A stretch of 64,000 nucleotides of DNA from Onchidella celtica (lineage: Eukaryota > Mollusca > Gastropoda > Systellommatophora > Onchidiidae). The notes under the pieces were generated by a model. It saw nothing but the letters and a program-made list of their open reading frames with translations, was not told the DNA's origin and searched no databases. The stretch lies in the NCBI GenBank assembly GCA_963931925.1, contig OZ007580.1, positions 8,201,634 to 8,265,633 on the forward strand, written 5' to 3'. The position numbers and the translations under genes are program-made. Shown here in pieces: positions 1 to 64,000 of this stretch (positions are counted from its first letter, which is position 1; each line of letters starts with the position of its first letter).

Positions 1-167
1 CACGATTTTGTGGGGGTTTTTTGCTGTTCACAATTTCATTGCCTGCACCTGACAATATTCTATAGGTTTGTTCAGTATCAGATCATCAACTTTATCTGTT
101 GCTAAGAAGCTTGAAAATTATACCGAATATTCTACGATATATGGAATTTGTTTGTTGTTTATTTAAT

Positions 168-262
168 TATCATTATTATTATTATTATTGTTATTATTAT
201 AATGATTATTATTGTTGTTGTTATTATTATTATTGTTGTTGTTATTATTATTATTATTATTA

Positions 263-302
<40 letters not shown>
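168..302. repeat. (ATT/TTG)n microsatellite
   Basis: Imperfect trinucleotide run of ATT with GTT/TTG interruptions. The long Tyr/Ile frames across it are artefacts. Confidence 0.95.
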
Positions 303-1102
303 GAGATGCCCTCGGGGAACAGAGGGTCAAGAGTATTCAACTGTCTCTACTTGAAGAAATGAACAAAATGTCAAGAGTTTTAGTCCTATGGGTAATTCAC
401 CATGATTATTTCATCAGAAAAGAAAGTGATCTGAAGAGAGATCGACAATTGCGGGTAATAGCTGAGAACATGTTTATGTGATTCTTGTTTTTATATGAGA
501 CATTTTTCCCGAGGGGAAGCGGCGAGTACGCAGAGCTGAACTTGTTTCAGAAACTGAAAGGAAAACAAGAACATCAGAAGACATTTAGAGAACCGAAAAT
601 AGTGGCAAATGGACGGATGAATAAACTTGCTATAGAAGACCTGCCTTAGAAGTCTGGAAGGCAGAAAATTAGGAAGGGATTAAGAAAGAGAGAAGAACGG
701 AACAAAGTCTGTCTGTTACGGGCTAGGCGGATGGAGAAACGTTTGAACTCTAAGATGGTCTCCAGAATCTGGTCGTCCATTGCCAACCTGGTTGGATTAT
801 GATGCTAAGACCGCAGGAATCCCACTTGTATTGACTACTGGGCATTTTCAAGCAAGGAAATTGATCAGTGGCGTCGGGTTTTTTTGTGTAAACAGTGCCA
901 TAGCACCACCTGCGTTTCTCCAGTTCAAACATGGCAAAACAAAGAGAAATAAAATTGTGTCCCTCAAACAAGAGAACGATACAATAAATTTCAAAAGAGT
1001 AAAAACATAAATCCAGTTCTACCGAAAAGATTTCATTTTCTAGTAATTTCTACAAGGAGAACTGTTGTAATGGGGTCGCAGCCTAATATACAAAGCCGAA
1101 TA
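303..1102. other. Non-coding, nothing recognised
   Basis: Short frames only (longest 76 codons); no splice-compatible homologous exon and no recognisable repeat end apart from the Helitron start at 1103. Confidence 0.6.
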
Positions 1103-1499
1103 TCTATTATATATTTCAGAAACTTGCAACCTTTGGCCTGACTGACTGACCAAACTATACATTCTTCAGGCTTTAAACTTAGCAGGAAGGTGACAATTGA
1201 GATAAGGAAGATGATGGCTATAATGAAAAGTTGTTTACTTCAAGCATGTATTTTTAATAAATAACAATGTTGAATTCTATATAACATCTGTATTTTTGCA
1301 TGTTTGTTTCGTAATATATAGTACCGTGCATGTCATAAAAAGTAACCGTATCAAGCGTTCAGTTTGGTGCGTAATGTTCTGGTGCGCATGAGTTCTGAAG
1401 CAAAACTGTAGCAGTTTATTACTTTTATTATACTGGGCGGGGGGGGGGGGGGGGATCACATGATTGTTTATTCTGGGCAATGCCCGGTAGCTCATCTAG
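1103..1499 (+). mobile_element. Helitron-like non-autonomous element (HeliN), copy A
   Basis: Starts TCTATTATATATTTCAG after an A and ends in a hairpin CTGGGCAATGCCCGG followed by TAGCTCATCTAG and then T. TC start, hairpin plus CTAG end, and A|T insertion site with no duplication are the Helitron hallmarks. A 16-G tract (1439-1454) lies just upstream of the hairpin. The same unit occurs inverted at 27632-28040. Confidence 0.85.
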
Positions 1500-1545
1500 T
1501 GGAAAATAATTGAGTTCTGTTCATTGTCCTGCTATATGTTTAGAC

Positions 1546-1573
1546 AGGGGGGAGAGAGGGAGGGAGGGAGTGG

Positions 1574-1620
<47 letters not shown>

Positions 1621-1835
1621 AGAGTGAGGGAGAAAGATAGAGAATAAGAGGTAGGGAGAGATAGAGAGAGAAGAGGAGAGGGGGGACAGTGGAAGAGAGA
1701 GGGAGAGAAAGAGAGTGGGATAGAAAGAGAGAGGGGAGATTAAGAGGAGGGGAGTGAGAGAGAGTGTGTGAGTGCGTATGTGTGTGAGAGAAAGTGAGAG
1801 AGAAAGACACACAGAAAGAGAGAGAGAGAGAGGAG
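1546..1835. repeat. GA-rich low-complexity repeat
   Basis: Purine-rich (GA)n/(GGA)n, including an uninterrupted (GA)n core at about 1579-1617. The opposite-strand Ser/Leu frames are not genes. Confidence 0.95.
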
Positions 1836-3526
<1,691 letters not shown>

Positions 3527-4824
3527 TGTCACGATTAAGGTTGATGGCCTTGTACGCCACGAGTGTAGAGGGGGTAAACTTAGTAGGGGAGAAGGGGAGT
3601 TTAAAGTTGTTAACGAGCATGAAATATTACTATCACGAGGAAGGTCGGTGGCCTTGTGCGCCACGAGTCTAGAGGGGGTGAGCTTAGCAGGGGAAAACAC
3701 GGTTTTTAACATTGTTGACGAGCGTGAAAAGATACACACGACTCGCTTTAAACTAGTCGCGTGTGCAAAAACCTCGGGAGTATAAATGGAGGAAAAGCTC
3801 GACACACGTGGTTCCCAACGTTATTCAGTCCCAGAGGAAGATGCAGCGAGAAGTGGTCCGGGCGACAGGTGGAAGGTCGTGCCATGGGGACCAGAGGTGT
3901 TAAGTATGTGAGGGATCTATGAGGTGCCCAAAGTTATTCATTCCCAGAGGAAGACGCAGAGAGAAGCGGTCCGGGCGACAAGTGGACGGTCGTGCCAGTG
4001 GGGACCAGAAGTGTTAGGTGTGTGAGGGATCTATGATGTTCCCATTTATTTCCAAATAAGCAGAATTTATCGGTCCGGGCGACAAATGGAAGGTCGTGCC
4101 ATGGGGACCAGAAGTTAAGGAGTCCTGAGGACGGGATGATGGGAACCCTTCAGGAGCTCGTGATCTACGATGGCGGGTGTGAACCGTCTGTGTGCTGTTC
4201 GTTTGCAGTTTAAGGAGTCCTGAGGACGGGATGATGGGAACCCTTCAGGAGCTCGTGATCTACGATGGCGGGTGTGAACCGTGTGTGCTGTTCGTTTGCA
4301 GTTTAAGGAGCCCTGAGGATGGGATGAAAACCCTTCAGGAGCTAGTGATCTACGATGGCGGGTGTGAACTGTGTTTTCTTATTCGTGTGAAGCCAGGGGC
4401 GTCTGTTTCCCCTTTTATCGTTGAAGTTAGAGATCTAGGAAGGATCGTGTGAACTCTGGAGACGTGAAACTGCATCAGCGAGGAGAGCAGCTGTTGACAG
4501 AGACTGAGTATACGTAATTAAGTTTATGGACAAAGGGGTTAGATCTAGATGTGAGTTGGGGAGTAGAGAGTAGCCATGATCCCCAAGAGTGAATTTCAAA
4601 TATCTGTTTTTGTGATTATGTATGTGATTATCATGAGTTGAATGTTTTGGCATAAGTTTTGTCATACATTTAGTATTAAATATCGTTTAATTTAAATTTC
4701 ACTCCATGTGTCCGTTGATCGCTGGTCTGCTTGCTTGGCTTGTTAGCTGGGTTTGAAAGGAAAAATAAGTTAAGTGCACATCACACACGTGGTCGTGACA
4801 ATCTTCACGCACGTGATCGTGACA
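3527..4824. mobile_element. Solo LTR-like element inserted in (CTAT)n
   Basis: A 1298-bp segment with perfect 9-bp inverted ends TGTCACGAT...ATCGTGACA (TG...CA), flanked on both sides by CTAT (3523-3526, 4825-4828). It has a TATAAAT box at 3780 and an ATTAAA signal at about 4676. Inside are three different tandem repeats of about 107, 112 and 94 bp. There is no coding capacity, so a solo LTR is the best reading. Confidence 0.7.
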
Positions 4825-5212
<388 letters not shown>

Positions 5213-5296
5213 ATATAATTCCTTATTTCCAATTAGTCGGTACAGTATTTCACACACGATACCCATACAGGAAACAATAGAATGGCATTGTAAATA

Positions 5297-5980
5297 TTAA
5301 TTCGTTACATGACTGAACATAACTGCTGGCTCTTGGCTTATTTTATCCATAAATAGATGGTAAAAGTTGACAATAACTAAGACTGGCGCATTTATTATTG
5401 TAAACCTCTTATGGACATTTCCGAGACTGCCTATAATTAGCACAATGATTTCACAATGATACCCTATGGCGTTGATCTCTAAAGAAAATGGGTAGTACTT
5501 TTCAAACTTTGATTTGTAAGCTTTATCAATATAAGCATCAAATGGTATCGATATCTCTACTAGTTTGACTGTTTTTCTTTTTCTGTCAATCACTGTTATA
5601 TCTGGCCGCACTTCTCTACGATGGAAACCAATAGAGTCACTTTCAAATATAGATGGTTTGAGGGGAGTGTCTTTCAATATGGTCTTGTTTCTGTTGAATG
5701 AACGAATCTTTCTTTCCAAAATGTCCAAGATGTTGTTGTGTCGTTGTTGGTACATAAGGTGAAATTTTGTGCAGCCATTAAGGGCGTGTGATGCTGTTTC
5801 GCTTGGATGATTGCGCACGACTTGGTGTAGGTGTTGGGGTAATCTTCTCCCACTCACCGTGTCGTAAAGTGCGTCATTGTTGTTGACACCGCCATTTTGA
5901 ATCGTTTTCGTGTTGTTGTCATCGCAGCCCGTTGTTATCCTTCTTACTTTACCAGTCCGAATAGCTTCCTTCACCGTCAT
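5297..5980 (-). pseudogene. C-terminal restriction-like endonuclease remnant of an R2/R4-type retrotransposon
   Basis: 227-codon frame. HALNGC, then QQRHNNIL, then RPDITVIDRKRK followed by LVEISIPFD and KSKFEKYY match in order the zinc-knuckle (H..C), RHN, PD-(D/E)xK and K..KY blocks of RLE-type non-LTR elements such as R2. The upstream CxxC pair expected before HALNGC is not visible, and the RT domain is gone, so this is a truncated remnant. The first ~40 codons come from the duplicated segment and may not be native to the protein. Confidence 0.7.
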
Positions 5981-5991
5981 CTTCAGCCCTG
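5863..5991 (-). repeat. 129-bp direct duplication, copy 1
   Basis: Begins CGTAAAGTGCGTCATTG and ends CTTCAGCCCTG. It is nearly identical to 6061-6189. In the element's frame it encodes EAIRTGKVR..TTGCDDNNTK..QNGGVNNNDALYD. Confidence 0.9.
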
Positions 5992-6060
5992 GTACTTAGG
6001 CTAGATCGAAATGCCTTCTCCATAACGATAAACTCACCCCACAGCTGTGGGTCCTCAAAT

Positions 6061-6189
6061 CGTAAAGTGCGTCATTGTTGTTGACACCGCCATTTTGAAT
6101 CGCTTTCGTGTTGTTGTCATCGCAGCCCGTTGTTATCATTCTTACTTTACCAGTTCGAATAGCTTCCGTCACCGTCATCTTCAGCCCTG
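6061..6189 (-). repeat. 129-bp direct duplication, copy 2
   Basis: Second copy of the segment at 5863-5991 with only a few substitutions; 69 bp separate the two. Its frame (5996-6271) has a different tail, so the duplication junction is inside the repeat. Confidence 0.9.
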
Positions 6190-6318
6190 TAATAAGGCCC
6201 ATACCTCCATATGCCATTCCTGCGTTATCGAGGGCAGCTACCACGGATCCCTCCACCAGAACAGCGAACAAAGCACAGACACATAAACATGCGACTAACC
6301 CCGTTAGCTCACCGGAAG

Positions 6319-6440
6319 TAGATAGATAGATAGATAGATAGATAGGCAGACAGATCGATTGATAGACAGATATATAGATAGATAGATAGACAGATAGACA
6401 GATAGACAGATAGACAGATAGATAGATAGATAGATAGATA
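6319..6440. repeat. (GATA)n/(GACA)n microsatellite
   Basis: Interrupted tetranucleotide tract that forms the far flank of the RLE retrotransposon fragment. Confidence 0.95.
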
Positions 6441-6450
6441 TTTAAATGAC

Positions 6451-6735
6451 CAGAAGGATGGATGGAAGAACAAGTGAAATGATGGATAAAAAGAAAGGAT
6501 GTAGGGATGGATGGGTGAATGGATGGAAGGGTGGATCGATGAATGATTGGACGGGTGGATGGATGGATGAATTAATGGATGGACGGATGGATGGGTGGAT
6601 GAATTAATGGTTTGGACGGATGGAAGGATGGATGAATGAATGGAGGGATGGATGGATGGACGGGTGGATGGATGGATTGATGCATGGATGGATGGATGCA
6701 TGGATGGATGCATGGATGGATGCATGGATGGAGGG
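6451..6735. repeat. (GGAT)n-type degenerate repeat
   Basis: GGATGGAT and GAATGGAT units with many substitutions. The opposite-strand His/Pro/Ser frames are artefacts. Confidence 0.93.
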
Positions 6736-6979
6736 CAGCTAGATGGGTAAACACATAGATACTAAATATCTAAAATCCTACAACTATCAGAAGGTACATG
6801 GTAATGAGCAGAGCTTACTGTTTAATCGATAAAGAATTACTGAGAAAAGGAGACAGAAATCATACAGATACTGTAAAACAGAACCAAAAAGAACCCAGAC
6901 AGAAAAAAATTAACAAGAAATGAGAAAATTCGAGAAAGCGTGTGAGTGTGTAAGGGGCGGAGTAAAAAGAGAACGTGTC

Positions 6980-6980
<1 letters not shown>

Positions 6981-7021
<41 letters not shown>

Positions 7022-7096
7022 GTCTCTCTCTCTGTCTCTCTCTCTCTCTCTGACTCTCTCTGTCTCTGTCTGTCTGTCTATCCGTCTCTCTCTCTC

Positions 7097-7148
<52 letters not shown>

Positions 7149-7149
7149 A
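6981..7149. repeat. (CT)n microsatellite
   Basis: CT dinucleotide run with CTGT interruptions. Confidence 0.95.
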
Positions 7150-7223
7150 GGGCAGGAAAGTCCACTCACCTCAACGAACGAAAAATATAAAAGGGCATAA
7201 AAGATAGTCAGTTGCAGGGCAGA

Positions 7224-7274
7224 ACACACACACACACACACATACACACACACACACACACGCTAACACACACA
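7224..7274. repeat. (CA)n microsatellite
   Basis: ACACAC run with two single-base interruptions. Confidence 0.93.
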
Positions 7275-7446
7275 GGACAGAATAGAAGCTAGATAATTGG
7301 ACTCTGAGAAGGCTGTGTTTTTCCGGTGACAAATGATTTTGTACTGGCCGGAACAAGAAGAGCATCTAGACTCTCTAATGAGGACGGGAAAAGCTATTGA
7401 AAGCATGTTCTCTTCTATCAGAGGTTCTCATTCGGTGATATTCCAC

Positions 7447-8573
7447 GGTAACTGACGGGACCTTCAGACAATACTTTTTAAGAAAGAAAAGGCCACTAAA
7501 TAAATAACCAACCATTTATTTCGAAATTGACTGATCAGTCCTCCAGAAAAATGGTACAGAAATGATAAAAATGTGTTTTGAATAATAAAAATTAAGATGA
7601 GTCCATTCAATTGCTTTCACTTTAGTTGGTAACTGATGGGACAGAAAAAATACCATGTTCTTTACATAGGAAAATAAAACTGCAAAATTTGTGAAGCCAA
7701 ACCAAGAGGATAAGTGAACAACGTTTTTCTACATTCAAAAAATGCATTTGAGCATATAGAAAAAGCATAAATAATTAAGTTTTACTTTTAAGTACAATGG
7801 GGCAATTAGTTTGGGTAACTAATGGGATATAATCATGATAACTGATGGGAGGTTGTAAACCTGTGCTCTTTTTCAAGATGGTCGCTAGGTCACGCAAGGA
7901 AAATACATGTAATGATAACCAAAAATTGAATTACTATCATTTCCAACACAACCATTAATTTCTTTCCCAGGCAGGGTTTGAAAAATGGCTCATAGGTAAC
8001 ATATTACGTGGAATGTCCCTTCGGGGACATTTTTCCACAGGAAATACCTAGCTATCATACTATAAAGGAAGTAAAGTCTCCAATGTAATCATGAAAAGCT
8101 CTTTAACTTCGGACCCTTATATTCTACAAAATGTTATATCACGCATAGAAAGACGTAAGGTGTACATGGACGTACACTGTGTTTTAAAACGTCTAGAAAT
8201 TCGCTGCATTTTTAATACTTTCGTTGATTTTGAGCTACAACTGAGCTGATCAGAAGAAAGTGTCCCGACATTTTGAGCCGGAAAAAAAAGACATTTTTTT
8301 CGATTAGAATTAAAACGTATGATAGGAAACTTCGTTCTACTCCTCAATTTACACATTGTTGATCGAAACTCAATTTTGAAAGCCACATCTGGCCCATTCC
8401 ATGTTGAGAAAAACTTTATCATGCAAAGTGTGATCTGTGTAGCACAAAACCAATAATGTCTATTGGATTCTTTCTAGTCAAAACCCAAGTCAGAAATAGA
8501 ATTTTCTTATTATTTTTACATTGTCAAAATGTTGCCACATAAAAAAGGACAAACAATTGATCACATCAGTTAC
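7447..8573. repeat. Dispersed GGTAACTGATGGGA motif array
   Basis: GGTAACTGACGGGA at 7447, GGTAACTGATGGGA at 7628, GGTAACTAATGGGA at about 7814, GATAACTGATGGGA at 7837, and a partial inverted TCACATCAGTTAC at 8561. An inverted pair TGGCCCATTCCATG (8391 and 8784) lies downstream. Confidence 0.65.
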
Positions 8574-9704
8574 TTGTCATTAAACATAAAACTGCAAATT
8601 GTATTGAATATTTTTTGTTTCTCAGCATGAAATATTGTTCCTAGAAAACGTGCAGTAAAATTGTGAAATCCAGTTTGTTTTCTTCCTCTGAAGACATTTC
8701 CTTGTCAACAAACCATTTTAGAAGCCAAGGATTTTTTATTTGATATTTCAAATTCTGTATGTCCTCTTACTGGTTGACATTTCATGGAATGGGCCATCTG
8801 TGTATTCCTCGAGTCAGCGGTCCAACTAGTTTAAATAACGTACATAATAATTATGTCTCGTAAAAGTCTCGTACAGAGTCAATTTAATTTTTCCTAGTCC
8901 AGGCAGTGCATAATAATTTAAGATAATGTTCAACTTTTACTTAATCTCTGTTGTTTGGAATACTTTGCCACAGTGTACTTGATGAGTTCAATAATGTCTC
9001 TAAGATTTCTCCTGCTGATGTCTGAAAACGGAATTTTTCTTTACGTGAATATGAATGTAGTTCTTAGTGATATTTTCACGTATGTATAGTAAATTAACGA
9101 CAGATAAATGTAGGGAAAAGAGGGACGGGGGGGGGGGGGACTGAAGAATGATGATTGGTGCTTGCATTTATCAACTAAAATTACATTTATTGCATATTAT
9201 TGTAAATAAATGTATAGGTTGTCCTGGGTAGCTTTTTTCTTTCCAATCTTGTATAATTATAGTTTGAATTGGCCGTTAGGCCTGCAATAAATCTAAGGCT
9301 GTTGTTACTTGTATGTTCGTACCCTAACCGTTTTGCCCTAGGGCCGGGTACGCATACATATCCACCCCTAACCCCGTCCTTATCCTCAACCCTAAATCTT
9401 TATCGAATCCCTAACCCTGCCCCCCTACCTTTTCAACCAAGAAGCAAGAGGAAAACAAAAAAAAAACCTGACAGAATAATTAATTAAGGCTGTTGTTAGG
9501 AGTATTTCGGGATGAGCTCTAAGGCTCGGAAGTCACAAAAGGTCTTAAGATATGTGCCCCTAGCACAAAAACTTGGGCGGGGGGCGTACGTAACGTACAA
9601 GTAACAAAAATCTAAACCTGTACTGGAAACTTAATTCTGCTGACCCATGTTGCGCTATCACTATTGCCAAGTCTATACATCTGTACGAATGCTCAGAGTT
9701 CTAT

Positions 9705-10014
9705 TTGGGAGGAGTGGCAGGGATAAACTGTATAAATTTGATATAAAATTTTGCCAGGGCAACGGCCTGTTCAACCTGCTCTTCTCGATTTCCAAATAAG
9801 GTACCTTTATCTTTCGCAAGGTGCACACCGCCTCTCTGAGTTTTTCGTCTATATCCTAGAAGACTAGGGGCTCGATCCTACCTACCATAGAATCATGGAC
9901 AGGAATATAATTATGAGAAAAATCCCAAAAATGCCATCATCCCTGCACCAGCCGTAATCCAAACCCGGTACCTTCGCCATGGGAGGCGAGCACCTTGGCC
10001 CTAGAACACCCTGT
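9705..10014 (-). mobile_element. tRNA-derived SINE, copy 1
   Basis: The minus strand carries GAAGGTACCGGGTTTGGATT (B-box region) and GGTAGGTAGGATCGAGC downstream, in the same order as the copies at 11511 and 54150. The A-box region is at the high-coordinate end. Confidence 0.7.
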
Positions 10015-10535
10015 CCCCATTTAGCCAGGAGACATAATATAACAAGCACAAATCGTTACTAATAACTTTCCTCTGGTAGGAAATGGGCCCCTTTTTAGTT
10101 TGACTTGCTCGTAGAGTACGTTTGGATAACAGGACGATCCGAGAAACGCTGGAGAGATGCTAATGTGTAGACAGGTGATCAGGCACTGGCGAGGCGGACG
10201 GAAAGCAGGGAAGAATGGAGATCATTGGCGGGGGGCTACATACTGCAGTAAACGGACGAGGCCTAACGAGGAACGAGGAACAAGTTGAATATAATATATA
10301 GAATGCATGGTCTAAATATAAATATACGTTTTATAATACGATTTTATAGACATTATCTGTTTGATAATTGGATGGACACGACTTCAGCGTACTCGGTTTT
10401 GCTGAAAAGAGCTATAATCTCTTGCGTGTGTTTGTGGTGCATTTCTGAGCGTTGTCGCCCTTTATCTCATTATACCCGACAGTTTCAGTGATCCATCGTG
10501 GTTCTCGTAACATTTATAGCAAAATTAGCTGTGTA

Positions 10536-11085
10536 TAATGTGGCCAAACTTGCTTAATATAAGAGCCACATACGATAAACTTCAGATGTTCGAGAGCCAC
10601 ATGATATGAACAAAATTTACACACACTTTTTTATTGGCACATACAAATTTTGTTGCAAAAATGTTAAGCTTATATAAATATCAAGAAAAACATGTAAGCA
10701 GCAATACTTACTCAGCAGTTTTTTAAACCGTACACATACCGTATTTACTAAATGTTTTCAAAATTTAGACTGATCATTATTTTAACAAAGCCCAACGTAT
10801 TAAATGCAGTTATGAATTACGGGGACAGCTAAGAAAAATCTGCGAATTTGCATTTCAGTAACAAATATTAGACTTCCATGAATAAAACTAATCATGAACA
10901 TGAAACTTACATTTGAAACCAGTGGGGTGTTATTTCCTCCCCAGTAAATAATTAAAAGCTTGAAATTTTTCATATTTTTAACTTCGATGAAAAAAAAGCT
11001 CAGCGAACATAATTATTTACATGTGCCGCATATTGAAAGTCAAAGAGCCGCATGTGGCTTGCTGGCCGCCGGTTGACCACCCCTG
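10536..11085. mobile_element. hAT-like MITE (GAGCCGCATGTGGCT type)
   Basis: The right end reads AGAGCCGCATGTGGCTTG, then GGTTGACCACCCCTG, a terminus typical of hAT non-autonomous elements (CAGGGGTGG outward). The left end, GTGGCCAAACTTG to AGAGCCACATACG, is a weaker inverted match. A related fragment is at 11391-11418. A TSD is not evident. Confidence 0.5.
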
Positions 11086-11510
11086 GTATTTATATATTTT
11101 ATAGAGAACCGCTTGGCTAACTGTCGTAACTCGGTTTTGACAAATTCTTCGGTAGAGGCAAAAATGTTTCTTTATCAGACTTAAAATGTACGATTTTATT
11201 TTTTTATTATGCGATAGCTTAAAAAAAAACAAACGTCACTTAACCCTTAGTTTTCAAAATTTAACGCCCAATTATTAACACAAACTGCAAGCTGTCAAGG
11301 CCTAAAAGCATGCCAAATATCTGAATTTTTTAAAAAGTAAAGTCGAGTAACGATAGTTTACCGTGATACCCTAGTATTTTTCTTGTGCGCGGCTCTCGAA
11401 CATCTGAGTGTTTACCCCTACTCTCCCCCCCCCCCCCACCTCCCTCTTTAGCATGTTTCAGGGGGGAATAAATTTGAAGAGAATGAGAACCACAGACTGT
11501 TCTACAGGAT

Positions 11511-11872
11511 ACGGTGGTCTAGAGGCGAGGTGCTGGCTTCTCGTGTCGAAGGTACCGGCTTCAATTTCCGGTCGGTACAGGCATGTTGGATTTTTTTTCG
11601 GGGGAAAAAGATTCCTGTCCCTGATGCTATAATAGGTAGGATCGAGCACCTAGTCTCCTTGGATAAGGGCTAAAAACTCGGAGGGCCCGTATGCACGTTG
11701 CTCACGTTAATGATACCTTGGCAGTTAAAAGTCGAGTAGAGCAGCCAAAATTCTATTTAAAAAAATCATCCCTACCACAAAAACAGACAGAAAAACGATA
11801 ACAAGAAAAACAACAACAAGAAAAGTGAGGTGTAAATGCCAATGGCACCGAACCTCCTAAAATAAAGACCTG
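11511..11872 (+). mobile_element. tRNA-derived SINE, copy 2
   Basis: Starts ACGGTGGTCTAGAGGC (A box like), then GGTACCGGCTTCAATTTCC (B box like), then a shared body with TAGGTAGGATCGAGC and GCACGTT, ending TAAAATAAAGACC. Aligns with 54150-54520 for about 360 bp. Confidence 0.78.
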
Positions 11873-12599
11873 AACGCCACTGTCCTACAGCGTCGGGGAC
11901 AACTGGAAAGGAAAATGCTGAAAAACTGTACAAAATATATATATTAGCAACAGGAAAGACGTGGAGGGTTGCAGAACAGCCGACAACGCAGAATTCAGTT
12001 GTTGACAATTCTGGGACATAAAAGACTTCAGTTGGGTCCGACCCCCAGCTAGTCTTTACATACAGCTATGTAGGCTATTCATTAACCCATTAACCTGTTT
12101 ATCTATTTCATACTTATCAATTTATTTACCCATTTATTTACTTTGAATTCCTTTACTTATCTACATACAAATATACCTATCTGGTGTTTATTTATGTATT
12201 AAATTTGTTTCTATCTGTCCGCATATGTACGTACTCATTTATCTATTTAGTTATGTCTGCCTCAATGAATCATGCACAGAATGAATACACTCCAAATAGC
12301 ATCTCAGTCTGAGCCCCCCCCCCCCCCCCCAAAGCACCAGGGAGATGGAGAAGATGGGGAACAACCAAGGAGCTCCTTGGGAACAACGCAGCACTGAAAA
12401 GATCCAGCACACAAAAAGTGAATGAAATCGTAAAATGAGGAAAAGATAATTTATAACCAAGCTTCCTATTTCTGTGTTAATTAAACCTGTGTACTGTGAT
12501 ACATGTGAAATATGAGATGCAGAGAGAAAAAATAATAATGATCTTTTTTTTTCCCACGATTTCAAATGTTTGTCTTGAGGTGTTCGATGGAACTGACTG
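11873..12599. other. Non-coding spacer
   Basis: AT-rich, with CTATTTAT-like low complexity at 12060-12260 and a 17-C run at 12314. No gene seen. Confidence 0.6.
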
Positions 12600-13075
12600 T
12601 CCATCACCACCACCATCATCATTATCATCATCATCATCATCATCATCATTACCATCATCACCATCATCAACAATATCATCAAAATCGTCATTACCATCAT
12701 CATTATCATCATCACCATCATCAACAACATCATCAAAATCGCCATTACCATCATCAGTATCATCATCACCATCATTATCACATCACCATCATCGTCATGA
12801 TCATCACCATCATCATCACCATCATCATCATCAAAATTATCAGCACCATCATCGTCATGATCATCACCATCATCATCACCATCATCATCATCAAAATTAT
12901 CAGCACCATCGTCGTCATCATCATCACCATCATCATCACCATCATCATCATCAAAATTATCAGCACCATCGTCGTCATCATCATCACCATCATCATCACC
13001 ATCATCATCATCAAAATTATCATCATCATCATCGTCATCATCATCACCATCATTATCACCGTTATTACATTTGCA
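12600..13075. repeat. CAT/ATC-rich repeat with a 60-bp minisatellite
   Basis: Trinucleotide-like CAT tract. From 12781 to about 13060 it is organised as a 60-bp higher-order unit beginning CAGCACCATCATCGTCATGA and ending CATCAAAATTAT, repeated four to five times with few differences. The His-rich frame across it is not supported as a gene. Confidence 0.93.
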
Positions 13076-13084
13076 TTATTATAA

Positions 13085-13345
13085 CAATCATTAGTAATAA
13101 TAGACATAGTAGTAGTAGTAGTCATGGCATTGGTGGCGGTATTGGTAACAACAGTCGTAAAGGAAGTAGCAATAGTAGCAATACCTGTAGTCTCGGCAAT
13201 AATGGTCATGGTGGTAGTAGTGGGAGGAGAAGTAGCAATATTAGCAACAGCATTTGTAGTAGTAGTAAAGTGGTAATAATAATGGTAGTGTAATACTAAT
13301 AACAGTAGTGGACGTAGTGGTAGTGATGGGAGTGACAGTAGCAGC
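13085..13345. repeat. GTA/TAG-rich imperfect trinucleotide repeat
   Basis: Adjacent to the CAT tract, with AGTAGTAGTAG and interspersed GGTAGT units. Confidence 0.85.
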
Positions 13346-14215
13346 TGTAGTAGCAGTAAATCTCTGGCGACTGATATTATGAAGAAATATTACGTTACGG
13401 TACTGATCGTACTATGAAATTAACTTTGAAGTACAGATCTATGATACATCGCATTGTGTTTCCCGATGTCAACGTCAAAATCACCCATACAATTCTTGTT
13501 CGATACCTCTTATCTGGTCGGACAGTAATTAAAGGCAGTGTGTTCAGGTGGACTCGAAGGTTGAAATATTAGCCAAAATAGTACGGATGCTTTCAGAATA
13601 ACTGCTAGGGATAGCCCCCCCCCCCCCCAAAAAAAATACCTTTTCCTTTGGTTTCATAAATCGGCGCATTGAACTACATGTAATTTACTTTTCGACAGTA
13701 ATTTAAAGTCCCGACCTCTATATTTCTCTTTTCAGTCGATTTTACCTCCAGACACTTTATTGCTCTGTTCATTTTTTTTTTTCCATTTGTGATTTTGGTC
13801 TACAAGCAAGCGGATATGAGATTGATCATCGCAATATCGACATTCATTTTTGATCCTACTGACTTGCAGAGAGACTAAATTCGTCATTACTTTCTTGTTT
13901 TCCTCACGTACAAATTCACCAAGGAGCGAGAAATCTGACCATACGATCAGTTAGTTCCACTGAGTTATTTCCCATAGATTTCAGGAAACAAAGGGGGGAG
14001 TATCATGAACCGATGAGGGTTACAGTCCTTTGGGAATCGAATCCATTACTGTACCATTTTGGTTCCCCCAGCAAGGGTACACGGGTGAACACCCATCTAG
14101 CTTTTTTTTTTTCCCTGAGTATGCCTGAGTATAGTGTGCATGTGATCTATATATGAGATAAATAATAAATCGCTGAGAGCCTGCTTGTTAACGAGATGAA
14201 ACGCTATATAAATGC
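13346..14215. other. Non-coding; ends in a SINE-like tail
   Basis: The last 20 bp (ACGCTATATAAATG) look like the 3' end of a SINE into which the LINE inserted. Otherwise nothing recognised. Confidence 0.55.
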
Positions 14216-14230
14216 TATATATTACTAAGT

Positions 14231-17200
14231 CTATGTCAGGCCAGAGTTTTCTGCTATTGTATGACAGTACACAATACAGCCTGCTACTGTCACCCCCACT
14301 GTCTTGTGGGTCATCTCGGGAGAGAGGAAGACTAGGGGAAGGTAACCCTGAAGACAAATACCACACTGCCTTGTGTGTTGCTATGATAGCAAAGGCTATG
14401 GGAGTAAACCCAGACAGAAAATCAGGAGTGGAGACCCGAAGGTGGTTGTCAGGGAGAACTGCATCAAACTGGCTTCCAGCATCTCCTGCAGCCGGACAAG
14501 TTCCAAATGTATTGACCTGGTCTCTCCCTTGGGTTTAACTAGAATGGCAGAGAGAGGGGTGGTGCCTCTGGGCAAAGCACCATCTCTTAAAAATAGCCCA
14601 GGCAAGGCAGCAAAACGAGGAGGCGTTTGCTCGGGCTTGGCAAGCGTCTGTCTCTCCTCTATAAGCCCACCCATTTCCGATTTGGAGAGGACACTCCAGC
14701 CATCCGTTACGGATGGGCACAACACGGGAGGTGGCAGTTACCGGTGATAAGCTCAATCCATTTGGCGTACGGATGAGCGCCAGGGGTCCCCTCTGTCGGT
14801 GGGAGCGGCTTTTCAGCTGCATTGATCAACTACCGCCCGCCGTAACCTGGGCAGCCCCCAGGCAGTTGGGTGTTGTGCCGCCACGTCAGCCTGCTTCATA
14901 AGGTGGTTGGAGCTAGACCAAAAGTCAAAAAGCTGACGTAAAGTGTGCACCTGGCAAAAACAGAAAAATACTAAAACTTGGTACCTGGAACGTCAGAACA
15001 ATGCGCCCAGGCTTGCAACAGCAAGATCTCACTAATATTGACTCCATCAGGAAATCCCAAATTATTGATCGAGAACTTCAGCTACTAAACATCGACATCG
15101 CTGCCCTTCAAGAAACTCGACTCCCCGACTCCGGGTCAGTCAAAGAAGAAAACTACACCTTCTTCTGGCAGGGCCTTAGCAGCGAACAGCCGAGAATCCA
15201 CGGCGTGGGCTTAGCCGTAAAAAACTCCCTTATCAATTCGATCGCAACTCCAATTGGAGTGTCAGAACGCATCATGACACTCAGACTGAACACCCGGTCT
15301 GGTTTTACCAACATTATCTGTGTCTATGCCCCAACACTTACCTCCTCTGACGAAACCAAAGACATTTTCTACGAGGCATTGCAGAGGACTCTCCACAACA
15401 TCCCTCTCACCGAAGGCCTGCTAATTCTGGGTGACTTTAACGCTCGAGTGGGAGCAGATCACTCCGCATGGCCAAAGTGCATTGGGCACTTCGGCATTGG
15501 CAACATCAACGAAAACGGGCAGCGCCTTCTGGAGCTATGCTCCGTAAACTCATTATGTGTTACAAACACGTACTTTGACCTTAAGAGATGCCAAAGAACA
15601 TCATGGCGCCATCCCAGGTCTGGCCATTGGCCTCAATTAGATCTTATTCTCTCAAGGAGGAAGAGTTTGGGCTGTATAAAAATAACTCGTTCCCTCCACA
15701 GTGCTGACTGTGACACCGACCATGCACTGGTAGTCAGCAAAATCAAAATTTCGGCCAAGAAAATATACAGATCAAAAGCCCCTTCAATCCCTAAGATCAA
15801 TGTAACAGCAATCAGAGATGAATCAAATAGAAAGTCATTTGAAAAGTTATTTGCTGAAAGCATGGATAATGTCACCCAATGTGACTCGGTTGATGAAACA
15901 TGGAACACTCTCAGTTCAAAAATTCATGACTGTGCCATCAAGTCTTTTGGACAGCATAAAGTTTCAAACAACGACTGGGTAGCCCAGAACAGCGAAATTC
16001 TCCTACCTCTCATTGAGCAAAAGAAATCTGCTTTCAATGAGTATAACAAAAATTGCAATCAGAGTACAAAAACTTGTTTGAAAAATGCAAAAGCTAAACT
16101 TCAGCTGGAGGTAAGACGTTCCGCCAACAAATACTGGACAGACTTGTGTAACAGCATACAAGAGGCAAATGAAAAGGGAGATATGAAAACCGCCTTTAGT
16201 CAGATGAAAGTAGCTCTTGGGCCAATCATCACCAAAAGCGCCCCACTTAAGTCTGTAAATGGTGAACCCATCGCAGATAAAAATGAACAACTGAATAGGT
16301 GGGTAGAGCATTACTCTCTGTTGTATTCAACTGAGAAAAATATTCCACCAGATTTTGAGGAACACCTCCAAAAACTGCCAATAATGGCCGAACTTGACGT
16401 TGAACCTTCCTTAGTCGAGCTTTCCAATGCAATCGACCACCTGTCTGCTGGAAAAGCCACAGGAAGTGACAACATTCCTGCAGAGGTATTAAAAGACCTA
16501 AAAGGCCCATTATTACCACACCTGTATAATCTGCTACTGCAGTGTTGGAAAGAAGGCGTGATACCATATGATATGAGAGACGCCAAAATTGTCACACTTT
16601 ACAAGAACAAAGGAGACAAAGGCGACTGCAACAACTATCGAGGCATATCCCTCCTCAGCATTACTGGAAAGGCTTTTGCTCGCGTCATCCTCTGCCGCCT
16701 TCAACAACTGGCGGAAAAAGTCTTACCAGAAACACAATGTGGCTTTCGAAGCAAACGATCAACTATTGACATGATATTTGCACTTCGGCAAATCCAAGAA
16801 AAATGTAAAGAACAAAACAGGCCGCTTATAACATGCTTTGTGGACCTAACAAAGGCTTTCGACACCGTAAGCCGATCTGGCCTGTATGCAGTCCTTAAAT
16901 CCATAGGCTGTCCACCAACATTGCTAAAACTTATTGCATCCTTCCACACTGACATGAGGGCATGTGTCAACTTTGAGGGCTGCACATCCAATTCATTTGC
17001 TGTAAACAGCGGTGTGAAGCAGGGATGTGTTCTTGCTCCTACCTTATTTGGTATATATTTTGCAGCCCTACTCAAGAATGCCTTTGGTCAATGTTCAGGT
17101 GGAGTACTTATTAACACCAGAGTGGACGGCTCCATTTTTAATGTTGCCAGACTAAAAGCAAAATCTCGTACAGAGCATATTATGTTACAAGAGCTCCTCT

Positions 17201-18185
17201 TCGCAGATGATGCTGCAATCGTGGCCCACGATGAAACCACGCTCCAGGCTCTCATCAATAGCCTTGCCAAAGCCTGTGACAAATTCATGCTAAAGATCAG
17301 TGTCTCAAAAACTGTAGTTTTGACACAAGGCTTGAGAAACCCCAACCCAATCATGCTGAATGGCTCTCCTCTGGAGCAAGTGGGAAAATTCTGCTACCTA
17401 GGCTCAACCATCAGTGGTAGCACAGACATAACAACTGAAATAAATGCCAGAATAGGAAAGGCGGCCACAGCTTTTGGCAAACTCTCAAAAAGGGTGTGGA
17501 ACAATAGCAAGCTGACCATCAAAACAAAGGTACTCGTGTACCAAACTTGCGTCCTAAGCACCCTGCTGTATGGCTCAGAGACATGGACCACCTACTCCAA
17601 ACATGAAAGATCCCTCAACTCCTTCCACCTGCGCTGCCTACGCAAAATTCTCAAGATCAAGTGGCAAGACAGGATCTCAAATATCGAAGTTCTGAGCCGA
17701 GCCAACATTCCATCAACTCAGGCTCTCCTAGGCAAAAAAAGACTGCGGTGGCTTGGACATCTCCACCGTATGGAAAATGATCGCATCCCCAGACAAATTC
17801 TCTACGGGGAACTTGCTACTGGCAACCGACCCAGAGGTAGGCCACATCTGCGATTCAAAGACACTTGCAAGGTCACGATGAAAGCATTCAACATCGACCC
17901 CAATGAATGGGAGAACCTTGCAAATGATCGAAGCAGATGGAGACAAAAATTGCGCAGTGGCACGCTCGCAATAGACTTCAAGGCAAAAGAAACATACCTG
18001 ACAAAACGACAGAGGCGGAATGAAAACACTCGCCAAAGTGAACCCAAAAGACTGACCTGCAATCACTGCCATCGCACTCTCGGGTCAAACATTGGTAGAA
18101 TAAGCCACGAGAGAAGCTGTCAGTCAAAGTGAAAGTGAATATTCTAGCTGCTAAGACCGTCTGTAAAGACGCTAAAGGCCATGTA
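14231..18185 (+). mobile_element. Near-complete APE-type LINE (RTE-like), with TSD
   Basis: A 3955-bp element bounded by a perfect 15-bp direct repeat TATATATTACTAAGT at 14216-14230 and 18186-18200, read as the target-site duplication. It holds an approximately 0.7-kb 5' leader, one long endonuclease-RT frame and a short 3' UTR with no long poly(A). The target looks like the AT-rich tail of a SINE (CGCTATATAAATG, then ATTATTATTATC after the insertion). The intact frame and perfect TSD indicate a young insertion. Confidence 0.88.
15001..18132 (+). CDS. LINE ORF: AP endonuclease plus reverse transcriptase, 1043 aa
   Basis: Uninterrupted frame. The N-terminal APE-type endonuclease shows ALQETRL (about residue 34), GDFNARVG (about 143) and TDHALV (about 239), so its catalytic residues are present. 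The RT domain shows GSDNIPAEVLK, LYKNKGD..NYRGISLL, FVDLTKAFD (about 614) and FADDA (about 734). Downstream are LLYGSETWT and RRLRWLGHLHRM, typical of RTE-group LINEs. The C-terminus has a C-x2-C-x12-H-x3-C zinc knuckle at about 1020-1040. The conserved endonuclease opening GTWNVRT lies immediately before the first ATG; the same frame is open back to a TAG at 14914-14916 with no upstream ATG, so the true start is probably non-AUG or comes from a leader frame. Clade assignment (RTE versus RTEX) is tentative. Confidence 0.93.
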   Translation: MRPGLQQQDLTNIDSIRKSQIIDRELQLLNIDIAALQETRLPDSGSVKEENYTFFWQGLSSEQPRIHGVGLAVKNSLINSIATPIGVSERIMTLRLNTRSGFTNIICVYAPTLTSSDETKDIFYEALQRTLHNIPLTEGLLILGDFNARVGADHSAWPKCIGHFGIGNINENGQRLLELCSVNSLCVTNTYFDLKRCQRTSWRHPRSGHWPQLDLILSRRKSLGCIKITRSLHSADCDTDHALVVSKIKISAKKIYRSKAPSIPKINVTAIRDESNRKSFEKLFAESMDNVTQCDSVDETWNTLSSKIHDCAIKSFGQHKVSNNDWVAQNSEILLPLIEQKKSAFNEYNKNCNQSTKTCLKNAKAKLQLEVRRSANKYWTDLCNSIQEANEKGDMKTAFSQMKVALGPIITKSAPLKSVNGEPIADKNEQLNRWVEHYSLLYSTEKNIPPDFEEHLQKLPIMAELDVEPSLVELSNAIDHLSAGKATGSDNIPAEVLKDLKGPLLPHLYNLLLQCWKEGVIPYDMRDAKIVTLYKNKGDKGDCNNYRGISLLSITGKAFARVILCRLQQLAEKVLPETQCGFRSKRSTIDMIFALRQIQEKCKEQNRPLITCFVDLTKAFDTVSRSGLYAVLKSIGCPPTLLKLIASFHTDMRACVNFEGCTSNSFAVNSGVKQGCVLAPTLFGIYFAALLKNAFGQCSGGVLINTRVDGSIFNVARLKAKSRTEHIMLQELLFADDAAIVAHDETTLQALINSLAKACDKFMLKISVSKTVVLTQGLRNPNPIMLNGSPLEQVGKFCYLGSTISGSTDITTEINARIGKAATAFGKLSKRVWNNSKLTIKTKVLVYQTCVLSTLLYGSETWTTYSKHERSLNSFHLRCLRKILKIKWQDRISNIEVLSRANIPSTQALLGKKRLRWLGHLHRMENDRIPRQILYGELATGNRPRGRPHLRFKDTCKVTMKAFNIDPNEWENLANDRSRWRQKLRSGTLAIDFKAKETYLTKRQRRNENTRQSEPKRLTCNHCHRTLGSNIGRISHERSCQSK

Positions 18186-18200
18186 TATATATTACTAAGT

Positions 18201-20408
18201 GTATTATTATTATCATGTACTCACAACCTGTGGCCAGTTTCCGGGGGGGAAAAAACACATGTGTATCCACGCCATCATCAAAAAGGTTCAGGAATAAAAA
18301 GTGTATGAATTGTGCACGTTATGGTAAGGGCACACTTCAAACTAGACAAAACGGGACATAAAATTATTCTGAGAGATCTCAGATAACAAGCCGAGGACAT
18401 TTGGAAGTTGACTTTTTTTTTTTTAGTCGCACGTAAAGCTCGAATACCGCCCAAGCTTACGCACATGCACCGTGGCGCCATCAAAATAGTGTGGAGTTTT
18501 GGGGACGGAATGAAAAGACCCTGGCTATTTCATTGGCCATGTCACTGGTCATGGCCAGTTTCAATTTTGTGTTGACCTGTGCGACTCTTGTATGAAATTC
18601 TTAGCTCAGTCATAACCACTCTCTCACCTGCTTCGCAAAAGAAAAAAAATATCTGGTAGCTGGCCTTTGTCCCTGAGAGTGTGTTGGTCCTCATTTTACT
18701 GTTGGTGTGTCGATTGGTAATTTTCAGTCTGTGGCGTCCTGGAATAAGCTGGTTTGGTTGTAATATGAATGGGACTGTTCTTTGACCAAGTCCATAGGTG
18801 GTCACAGTTTTTGTTTCTATAATGACCACTTGTCAGTTGGGTGGTCACTTCACTTACCTTAAAGGTCAGCACGTCATGTTCTGTTTATTAGATTTGGATC
18901 TAGATTTTACACGTCGCGAAACTAATAAAACATTTCTACTCTTCCAGAATCTGATAAAGTTTAGCGTTTGTCAAAAGTGGTAATTCTGGTCAGTTATGTG
19001 GCCTGTGGTCAGCTTTGCCTCTAACAAAGGATATGTGAGCTCATACTGCTTATTTTCAATTTCAAATCTTAGTATCGAATGTGGAAAATATCAGTAATTC
19101 ACAGCTTTGGTGATGTAATGTCCACGGGTTAGTTTAAGGGTCATTAAAGGAAATTAAATGGTCGTTACAAAAGGACTATGGCGCACCACTGTTCCTACTG
19201 AAATTATTTTAAGATTCCCCTTTCTTTCACTTTTTCCGGCCTCGATCGAAATCATTCAAAATACAGAGAAATAATAGAGGAAATCAGATGTCATTTTGAG
19301 GTGATCAAGGTCATCTGGCCAGGTGGTTTTATATCGGTGTTGATTTGTATGGCCATCTTCTACAGTTGTGTAAAGTCTGTTGCCTTTATCACAAACTGCA
19401 CGATTTTTGTCCTTACTGACTCAACTAACACTGTTCTACTCTCGAACAATCTCGAACTCGCAGAATTTTGTGGGTAACAATTAGCATCTCGGCATGTATG
19501 ATAATTAGGCCTATAACATTTATTTGCGTCTATTCCTTTTGCTCTGAAGTCGTGCCATATTTCTTTACCGCTCCAAGAAAGGGACAGTTACTTTGAAATT
19601 AAATAAATAAATAAAATGATTCGTTGTCACACGTTTTTTGTTATCATGTTCCATAACAATGTAGGAATTAATATTTTACTTGATTATTTCCCTTGCTATG
19701 TTCGATATCGATTATATTGATATTTTGGTCGGAAAACATTGATGTCAGTATCGGGGGGGGGGGGGGGGGGGGGTCCTCTCCCTGGTAACTTGAGCTCTGC
19801 CCAGCCTCATCTCTCTCTCTCTCCCTCACGCTCTCATTCTCCTGCACCCTTTTTGAATTGAGAAAGGGTAGGGCTGCTTGTGCACGAACGCCTGCACGGG
19901 ACCTATCTTCACACTGTGCAAAATTGCAACATCACCCTCCACCGCCTTTTCTCGTATCATTTGCTCTTCAAACACAAACCTGGATGAAACAATCGGGTTC
20001 ATAAGAGCATTCCTATTCAGGGGCATTCGAACCTGTAGGGGTCTAGGTGGAAAATCCCTTCTTGTTGCGCACGTGCGAATGCTTTCCTTGAATTCGCCTT
20101 AAAGTACAGTTTTTTTTTTTTTCATCCCCTTCTTAGTCTCCTTTCCTACTTACTTTATGTCACTGAATTACCACCTTATATTTCACCAGTTAAGCTACCC
20201 CGGATATTTCTACTGTTTTTCATAAGATTAGATAAATGAAATTCCTCTCCGATCCGTTTCTGAGGATTTCATTCAAGGTTTACATGATTATCCCCACTGC
20301 GATCCCCAAGTCCCCATCTCATTTCTCAGAAACGTAATAGTGAAAATAGCAGTGTTTACTTCATGCCACTGTAGTATGTGGTATGTGGTATTTTGGCATT
20401 CAGTGTTT
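18201..20408. other. Non-coding, nothing recognised
   Basis: Starts with the remaining ATTATTATTATC tail interrupted by the LINE; has a 21-G run at 19753-19773. No homologous frame. Confidence 0.6.
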
Positions 20409-20700
20409 TGTCTTAAAGGAGCGTAGGAGCGTGTACCAATCACAGTGCTTAACTGTGAGCGACAGTTAGACTGACCCGCCCCCAAGACCGTGGGAGGATG
20501 GGAAAGAACCGTATAAAACCCCGGGCCTGTCAAGCCCCAAGCACCAGGGGGCCAACAGCACTATGCTGAGGCCCCCGAGAAACAAAAGAACTCATCCGGC
20601 CCCAAGCACTGCGTCTCTTCCCCCAGTCGAGAGCAGGTGTGTGTGTTATTGAATAAATGTCTTTTGTGCCCTACAATAGACTTATATTCTTCTTTGACAG
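20409..20700 (+). mobile_element. LTR-like segment (TATA box, AATAAA), first copy
   Basis: Reads TGTC...GACA, with TATAAAA at 20512-20518 and AATAAA about 140 bp later, the layout of a short LTR. Its last 93 bp (20608-20700) recur almost perfectly at 21201-21293. There is no convincing TSD, so the boundaries are tentative. Confidence 0.45.
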
Positions 20701-21200
20701 GTACGTGCTTTTTAATACTTATAATACTGTTCTTGCTGATTTTAAGATGATAATATCAGATGCTATCAGATATTTACGATGAGTGTAACTCTGTAAGCAA
20801 TAGATGTATTTTCCTCATAAGTATATTAGACTTTGGAAGTTATGAAAGAGTTCTGTGGTTATGCTGTTTATATTGTTTTAGATACATGTAGCCTACTGAA
20901 ATGCCGTATAATATTAGCCTAACCGAGCAGAGTGTTTGCTCACAAATGTTATGTTATATCGACGACCACGATATTAGTGCGTACTGAATGTTTAGAAGTC
21001 TTTGGATAATATTGTTCTCTCTTTCTCTCTCTCTTTTTCTCTCTCTGATATTGCACATCTCATGTTGTGTTTATTATCTTCACTCTTGATTTATTTACGT
21101 TTTATACATATGTATTATTATTATGCTAGTCGTGTTAACTATGCCATGTGACATTACATGTATACATTTGTCTTGTTGTTAATTGGTATACTGTTACACG

Positions 21201-21293
21201 ACTGCGTCTCTTCCCCCAGTCGAGAGCAGGTGTGTGTGTTATTGAATAAACGTCTTTTGTGCCCTACAATAGACTTATATTCTTCTTTGACAG
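21201..21293 (+). repeat. 93-bp second copy of the LTR-like 3' part
   Basis: Begins ACTGCGTCTCTTCCCC, contains ATTGAATAAA and ends TTCTTTGACAG. It differs from 20608-20700 by about one base. It is 5'-truncated relative to the first copy. Confidence 0.9.
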
Positions 21294-24200
21294 TGTGAGC
21301 AGTTTTACCGCCCTGGCACGAACCGAGTGAATGTTGCGGCCTAACCAGTCGCAGTAACAAGAGTGAAACCCACATGAATGGTTCATCTACACCATATCTA
21401 CACTTCACCGTATGGCCTAACACCATCTTGTTACACCACTATAAAAAATTCATGTTCAAACCCTGACTCGGCAGGCGATACGCACCTGGATAGCAGACGA
21501 CGCACGCGGCGGACTCTCTTCGATTTAGCATCTAACGATAGGTGGCACCATGGGGAAAAAAAGTAGCCTACTGCGTCTTGGATTCCACCTGTGCCATGCA
21601 TCAGTTAGCAAACGGTGGGCATATCGATATCTATTTTTTACCGATTTACTGATATTTTGTGATGTCTTTTACAAAATAATTATATCCATGTCTGGGTCAA
21701 GTTTCAATATTTTTCAATATTTAAAAATGTTGTTTTTTTTTAAAACCATGCGTGGTTGGTTGTTGTTGTTGTTGTTGTTTGGGAGTAAATTCTTAACGAT
21801 CACTACAATGTCCGTCTTCAATGACTACCTGCAATAAGAGCTCATAAGGACGATATGAAGAGAGGGTGAGAGAGAGGGAAGAGTGAAGGTCAAATGGATG
21901 TAATCACTGGAGATTGTGTGAACATAATTATGTGCAAAATATTATGCACAATGTGGATAAGAAACAAAAACGAATGTCTGGGCTACTCTCACAATATTGG
22001 TCAAGGTGTCCCCCTGATGTATGTGTGACCAGTATGTAGCTGTTTTAATTTATAATTCAGTTTGTATACATTGGCAAATGTGGTGTCGTATGAGTGCTGT
22101 TTTAGAACAATATAGACTAACGCAAATCATTCTGTAAGGTATCCAGAGTTAATATCTAATACGACACATAGATACAAGTTATATAAGGAAACAGTTTCAC
22201 ATAACGTGGACACTGTACAGATGCGCATTGCGCAGTTAGACGTCCACTACACCGACTAACGATAACCGAACTCCCAAACACCCCCCACACATAATAATAG
22301 TTAAACAAGAACAAAGACACTGAACTCGCTTTCTCACGATGTAGCGTACAGCGATCCCAGGACAGGTGGAAGGGAAACAAAAGATAACATGGGCGCTAAA
22401 TAATCATGCCACTGTCGCCGTGTGTGTGCCAATGGTCTTTAAGACGTGAGACCGACACAATAATAATAATAATAATAATATATTGCATTTATATAGCAAA
22501 ATATTATGAAAAAACACAGGCAATATATGGAGTCTCAGCAAGGCTTAAAGCAAAGTCAAAATTAATGTGGCATAAAGAAAAAGTTGTATAGTAATGCCTC
22601 GCGTAAGAAATAATTCAGAAACGATACAATAAAACTCAGAGTAAAAGAAGTTCAGAAAATATCGATGTCAATGTCGATATTTTTTATGGGAGGTATCGCC
22701 CACCACTACCGCCTAGCGAGCCTGTTTAAAAATATAAATCAAAAGGCTGGCTAGGCGAGTTAAGGAACACCTCCGGCAGGGTGGAAACTAGATTGGACTC
22801 GTCGTGTGTTGTCATTACGGTGAGTGCGTATTGTGCGTGTTGAACCGCTGATGACCTCGTTTGATCCAATGCATTGTACAGGGGGTGCGTTATGAGGCTG
22901 ACAAAACTGTGTCGAAAAGCAGTGATAGGATTACTATTGTTAGATGACTCGAGCATACGGTAGGTTAGGATATAGGACTGATTTGGTTTATTAAAGTGCG
23001 CAAGATGATCTTTACAAAGTTATGTTTTCAAATGCTTTGGTGGATGCAGGGATGCGTGGATGGATGCGTGCATGCATGAATAGAAAGGCGAATGCCACAC
23101 AGATCTGTAATTTACAGATAAAGATATTTTTAAAGCGCTCTTGCGTTGCTGGCCAGGCACTCAGGTTTATGTATCAATCATATCAGAGAGAGAGAGAGTG
23201 AGTTGCAGATGGAGAGAACAATTAGACTTTCTGGGAAGCGCCTAGAATTGTTTGGATTGGGCGCTATATAAATGATCTTCATTATTATTATTATAACTTC
23301 TTCTTCTTCTTCTCATGAAGTTGATTCGTCTATGTACAAAGACGATCCCCCAACTCGACTCAATCTGCCAGTGTACTACCGCCAGGTGTTGGCTGGCTGA
23401 GGAGGGGACCATTTGTGGCTAAGGAGGGGACCATTTGATAACTATTATCATCATCAGGCTAATATTATATTAAGAGAGGAGGGGGGGGGGCGACAAGCTG
23501 AAGGCAAATTTATTTATGGACTGGAACTAGAAAGCGGACATTAACCAGAAATAACAGTACCGTACCGTACACAGTGAAGAAAAAGGATGTAATAGGTAAA
23601 CATTATTGGTTGCCATGTTGGATTTTGGATTTTGTGAAGGATTTTTATTGTAAACTATTTTCTTCATTATGGACATATTTCAGTGAAAATTTGTGTGGAA
23701 TTTCCAGAGTCCAATCCAAAGAACAGTTCTGAGAGATTTGTTTGCATATGAGACAATTTTTTTTTATTACATATTAATTGAATGACTTCTTGAAGTTGTC
23801 CACAAATTTGTTAAAATGTCTTCTTTTTTTTTTTTTTGGTCAGTAGCAATTTAAAATCTAATATGATACCATTTATTTAGAAAAAAAAAGAAACAAAGAA
23901 ATCAGAACTAGCTTTGAGTAAGTACTCAGGAAGCTCCATACAAAATTCATTCAAAATAATAATATCTTGTTTTTGTCAATAATTAAGAAAGTTATTTACA
24001 ATTACATGTACATGAACAAAATCCAATATGGCCACCATAACCATAGGAACCAACAAGTATCATACTTTTTACACTTTTAATATTTTCCCTAAGATTGATC
24101 TCAGTTATTTTTTTAAAAATCAGAATCAGCTTCCTGGCTCTGTAAAATAAAAATTATAAATTCCCCCTCAGATGCCATGTGGCCACCTCTCCCTAATACC

Positions 24201-24398
24201 AATACAAAATTACAAATCAGCAGTGGGGTAGATAGGTGGGCAAACAAATGGAGAAATAAAACTAATTCATAAAATAACTGGACAGATTTTGATGTGGACA
24301 ATTAATTACATGATGGGTCGGGGTAAATCGCATCTTTTTTAAATCTATATGTGTGTTACTTCTGTCATTTTACTACTGTATTTAATTTCTAGTTACAG
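21294..24398. other. Non-coding; upstream region of the LicD gene
   Basis: Contains (ATT)n tails at 22460 and 23280 and a 20-bp tandem duplication (GAGGGGACCATTTG, 23400-23436). The promoter and any 5' non-coding exon of the LicD gene should lie here, but I see no decisive signal. Confidence 0.55.
23140..23297 (+). repeat. SINE/LINE 3' tail ending (ATT)n
   Basis: TTTGGATTGGGCGCTATATAAATG followed by ATCTTC and (ATT)n. The same tail appears inverted near 22455-22495 and 60338-60372, and as the target of the LINE at 14205-14215. Confidence 0.6.
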
Positions 24399-24417
24399 GT
24401 GGGCATCTCAAAAATGG

Positions 24418-24624
24418 ATGAAGAAGGCTTGCTTGATCTATATTTTCTCATTCATGTTAATACTAGCATGCGTGTCCATCCAACCCCTGCGCAACAAAGT
24501 CTTCTACATAGTCTTACCAGGTGCTTGGGTGGACCTCAGTACCTACCGCATTTTTCAGCTGTACTATTATCCAGAAGCCAAATATCCCGTGGAGTCCACC
24601 CCTGTATATTGTGAAGATATAAAG
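24418..24624 (+). CDS. LicD-family gene, coding exon 1
   Basis: Encodes residues 1-69: start Met, KK, the membrane anchor, and a juxtamembrane stretch ending CEDIK. The donor is AAG|GTTAGC at 24624/24625 (phase 0). The open frame extends 5' of the Met to a CAG at 24396-24398 preceded by TTTCTAGTTA, so this exon probably begins at 24399 with a short untranslated part. Confidence 0.8.
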
Positions 24625-27230
24625 GTTAGCATAGTCAAAGCACTGATAAACTGTCTTCTAGAACTCACTTCTTATGTAAACCATTCTGTCCATAGTAAAG
24701 GAAAGGTAAAGAAGAATGAAAAAAATGTTTGTTGAACTGATGATGAAGATGTAGAATATAAAAATGCCAGTCTAGATTTTAAAACAGTGAACTGAGGCAG
24801 TTAATGACATACAAAAACTACTTTTATGTTTAGGTTTTCACATAAATGGAAGTGTGTACAGTCTCAGCCCATCAAGCCCTTAAGCACAGTGTACAGCTTC
24901 CATTTCAATGTTCAAACTTCTGCCATCACTTCCCACCAAGACAAGAGTACTATTTTTCACTTTTAGTACTTGCAAACAGAAAATGTTTTTTTAAGATGCA
25001 AATTTGGAAGCTAGATAAAATCACATATTATACGTCTGCCATGTGCCTGTATTTTTAATCTTGTCTTTTGGCAGACTTGTCTGAAAAGTCTGCTTGTAAT
25101 AGCAATGATGCACATCATGCATCATCACTGGATCATCAGTGAATGTAATCTGCAAAAAAGGAAAAAGAGCACTGAGAGTAAACCAGCTGCAAATCGTAAG
25201 ACTGTTAGTATAAAGTTTTCAGCTCATGCTTAGAAGTAGACATAGAATTTGAATGGCTTTTGTTAGATCCTGTGAAATCACTTTTTAATTTTCATGTCAG
25301 GATGTTGTGGCAAGAGTTCCCTGGGCCCGGTTTGAAGAAGAAAATGAGCATGTGTCAATCCCAGTGTATGATGATGGCTACTTCAATATGATAATGAGTA
25401 ATTTGACCTATTATGGAGTATCAATGACAGATTTGAAGAGACTTAAAAGGTAAAAAAAAAAACAACTTACACATAACTTACCAACTACAAGACATTCTTG
25501 TTTAATAGAAAGACATGGAAGTTGCTTGTGCAGATTATATTGTTATGGTAATGGTCAGAAATTAGTCATTGATGTTTATTCATATATCTGAACTGCGGAA
25601 TAAGAAGTTTACATTATATATTATAAGCAGTTACTTTCGCTATGAAAGTTTTGCAGCAGCCTAGTAGTTGTCTGTTCAGTCACAGATAAAAGGTATTTTC
25701 AAAAATGAACTGTCCACTTCATGTCACATTTTGCAGATTTTTTTGCAGGCCAATGATTTTTACTGAATTTCCACTGCCTTAATGTACAGCTCATGTTCTT
25801 TGTGTACATAGTATTATATGTGACATATTCTTGAATTTGATTTTGCAGACACAGTCAGTTTAAGCCAGGGCTGACTTCTGAGATGCAGAAAGAACTATAT
25901 TTATGTCTGAAAGTACTTGTTCATGCATTGGAACTATTTAATGTCACCTATTACGTGACTGGCGGTGCTATGATTGGTGTTTATCGTCACCATGGACTGA
26001 TCCCGTGGGATGATGATTTGGATATTGCGGTGAAAGTCTCTGACTGGCTGAAGGTGAAACAGGTATGGAAATACATAAAATAATTACAGTCAGTGCGCTA
26101 ACACAATAGCCTGACTCAGACTTAGGTCAATATTTAATTCATCTTCTATATTCTTTTTGTGTTCAAGCCCAATACTGTCATCTGAACATAAAACAAATGC
26201 ATTAATAATTCCCGCAAGGACATAGTAATGCTTTAAAGAACTGGCACTATACCAAAATATATTTCACTATGACAAAACAGTTCTTAGACTTTTCTGAAAC
26301 AAAGTGTCCAGACAAAGGCGAATTGCATCCCTTTTGCTGTTTGCACTTATTGACTAATAAGATATGTACAGTGAAACTTAGTTATAAAGAGATGTAATGT
26401 TCCACCAAAAATGTCTCATTATACCTGAGGTGTCGCTATTCCAGGAAAGAGTACCAAAAGCAAGGCAAAGGATAAAATACCCTGCTCCTAATGCCTAATG
26501 ATGTATTGAGAAAGCATAATTGTGGTGTTTTTGGTTAACCTTTTGACTGCGCCGTGGATGTACACCTTGCATCCTAAGGTCAATAGTGTGAGTGCGCTGT
26601 ATGCGTACACTAAAACCTGTAGTGAGAGTGTGCAGTCCAATGCACATGTAGCAGTGAAAAGGTTAAATAAGGATCATAGATGTACAAAAGGTTGTATTTA
26701 CTGTCTATTTTTCTTTCTTTCAGATCTTGACATGTATTCCAAACTTTGATCTTCAAGCCAATAATGGAATGATGTTCAAGTTCTTCTACAAAAAATCTCC
26801 GCTGTTGAATGGGGAAACATTTGTCCGTTTCCCATTTATTGATATTTTCCTTCTTAACGAAGATGCCCACCTAACCTGGACAGTAAAATTCTTCAAGAAA
26901 CATTTGTCTGTTTATAAGAAGTCAGACATCTATCCCGTTAAGAAACGTCCATATGGTGATATATTGGTGTCTGTACCCAGGACTATGGAGAAGATGGTTG
27001 TGACAGTATATAATGGAAAAGATAAGTGTGTAAGTAGAGACTATAATCATGTTGAGGGTAAAACTATTTATTTTTATAGGACAATTCCATGTGAAAGGCT
27101 GTTTGGTATATACCCATTTGTCAAGCGAACAAGAAGAGTTATTGGAGACAAAACTGTTCTTACCGAGTCACTGATGTTGGGTAAGAGGGAGATTAGTTCT
27201 TTTACGGTACATGAATATGATGAAATGTAA
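24418..27230 (+). CDS. LicD-family (fukutin-like) type II membrane protein, 4 exons, 358 aa
   Basis: Spliced gene: join(24418..24624, 25301..25449, 25849..26062, 26724..27230). All junctions are GT-AG and the frame stays open to TAA, giving 358 residues. Residues 1-3 (MKK) are followed by a hydrophobic segment at about 4-20, which reads as a signal anchor. Residues 156-178 carry the LicD signature: TGGAMIG, then RHHGLIPWDDD and LDI; this family uses the aspartates to bind metal and nucleotide. A second family-like motif, FPFIDIF, is at 226-232. Sequons at N103 and N150 fit a luminal catalytic domain. LicD/fukutin proteins transfer phospho-sugar or phospho-alcohol groups, and animal members act in the Golgi on glycans; the substrate here cannot be read from sequence. 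The start at 24418 is chosen because it sits just before the anchor; an acceptor-like CAG at 24396-24398 suggests a non-coding 5' exon upstream. FKTN and FKRP are longer, so I give no symbol. Confidence 0.88.
25301..25449 (+). CDS. LicD-family gene, coding exon 2
   Basis: Acceptor TTTTCATGTCAG|GATG and donor AAAAG|GTAAAA. Encodes residues 70-118 plus two bases of codon 119 (DVVARVPWARFEEE onward), including the N103-L-T sequon. Entry phase is 0 and exit phase is 2, matching the neighbouring exons. It has no ATG-initiated frame long enough to be noticed by a simple ORF scan. Confidence 0.85.
25849..26062 (+). CDS. LicD-family gene, coding exon 3 (catalytic signature)
   Basis: Acceptor TTTTGCAG|ACACAG and donor AAACAG|GTATGG. 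Encodes residues 119-190 and carries the whole nucleotidyltransferase-like LicD signature (TGGAMIG, RHHGLIPWDDDLDI). Exit phase is 0. Confidence 0.92.
26539..26662. mobile_element. 124-bp piggyBac-type MITE in LicD intron 3
   Basis: TTAA (26535-26538 and 26663-26666) flanks inverted ends CCTTTTGACTGC / GCAGTGAAAAGG, differing at one position. It is AT/GC-mixed and non-coding, and lies 60 bp upstream of the last LicD exon. Confidence 0.82.
26724..27230 (+). CDS. LicD-family gene, last coding exon
   Basis: Acceptor TTTCTTTCTTTCAG|ATCTTG. Encodes residues 191-358 (ILTCIPNFDL to HEYDEM) and ends in TAA. The FPFIDIF motif lies about 40 residues after the WDDD motif, the usual order in this family. 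AATAAA-type signals lie downstream at about 27545-27562, but in a low-complexity (AAAT)n stretch, so the poly(A) site is uncertain. Confidence 0.88.
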   Translation: MLTCIPNFDLQANNGMMFKFFYKKSPLLNGETFVRFPFIDIFLLNEDAHLTWTVKFFKKHLSVYKKSDIYPVKKRPYGDILVSVPRTMEKMVVTVYNGKDKCVSRDYNHVEGKTIYFYRTIPCERLFGIYPFVKRTRRVIGDKTVLTESLMLGKREISSFTVHEYDEM

Positions 27231-27631
27231 AATTTTAGTTTTCTGCCAAAGTGAGATTTATCCATTGGACTATTTCTATCCTCTTCTTTTTGTGGATATG
27301 TCTGAAATGTGGCCATTGCATCCAGGTCTTCTTGACCCTTTTTTTTTGTAACCCTTCTTTATGTTAAGATTATTTCTGAAATTTTGCCACCATAAAATGA
27401 AACTTAAGATATAGCAATTTTTTTTTTTGAAACTGTGATTTATGACTGACCATTCTTTTTCTGTTTAGGGCATTCAGATTGAAATGCGAGTTTGTCTGTC
27501 TCCACTGTGTGCATAATTCAATGACTGTGTTGAAGCAAATAACCAAATAAATAAATGAATAAAAAAAAATTAATATAGAAATAAATAGATAAATAAGTAA
27601 ATAAATGAATGAATAAGGAAGTATAAATAAA

Positions 27632-28040
27632 CTAGATGACCTACCGGGCATTGCCCAGAATAAACAATCATGTGCTCCCCCCCCCCTCTCTTTCTCTCTC
27701 TCAAATAACAAAATTAAGTTATAAACTACAGTCTTGCTTCAGAACTCATGCGCACCAGAAAACTACGCACCAAACTGAACACTCTTGATACGGTTACTTT
27801 TTATGACATGCACGGTACCATATAATTATTACGAAACAAACATGCAAAAATACAGATGTCACATAGCAATAAACACTGTTATTTTTTTAAAATACATGCT
27901 TGAAGTAAACAACTTTTAATTATAGCCATCATCTTCCTTATCCCAGTTGCCACTTTCCTGCCAAATTTAAGGCCTGAAGAGTGTATAGTTTGGTCAGTTA
28001 GTCATGCCAAAGGTAGCAAGTTACTGAAATATATAATAGA
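27632..28040 (-). mobile_element. Helitron-like element, copy B
   Basis: On the minus strand it runs from A|TCTATTATATATTTCAG to hairpin CTGGGCAATGCCCGG plus GTCATCTAG|T. It is alignable with copy A over its whole 409 bp, including the C/G tract near the hairpin. It lies 400 bp downstream of the LicD stop codon. Confidence 0.85.
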
Positions 28041-30061
28041 TAATGAATAAGTAAGTACATGTGCATACAGGTAGTTATTTGACTTAAAAATCATTAACAT
28101 ATTTTATTATATGTAAGCTGGTTATTAAAAAGTAAGTTGAAAAATTAAAAGAAAAAGTTTTGCATCAATTACATGCAGATGAAACTGAAAGTTTATAATG
28201 ATGCATAATAAGGGCAATTTTTTCTCTATTGTTTTGCCTCGCTGCATGGGTGGACAAAAACACAAAAAACTGCTGTTGTTAGGACTATCCTGAGTATTGC
28301 ACCTACTTGAAGTCATTTGCATCTTACTTAGAACTGTCAACTGCTGAACTCGGTACTGTTGGTTATTATTTGAACCTGTAGTCTTTTCTTTATCAGCTGA
28401 CAGGTTATAACCAGATATTCCATGCTGTGCAATTTACAGGTTCTACTAAGTAGAACAAATCTTAAATTACTATTTTAGTTATGTTTACGACTCGATAAAT
28501 AAATGTATATATGTAATTACTTTTATCCATGGCAGACAGGCAATCAGGCAGACAGAATACATATGACATGTATTGTATATGCATGTATACATTTGTAGAT
28601 AAAAATATACATGTAATTTATAGATTTTATTCATTCGTCAGCATCAACAACAACAACAAAAAAGGAATATTTATCTTTTTGCTTTTCTTCATGCATTTAG
28701 GATGTATCATTTTATTGCGTTGCATTGCCATTTTCTTGCCCCATTTTTAAAAAATTTATATTTACATATCAACTGCCTATTTTTCTTTCACTTGCTCTCA
28801 CGTTTGTTCTTTAGTTCTTATCTCACCCTCTCCTTCTCTCACACTTGATAGGGAACCATGACTATACTTAGTTTGTTCATTTATCAGCTGTTATTGATTT
28901 GACTTGAGCATCTGTAGTTTGTGTAAGATCTTTAAGATCATCTAAAATTCTTTCTCTCAAATCACCTTGGAAGTATAACATAGATGAAATTTAAAAGACC
29001 TTCACTCTTCTGTATTTAAATTTGCTGATGCATTATTTCGGATTTAGAATTTATCTCGTCTGGCAACTTTCTGTCATGGTTATTTCCTGCTTTGTTATAC
29101 CCAGCAACATGTCTTTTATTGTTAGTTGTGTCTTTCGTCCTATCCATGTGTTAATTATACATTCAACTTCTTGCCATAATGTGGGCTTGGCCACTCGACA
29201 TAACATAAAAACTTGCTCATTATAATCGACATAACATAAAAAAGTGATCATTATAATCTTTCTCCTGAAAGTGCGAGCACAGCTCACTGTCTCAAATATT
29301 CAATTCATATCAGTAATGAGTATGGATGAGTATTTTCCATTGTAAAACCCTTAATCAGGTTTCCGTTTTTCACTATTGCCCAGAGTTGTTCTTGACTTGT
29401 TTGAGTGGAGGTGATATCAGTACTATAAGTTTTCTTTCTGTGATCTCATTGCCATGCTACTTACATCAATACAATCATTTTCGTTGGGAATGCTTTTTGC
29501 GTTAACTTTTGTGCAAGTTGCGGAGAAGCTTGAAATAACTTGAATAATTAGTGCTGGGCAGCAACTTGCTTTTGAGAGGTCTGGATTTTTGGATCATCGA
29601 CTTCAGAATCTGGATAGCCGGATGATGATGCAAAGTGTTAGACCAGATGAGAAAATCAGGTCTCAACCTTCAATCCAATTGGTGGAGAGAAAAGAGTTAT
29701 GGCATACATTTCTTGACTTCAAAGAGGAGTTAGTAGGTTAATTATCCTCTTTTTAATATATTCCTTTTTTTTGGGGGGGAGTTCCTTTTAAAGCATTGCA
29801 ACCTTGTGAGCATCTGTGCGCGGGGGGAGGAGGACTCACATTATTAAGTGGATTGTTTTTTTTAAGGCGGAGATGGGGCAGAGAGACGAACTGTTTCATT
29901 ATGGAACGAGCCTGTGCACTAGATTTCTAAAAGCATGTTGGAAGTGGGTCGCAATTTGCGAGCAGGTCATCCGCTTGTATCTGGATAACTGCACTGATCC
30001 ATTTATTTAAGTGGATATTCAAATCTAAACACGGATCCCCACCCAGCACTACTTTACAGCA
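28041..30061. other. Non-coding, nothing recognised
   Basis: AT-rich. A 27-bp direct duplication with TCGACATAACATAAAAA lies at 29196-29254. No gene supported. Confidence 0.6.
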
Positions 30062-30463
30062 CCTTAATAATAAAAAAAAATATTGTGGAGCATTAATTCA
30101 TTGTGGTGCAGTTTTTACCCCCCCCCCCCTTTTTTTTTATTTGCTCAATGCTACAGCCTAAATAACTTTCAAAAATTATAAAATTAATTTTCTGAAGTGA
30201 CAACTAATTTAACAATATTTTTTTTTTTGTATTGCCCCATTGCATTTTTTAAATTCAGGTTTAAAGCAATCTTTTAAAAATGTTATGACAGTAAAGAAAG
30301 TACAATGATTTTGCAGGGGGGGGGGGGGGGGGGGAGGGGAGAGGTAGGGCGGCTCCTTTCATAAGCCCAACACATGGGTGACTATGTGAAACACTGAAAG
30401 TAGTGAAAGCAAGAAAAGTGAGAGCCCAGGTTCATTGCAGGCAATGCCTGGCACCTCATCTAG
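30062..30463 (+). mobile_element. Helitron-like element, copy C (diverged)
   Basis: The 5' part (TTAATAATAAAAAAAAATA, then ATTCATTGTGGTGCAGTTT) aligns with the Helitron nested at 44334. The 3' end has hairpin CAGGCAATGCCTG plus GCACCTCATCTAG. The first base and the base after CTAG no longer match the A|T rule, so it is older. A 19-G tract lies at 30316-30334. Confidence 0.65.
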
Positions 30464-30477
30464 CTGTGTTTAACAAA

Positions 30478-30894
30478 TTAGAGATGGCCTTTGGCACTTT
30501 GTCCAAGCTTCTCTTGTTTCTGCTTCCAATTCCATGCGGGGAATGTTCCATTAACTATATGTAACAAGTCATCTTCGTGCCTAGTGATTCCTGCTGACAC
30601 CCAGTTGCTGAGAAAAACAATATCTTAGATTTGTAGAGCAAGTCTCAACTGTGCCATATTTTCTGAAACATTTTTGGTAAGTCCTTACCTTTCATTGTGC
30701 TAATTTTTTGTGTGGGGGCCAAAGTTCCTTGCTTTGTATTTTCATAACAGGATATTAAGTCAGATTTTAATTCATTCCAAAAAATGATGCACAATGTATA
30801 AAATTCTGCAGTTAAACCATCAATGCCTGGGGCTGAATTACATGTTCCTACAGGCATCTGCCAACTTCTTCCATGGTCATTTCTTGATCAGTAT
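30478..30894 (-). pseudogene. Degenerate L1/Tx1-like reverse transcriptase fragment
   Basis: The minus-strand frame at 30645-30857 reads SAPGIDGLTAEFY..FWNELKSDLISCYENTKQGTLAPTQK, the first RT block of L1/Tx1-like LINEs (consensus pattern of the type SPGxDGLxxEFYxxFW). A stop and frame breaks lie on both sides, and weak similarity continues down to about 30480 (NWVSAGITRHEDLL). Confidence 0.6.
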
Positions 30895-31758
30895 TGGTAT
30901 AATCATATCCTCGTGAAATATATTTGCACAAAATGTGGTTGTGGATCAACTACTCATTTCTTATAAAGTTTAGAAAAAAATTTGTGAATTTCTTTGATTT
31001 CGTGATTGACTGCTGACCATACGATTGTCTGTTTGCAGATTTGTTGTTAAATTTTGTCTCTTTTGAAGTTATCATAAAAATGAATTTTGCCTCCATGTGG
31101 AAGAAATTAGAATCTTATATCTAGTTCTAGCATGAGGCAATGATGCAAATCTGTGTAAATTACCACCAATAGATGGACTGGTTCTAGATTATCAAATGAA
31201 AGCAGTTTTGTGATGAATCAAAACTGTGAGCTCAAAAAGAAAAACAACAACAATAAAAGCATTAACTCACTGTGTCATCACCATCATGCAAACACCAGGG
31301 GTCGATACTTTTTACAAGTTGAAGAGTGATCTGAAAGCTGTTTCATTAGGTGTACCTTCTAATGCTTAAATTATGATCACTTACTCTCAGTGCCTATTTA
31401 CCGGGCTGTCTAATCTCACTATACTGCTGTGGCACACATGGGGTTAATGCACTTGTAAGTCAGATTTTGAGTTAACTTTGTAATTTAGGTCAAAAGTGAC
31501 ATTTTCAACCCCTTTTGAGAATGGCTTATTTACATATTTACCTGTCGAGGCATACCAATGCTCCCGTGGTGAAGTACTTTTTTTGCGCAGCCTTCTCCTA
31601 CTTGTTGGGCACTCGTTTGTTACATGTAATATTAATTATTACTATAGTATTAGTTCATGTATGTACACATGTATATTGTATCCTCCTCATCCCTTCTTCC
31701 AACTGACTGATCAGCCACCAGGGTCAATTCAAACGTTATTTATGTTAAGGAAAAATTA

Positions 31759-32568
31759 CAGTAAAACCTCGTTATACCGCCAAGTAAGGGGCAAACAGAA
31801 AATTGGCGGTATAACGAGAATGGCGGTACAACGAAAATACCATGTAGAACAAGGGAAATAAGTAATTAAGTAATTTACCAACATTGGACTGGCCAACATG
31901 TCTAAAATATTGCAGTTATCTCCCTTATCTCTCCACTGGCCATAAACCTCCGTTGTCATTTTGAAGTTTACATTGCTTTCATTTGTATTTTTTTGTTGTT
32001 GTTGTTTTTTGTGTTTATGTGTGTTGGAGTTTATTTATTCAGGAAATCGCACCTCAAGAGTAAAAGTATTATTGCAACACGACAAATAATGTTACATTAC
32101 AATTCAGCAACAAACGTGCGTTGTTTGCATCGTACTCCGCGACCGGTATGAACCAGTTGAAGCACCACCTCACGCGCGCTTAAGTTCGATCGCAAACTCT
32201 CTATTGAACTATGACCCGTCTTTCCCACTGCATGCCCCGTCAGTAGGCCTATCAGGACTTCAAAAGCGAAGACTGTGTAGTAGGATTGGTGTTTGAGTAA
32301 CAAGCACAGACTGTGGCGCCACGTGATGTTCCGTCTATTCGTTGGATTTAGGTAGAGGTGGGGAGTGGGGGTTAAATTTACGTTGGCGCTATAACGAGCA
32401 ATATTTACTATATTCAAGTTATGAATGTAGCAGTCAAAGTGTTGGCGGATGGTGGTATAACGAGATTTTTAGTGACTTTGTATAGGTGTCAGATCCGTTT
32501 CACGGCGAAAAGCTGGCGGTATGCGGGAATGGCGGTATAACGGGTGGCGGCATAGCGAGGTTTTACTG
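31759..32568. mobile_element. pogo/Tigger-type (Tc1-mariner) non-autonomous element
   Basis: TA duplications (31757-31758, 32569-32570) flank inverted ends CAGTAAAACCTCGTTATA and ATAGCGAGGTTTTACTG. Several internal GGCGGTATAACGAGA-like subterminal repeats lie near each end. 810 bp with no DDE transposase frame. The termini are characteristic of the pogo/Tigger group. Confidence 0.88.
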
Positions 32569-35500
32569 TACTCATCCTATCAAAAGTTAATGTTTTAATT
32601 TAAGTGAATTGAACTGACTCACTCGTCACCTGAAATTCACACTATGTATCTACAGTTGGTTACCTCTAAATTACTGCAAGCAACCCATGGGTTGCAGTCC
32701 TAACCAATTATCGATATTTACATACACCCCTATACTATAGAAAAAAAACAACTTTACATCCTGTAGTTAAAAATTGGCAAATATATTAATGTGGTAAGAC
32801 AAATTGGTTAATATGGAGGCATGCAAAAATACAATGATATGCATGAAATCATTTCACATTTTAAGTGATATTTAAGGAAAATGCGCAGATTCTTTTAAAA
32901 ATTAATGACCTATAATTATACATGGACAATACCTACTCCTACGCAGAGAAAATTTACACATTTTTTTTATCAGCATAAATTTTCCAGATTATAATTTGAT
33001 GACCTTTAACCTAGAGATTGACAAGTATTTTTCCTGTGCATATGATCTATATATTATATTTGAGGGCTCGGAAGAAAATTAACATGTTTAACAGCACTTA
33101 GTTTTTAAACTCACGAGAAAATATTTCAAATTACTTGAAGCTGGTTCTGAAGCAATCTACTCTAGCTCCCAATTTATAAGAGAATCCATAAAAATTTATA
33201 TTATCCTCCCGCAACAGATACAAGTACATGCATTTTCTCTTGTGCGCAGCATGATGTACATATGTAATGAATTTTCAAGAGATGTGAAACCAGCTCAGTC
33301 AAAATCGGGTCACAGAAATCTAGCAGTGAGGTTAACAAGAGCACAACAAGATCGACCATTTCAAAATGCTTGTTTTTTTTCTCAATCTATTGTAGTTTCC
33401 CACACAACATTTCAACACTGATAATAAACAATCCTTCTAAGACGAGGGAGCAGAGCACTTGTAAACTTTCATAAAAGCGGGTGTGATGAGAAACAAACAT
33501 TGCAAACATCACTACAAAACACACACAAGAAAATACAAAAGTCGTTCGGGAATCAGTTATTTCGTTTACTATTCTTTTTTGCCCATTTTTTTTTTCTTTT
33601 CGATAAATTTCATTGGAACAAATCAGTAAAAACAACTATATGACAGCCACATCTCAAAACACAAATAAAATCATGTTTTTCACTGAAATGATCTACATTT
33701 TATTCAGTCAACCTTCAAGTTACCGGTACCTCAAAAAGCCATTTCATTCTTTAGTACCACACAGTTTTTGAAAATATGAAATACTTGTTTCCAGTAGATC
33801 TATATGACAACTCTTTCTGCTAAGAATGTGCAAGCACAGCCAACACAGAATATATGCCAAAATAGTTATATTTCAGGGCTTGACCAAATGATAATGTAGA
33901 ACATTTACAATGAAATGCTGTGCACCTATACAATAATAATATGTATCAGCTATAATATGTATCAGCTATAACAAGCTCTTTTCATACACAGTCCAATAAA
34001 AGTCAAACATATCACTTAAATTCATACAAATTACAAGACAATGCCAGGTACAGAATTTTCTCTGGAATGAGAAAATCGTTCACCGAAATTTGTTTAGTGT
34101 TAAAATTATCTGGAGTGATCAAATCTCAACAATATATTACACACACACAAACAATGACTACAATTTATCATACTTACCTTCAAGGATCCAGACTTAGGAA
34201 ATGTTCACAGGTGACCAAACATAAGCCAGTTTGCCAGTGTTTCCTCATGCTATTTCCTCCACAACAACTAATAAGTACATCATTACAACTCTACTTACAC
34301 CATACTGCTTTACAAAACACCTAGCAAGAGTCCTATTGATTACTCATACACATTTTCTTTTTGTTTCCGAAACTCTATTTTTTTTAACACGAAGTCTGAA
34401 TTACAGTCAAGGGGGGGGGGGGGGGGGGGGGGGGGAATCTGCCTCATCACCTGATGAACTACACCAGTGTGATGGAGTTGTTAATATGAGAGTTTAGCAT
34501 ACTGAAATATGGTATATCACACATTTCTTTTGAACTAAGAAATTTTTATCAGCCTTTTTAAATTTATATAGCATTTTATTTTTGTCACATAAGACCCAGT
34601 TCTGTCTTATTGGCTTATGAGTTCCTTAAATCTGCTGAAGTGTATACTTACCCATTTGAAATTCTTCCACGTTCAGAGGAAATGTGTGATATCAGCTTTT
34701 TTTTTTCCACAGACAACAAATTTCTTTGTGCAACATTTAACAAAATAGAAATGAGTGTGTGTTAGAATAGAAAAATATACTTCACATCACAGCATTCTTC
34801 ACTCTAGTTGGGAAGTTAAATATCAAATTAGTTACTTTTGATGAGACAATTCCAGAAGGTGTGGAACAAGTTGGAACAAGAGGAGACAATGACATGGTGT
34901 TTACAGAATTATTTCCCTCTAATGACACAAAACCATAATCAACATTTCTCTTCTCCAACATTAATGAAAAGCTTCCACATGCTTACCTGTACACTCTCCA
35001 TATAAAAGAAAAGTGTTGTCTTCCCATCAAGAAAATAGTATTACACAGATTACAGCACATAACTCTCACCTCATGCAAAATGTTAAATTTATAAATTGCA
35101 TGTAAAATAGCTTTTAAAAGTGTTTTATCTTATAACTCACAGTTGAGGTACTTCAAAGAAATAATCTATGTTGCTATCTGTACATTGTCAATGTCATTTT
35201 CACTCATTTTACCTACTTCAGACTGGTTAGCTATTGAATCAACCTGAGGACTATTAAAAACTGGAAATAAATTGCAATGTTTCTTGTTTAAACAAGAATA
35301 CCAAGATTCACTCTCTCCTTCCCAGTTTCCACTATTCCTGAGATTTTCAAAATGCTAAAGGGCCTTGACAACTGAGGTATCTCTGTAATCAAGAAATGCA
35401 AATACGGTCACCACAATTTAGTTTTTCTAACCTGTATGATTAAAAAATTGCTATTCATTCCACTATATTTCTTACCTTTTCAAATGCTCAACTGGCAGTC

Positions 35501-37494
35501 CTGGGCAATGCCACATGAAAAACATTCGCATACAAAACAAAAGCACTTTACATACCTACAATGTGAAAGAGATCAGGAGGCCTCAAAACACAGTAACATT
35601 CAACATCCTCAAAAAAACACTGAAACACAGCTTCCATACAACTTTACAAGTATACGTCAACTCAAAGTTCAAAGCAACCAAAAATTTGTGTGAATGTGGA
35701 AAATGACAGCCTGAACAGCAAGAGGAACATGTACAAAAATGTAATTTCTCACGATGCACCCATGATTTCTTAAGTCAGTGGCCACCCAAAGAAGCAGCCT
35801 TTGCATTCCGTTATCTCAGCAAATGCAACTAACTTATCTTTCTGTCCTGCAACATGAAAGTTTTTAAACTTTGATCATGCTTTAAAAAAAAATTTCCACG
35901 ATTTCTCTAGAGCATGCATGAGCAAACTTTCATAAGGGACTCAATCTGAAAAATGTGAGAATACAGAGAGCCATACTCTCACCTCATATTAAAGCCCTTC
36001 TTCTACAATGACTTGTTATTTATTTGGAAGTCAATTTTAAAGAACATTTTCTTTGAGGGGGGGGGGGAATGTGTGTGGGTTATATTTATTTTTCTTATAG
36101 CTCAGGAACTGGTAGGTAAAGGAATTTTCAATCAACCTCCGGGACCAGCCAAAACTGCTTGGTGGGCCTAATGTGACCCAAAAAGGTTGCCCATATCTGG
36201 TCTAGAGTCAATGCCCGCCACAATTTATTCAGGGCAGCAAAACAACTGCCTCCTTCAGCATGGACAGGATAAAATGGCTTTATTTCCACAAACACTATTA
36301 CATTCACAAATATTAAATTGCAATACAAACATATCATGGGCAATTTAATCACAAAAGACAACAACAGCCACTCTTGTCAGGTGAATTTGCAATAAACAAG
36401 TTATGACTGTAAGGTTATGAAAAGTTGAGAGTCTGAAACAATGCATTTGGCAACAAAAATTACAACCTATCACCCAAAAATGACCTTTATACCATTGGAA
36501 CCCATTTTTTTTTTTTTTTGGATAAGCCTGTCATAATTTTTTAAGTGCAATTTTCTAACTACTAACCTCCTCACTAGCCAACTATCAGCCGAATGATTGG
36601 TCCTGATTATGAATTCCTCTGTACTAATTAATGTGTATATAAACTTGCCATGACCAGCTACAAACACACCAGAACCTGTAAGTCCAACAGGAACAATTCA
36701 TCACAGTGCTTACCTAATGGCCTAGCCAAGTCAAGACTTGGGCCAAAAATTGCTCTCTCGTGTTCTTTTTGAAGTCAAGCGCGGTACTGTCATACAAGGC
36801 AAACTAACTCATCTGACTAAACCTTGACAAAACAGTATTATTCAGTTTTCTCAAAACTGAAAAATGTGATAGGCCATTAAATGAAAACAGTGATCAATTT
36901 CTCGTAAGCTTTCATAGTAAAACTGACAGATGAAACATAATTCAGACCATGATAAGTGGAAAATCACAGACCTGAGGGACAAATAACCGGCACTAAATCT
37001 GTAGTCTCCTGTTGCCTTCCTGCCACTAAATTAATTTGAAAAAAAAAAAATATCAAAATTTGTGTTGCCATGTGCATGGTTTCTAACATCATAACGTCCA
37101 TTCAAAAAAAAATATTTTAAAATGGACATGTGACCTGACTCCCAGTGAAAAAAACTTGCTTGACAGAAATTTGCATTTCACAATTCTCAAATACACATCT
37201 CATTTTAAAAAAAAAAAAAAAGAAAAGTACAGAGAATGAAGAAACTGAGCCATTTTCCCCAGACACAGCGAAACTGATGACATCCTTGTATACTCAAATG
37301 GAGCCGTGTGAAATGATTACTACAGGCACTGGGACTGCTGTCAGAACCAACACAAGGAGAGAACACAGAACCTGAGGAGTATTAGAAAGGATCAACTCTC
37401 TCGTGGTATTTCACTCCTTGGCAAAGATATGGAAGGTGACTGAGAAACACTGAGGAAGCGTTAAGTGCGCTGAAAGACTGCTGAGGTGCTGCCA
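32569..37494. other. Non-coding; includes the ARGLU1 3' UTR at its right end
   Basis: AT-rich, no homologous exon. The ARGLU1 transcript must continue left from 37495; its poly(A) site is not resolved. The 25-G run at 34411 lies here. Confidence 0.55.
34411..34435 (+). repeat. 25-G homopolymer
   Basis: The longest of nine G or C runs of 13 or more in the window; the others are at 1439, 11425, 12314, 13615, 19753, 30316, 45590 and 57755. Confidence 0.95.
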
Positions 37495-37656
37495 TTATTT
37501 TCCGCCTAGCGAAAACGATAGCTTTGGGCGAGCATTTTTCTTGTTCAAGATGATTTCTTGGTCTTTCTTAGAGCGTCTCTTCTCCTCTTCCTCCATTCTC
37601 TGTTTCTCTTCTAGCATCTTCCGTTGCTCTTCCACAAGCTTTAGCTGTTCTTCCGC
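37495..37656 (-). CDS. ARGLU1: ARGLU1 last coding exon
   Basis: Acceptor CTTTTATTTACAG|GCGGAA. Encodes [13 protein letters not shown] through [11 protein letters not shown] and stops at TAA (plus-strand 37495-37497). The C-terminal RPKLSFSL is diagnostic of the family. The 3' UTR must extend below 37495; its end is not identified. Confidence 0.95.
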   Translation of the reverse strand, partial: AEEQLKLVEEQRKMLEEKQRMEEEEKRRSKKDQEIILNKKNARPKLSFSLGGK

Positions 37657-40600
37657 CTGTAAATAAAAGCACATTAAATTAGCAAAAATTTTTAAAAAAA
37701 GAAAAAGACCATGGCAAATGCTCTGGGAAGCGATATCCTAGATCCAATCATTTTCACTGGTAATAACTTCTTTGAATAAAAATGAATAGAATCCTTTCAT
37801 CATTCAAGATGTCATTGCCTTGGAAATCCTTGCTGGTAAAATCTCAATGGCACCCATTTATCAGATATTCAAAGCAAGAGTTCTAAAGTTTCTATCAAGA
37901 TGAACAGAAAGAATTCCTGAAATAACTTGGTACTAGCTGAGGCTCACAAGCGTTGTCTGGTAGGAACCTCGAGTTACTGGAATGGCGAGACCTCAGGTAT
38001 GAGACAATTTTGGCAGAACATTCTTTATAACCAAATTCCACTGTATTGAATTCTTCAGTAATGCTGACAGGTATACAGAGATGTACTCTGAGTTTATATC
38101 TTCTAAATGAATGTTTATGCTTTATACTCATGCACATCTATATCCACAAACAAGCAGAAGCAAAAAGATCTGAGTCATTTATAAATATAGCTTCACAAAC
38201 TAAAGTCACTTACCAATTTTCTTTGTGCTTCCTCAATCTTCTTGTTATTTTCAATCATGATCTGTTCCAATTCTTCCCTTTTCTTACGTTCCTCCTCCTG
38301 AAAAAGTTGATAACAAGCAGCTAGAATAACGCTTAGAAAGTACCAGTAACTTTAAACATCGTTAAACTATTCAATAAAAGCATGCCAAAGCAAGGAAAAA
38401 AATCAAAACAGTAAATAAACTCACACTGACAGTTAAATACATAGCTTACTAGATAACTTAAACTAACGAGAAAAAAAAAAAGAAATCACAAAAATGAGGC
38501 AGTAACAGTTTGTGGACATGCAGATGATGATGAAGCTAAGGTTTAGTAGCAGACAAACCAACCAGGACACAAAGGTTGTATAAATTTTAAAATTCATGTA
38601 CAGCAAAAAAGCACCTTTTCACTTCCATTTGTCTAACCCTGGACTAGATGAAATCTTTGCCATACTATTATCTTCTTTCCCCAAAACAAACTGAACACAA
38701 ATATGTGCCCTCTCTTTTCAAACTTTGAAGGAGAAAAGCAAGGGAGTTCAGTCTCTTCAAAGACCATATACAGCAGTTTACTCTTCTACAAGAGATGACA
38801 TTTACCCCAACAAAAATGGTACATTCTTCCCCTTGATAGTGTGCCAAATTTTGTAATTAAAAAAAAAGAAAAGCAGAAGCCAAATTCTAGTTTTAATAAC
38901 TGGTACAGTTTTTGTCTAGCACTCAATAGAGGAAACCACAAAAAATTACAGTCTACATCTTTCATTCAGTACTATACAGTCATTGGCTTGAAGAAAAGAC
39001 TGAATTTTCTAAAAGGGGACAGTGAGAAAAATGCAGAGCATGTCCACCCACTCTTGAAGAAAGCTGAAACAAAGTTGGAATTAGTGAAAGCAAATGAGGA
39101 TTTGAAAGAGTCTGTGGATAAAGGAAAATATCAGACCTACCAATATTAATCAGGTTTAACAAATCAGGTGGAAAAAAAATTGTTACCAGTGGAAACTAAC
39201 TCCTTACAATGAATCAGTATGAAGTAATGGATGACGAAAAAGAAAAAAATTCTGATGAAATGATTATGGTTTATGAACTTATGTTAATAACAATTATGTA
39301 CAAAGAATGACTCAAAAAAAAAAAAAAAATCTGAGTAAAAGACTGCAGCAGACATAATTTACATACCGAAAATTTGGCGTACCTTGAGTAGGTAAAGATT
39401 CCATTCCAACACAGGCTGCAAACTTGGCAACATATTTAACACACTTGCACTTCAGGGCTATGATAATTAATAACCATGACAAACTACCCCAACTCACAGA
39501 GGGTAATTTTTCAAATGGGGTTTTGGGGCATTTCCATGAGTTCTGTAACATTAAAAGTAGTTCTCCCCATGACATCTCCTTCCCCTCATCTCATGCCGTC
39601 CCTTCATAATAATTAAATGTCAATACAAAGATATCAATGAGCCCCTCTTCATCTTTGAAATTGCGACTCCCAACAACTTCAGTATAGCAATAAACAGTCA
39701 TTTGTTTACATGTATTTCGATTCCATAGACATGAAAACTGGTCTGGACACCTTTCCCAACAGCTTTACTTAATTTAGTTTGACAGCAGCATGACAGTTAT
39801 CCCCATGCATACATGGCATACCTGCTGGCTGCTAAGACGATACATATATAAAATTTCTATTCCAATTTCAGATGATCAGATGATAAGTACTCAAAAGGCC
39901 AAACTACTCTGACAAAGTCCTTGCATCTCTTTCATTTCTTTTCACTTTTTCCTTACGAAAAAAAAACAACAGTAATAATAAAGGGTGGTTAAAACTGATA
40001 AATGAAGAGAAAAAATGGGGGGTGATAAAAGTTGCAGACCAGTGAAGTAAAAGCAATATATGAGATGCAGTTGATCTGGATCATATCTCTGACAGGCTTC
40101 ACCACTCCAAACTCATCTCTTCCGAAGTTTGTTCATCTATCTTACATATCATGCTACAATGAACTAATCGTCAATTCACTGTACTCGCTTCCACTTCCCA
40201 AATGATTATAAACTGGTAACTGTTTCATTAGGTGACAAACCATTACAGCAATTTGACCATCCGCTCCCCACCCACTGGCAGAAAGCAAAATTTAAATCAC
40301 ACTTTATTCTTTTATTTTTCGATGCTATACACCAAAGAAACATGCGACTCTCAGGAACAAACAACAAAAAAAAAAAGAAAAGAATGAAAGGTAATAACTA
40401 ATAGCCCCAGGAAATCAATGCAACGTCCCTTCAGTATATCTCCACAACCAGGGAAGAATAACCCTTACTAATTCTTAGTGTGAATCATCTGCTGTTTCTC
40501 ACAGCTTTTGATACATATATACCTATTGGTCAACGCCAATAAAACTGCTATGTTTTCTTGCCTATTACATATCAGAATAAATTTCTGCATTGCAAATCAT

Positions 40601-43600
40601 GATCCCAACTATTACACTGTTCGAAATAAACTCACAGTGCTGAAATAACACAACAGAAACAGGAAAACTAATACTTATTTGCTCAAGGGATACTGATCAG
40701 TGCAACATTTGATTTAATGATACCTAATGATATGCGAAAAGGCAAAATATGCTGCCACACAATCCAATTTAAATTTCAGCTGTTGAAACACTTTATTGTC
40801 TTCTGATGCTTCTGCCAAGAGCACTGGTGTCAGTAAGGGTCAAAGCTCATTTTCACTTGCTTTGATATCTTACGTACATTCTGTTTCTCTTCACCAATGA
40901 ATTAATTGAAATAATAAATTAATCTTGCAATAAATTAATTTTAACAGCTGGCCACTTTGCAATATTTCTTATATCGCAAACCAAACAATGTCTTTAAAGA
41001 TGAATTTATTGTGCAGCAGTGCTACAGACAATAGCTTCATTGACATGCTTCTAAACAATTCTCAATCTTCCTGTGAATATCACAGCCACCCTCCCAGCCT
41101 GCCAGTAGACCTGATCCAATCAATATGGACAATGACCATCCTACCTCCTTCAGCCTCTGTGCCTCCAGTTCCTCCTCTCGCTGCTTCTCCAATTCCTCCA
41201 GCATTTGCTTCTCCATGATCTTTTTGGCCTCTTCTACCCTCCGCAAGACCTCTGCCTCAATTTCATCCTTCCTTTTCTCAAGCTCTTCTTCCACACGCTG
41301 TTTCACCAACGCCTCCACCCGTCGTGCAACTTCTTCTTCGATCAACTTTTCTTCCAGCTCTTTCTGTCTTCTGCAAATAAAAATCATAATTATAAACAAG
41401 AGGGTATGGCATAGTGAGATATTTTGGGACAATATTTCTGTGATGTGGAGCAATAACTTTTTACACATCATGTCATCTTTTCAAAAGGAAATTTGAAAAA
41501 AATTTCTTGCCATCATTTCCATGACTTTTATTAAGAGTTAGAAATGTCACGCTTGCTATCCTGAGGCATGTTATCATCACCACCGAAAACACAGAACAGC
41601 TGTATGTGTGAAACATTTTATTTTCAAGAACAACGAAGCAATGGGAAAAGAAAATATTACCAGCTTCAATAATTTTCCTCAGTGGAACAAAATCATCATA
41701 TTATACACTTTTTGAGGGTAAACTTACTGGAGGCGCTGGCGTTCCATCTCTGCTTTCTTCTCTTCTTCTTCCCTTTTCTTGGCTCTTAAAATCAAGTCAT
41801 CATCACTATCTGAGCTGCTTGATGAAAATGACCTTTTTCTGTAGAGAATTTATCAATATAAAATTAAATGGATACAAAGCTTTACAGATAATATTCATTC
41901 TTGTCCGACTAGAGAAAAACATATAATAAATTAATGGCTATTATGATCACAATCTGACCCTTACAAATGCTTTGGACATTTCCACAAGTGTGTACCCAAC
42001 TGTTCCAACCCAAATGGTACAATGAACTTTATTTAGGAAGTCTTCCATGGAAATCCTCAATGGTGCCATAATTATACGTAATATTAAACACAATAAATAA
42101 GCGATGCTTTATGAACCTTCTTAACCCTCGTCCCGCGTTGAGTGAGCTCGTCCACGTAACGCCCTTACGGGGATAGCCAGCGGCCAGTCAGCCGATCGTT
42201 CGCGTGTTGCCGATAACCTCGGCGGTCGGGTCAGTCGGGTCCTTGTGAACACCTGTATCGCGTATACTTCAGGACGCAATAACAACAATAGTGGTGGATA
42301 AATCGTAAGGGACCCCTATGATATTTGGATAAAGTACTTGTGATGATGTGCAGTAGGTTTAATGTGAAATGGAAGGCCCCAAATCAAGACTTTTCTGCAT
42401 TTACATGCCATTTAACACAAGTTTTATCATTTTCCCAAGACCTGCGCTTTTTCTGTCCCTATGTCAGGCCATTCAGGTGAACAAATTATTTTTTAAGCCA
42501 TTCGCTTAATTTACTAACCACATGTATCGTGACATTGCCTTCTCCCTCCTACACTATGTAAAGCGTCCACTTACTATAATGTTAGTTTTAGCGAGAGATT
42601 TGATTTCCAGTTCCAGGTCGTAGAGCACATACATGTACTGAAAAGCGGTTTAATCAAAGGAACACAATATCTCTCTAATTACCACATCAAATAAAGACAA
42701 CGACCAACAACAAAGTCGGTCATTTTCTCCCAGTTTTCCCTGATGAAAAACCTACTGACAGACGCCCTTATGCAGCATGCCCTAATATTACATCGGAATT
42801 CATAATTACAGACGTAGAACGGCGTCTCAAATACGCACATGGCCCCTTTCTTCTCATTTCACATGTAGATGACAACCAGCATCAAAGTAAAAGTTTCCCC
42901 AAGATTTTCCCCAGTTCGAACTTCAGGGGGTCAGTACTATTACACGAGTATGACGAATAGTTGCATAGTAATAAACGTAATCGGACGATACCATTTTGTT
43001 AGATATAGTAGGGGTGACAGGATGGATAAACACGCGAAAATTGTGTGGAAAAAAAAACGTGAAAAAAACAACGACAGCCTTGGCAACCGAATAACCAAAG
43101 CGCGAGGCGCACCGTTGCTATACAAAAATGTGGCCTCCCGCAGGACCCGCGGTTAAGCGTGTCGGACAAAATAATGGCCTCCCGTGTCTCACGTGTTGCG
43201 CGGCGAGGCCAATATAGTGGCCTCCCGCAGGACTAAGGTTAATTTCTTCATTTGATGAACATCCAAGTCCTTGATCCTCATTGTCATTATGTCAACAAAA
43301 GAGGGAGGAATTCCAGAATGATCTGTGCCATACAGGCTCTACTTTACTCTAAACTTTCCATGTTTTTGCAGGGAAGGACCTCTAAATGCATATCATGGCC
43401 AGATTTTCTTATATAAGTAATGAAATATTCTAAAATTATCCTTTCTTACCTTTCTTTCAACCATACTGTAGTGTTATAAAACGATATTATATTATTATCT
43501 TTCTATACCCTCAATGGAAAAAATGAGGAGGTGAAAATTTTCAATTCGGCAATTTTGTATGCTTCATCAGTTCATGTCCACCATAGCTGAAATAGTTGCA

Positions 43601-46600
43601 AAGGTCAACTAGCACTTTTGCAGTACTACTTACCAATAATTTACTAAAAGTGCTAAGTGATAGTAGCAAAGTAAAACTGTGGAGATATATATACAGATGC
43701 CAACAAGGACATGAATTCAGCAGCAGCCATGCACAGGGGTCACTGTGGAGCCATCAGAACATCGATCTGATGTGAGACACATTCAGAAGGCTTTCCTGAG
43801 AAATTGATTCTTTCCAGCATGCCACTAACTTGTGGTAGAATTTGGCCTAGATTCTAAATCCAGCCTTGATCTGCTTAGCATATCTTGCCAGACTGGAGTC
43901 AAATTATATGCAAAAAAGGGAGTACCACATTTAAGTTACACAACTTTGACTGGCATCTATTTCATGAATGTTGTGTGTTAATTGCTAAACCACACCTGTC
44001 ACTGTCAGAAGGAGTACCACATGAATTACACAACTTGAGTCGGGCACATATTTTATTTTCGGAGTGTTAACTTAATTGCACGCATTTGTTGTAAAAAAAC
44101 ATCCATCTAGAGGACTAACTCACCAAGGGGCACAGACTAATAAAATACCCAGACTGGATGAGCCCATTGTGTGACATCACAAAACAGCGAAAGGTCATGA
44201 ACCATCCGCCATTTTAGGTTTAAGGCAGCGACCGACGCTTCAGCATAGCTACAATTTTTAATGATACTATTTTGATGCGTACTGCACGCGGAAGTTTGGT
44301 TCCGCACCAAGAAAATAATACATGTGCAACCAATCTTATTATAAAAAAAAATAGTGGCGGGAGTAATTCATTGTGGTGCAGTTTTAGCCCCTTTTTTGCT
44401 CGACCCTATGGCGTAAATGACAATTTCAAAACTTATAAAATTAATTTTCTTCAGTGTCAACTAATCCAGTCCAGTCGCTTTTGTATCGACCGATTGGGTT
44501 GATTCAAGTTTCAGGTATTTTTAAGTAAAAAGTTGTAAAAATGTAAAATACAATGACCTTTGTTTTGGCTCCCTGTGGTAAGCCCACCGCACCGGAAACG
44601 ATGTATTAATACGCATTCAGTTCGGTGCGCACCATTTCCCTACCCAGAAAGGAATGCGTAGTGCTTTGGTGCACATGACATCTGTAGTAAGACTGCAGAC
44701 TATGGAAAACTTTCTAGACCAAAAAGAGAGAAAGAGAGACGGTACGGTGGGTTCACAGGTTTGTCCCGGATAATGCTGGGAACTTCATCTAGTCTTGACA
44801 AATAAAAAGAAATTTCTACTGCAGATAGAACTAGAATCGGATTTTCCCGAGCGGCGGCCATGTTGGTTATACGGTTGCCGCTCGGGAAATTCCGTAAAAA
44901 ATGACACAGCCCGAAGCTCGTGTTTCCAGTCTGGTTAATTTATTGGTCTGTGCCAAGGGGGCGCCGATTCCTGCAACCCCCCCACTGATGGATGCTCCTA
45001 AAGTTGCGTCCTTGTAATATCCTTAAATAAACAGTGTGTCTCATGAACTCATATGAACCACGCATCTATACTATATATATTTGTGGACTTGAGATTTTTC
45101 GTTGCAAAAGGCTTCTGAACCACTCAACACTCAGACTTCAAATTTTATATGGTGCTTCAGAATGGATGTAAAGGTGCACAGTTTTTAATAGAAGTCTCAA
45201 ATCGGTGTAGTTTTTTTAATTGGAAATTTATTGTTTCGCCATCATTTAGATCTATTTCGAGTCATGGTTCGCCATTTTAAGGTTTCGTTATCACTTCCTG
45301 CGATGTGTTCACTATCAAACACACTAACCCGTGCGCAAATCATGCTGTTGTACAGGGTGCGCAGGGTGTCAACTCACAAAGGCAGAGCAGTAAGACTTAT
45401 TTAAAAACAAACAAACAAAAATAAAATAAACAAATAGGAACAGGCCAGATGAAGCAGGTCCATAATAACCACCCAGAACTGAAACCAATATTCAAACCGA
45501 TTTATCCCGGGCAGGGCCGGGGACCTCAGCTAGTTTACCATAAAAACATCCATCTAGAAGACTAGTCACTAGCTTGCCAGTGGGGTGCTCCCCCCCCCCC
45601 CCCCACACACTCATGATCTTGCATTCTTCCTAGGTCTAGATTCTCGTCTAATCTAGATCTAGGCTAGACAGAGAGGCCTATAGCCTAATATAATTAACCC
45701 TCAACCTGCCCAGGCCACCCATGTTTCGCAAGCGCTCACGCCGCATGGGCGGCAAAAGTCGGCAAGGTCAAGCTGACCGCGCCACGCGCAAGCCATATAT
45801 TTACGCATCAGGTCACTGACCTTTTTGAGACGTAACCATCGTGTTATTGTTCGCTGTATCTCTTCTAAATCAAAGGCATTGTGACATGGACATGTTAACC
45901 AGTGAACCACTGGTCGGAATCACTAAGACTAAGCTTTCAAAGGCTCTCCCCACACTTTCAAAAGATGTAACATCGACACGCGAACTGTTGCTCAACAAAT
46001 CTGCAATACTATCTCATTTTCTCACCAGCTGACCACCATCTGGAGTTGTCTGTATCTAAGAACCAATCAGATACAAGCTCTGAAATAATCTTTGCCCCAA
46101 ATGCCCACATTGGTTTATTAATATTAGTATGGGTCAATCAGGATGAAACCATTTGTGCAGGGCTTGGGAAGGCGTGGCTAGTTATCATGCTTCGTTCTCA
46201 CGAATACTACCGAGCTGTCAGTTTGGAATCATAAGTCAGATCATTGGTTAGAGACTGACAGACTAAGGCAGGTTTCACAAAAATGACCCTCCGAGATAAC
46301 TTAAAGCTACTCTCTCATTTATTAACTCCTCAAATGGTCTTTGCATGCTGTGTTTGATATCACAATATTTGTTATGAAATCAAGAAATAAAAAACTTAAA
46401 ATGAAGACTTTGACTTTCATGTTGTGTTTGTTATGTGTTGTTTTTGGTCCCGCGGGTGATCAATTCTGACCGGCCCTATTTCCCTCTTTTTGAGAGGCAT
46501 GTGAAAATTCGCCACTACAAGTGACATTATATGTAGCCAACAAGTTCAGTTTCTGGTCACAGGTAACTAGTAAGACCAAAATTTCAGTATTAAAATGAAA

Positions 46601-49600
46601 AACACGCATTTTCGATAGAAGCAACCTACGTGGGCCGTTAACAAAGAACGCTTTCTTACGCAACGGCGTCTGTCCGAACGTCGGATCACGCAAATGGACT
46701 TTAGAATGGAGACAAGACTATGCGAAAAAAATCGATATTTTTGATACAGAACAAAGCGCCGATGATATTTTTCTCATTCGGACGTCATTGCAGCGGTAAA
46801 AGGACGATCTGTTAAAAAAAAAATCAAAAAAATACCTCGAGTTCACGGGATCGGGCTGCCGACTGTTATGGCGAGAGACCGCGAAACTTCATTGTCTCAC
46901 GCGCCGTCATTGTGACCGGGCGCACATCGGAGTAGCTGCTAACATTCGTGAGGACCAAGGTTTGGATTTGAAACTGAAAATAAGTTTATTTCTATGGTAG
47001 AATTTTATTTCTGTAGGAATAATTGTGTGTCGGTCAGACACAGGAATGTAACGCTGCGCCGAGATCCAGCGAACGCGGTGTCGAATAAATTGTCTCCCTT
47101 GATATTCCAAGGGAAGTAATTGCCTCAGAATGCTAAGATTGAGTATTTCATCTTCTCTTTTCAAGATAAAGCGGAATGTGTTTCTCTATTTTGTCTTTAA
47201 CTGTTCTTCTAAGTGTGTTCATGTCACTATTGCATTATGATTAATTCATTAATCTGTAGTGACAATAAATTTCTGACAATCAAATATGCAAAATCAGAAC
47301 ACCACAATAACAACATCAAAAATGTTTTTAGTATTACATCCCTTGATTAAAATGATGTAATTTTTAAACAACAATTTCTCTAAAATAAGACCTTCACTAT
47401 CTTTCTAATAAAAAAAAATATTATCCCCAGGTCTTAAGCTTTGATTTGATAGGCTATATGGGTCAATGCCAAAAAGCTCTCTTTTTCACATATGCTTTTT
47501 TGTGATCGTGTTATTTCAGTCATTTTTGCTCCGATTTGTGTTTTCTTTGTGCATGGTTATTCAAAATTGATCCAACAACCTGCATGAGCAAGATGATCAC
47601 AGTTGTTTCTCTCGTTTTCTTCGAATTTGAATTTGATTTTGGAAAATAACTGATTTTTTACATTTTTAAAATGGACACATTGTATGGGACCTCAGAAAAA
47701 CCAAAATAAAAGGGTATTTTGCTTTATCTGTGGATTCTGGCAGGTATGTTTTGTTTAGAGTGATAAATCAAGATGACAATACTGAATAAAAAAAGTTTCT
47801 GCATGGGCTTAGAAAGTAATAATTGCTAGTTTAAAAAAAAGTGGCTGGACGTTACTTGTGGTGTCACGCTTTTAATGAAAAAATAAGAGCCTACTGTGAA
47901 ATACCTCAATGTAATAGCAGGTTAACCATGTGTTCCAATAACATGTTATTCTTCAAATAATGGGAACTGTTGCCTTTGGCTGGTCAGTTTTCAGCTGGAA
48001 AGGTTTCACAAAGAAAGTTTGAGAAATCATGTATTTTGTAGTCACACCGTAATGTCCAGCCACATTGCAAGGATGCAGTCATTTCATTTTCCCAGTCCAT
48101 CTAAACAGGTCTTTTGTAGTTTGTATGTAGTCCTTCTCATATGGGGAGCAGTGGGTGGTGTTTTCAAGATGAAGAATTGCAACAACAAATCTCCAGAGAA
48201 ATTGAAATTTTTGTGGTCACACTATATGTAATAGTAACGTCCGACACGTTCCTCTATCTGTTTGTAATGACCAACATTTTTTTGGTCTCTTTTTTGTCTG
48301 ATTCTTGCTCTGATAAGTTTATTTGCAACATGTTCCCTTAAAATGCATTTTCCCAGTCCCAGCAATGAACACAGGATGAAAAATGAGAAATCTGGCACTG
48401 TGAATGGCCACCATCACTAGAGTTTCTATAATTATGATGGCATTATCCTTGATTTTACTGGAATTAAATTCAAATTATCTTGGCTGTCAATGGTAACTGA
48501 AGTACTATGTCCATTGTATTGTCACTGTATATTTAACAATTACATACTTGCTTAAAAATGGGGATTTACATTAATTTTCATGGTTTGTCATCCTGTAACG
48601 TCCAGCACAAAATAAAGAAATAAAGTCATCTAAGTTTTGTAGTCCCAATAATAAATCCAAATTATCTTGGCTGCCATTGCTAACTAAAGTATTATGTCCA
48701 TTGTATGGTCACTGTATATTTAACAAGTAAATATTTGCTTAAGAATTGGGAATTACATTACTTTCATGGTTTGTCATTCTGTAACGTCCAACACAAAATA
48801 AAGAAATAAAGTCATCTAATTTTTGTAGTCCCATCCAAATTATCTCGGCTATCAATGCAAACTGAAGTATTATGTCCATTGTATTGTCAACTGTATTTAA
48901 CCATTAAATACTTGCTTAAAAATGGGGAATTACATTACTTTTCAATGTTTGTCATCCTGTAACGTCCAACACAAAATAAACAAATAAAGTTATCTAATTT
49001 TTATAGTAGCAATTATAAATCCAAATTAACCGCTAAAACTAGTAAATTTAAATCAAGTCTCGATAGGAGCAGTAGTGCATGATAAAATCTGTCCTCATTA
49101 ACAACACTGTAAAAACTTGAATTTTGCCTTTTGTGGCGGACGTTACTGTGACTACAAAAGAGCTGCATTTTTTGTGCATTAAGTGCACTCTTTTATACAT
49201 CATTGAAACTTTTGGCTAACAGTAATGATTTTAACCCTTAAAGGTCCGTTCGCGTATATTTCCAACCGGAGTTTACCATTGCCGAGGCCCGTTCGCGTAT
49301 ATTTCCAGCGCCGAGGGTTGCTATGTTTACACTGTCATAACAGGAAGTCCGGGCTGTTTTTGAAGCGGGCAGAATGATTTATCGTTTTCTGATTGGCTGA
49401 GTCTTAAAATAAACTTTGAACCAAAGAGTTCCATGCAGAATTGAGTTTTTTTATCCACTCAAATCGGAGACCTTTATTTACTCCTCATTTGTTCAGCCAA
49501 GATGGCGGATCCTGACTTTTACGAAAGTGAAACTAGTGACAATGAAGCTCGAGAAACAGATTCTTTTCTAGATTTGTTTGTCAGTGACAGTGATGATAGC

Positions 49601-51685
49601 GATTTTGAAGGTTTTGCTGAACCTGTCGAGAGTCAGGTAATAAATCTAGAGACCTATGCACCAGACTGCTTGGTGCTGATACATCTGGGGCCGGTATTTG
49701 AAGCTTCTGCCACAAAATCTACATCCAGTTCTGAGAAAAAAGTATTCTATGAGTGATATCTATCGCAAATCATTCATTTTCTATGAATTTTTTTCTGAAC
49801 CCACTCAAAATTTTGAGTTTTAGTTCACAAAAACATGGTTGGTCCTGAGGGAAAAACACTATAAAACATGGGTGGTTCTTTAAGGGTTAACACTCAATTA
49901 CAGGTGAAATGTGCATTCTTTGCCATATTAGTGACTTTATTGCTACTTTTCTGTCATCACAGTAATGTCCGACACGTTTCACTTTCATGTGAAAATCATC
50001 CCATTTCACCAAATTAAGAACAGTTACAGCCATAAAACTTATAAATTCTAAAACAAAGATGGTTAAAGTGTCACAGAATGTATCTCTTTTCCCCTTTGTG
50101 TGTTGTACATTTTTCAGTCCCTCTGTCCATGTTTCGGGAGGAGTTCCGTATGCGTTACATGTAATTTTTACCGTTATTAAGTAAAGCTCACTGTTACACA
50201 TTGTTCCCAACCTTATGACCAATTATCACTTCATATTCACAATAACACTTGTAACATACTTGCTAAGAAAAATAGTATAATCCAAGAAAAAAGTCTGAAG
50301 TGAGACAAAATCCGAAAACAGCTGCCATTTTGAAACTTACTGGGGAGAGGTCACAGTAACAGAATTTACCAAAAAGCGCGGCTGGCGAAGGTTTACTGAA
50401 ACAAAACTTGATATAGTGTTCACGAATTTAAACTCACAACACATGGAATGGTCAGATGGACCTGGGGGCGTGAGGGTCTAGTCAGTTTGTATCAATGGGC
50501 GGTAGTCAGATTGACTAATCGGGCGAAAAGGGCTGGGGTAGCCATTGGCGATCGACGTACACACAAGTAGGCCCTCATTAGATCAGATCATGCAATCTCC
50601 GAGCAGCTGAAATCGGATTGTTTCGCTACTAAGCCGATTCATAATTTTTTCAAACTATGCAAATTAACAAGGTCGGTAACTTTCCGTAATTTAGGTCAAG
50701 GTACTGACTGTGAGTATAAGTAAATTTTTACCGACAATCTGTTAACTCACCTGCGTGGCGAAATGGTTAGACATGTGATTCAGGAGCGAAAGGATGTGGG
50801 TGCGGATACGAGCATTGTCATGATTTATGATTATTATGTATGTGTTCTCTTTCAGATGCTTCTAGCGCAGAGAAATCGAGATGAAATGGAAGCAAGATAG
50901 AGAGGGGAGAGAGACACATAAGACTTAAGAGAAAACGAAAAATGACGTGAATTATTTATTGCTATTTCTTTATTAACCCCCCAAAAATACCTAGCCCCTT
51001 TTTTTTTTCAACCCCCTCAAAATAAACCCTCTTTAGCATGTAACGCATTCGGAACTCCTTCCCATGTTTCTATTGGAGCTTTTTGGCACTTACCCATATA
51101 TAGGCCTAATATGTGCAGGGGTTTTGCATCTGATTTTTGAGATAAAAAGGGAAATGTAGGGACTCCATTTTGTGAAACCTGCCCTAAGGTTTTGCTGGTT
51201 AATTCATTATCAAGCGTGATAAGGCCTAGCAGCGAATGTTTTCATACCGATCAATAAAAACCGAACCACGAGGACAGCGTGTGGTCATACTAGGCCTAGG
51301 CCCTAGCCTACTAGACTCTAGATCTAGATCTAGATATCTAGAAATCTAGATCTAGAGGTCTAGCTCTAGATCTAGAATCTAGATCTAGATATCTAGATCG
51401 ATCTAGGTCTAGATCTAGATAGAGTCTAGATATCATTATCAATCATATGACACAACTTGGCCTAGACCTAGATCTAGATCTTTGATATACCATTAAGTGC
51501 TTTGAAACAAACCTTGCAGATCTCTTCCGATCCCTTGAACGCGATCGCATTCGGCTGCTTCTGCTCTGTCTTGACTTAGAAGATCGGTCTTTGGATGCTG
51601 ACCGCGATTTCGAGCGGTTCTTCTTTCTCTTTGATCGATGCCTCTGTCGGCTGGACGACCGACTCCGGCTTCTGGACCTCCCCAT
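37495..51685 (-). CDS. ARGLU1: ARGLU1 orthologue (arginine and glutamate-rich protein 1), 5 exons, 251 aa
   Basis: Spliced minus-strand gene: complement(join(37495..37656, 38214..38297, 41145..41370, 41728..41838, 51513..51685)). All four introns are GT-AG in compatible phases and give 251 residues (human ARGLU1 has 273). Residues 1-60 are an RS-rich region starting [12 protein letters not shown], followed by an [10 protein letters not shown] patch at 63-72. From about 75 to 240 there is a charged Glu/Arg coiled coil with segments closely matching the vertebrate protein: [32 protein letters not shown]. The C-terminus RPKLSFSL is also a hallmark. ARGLU1 is a nuclear protein that couples Mediator (MED1) and nuclear-receptor transcription with alternative splicing; that role is known for the family and not shown here. 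Intron 1 is 9.7 kb and carries several transposons; the others are 357 to 2847 bp. Confidence 0.95.
38214..38297 (-). CDS. ARGLU1: ARGLU1 coding exon 4
   Basis: Exactly 28 codons (phase 0 to 0), between CAACTTTTTCAG and GTAAGTG. Encodes [12 protein letters not shown] through EEAQRKL, matching the KREELE..ENN.KI.EAQ.KL segment of vertebrate ARGLU1. Being in-frame, it could be skipped without a frameshift. Confidence 0.94.
38298..41144 (-). other. ARGLU1: ARGLU1 intron 3
   Basis: 2847 bp between the coiled-coil exon and the 28-codon exon. AT-rich, no transposon end recognised and no additional coding exon needed for the protein. Confidence 0.8.
41145..41370 (-). CDS. ARGLU1: ARGLU1 coding exon 3 (central coiled coil)
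   Basis: Acceptor TTTTTATTTGCAG|AAGACAG and donor AAGGAG|GTAGGA. Encodes residues 95-170 ([13 protein letters not shown] to AQRLKE), the most conserved block of the family. Exit phase is 0. Confidence 0.95.
41728..41838 (-). CDS. ARGLU1: ARGLU1 coding exon 2
   Basis: Acceptor TTCTCTACAG|AAAAAGG and donor CTCCA|GTAAGTT. Encodes R58 to about Q94, including the [10 protein letters not shown] patch and [16 protein letters not shown], which aligns with the [13 protein letters not shown] segment of the vertebrate protein. Entry and exit are both phase 2. It lacks an ATG near its start. Confidence 0.93.
42125..43238. mobile_element. piggyBac-like non-autonomous element (1.1 kb)
   Basis: TTAA at 42121-42124 and 43239-43242 flank imperfect inverted ends CCCTCGTCCCGCG / CGCAGGACTAAGG (10 of 13 pairs). 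Subterminal CCCGCRGGAC motifs recur near the right end. No recognisable transposase frame. Confidence 0.65.
44131..44952. mobile_element. DNA-transposon MITE with 8-bp TSD, interrupted by a Helitron
   Basis: Terminal inverted repeats begin CACAGACTAATAAA / CACAGACCAATAAA and continue to CCAGACTGG. The flanking 8 bp CCAAGGGG are perfectly duplicated (44123-44130, 44953-44960). Without the 459-bp Helitron it is 363 bp, matching the 365-bp copy at 55363. An 8-bp TSD fits hAT or P superfamilies; the terminal bases do not decide between them. Confidence 0.88.
44334..44792 (+). mobile_element. Helitron-like element, copy D, nested in a MITE
   Basis: 459 bp from CCAA|TCTTATTATAAAAAA to GAACTTCATCTAG|TCTTGAC. 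The flanks CCAA and TCTTGAC are contiguous in the uninterrupted MITE copy at 55363-55727, so both ends are fixed to the base by an empty site. TC start, CTAG end, A|T target. Confidence 0.9.
45065..45533 (+). mobile_element. Helitron-like element, copy E
   Basis: Starts A|TCTATACTATATATATTT and ends with a GC-rich hairpin (CCCGGGCAGGGCCGGGG) plus ACCTCAGCTAG|T. 469 bp, with its own A|T insertion site, inside ARGLU1 intron 1. Confidence 0.8.
48471..49025. repeat. About 180-bp tandem repeat, three copies
   Basis: Units start CAAATTATCTTGGCTGYCA at about 48471, 48656 and 48834, with a partial fourth at 49020. Each ends with TGTAACGTCCARCACAAAAT, AAGTCATCTAA and TTTTGTAGTCCC. Confidence 0.88.
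49235..49886. mobile_element. piggyBac-derived element with a residual 5' ORF
   Basis: TTAA duplications at 49231-49234 and 49887-49890 flank perfect 9-bp inverted ends CCCTTAAAG / CTTTAAGGG. Two subterminal copies of CCGTTCGCGTATATTTCCA lie inside the left end. At 652 bp it is far shorter than an autonomous piggyBac. It sits in ARGLU1 intron 1. Confidence 0.85.
49502..49756 (+). pseudogene. Acidic N-terminal fragment of a piggyBac-type transposase
   Basis: 84-codon frame [16 protein letters not shown], with [11 protein letters not shown], the acidic N-terminal style of piggyBac/PGBD transposases. It starts in a CAAGATGG context and loses homology after about residue 48. It has no catalytic domain, so it is a deletion remnant; it might still encode a short nuclear peptide if transcribed. 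Confidence 0.6.
50443..50498 (+). repeat. Short interspersed repeat, copy 1
   Basis: TGGAATGGTCAGATGGACCT, GGGGGCG, TCAGTTTGTATCA. Same order as at 56519-56562. Confidence 0.7.
51305..51432. repeat. (CTAGAT)n minisatellite next to ARGLU1 exon 1
   Basis: TCTAGATCTAGAT-type hexamer array with TATC interruptions, lying in intron 1 about 80 bp from the exon 1 donor. A short second patch is at 51462-51480. Confidence 0.9.
51513..51685 (-). CDS. ARGLU1: ARGLU1 coding exon 1 (RS-rich N-terminus)
   Basis: Begins [14 protein letters not shown] and runs to codon 57 plus two bases. The donor is GCAAG|GTTTGT (plus-strand AC at 51511-51512). Reading on past the donor gives a non-homologous tail, so the splice site is preferred. 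The start matches the vertebrate MGRSRSRS N-terminus. Confidence 0.93.
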
Positions 51686-54149
51686 TTAGAACAACCTATT
51701 GCTTGTGTATCCACAGAAAGTAACGAACTTCCTCCACTTCTTATAATCCATGCATTGCAAATACAGGATCACAATCTACTTAGCATACGTTCATTGACGA
51801 CATCGACGTTAGCTTCCTGAAAACAAAATGGCCGTCGAAAGTTGACTATCCCAGATTTTTCTTGTCTTCAAAGAAAGACTAAAATCTAATTTCTTCTCTC
51901 GGTGACGCATAGACTTCTGCCTCTGAAGAACAAAAGTAGTTAGAGACAAATGGTCCTATTTGCCTAACCGCATTAACATTTAATTAATATTATATCATTA
52001 TGCAGATTGTAAAAAACGGTGAATGTGAACCAGCTTTCTTACTCCACAATATCTCTGATCCATACCAATAGCCTACAAGTACTACAATCATGGAAACGGT
52101 GTGTCCTTCCAGCTCAGCTTTACTTTTGTATAAAATTTTAAAAGCATATAATGATCTAATATTTTGTTGGCTTTTTGTGAGTTAATCATCAGCCGATTTC
52201 GAATGTTGATGTGTTGTTCCAACGCTACATCTGGACAAATATACTTCGGGGTGCAGCATTTATTTTCTCCCACAGAGAATTCAAAGGCCAGATCCGAGGC
52301 CTAGTTTCAGTCAGTTAGAGAGATTCAAGTTATTGTAGGCTCTCTGGTTAGGCCTAACCTTTACGTGTACTGAGGACCCGCAAACCAGCCTGAACTGCCC
52401 GAAACCCGAAACCAAGGTCCAAGGGTGGTCCAAGTAAAAGTCCTGTCAGTTCTCTGTTCATTTTTAATTTTGGATTTGCACATAATGCAATTATTCATTT
52501 CATCGTTATGATTATTTTTTTTTTCTCTACCTAACATAAATTTATTCATACTTAGGCATGTTGAGCATCACCTTCGAAGTATAAAAGATAAACATTCCCC
52601 CACGGGGTTTTGACCGTGCCACCAGTTTCTTCCTTGTATCATTGAAAGTCCATAATTAGGCTATAGTACGTACTTTTTTTCCCCTCACAATTTAGTGAAA
52701 ACGTGCAATGTCAGCAGCGATGTGACTACCTTGTCAGACAACCTGTGACATCTGGAAGAACATAGGAAAGTAAAGCTGCAGATACCAGATGCAAAGGGGA
52801 GCGACCCTCTGGTTGACATAATAGCCTTCGCTGCCCATGATTCTATGCTTTCTGAGTCTTACCCATAAGTAGTCTACATGGATGGTAAAGCTCAGCTAAG
52901 AACATTCTTAATGGTAATAATACTACTACCGCAAATATGTAATGTGATAACAGTGATTTTAATAACTCTAATTTGTGTAGTGCCTTACTCCTCGAGGCGC
53001 CTTATAGTAAACTATGAATAATTTTACATGCATGACCCATAGACATCACAGATATAACAAAACAATCTAAGCAGAAATGAAGATTTTTTATATGATAAAA
53101 TGGCCATCACCTGAGCATGCAAAGGAAAGAGAAATGATTACAGGCACAATATAAGGCTGTGGTCACTTTTAATAAGAAAAACACTTGTTGCTATAGAATT
53201 GTCATAGTACCTGAGGACCACACTTTCAGACATAGAATTGAAGAGTGTGCGGAAACAGCAGAATTTTCGTTTGTGAAATACATGGAACAAAATAGGTTCA
53301 ACTGCCTAGGGTCATGGGCTCTGTATTTCCACCATGGAATGTCCAACTTCTTTAAATGACACTAAGTGTGAGGGAGAAAATCGAAGGCTGGAAGAGCTGC
53401 TGACATCAGTACGTCAACTGCTTCTGGCGCCGTTAGATTATTTGACCATTCTCAGGTCCAACAAAATGTGGAAATTAATGGTAGATTGACGGTGGATTTG
53501 GTTGGTAGAAAAGGAAGCTGCTACTTTATACTATACATGGAAAATTGTGGGGTAATACAATGCATCTCTTACAAACGTCACTTTAATAAAATTACATATT
53601 CTGCCAATAGGACTTTGGTCTTATTTGCAGATATCTGCGAATAAGCGTGGCCAAAAAAGAAAGAAAAAGAGGAGAGGAGGCAGCCAGCTACATCTTTTTT
53701 CTATGGCAGTGAACTTGTAAAATAGGAAAGAAACAACGTGGCCTCATAATTATTTATCGCATGTTAATTTACCAACATTAAAGGCAGGTAGGCCACTTCA
53801 AAAAAAAAAAAAATGAACTCGCTCAGTTTATTTGGTTGCAAAATGTTAGGGGAGGCAAGTAGGGATAAATTTTGCACAAAGTGGAGATGGGTGCTCTCCA
53901 TTTGTATTTTTTTTAAACCCGCATTATGTTTGAAAGCTACGGTATGTAGTTTTGTGCTCTCATTGAAAGGACAATCTGTCGCAGAATTTTACATCGTATT
54001 CATTTGATTTTTCTTTTTAATTGATATAGTCATCCACTAAGTAAAAGGGTTTCATTTCGCAGTGTTTGCATTAGTTCTTCGCTTTCTGCATTCACAACCG
54101 GATCTCAGTGATAGTTGAATGTTCCTCCTGCCGCAGATCAAGTGATTAG
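51686..54149. other. Non-coding; ARGLU1 5' UTR and promoter side
   Basis: Immediately upstream of ARGLU1. AAAATGGCCGTC at 51827-51838 resembles a YY1 site, common at housekeeping promoters. Nothing else recognised; the 66-codon frame at 53159 has no identifiable domain. Confidence 0.5.
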
Positions 54150-54520
54150 AGACACGGTGGTCTAAAGGCAAGCTCGCCTCTCATGCCGAAGGTACCGGGT
54201 TCCATCCCCGATCAGTGCAGGCATGTTGGAATCTTTTTTTCAGGAGAAAGAAACGTTCTTCCTGCCCCTGATCCTATGGTAGGTAGGTTCGAGCTCTTTG
54301 TCTTCTCGGGTAAGCACGAAAAACAGGAGGGCCTGTGTGCACGTTAAGCAGTTAGAACTCGAGAATTGCAGGCCTTACAAGGCCGCTGCCTGTGCAAAAT
54401 TTAAAATAAAATAAAAAAATTCCTACCACAAAACACACAAAAAACATTGATAAGAAAAATTAGAACAAGAAAAGTGAGATGTAAATCCCAAGAGCAGCGA
54501 ATCTCTTAAAATAAAGACAA
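54150..54520 (+). mobile_element. tRNA-derived SINE, copy 3
   Basis: ACACGGTGGTCTAAAGGC, then GGTACCGGGTTCCATCCC, and the same body and TAAAATAAAGAC tail as copy 2. The B box is closest to a tRNA consensus in this copy. Confidence 0.78.
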
Positions 54521-55362
54521 AAAACCACCGATCAATTGATTGTGACATTTACATATATGTTTTTCCACGGATGTAAGATACCCTCTGCATAAACAGGAAG
54601 TCCGTAAGAGTCCAATATTACTTTGTTATGTTTCCAGCCTATGAATGACAGCTGTGTATATCATGGTTAAAGATGAAAGATATACATGTACTGCATCAGC
54701 CATTTTCCAGCTGTCGGAAGAAACATTCAGACACAGCTTGCCTACAGGATCTCTGAATGTATCAATGTTATTTTGTTGATATAATTAACATTATCCAGGA
54801 AAACTTATGAGGCCGTTCTACCGACTCAAAACCACAAGAATGACAAACTTGAAAATAATTCCCACGTGGAAAGTTTCGTTTGCTTACTTGCTTGTTTATT
54901 TTTTAAGAACGGATGAATAACCCGGAAAAGTCAGATATCTCTGTCCTGTGTTCCAGTGGCTTTTCCCAGTATTCTTTCCCTCTATTTTGTTGTTGTTGTT
55001 ATTGTTGTTTTAATTGGACATACTTTATCACCTCCTTGTCGGTTTGTTTTTCAGTGCATCTAGCAGCCATGTCTCCTCCCCCCTTCTCCTTCTTTTTCTT
55101 CTGTGATCTGTCTCTCTTCTTCTCCTTCATCTAATACTATACCCTCTGACCGCAAGGCCATTGTTGCTGTTGTCGGTTTTGCTCTTTTCTTCATCCCATC
55201 GCCAATTATCATTAATATGAGGCATTTTCTTTATGTTCTCCATTTTCCTGTTCTGCTATACCTGCTGAGATTCTGTGGCCGCTTAGAGCCCAGACACAGT
55301 GGCTTCGGCTTCGTTTCGCTTTGGATTCCTCTTGTGGTAGTTTTGCCAGATGACGTCAGTCC
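54521..55362. other. Non-coding, nothing recognised
   Basis: T/C-rich stretch at 54960-55200; no supported gene. Confidence 0.6.
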
Positions 55363-55727
55363 CATAGACTAATAAATTAACCAGACTGGAAACAGGAGCT
55401 TCGGGCTGTGTCGTTTTTTACGGAATTTCCCAAGCGGCGACCGTATAACCAGCATGGCCGCCGCTCAGGAAATTCCGATTCTAGTTCTATCTGCAGTAGA
55501 AATTTCTTTTCATTTGTCAAGATTGGTTGTACATGTATTAATTTCTTGGTGCGGAACCAAACTTCCGCCTTCAGTAGGCGCGTCAAAATGGTATCATTCA
55601 AAATTGTAGCTGTGCTGAAGAGTCGGTCGCTACCGTAAACCTAAAATGGCGGATGGTTCATGACCTTTCGCTGTTTTGTGACGTCACACAATAGGATCAT
55701 CCAGTCTGGGTATTTTATTAGTCTGTG
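55363..55727. mobile_element. Same MITE family, uninterrupted copy
   Basis: 365 bp in the opposite orientation to the copy at 44131. TIRs CATAGACTAATAAA and TTTATTAGTCTGTG. Flanks GTCAGTCC and GTCAATAC agree at six of eight bases, an eroded 8-bp TSD. It contains a TGACGTCA palindrome near 55679. Confidence 0.85.
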
Positions 55728-56518
55728 GTCAATACCGACGAAAAGCGAAACGATACGAAAGTGGAAACAGTGTGCACTCTAAAAGGCGCTGTAGGTTTTT
55801 CGTGGTTGTTTTTCTTGACGTCTTTTTGGGCGAGTCGAGACTGGCGTCGATCTGCGACACCACGAAACCATTGTGTCTGGGCTCATGAACTGGTGCCCAA
55901 GTGGGTCAAGTCTATTTTGTCTCAAGTTCAGTGTGTAATGTGAATTATGGCGTTAAATAAAATCTCTCGTCAAGGGAGATCGAAGCAATTGTGTGTCCTT
56001 AGTTCGAGCGCGTCAAAGCTGTCTTCAGTCAGCTGGTGGAAATACAGACCTTACACACTGAGTCAAAACAGACGAAAAAAAACCACAACAGCAAAACAGA
56101 ACTGACTTATCTTGACAAGGGTCTATAAATTACCTTGGCATGCCGAAGGCATCTTGAATACATTTTAATTGTATATTACCAAAGGCTGGAGATTGCTTAT
56201 AATATATTTTTAATTTTCACTTGGTCTTCGCGAACATCACCTACATAGAAACGTCAACCTTCTTGTAGTTCGAAATATATTCTAAATCATGGTAATTTCT
56301 TTATAAGATTCCCAAGTCTTTAAAATTTATTTTCGAAGAAGGTTTATTCTCGGGACATCCGAGGTCCCATTCATATATTTTGTTGTTTGGAAGTGTTATT
56401 TAGCCGAGTACTGCCTCTACAACCCAGTGCTGTGCTATCTGGGCCGAAGGTATTTTAGGCAAGGGAGTGTTAATTGCCACCGCGGAATTTGGTGTCCATT
56501 GCCGATTCAAGTGTGCAT

Positions 56519-56562
56519 TGGAATGGTCAGATGGACTTGGGGGCGAGAGGGTCAGTTTGTAT
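56519..56562 (+). repeat. Short interspersed repeat, copy 2
   Basis: TTGGAATGGTCAGATGGACT, GGGGGCGAGAGGGTCAGTTT, GTATCA. Matches 50443-50498 except for an 8-bp gap. Confidence 0.7.
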
Positions 56563-56728
56563 CAGGTGAAAAGGGGCCGTATTCGGCCCAAATATACCTG
56601 GCCTTTTTGTTTGCATCTGCCTATCGATTTGTACATGATGATGGTCATTTCATATGGAAGTCATTTCTTTTTATGGCTGGACAGGGTATATCCATTCCCT
56701 ATGTGAGTGTGTGAGTATTTTTTTTTAA

Positions 56729-56906
56729 CTCTCTCTCTCCCTCTCTCTCTCTTTCTTTCTCTCTCTCTCTCTCTCTTTTTCTCTCTCTCTCTCTCTCCCT
56801 CTTTCTCTCTCTCTCTTTCTCTCTCTCTCTCTTACTCTCTCTCTCTCTCTCTTTCTCTCTTTCTCTCTCCCTCTCTTTCTCTCTCTTTCTCTTTCTCTCT
56901 CTCTCA
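56729..56906. repeat. (CT)n microsatellite
   Basis: CTCTCT runs with periodic TTT and CCC interruptions. Confidence 0.95.
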
Positions 56907-57846
56907 CGCATCGATGCCCATAGCCCCTTATTCGCTTTTGATAGCGCCAATAAAATGACATAAGATAAATCACCGTTACTTTTAATGATTTTATTGTTTT
57001 AACTATGGTATTATTATCTTTGTTGTTGCTACTACATGTATTCATTTCAATTCTGGATTGCTTTGATTGGTACAAAGAAGTGGTACTGTGCCGATAAAAG
57101 TATAAGTCATAATGCATTTAGGACCTTTTCTCCTCCAGTTCTCATCTCTTGAGTTCTTTCCTCTTTCAACAGCAGCAGCAATATAATAATAATTGCTTTC
57201 ATCACCATCATCATCAGAAAAAGAGCCCATCAAAGCAATAACAATGACAGCAAAAATAGTAGTCGCAGTAGCTGTAGTGATGATATGACAGTAAAAAAAG
57301 AAAAAAGAAAAACATGTAAGCATTTCAGAAGTAGAATGAAATATTTCACCAGAAACATGTTTTAGTAGTGACATTTGACATGTTAACCTAGGCAAATCCT
57401 CTTCTGATACTAATTCTACTCCTTGATGTACAACAAAGAAAGTTTCATGAAGATTTATGGGTCTACTAGGCCAAAGACACTGACGATTAATAACAACAAA
57501 TCAGATATGAATTGTAGTTAGGCAAATCTATCGGGTTCTTTAGATACCTATCCAAATAGCTAGTACTCGAGTATGTTGGATCGACACACACCCAGCCCCA
57601 GTTCTCCGCCTCTCTTCAGACATTGCTGGTCTACAGACAGCTTCACCACATCTACACGTTGTACTGAGCAAGGACTTGTGGTGTCACAGCAAGTTTTATT
57701 CTTTGCTACAAGTGCTGTTATTAAGGTAAACTGTATCTAGATCAGTCTTTCTTAGGGGGGGGGGGGGTCGAGGGCCCCACCGGTGGGGCATGGCGATATT
57801 TAGGTGGGGCGTGAGACCCCAGAATGAGATGTAATGTACTGTACAC

Positions 57847-59032
57847 TGTCACGAGTGGAGTGAGCGGGATTCAAGGATTACGGGGGCATGGAAGTGTAGG
57901 ATTGACTCACGGGATAGTGAGGCTGCTCACCTATATTGACTTCTGTTAGTTAACGTTGAAGCGTGCATGTTGTGAGTGGAGTTGAGGTGTAGTAGAGGCA
58001 AAATCTGGATAGTCAGATCACTGCAAGTTAAGAGGTCCCAGGGGACAGACGTGAGATCAGAGCAGTCGGGAGATTGTTGTGTGTTTTCCAGTGATCACTG
58101 GTAGGTTGAACTATGATTTATAATTATGATGATTGATGTATTATATTCGCCTATGACCATGATGTAAATAAGTATATGTGAGGAATGTGGAAGTCAGTGA
58201 TTACTGTGTATAGAAATGTGCGCCATGAGCGATAGATGTAAGTTAGGTTCATGGATTCGTAGCGAGAGTGAGTGCTGTGTGGTACGGTGGAGGTGTGTTA
58301 CCGTAAGATGTGTGGTGAGTGAAAGGTGGACTATTGTGTGTACGCTTCATGGTTTGTAATGAGGGGTGAAGTGGTTAGAAATGGTATGGTATTATACCAA
58401 TGTAATGTTCTTCTTGTAGGTGCCGGGGTCGGGCAGAGACGCCACCCGCGGTGAGCACAGGGGATAGGCCAACATAGGGCCGAAGGCTACGCATAGGCCA
58501 GTGGAGTGAAGCTGTCGAGCAGGACAGGAGGGGCGCATGAGTCGTGGCAGTCTGGCCACAGACAGGCATGTGTATATAATTGTTAATGTGCTCTTAAGAT
58601 GTACTACATGTGATAGTGATATACGACTGTGCTATTGTGATATTAATGTGAATTGAACTATTAACGTGCTATTGCCATGTTGAGGAGCTCTTGGAATGCT
58701 CAGGTGTTATTGCCATAGGGAGGTGCTATTGAGAGACTGCGGTGCGAAAGAAATACTGTGTTATTAAGACATTGAGTGGAGAGGCTGAAGCCGGAGTGTC
58801 TTTAAAAGTAACTACCGGGTTGTGGACCCGAGGGAGAGTGCTTGAGGGAAGAAGGCCGTTGGACGGCAGTTGAATAGAGTAATATACTGTATGTCATTGC
58901 ACTGTTATCTTTATCTTTATGTTTAATAAATGTGTGAGTCTGATGGGTTGTACTGTTAAGTGTTATACGTGTTCGTTCGTGATTGTTGTCTTGTTATAAT
59001 TTATTACATCTCCCAGTCTGAGATTTGTGACA
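57847..59032. mobile_element. Solo LTR with 5-bp TSD
   Basis: 1186 bp with inverted ends TGTCAC...GTGACA, flanked by a perfect 5-bp duplication TACAC (57842-57846 and 59033-59037). An AATAAA at about 58924 lies near the 3' end, as in an LTR R region. The TGTCACGA start is shared with the element at 3527, suggesting a related family. No internal coding region. Confidence 0.78.
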
Positions 59033-59240
59033 TACACATTGTCCGATCGTGGCGAAGAGCACGTTCTTTTGGGAAAATTGAAGTGGGACAAAACACCAAT
59101 CTATAAAGTAGCCTGTAAAGAATTTGCCAGGGTGATCTTACTAGGTTCGGCTATTTAAATCAAAGAAGTTATAATACATGTCTACAGGAATTGAGCTGGT
59201 ATAAAAATGTCTCTTACTAATAATATAAGCCCATCCACTG

Positions 59241-59282
59241 TCCGGGAAGCGAGAATCTTTTTTACACTGCGTTGCCGGAAAG
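59241..59282 (+). repeat. Inverted repeat arm, left
   Basis: GCGAGAATCTTTTTTACACT followed by GCGTTGCCGGAAAG. Matches the reverse complement of 61729-61770 at about 40 of 42 positions. Confidence 0.88.
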
Positions 59283-59514
59283 GAGGTACCTCTTTGGAAT
59301 CCCCGTGACTATTTATAACAACCGCACAGGCGATCATTACGTCACCGAATTCCTTGGGTAAAGCCTATTAATTGGAATTGGGAGTCACCCCCCTTTAAAA
59401 TGGCAATTTATAACAGCCGAACAAACGGTGAATTCCTTGGGTAATGCCCACTCTACAGAAATAGCCGCGAGAACGTAAAAACTTTCCTGCGTGACAGTAT
59501 GTTGTTGAACACAC

Positions 59515-60935
59515 TCTTTGCTTCTCATCCCTCGAGACTCACTCCCACACATTGCTGTGGTTCAACACCTGCGTGGTATAATTCTAGATCTAGATTTAAT
59601 TGTCATTAGATATCTCATCACTCAAGGCTCACACTCTCATATCTGTGTGATAGAAATCTGGATCTAGATTTAATTATCATTAGGCTACATATCTCATCAC
59701 TCAAGGCTCACACTCTCATATCTGTGTGATAGAAATCTGGATCTAGATTTAATTATCATTAGGCTACATATCTCATCACTCATGGCTCACACTCTCGTGT
59801 TATGCAATAATATATAGGCTCACACTCTCACATCTGCGTGATATAAATCTAGATCTAGATTTAATTATCCTTGCATATCTCATCACTCAAGGCTCACACT
59901 CTCATACCTGTATGGTACAAATCAAGACCTAGATTTAAATATCATTACTAAACATGTATATCTCACCACTCAGGGCTCACACTCTCATACCTGTATGGTA
60001 TAAATCTAGATCTAGATTTAAATATCTTGACATATATCTCATCACTCAAGGCTCACACTCTCATACCTGCATGGTATAAATCTAGATCTAGATTTAAATA
60101 TCATTACACATATCTCATCACTCAAGGCTCACACTTTCATACCTGTATGGTATAAATCTAGATCTAGATTTAAACATCATTACATATATTTCATGATTCA
60201 AGGTTCACACTGTCATATCTGTGTGATACAAATCTAGATCTAGATTTAAATATCATTAAACATCTCATGACTGAAGGCTCACACTGTCATATCTGTGTGA
60301 TATAAATCTAGATCTAGATTTAATTATCATTACATATGTATAATAATAATAATAATGAAGATCATTTATATCTCATCACTCAAAGCTCACACTCTCATAT
60401 CTGTGTGATATAAATCTAGATCCAGATGTAATTGTCATTACATATCTCATCACTCAAGCCTCACATATCTCATATCTGTGTAGTGTGTGGTATAGATCTA
60501 ATTATCATTACATATCTCATCACTCAAGCCTCACATATCTCATATCTGTCTAGTGTGTGGTATAGATTTAATTATCCTTACATATCTCATCACTCAAGCC
60601 TCACATTCTCATATCTGTGTGATGCTGGGTAGATCTAAGCATAATTTTATCTTTCATCGCTCACGGCTCAATCTCTAATATTGCTGCTGGTCAACAGCTC
60701 TGTGATTACTGATAGGAGATTAGATTTATTTAGGCCTATGATTTCATATTTTATTATTCATATCTGTGTGATACAGATACATTTAATTATTATATTGTAT
60801 CTGACAATTCAAGCACTCGACTCTGTCTCTCATTCTGTTGGTGCTGCAATTCAACATCTGTGTGATCAGATCTAGATCTAACTGTGATTCCATACCTCAT
60901 CACTCAGGACTCACTCCCTCATACTACTGCATTCT
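59515..60935. repeat. Satellite, unit about 75-105 bp, with an internal palindrome
   Basis: About 15 units of the form ATCTCATCACTCAAGGCTC, ACACTCTCATATCTGTGTG, AAATCTAGATCTAGATTT, AATTATCATTACAT. Units near 59610 and 59692 are almost identical (79-bp period); others vary in length and drift toward both ends. The AAATCTAGATCTAGATTT core is a perfect palindrome. Confidence 0.92.
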
Positions 60936-61728
60936 GGCTATCTCTGGTGAATTTTAATCAGTAGCCTATTTTGCCAGTGCATCATCTTCAATTCATTTGT
61001 AGGCTACAGTGTGAATCTAGAACTGCTTAAAAGCAAGCCAACAGGAAAGTTTTTAATTATAACTGAGATTTAATTTTATAAAGTCGGTGACTTTATTGTG
61101 CGGTGAAAATGAAAATAACCCCACTCGCTAGACCTCTAAACCTACAGCTCTAAAGTACATATTTATCTGATCTAGATCTAGATTCTAGATCTAACTCTTC
61201 TGTGACGGAAATGACGGGCTTACTTTCATCACTTTATTCATAAATGATAAAAACTGACATGTACCTGAGATGAAGTGCTCGGCACAAACAGAATGGGTCG
61301 ATTTCACTTTTTTTTAATGTCTAGATCTAGATCTATGCCACTCCTGCTGGTAGCTTGTCAACCACACCACAGTCGAACGACGTTCGGTCAATTCTTTCAC
61401 TTCCTTTCCTTTGTTTACAGGAATGGTGGGGAATCAGACCAACTTTTATCCATCCTTTCCACCCCTGTCTCGCGTAGCAATCAACGACAATGCAGCTAGC
61501 AGGCATTTTAATTAACAAAACCGCTTCGATATATAAACTAATCAGCTGATCCACCGGCCAAACAATCGCGATGGCGGAAAAACAAAAGCAGTCTGTGACG
61601 TCATGCGCATTCTGCTTATAAGTTAGCCTATAGTTGGCCGATGACGGAGCGGGAAATGCCTCCTACGGCGCATGCGATATTTTATTATCGTCACAAACGG
61701 TGGGGTGGTGACGTAGAGCTTTGTTTGG

Positions 61729-61770
61729 CTTTCCGGCAACGCAGTGTAAAAAAGATTCTCGCGTCCGGGA
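61729..61770 (-). repeat. Inverted repeat arm, right
   Basis: CTTTCCGGCAACGCAGTGTA and onward, the inverted partner of 59241-59282. The two arms bound 2.5 kb that includes the whole palindromic satellite. Confidence 0.88.
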
Positions 61771-62547
61771 AATCCCAATGCCAAGCCACAAATTAGAAGA
61801 AATGTGAGAGGATGAACGACTTTTTATTTTTAATGTGCTTTCATGGTAACTCTGGTGCGTGAGTGAGGGACGGCCACTCATAGTAGTTTATGGACACTTG
61901 GCCGAGTACCATTAATTGGATTATTTCCCTTGTAATACTAGCGCGGGACCCGTTATTCACATCACGGTGAAAAGCGCGCATTTTGATTGGTCAGTTGGAA
62001 ATGTACCGGGCTTCCAACTCTTATATCATGGCTTTGAGTTTCTTACAACTCGCTCACTCGTTGTTATCCACCGTCAGAAAGACGGGAACCCGAATTCATT
62101 TTTGAGAGTAGACAATACCCTATCGGTACAAAATGGGTACTCATGATAACGTTTGTTATCAATGGAGATACGTCGTATTAATGGACGAAAGTATCCCGCA
62201 CAAAATTGTCGAATGTTGTTAGTCCTGACACTTTGAAAATTTATATTAAAACTACTACCGAGTTTCTGGTATAAGTAGTCAGTTAGAATTTTAGCAGCAA
62301 GTTTCCACTTTATAATGGTACCAATTTCGTTGTACTTTGATGCACGTGTCCTATTGAAATGATTAATAAGAGGATCTCGGATTTAAAGTAAACCACGAGT
62401 TAGACGCATGTTATCCCCGATAAATCCAACCTGGGTCAAATTTATTCAATTATTGCTGGAGGGGTCGTTAGAGTAATTTCTGCAGTTTACTGGGATACCT
62501 AATTGACTTTTGTGTGCACCCTTTTAACCGTACTGTAAATTCGATTG
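61771..62547. other. Non-coding, left flank of the gypsy LTR
   Basis: No homologous frame; includes a TTATTTCCCTTG motif at 61921. Confidence 0.6.
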
Positions 62548-63007
62548 TGTTAGGACCCTAACCGGTTATGTTGTCGGGCTGGACTCCATGTCCGAGCCTT
62601 TCACTTGTGCAACACGGGCTACGTAATAGCTCTCTCGGACGTCCGCGCGGGCTCATAAATAAGATGCGGTTCGAGTGGTCAACACACTCCATCATAGACG
62701 CAGGAGACAAGAGCCGACAGCACAGTGAACCCAGCCCAGCAACCCGGGCCCGTAGCAGCTCAGAGGCTTGCAGACGCTTGCCATCGCCACCCCGCCCCAT
62801 AAGGCATGTAGCGGTAGCACAGGACCCGGAGAAACTTTGGCTTATGGCTGGTTGGGCTTTTTTTTTGTTTGGTAGTGATACCTTTGTTAGGCTTGAATAA
62901 ATAAGATTGCCAGCAGAACCCTGTGTTTGTTAATCCTGTGTATCCTTAAGGGAGTTACTATTGAACCCACGCAGTAACCACATTAGCCACTCGTAGTTCA
63001 TCCAACA
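62548..63007 (+). mobile_element. 5' LTR of a Ty3/gypsy-type element
   Basis: About 460 bp from TGTTAGGA to TCCAACA, followed after five bases by a primer-binding site. A CATAAATA promoter-like box is at about 62654 and an AATAAA at about 62896. The 3' LTR would lie beyond the window. Confidence 0.7.
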
Positions 63008-63012
63008 TTTTC

Positions 63013-63031
63013 TGGTGTCAAGAAGTGGGAT
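63013..63031 (+). promoter_or_regulatory. Retrotransposon primer-binding site (tRNA-Leu type)
   Basis: TGGTGTCAAGAAGTGGGAT is the complement of a tRNA-Leu 3' end including CCA, with one extra A. It starts five bases after the LTR end. Confidence 0.75.
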
Positions 63032-63109
63032 ACACAGAAGGGTTAGTTTGTAGTGTAGAGAACCCAGCCATGGAAATTTTTAGTTTGAGGCCCAGCCAGC
63101 CAGCCAACC

Positions 63110-63559
63110 CCTGCCCCACCCCATAGGAACCATGGAGCCACGAAGACCAACGCCCTCCAACATGCCGCCCATCTTCAGCCGGGCGACCATGTCCTTGTCA
63201 AGCACCACTATCCTGGTCGACACAAGATCCAGGACCCGTACCCCGGTCCTGTGCACACCGTCCTGTCTGTTCCCCCGCCTCATGGTGGTTACTTTACCAT
63301 CAGAAACCCAGATGGAGATGCCTCTGCGGTCAACGGAGACCTCTTGCGGTTATTTCACCCCCCAGTGGTCTACACGTATCCGCAACATCCGCCTCCACTG
63401 CCTGCGTCGACCGATGTCTGGTACTTCCCGGCTCACCACCCTTGCCAGCCACCTGCAGCCCGACCGGACCCTCAACCTGGGATAACAACTTCCCAGCCCC
63501 TACCTCCTGTGCGACGGTCTAGCCGCCCACACAGACAACCCCAGAGATTGGACCTCTGA
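63110..63559 (+). pseudogene. Pol C-terminus: integrase C-terminal domain remnant of a deleted gypsy element
   Basis: The frame around 63184 reads LQPGDHVLVKHHYPG, then KIQDPYPGPVHTVLSV and GGYFTIRNPDGD, the strand-rich GPY/F-type C-terminal domain of Ty3/gypsy integrases, ending with a basic proline-rich tail at 63559. It starts only about 80 bp after the primer-binding site, so gag, protease, RT, RNase H and the integrase core are deleted. A short ATG frame at 63070 may be the residual gag start. Confidence 0.72.
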
Positions 63560-64000
63560 CTCTTATTGGTGATTAACATTAGACATTGACTGTGAGTGCA
63601 GAAAGAGCAGGGGAGCGCACCCATCAAGACCCCCCCTAGTTTCCATCAGGCCAGATGATAGACCACCGAATCCAAGGGAGCTCCGCCTCAAGATTTTAAG
63701 TTAGAGAGTATGCCCGTGTTAGCTTTCTCCACAGCTTAATTACAATTACTTTTATGCCTATGTTGACCTTACCTTTTTCATTGCACTAGTGCCCTTATAG
63801 CATATTGTCTTTTTTTGTACTGTTCGATCCTACGTTAACCCTGATAGTGGTCTGGGACCACCGTTTCAGGTCTGGGACCTGTTGTTTTGTCCATATGATG
63901 TAACTTGCTACAGCCAGAGCTGAGACTGTTGTGTACATCTTCAGGATGCCAGTAGTAACTTAGCCGGTTCACGCCACCTGTTAGTAGTTATAAAGAGGAT
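63560..64000. other. 3' part of the deleted gypsy element, cut by the window end
   Basis: Follows the integrase tail. No LTR start (TGTTAGGA) or polypurine tract has been reached by 64000, so the 3' LTR is expected outside the window. A GGTCTGGGACC segment is repeated at 63850 and 63870. Confidence 0.45.

What the first reader, a model, noticed from the sequence alone, without database searches (positions are those of the whole stretch)
44131..44952. Helitron insertion resolved to the base by a paralogous empty site
The MITE at 44131-44952 is split by a 459-bp element running TCTTATTATAAA...CATCTAG. The uninterrupted MITE at 55363-55727 carries the joined sequence (CCAATCTTGAC, reverse complement). 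This shows insertion between A and T, a TC start, a CTAG end and no target duplication, all Helitron rules. It also orders events: the MITE first, the Helitron later.
Basis: partly seen in the sequence, partly recalled or inferred. Interest (0 to 1): 0.72.

Follow-up and report, generated by a model that had tools for sequence, protein, structure and literature searches.

The report
Short Helitron nested inside a MITE
A 459-base jumping gene of the well-known rolling-circle (Helitron) type sits cleanly inside another mobile element; four likely relatives in the same stretch support this reading, and it is an ordinary, well-resolved example rather than something new.

Summary
The MITE at 44131-44952 differs from its paralog at 55363-55727 by one 459-bp gap plus one 2-bp indel; 339 of the other 363 aligned bases match. 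The insert can be read as TCTTATTATAAA...TTCATCTAG (44334-44792) between A and T. One step was overlooked: TCTT stands at both junctions, so this pair alone allows five breakpoints, one of them a 4-bp target duplication. Four further copies in the window decide: 1103-1499, 27632-28040 (-), 30062-30463, 45065-45533. All five end in CTAG with a predicted hairpin finishing 10-12 nt before the end, and leave-one-out profiles recover each held-out end. None of the four sisters shows a duplication at its stated ends, and they carry TCT or CCT at the 5' end as element sequence, so the second TCTT is best read as chance. It is a short non-autonomous canonical Helitron. No Rep/Helicase match in 112 window ORFs. 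'MITE sequence first, Helitron later' is supported; that the Helitron entered at this locus is not shown. The host genome could not be searched (11 calls unanswered). New member of a known kind; low interest.

The parts
44334..44792 (+). Focal non-autonomous Helitron (copy D), 459 bp, TCTTATTATAAA...TTCATCTAG, host A before and T after
   Evidence: Single 459-column gap against the paralogous MITE; junction table; 3' end recovered by a profile of the other four copies, E 0.00059
44764..44781 (+). Predicted 3' hairpin of copy D: 6-bp stem with one G-T pair and a 6-nt loop, ending 11 nt before the 3' end; weak when taken alone
   Evidence: DNA fold of 44758-44792 (40 of 200 shuffles fold as well)
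44131..44952 (+). Host MITE interrupted by copy D; inverted termini beginning CACAGACTAATAAAATACCCAGACTGG
   Evidence: Inverted repeat I1; terminus search
44123..44130 (+). Left copy of the MITE's 8-bp target duplication CCAAGGGG
44953..44960 (+). Right copy of the MITE's 8-bp target duplication CCAAGGGG
55363..55727 (-). Uninterrupted paralog of the MITE = paralogous empty site of copy D
   Evidence: Alignment, 339 of 363 aligned bases identical
1103..1499 (+). Helitron copy A, 397 bp, TCTATTATATAT...GCTCATCTAG
   Evidence: A and B align over their length at 87% (415 columns) and diverge outside; junctions
27632..28040 (-). Helitron copy B, 409 bp, same subfamily as A
30062..30463 (+). Helitron copy C, 402 bp, like D in its 5' part; its CC start and right flank C depart from the rule; 5' end set by alignment with D
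   Evidence: C-D match at 75% over 144 columns; junctions
45065..45533 (+). Helitron copy E, 469 bp, TCTATACTATAT...CCTCAGCTAG, 112 bp downstream of the MITE
   Evidence: 3' end found by profile, held-out E 0.0016; 5' end chosen by eye by its TC motif

Best explanation
The 459-bp insert is a short non-autonomous Helitron that was mobilised in trans by a Rep/Helicase enzyme encoded elsewhere in the genome. The enzyme nicks at the 5' TC, a strand is displaced up to the 3' hairpin and CTAG, where it terminates, and the strand is joined between A and T of the target without duplicating it. Here the target was ...CCAA|TCTTGAC... inside a MITE. Shown here: insert edges (to within 4 nt from the empty site, then fixed by relatives), sister copies, end motifs, no duplication at the sisters' stated ends. 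Inferred from published Helitron work (PMC4778049): the enzyme, the rolling-circle steps, the role of the hairpin.
For: Single clean 459-bp gap against a paralog. Four further copies share the 3' end, and each held-out copy is recovered, ending exactly at CTAG, by a profile of the other four: E 1.2e-8 (A), 7.3e-8 (B), 3.7e-5 (C), 5.9e-4 (D), 1.6e-3 (E) in a search of the window. Junctions: CTAG end 5 of 5, A before 5 of 5, T after 4 of 5, TC start 4 of 5, no duplication at these ends 5 of 5. All five 3' ends fold a hairpin that finishes 10-12 nt before the terminus. Published rules: 5' TC, 3' CTRR, palindrome about 11 bp from the 3' end, A|T target, no duplication (PMC4067079 passages; PMC4778049 passages). 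AC targets, as in copy C, were among the commoner exceptions for Helraiser.
Against: TCTT is shared at both junctions of the focal copy; such a match has a chance of about 1.3% at an AT site in this window. Hairpins are weak singly: 10, 7, 39, 40 and 22 of 200 shuffles fold as well for A to E, and a 51-nt stretch of D gave z -0.79. Copy C breaks two rules (CC start, C after). The 5' end of E was picked by its motif and that of C by alignment, and A and B are close relatives, so the A and TC counts are not five independent cases. The sisters were found by their likeness to D or to one another at the 3' end, so the shared CTAG is partly a condition of finding them. No Rep/Helicase seen; no genome-wide copies could be counted.
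Confidence: 0.93

Rival explanations
1. A different DNA element, ATTATAAA...CATCTAG, that made a 4-bp TCTT target duplication on integration.
For: TCTT stands on both sides of such an insert and the empty paralog has one TCTT.
Against: Copies A, B, C and E share one base between element start and right flank and have no duplication at their ends. A, B and E start TCT and C starts CCT at the matching place although their flanks differ, so these bases belong to the element. No inverted repeat of 12 nt or more joins the insert's ends, and no inverted match beyond 5 nt lies between its first 30 and last 90 nt.
Confidence: 0.04
2. A Helentron-associated element (HINE/DINE-1 type), which inserts at TT and has subterminal inverted repeats.
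For: G or GA tracts lie upstream of the 3' hairpin in copies A-D, and DINE-1 type elements often carry microsatellites (PMC4067079 passages). Among the allowed breakpoints in D one falls between T and T.
Against: No subterminal inverted repeat found: the longest exact inverted match between first 30 and last 90 nt is 4-5 nt in 5 of 5 copies, as in shuffles, against 11-15 bp in the published families. A and B have A before and T after, not T-T. Ends are TC and CTAG.
Confidence: 0.03
3. A question of history, not of kind: the MITE carrying the Helitron moved to this locus as one unit, so the Helitron is older than this MITE insertion.
For: The 8-bp duplication of the filled MITE is perfect, that of the empty paralog is 6 of 8, so the filled insertion may be the younger one.
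Against: Nothing direct; the simpler history is insertion into a resident MITE.
Confidence: 0.2

Closest known systems
Canonical animal Helitrons (Helibat/Helraiser of bats)
   Same: 5' TC, 3' CTAG, hairpin about 11 nt before the 3' end, A|T target, no duplication (PMC4778049 passages)
   Different: Only 397-469 bp, no Pfam match in the ORFs scanned; the sequences were not compared with Helibat itself
Maize Helitrons (HelA type)
   Same: The first nine positions of the 5' search consensus, TC[TC][CA]TA[CT]TA (PMC2267711 passages), fit copy E (TCTATACTA) and fit A and B at 7 of 9; AA in the middle of the hairpin and a CTAGT end in several copies
   Different: E does not follow the consensus after those nine bases; plant elements often with captured gene pieces
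Helentrons / HINE / DINE-1
   Same: 3' stem loop, short length, microsatellite-like tracts
   Different: Those have subterminal inverted repeats and TT targets (PMC4067079 passages); not found here

Membership tests
Canonical Helitron | 5' end TC | tested here: met
   4 of 5 copies; copy C has CC. E's 5' end was chosen by this motif.
Canonical Helitron | 3' end CTRR (CTAG) | tested here: met
   5 of 5 copies; partly a condition of how the sisters were found
Canonical Helitron | Hairpin about 11 nt before the 3' end | tested here: met
   Predicted in 5 of 5, finishing 10-12 nt from the terminus, but 7 to 40 of 200 shuffles fold as well; shared position and profile are the stronger evidence
Canonical Helitron | Insertion between A and T | tested here: met
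   4 of 5 A|T, copy C A|C; for D, A|T is one of five equivalent breakpoints against the empty site
Canonical Helitron | No target site duplication | tested here: met
   None at the stated ends in 5 of 5; D alone is ambiguous by 4 nt. Only D has a firm empty site.
Canonical Helitron | No terminal inverted repeats | tested here: met
   Longest exact inverted match 4-5 nt in 5 of 5, as in shuffles
Canonical Helitron | Autonomous partner with Rep/Helicase in the genome | not testable with these tools
   No Helitron or helicase Pfam match at E 0.01 in 112 window ORFs; the genome search did not complete (11 calls)
Helentron/HINE | Subterminal inverted repeats of 11-15 bp | tested here: not met
Helentron/HINE | TT target | tested here: not met
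   A, B and E read A|T
4-bp-duplication DNA transposon | Duplicated target on both sides in each copy | tested here: not met
   Absent in A, B, C and E at their stated ends

The most novel reading that the evidence does not exclude
The four-base match between the Helitron's 5' end (TCTT) and the bases after the target A is not chance: this Helitron's enzyme reads several target bases that resemble the element's own 5' end, so target choice is guided by sequence match beyond A|T.
Probability: 0.05. Interest if true: 0.4.

Novelty: new member of a known kind. Interest (0 to 1): 0.15.

Why it matters
It is a neat reference case: an empty site plus four likely relatives in 64 kb fix the ends of this short Helitron group, so the genome can be annotated with it. 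It also shows that an empty site alone can leave junctions ambiguous and that relatives can settle them. It does not change what is known of Helitrons.

Tried and rejected
Genome-wide copy number and an autonomous partner: the genome search did not answer in any of 11 tries of the same request, so nothing is claimed about the rest of the genome, and the species was not identified.

Relatives in public collections: exact-match scans for the 3' end motif gave 0 stretches in viral contigs and one in genome contigs. That one lies inside a long ORF of a Chlamydiae MAG contig, and the 8000 bases held have no blastn match to the window at 1e-3; rejected as chance. These collections hold few eukaryotic sequences, so the absence says little.

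A second paralogous empty site, for copy E: E's joined flanks match 44069-44117 (score 51, best of 1000 shuffles 35), but most of that score is a 23-nt repeat wholly on one side. The part that crosses the junction is 9 nt (CACGCATTT); 27 of 2000 shuffles and 16 of 2000 random window 24-mers do as well. Kept as tentative only.

A candidate sixth end at 37933 (-) scored E 0.57 and 0.073 to 0.82 in the three held-out lists (top eight rows each) that showed it; not counted.

Papers: search listings with the start of each abstract and passages of PMC4778049, PMC4067079 and PMC2267711; no paper was read whole. Searches for Helitron with TCAGCTAG or TCATCTAG found 0 papers.

Full report
What was checked. 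Alignment gives one 459-column gap in the empty copy and one unrelated 2-bp indel; of the 363 other aligned bases 339 agree. The host MITE is sound: 30-nt inverted termini at 90%, four occurrences of its terminus in the window where 100 shuffles give none, and a perfect 8-bp duplication CCAAGGGG. The empty paralog has GTATTGAC and GGACTGAC at its edges, 6 of 8 alike.

The filled site reads CCAA TCTT ATTATAAA ... CATCTAG TCTT GAC and the empty site CCAATCTTGAC. TCTT stands at both junctions, so five breakpoints are equivalent. One gives TC...CTAG between A and T with no duplication; another gives a 4-bp duplication. The pair alone does not decide. In this window 1.3% of AT sites are followed by CTT, so the Helitron reading asks for a mild coincidence.

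Sister copies decide it. Four more copies lie in the window: A 1103-1499, B 27632-28040 on the minus strand, C 30062-30463, and E 45065-45533 (found; ends). A and B are 87% alike over 415 columns and unlike outside, which fixes their ends to within the two bases TA shared before TC and the T after CTAG. C and D are 75% alike over 144 columns near their 5' ends, and D is 71% like B over 87 columns near the 3' end. The 3' ends are common to all five: a profile of the last 40 nt of four copies finds the fifth, at its exact CTAG, in all five trials, E 1.2e-8 (A), 7.3e-8 (B), 3.7e-5 (C), 5.9e-4 (D) and 1.6e-3 (E). A and B are close relatives, so their two trials are easy ones.

Junctions. A: ata|TCTATTATA...CATCTAG|tgg. 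B: tta|TCTATTATA...CATCTAG|ttt. C: gca|CCTTAATAA...CATCTAG|ctg. D: caa|TCTTATTAT...CATCTAG|tct. E: gca|TCTATACTA...CAGCTAG|ttt. CTAG in 5 of 5, A before in 5 of 5, T after in 4 of 5, TC in 4 of 5; no duplication at these ends in 5 of 5, and element start and right flank share 1 base in A, B, C and E but 4 in D. Caveats: the 5' end of E was found by eye by its TC motif and that of C by aligning it with D, so these do not count as independent for A and TC; and the sisters were found through their 3' ends or through likeness to D. Since TCT or CCT opens the element where flanks differ, the first TCTT in D is best read as element sequence and the TCTT of the target as a chance match.

Hairpin. DNA folds of the last 35 nt put a stem finishing 10-12 nt before the 3' end in all five. 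Taken singly they are weak: 10, 7, 39, 40 and 22 of 200 shuffles fold as well (A to E), and a 51-nt stretch around D's end gave z -0.79. The shared position and sequence carry more weight than the energies.

How it works. Passages of the Helraiser paper (PMC4778049) report TC joined to A and CTAG joined to T, a 19-bp palindrome 11 nt from the 3' end that is not strictly required but serves as a termination signal, circular intermediates, and exceptions to AT targets with TT, AC and AA the most prominent; copy C's A|C fits the last class. I infer that D moved the same way, using an enzyme from elsewhere. No Rep/Helicase was seen: of 146 stop-to-stop ORFs of 75 aa or more, 121 were not low in complexity; I gave 112 of these 121 to Pfam, leaving out nine that overlap larger frames or repeats. 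At E 0.01 the hits were the reverse transcriptase ORF's domains, LicD, ARGLU (2 members) and four weak others. Shorter or broken coding pieces would be missed.

Rivals. A 4-bp-duplicating transposon fails on the sisters' flanks and on the lack of inverted termini. A Helentron-type element fails on the missing subterminal inverted repeats (longest exact inverted match 4-5 nt in 5 of 5) and on A|T rather than TT targets.

Order of events. The Helitron entered a MITE sequence, so that MITE sequence is older. Whether it entered at this locus or elsewhere, the composite then moving here, is open; the perfect duplication around the filled MITE leaves room for the second.

Limits. The host assembly was never searched, so copy number, partner and species remain unknown.

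Verdict. A sound observation and a sound interpretation with one overlooked ambiguity, now resolved as far as the window allows. A new member of a known kind. Confirming element ends by paralogous empty sites is established practice (PMC4067079 used it for Helentrons; passages).

Noticed in passing
window 45065-45533: A second short Helitron (copy E) lies 112 bp downstream of the split MITE; its first nine bases, TCTATACTA, fit the published maize Helitron 5' consensus.
   Followed up: yes
window 44069-44117 against 45046-45064 joined to 45534-45564: A 23-nt direct repeat (22 of 23 alike) sits left of the MITE and right of copy E; with E's flanks joined the likeness extends across the junction, perhaps a diverged host repeat that is an empty site for E. 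Tentative.
   Followed up: partly
window 1435-1454, 27676-27702, 30316-30349, 44725-44739: G or GA tracts lie upstream of the 3' hairpin in four of five copies (A-D), not seen in E; possible microsatellite growth inside these Helitrons.
   Followed up: no
window 44338-44465 against 30067-30208; 44655-44738 against copy B: Copy D shares its 5' part with C and part of its 3' half with A and B, whose 5' parts show no match to D: shared ends with unlike interiors.
   Followed up: partly
window 14917-18132: A 1071-aa open frame with endonuclease and reverse transcriptase domains, probably a non-LTR retrotransposon.
   Followed up: no
window 26667-27227 and about 38031-38321 (places guessed): Among 112 window ORFs there are Pfam matches to LicD (1) and ARGLU (2 members), in line with an animal genome; the call does not say which ORF gave which match.
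   Followed up: no
window 37933-37972 (-): A weak sixth Helitron-like 3' end ending in CAGCTAG (E 0.57; 0.073 to 0.82).
   Followed up: no
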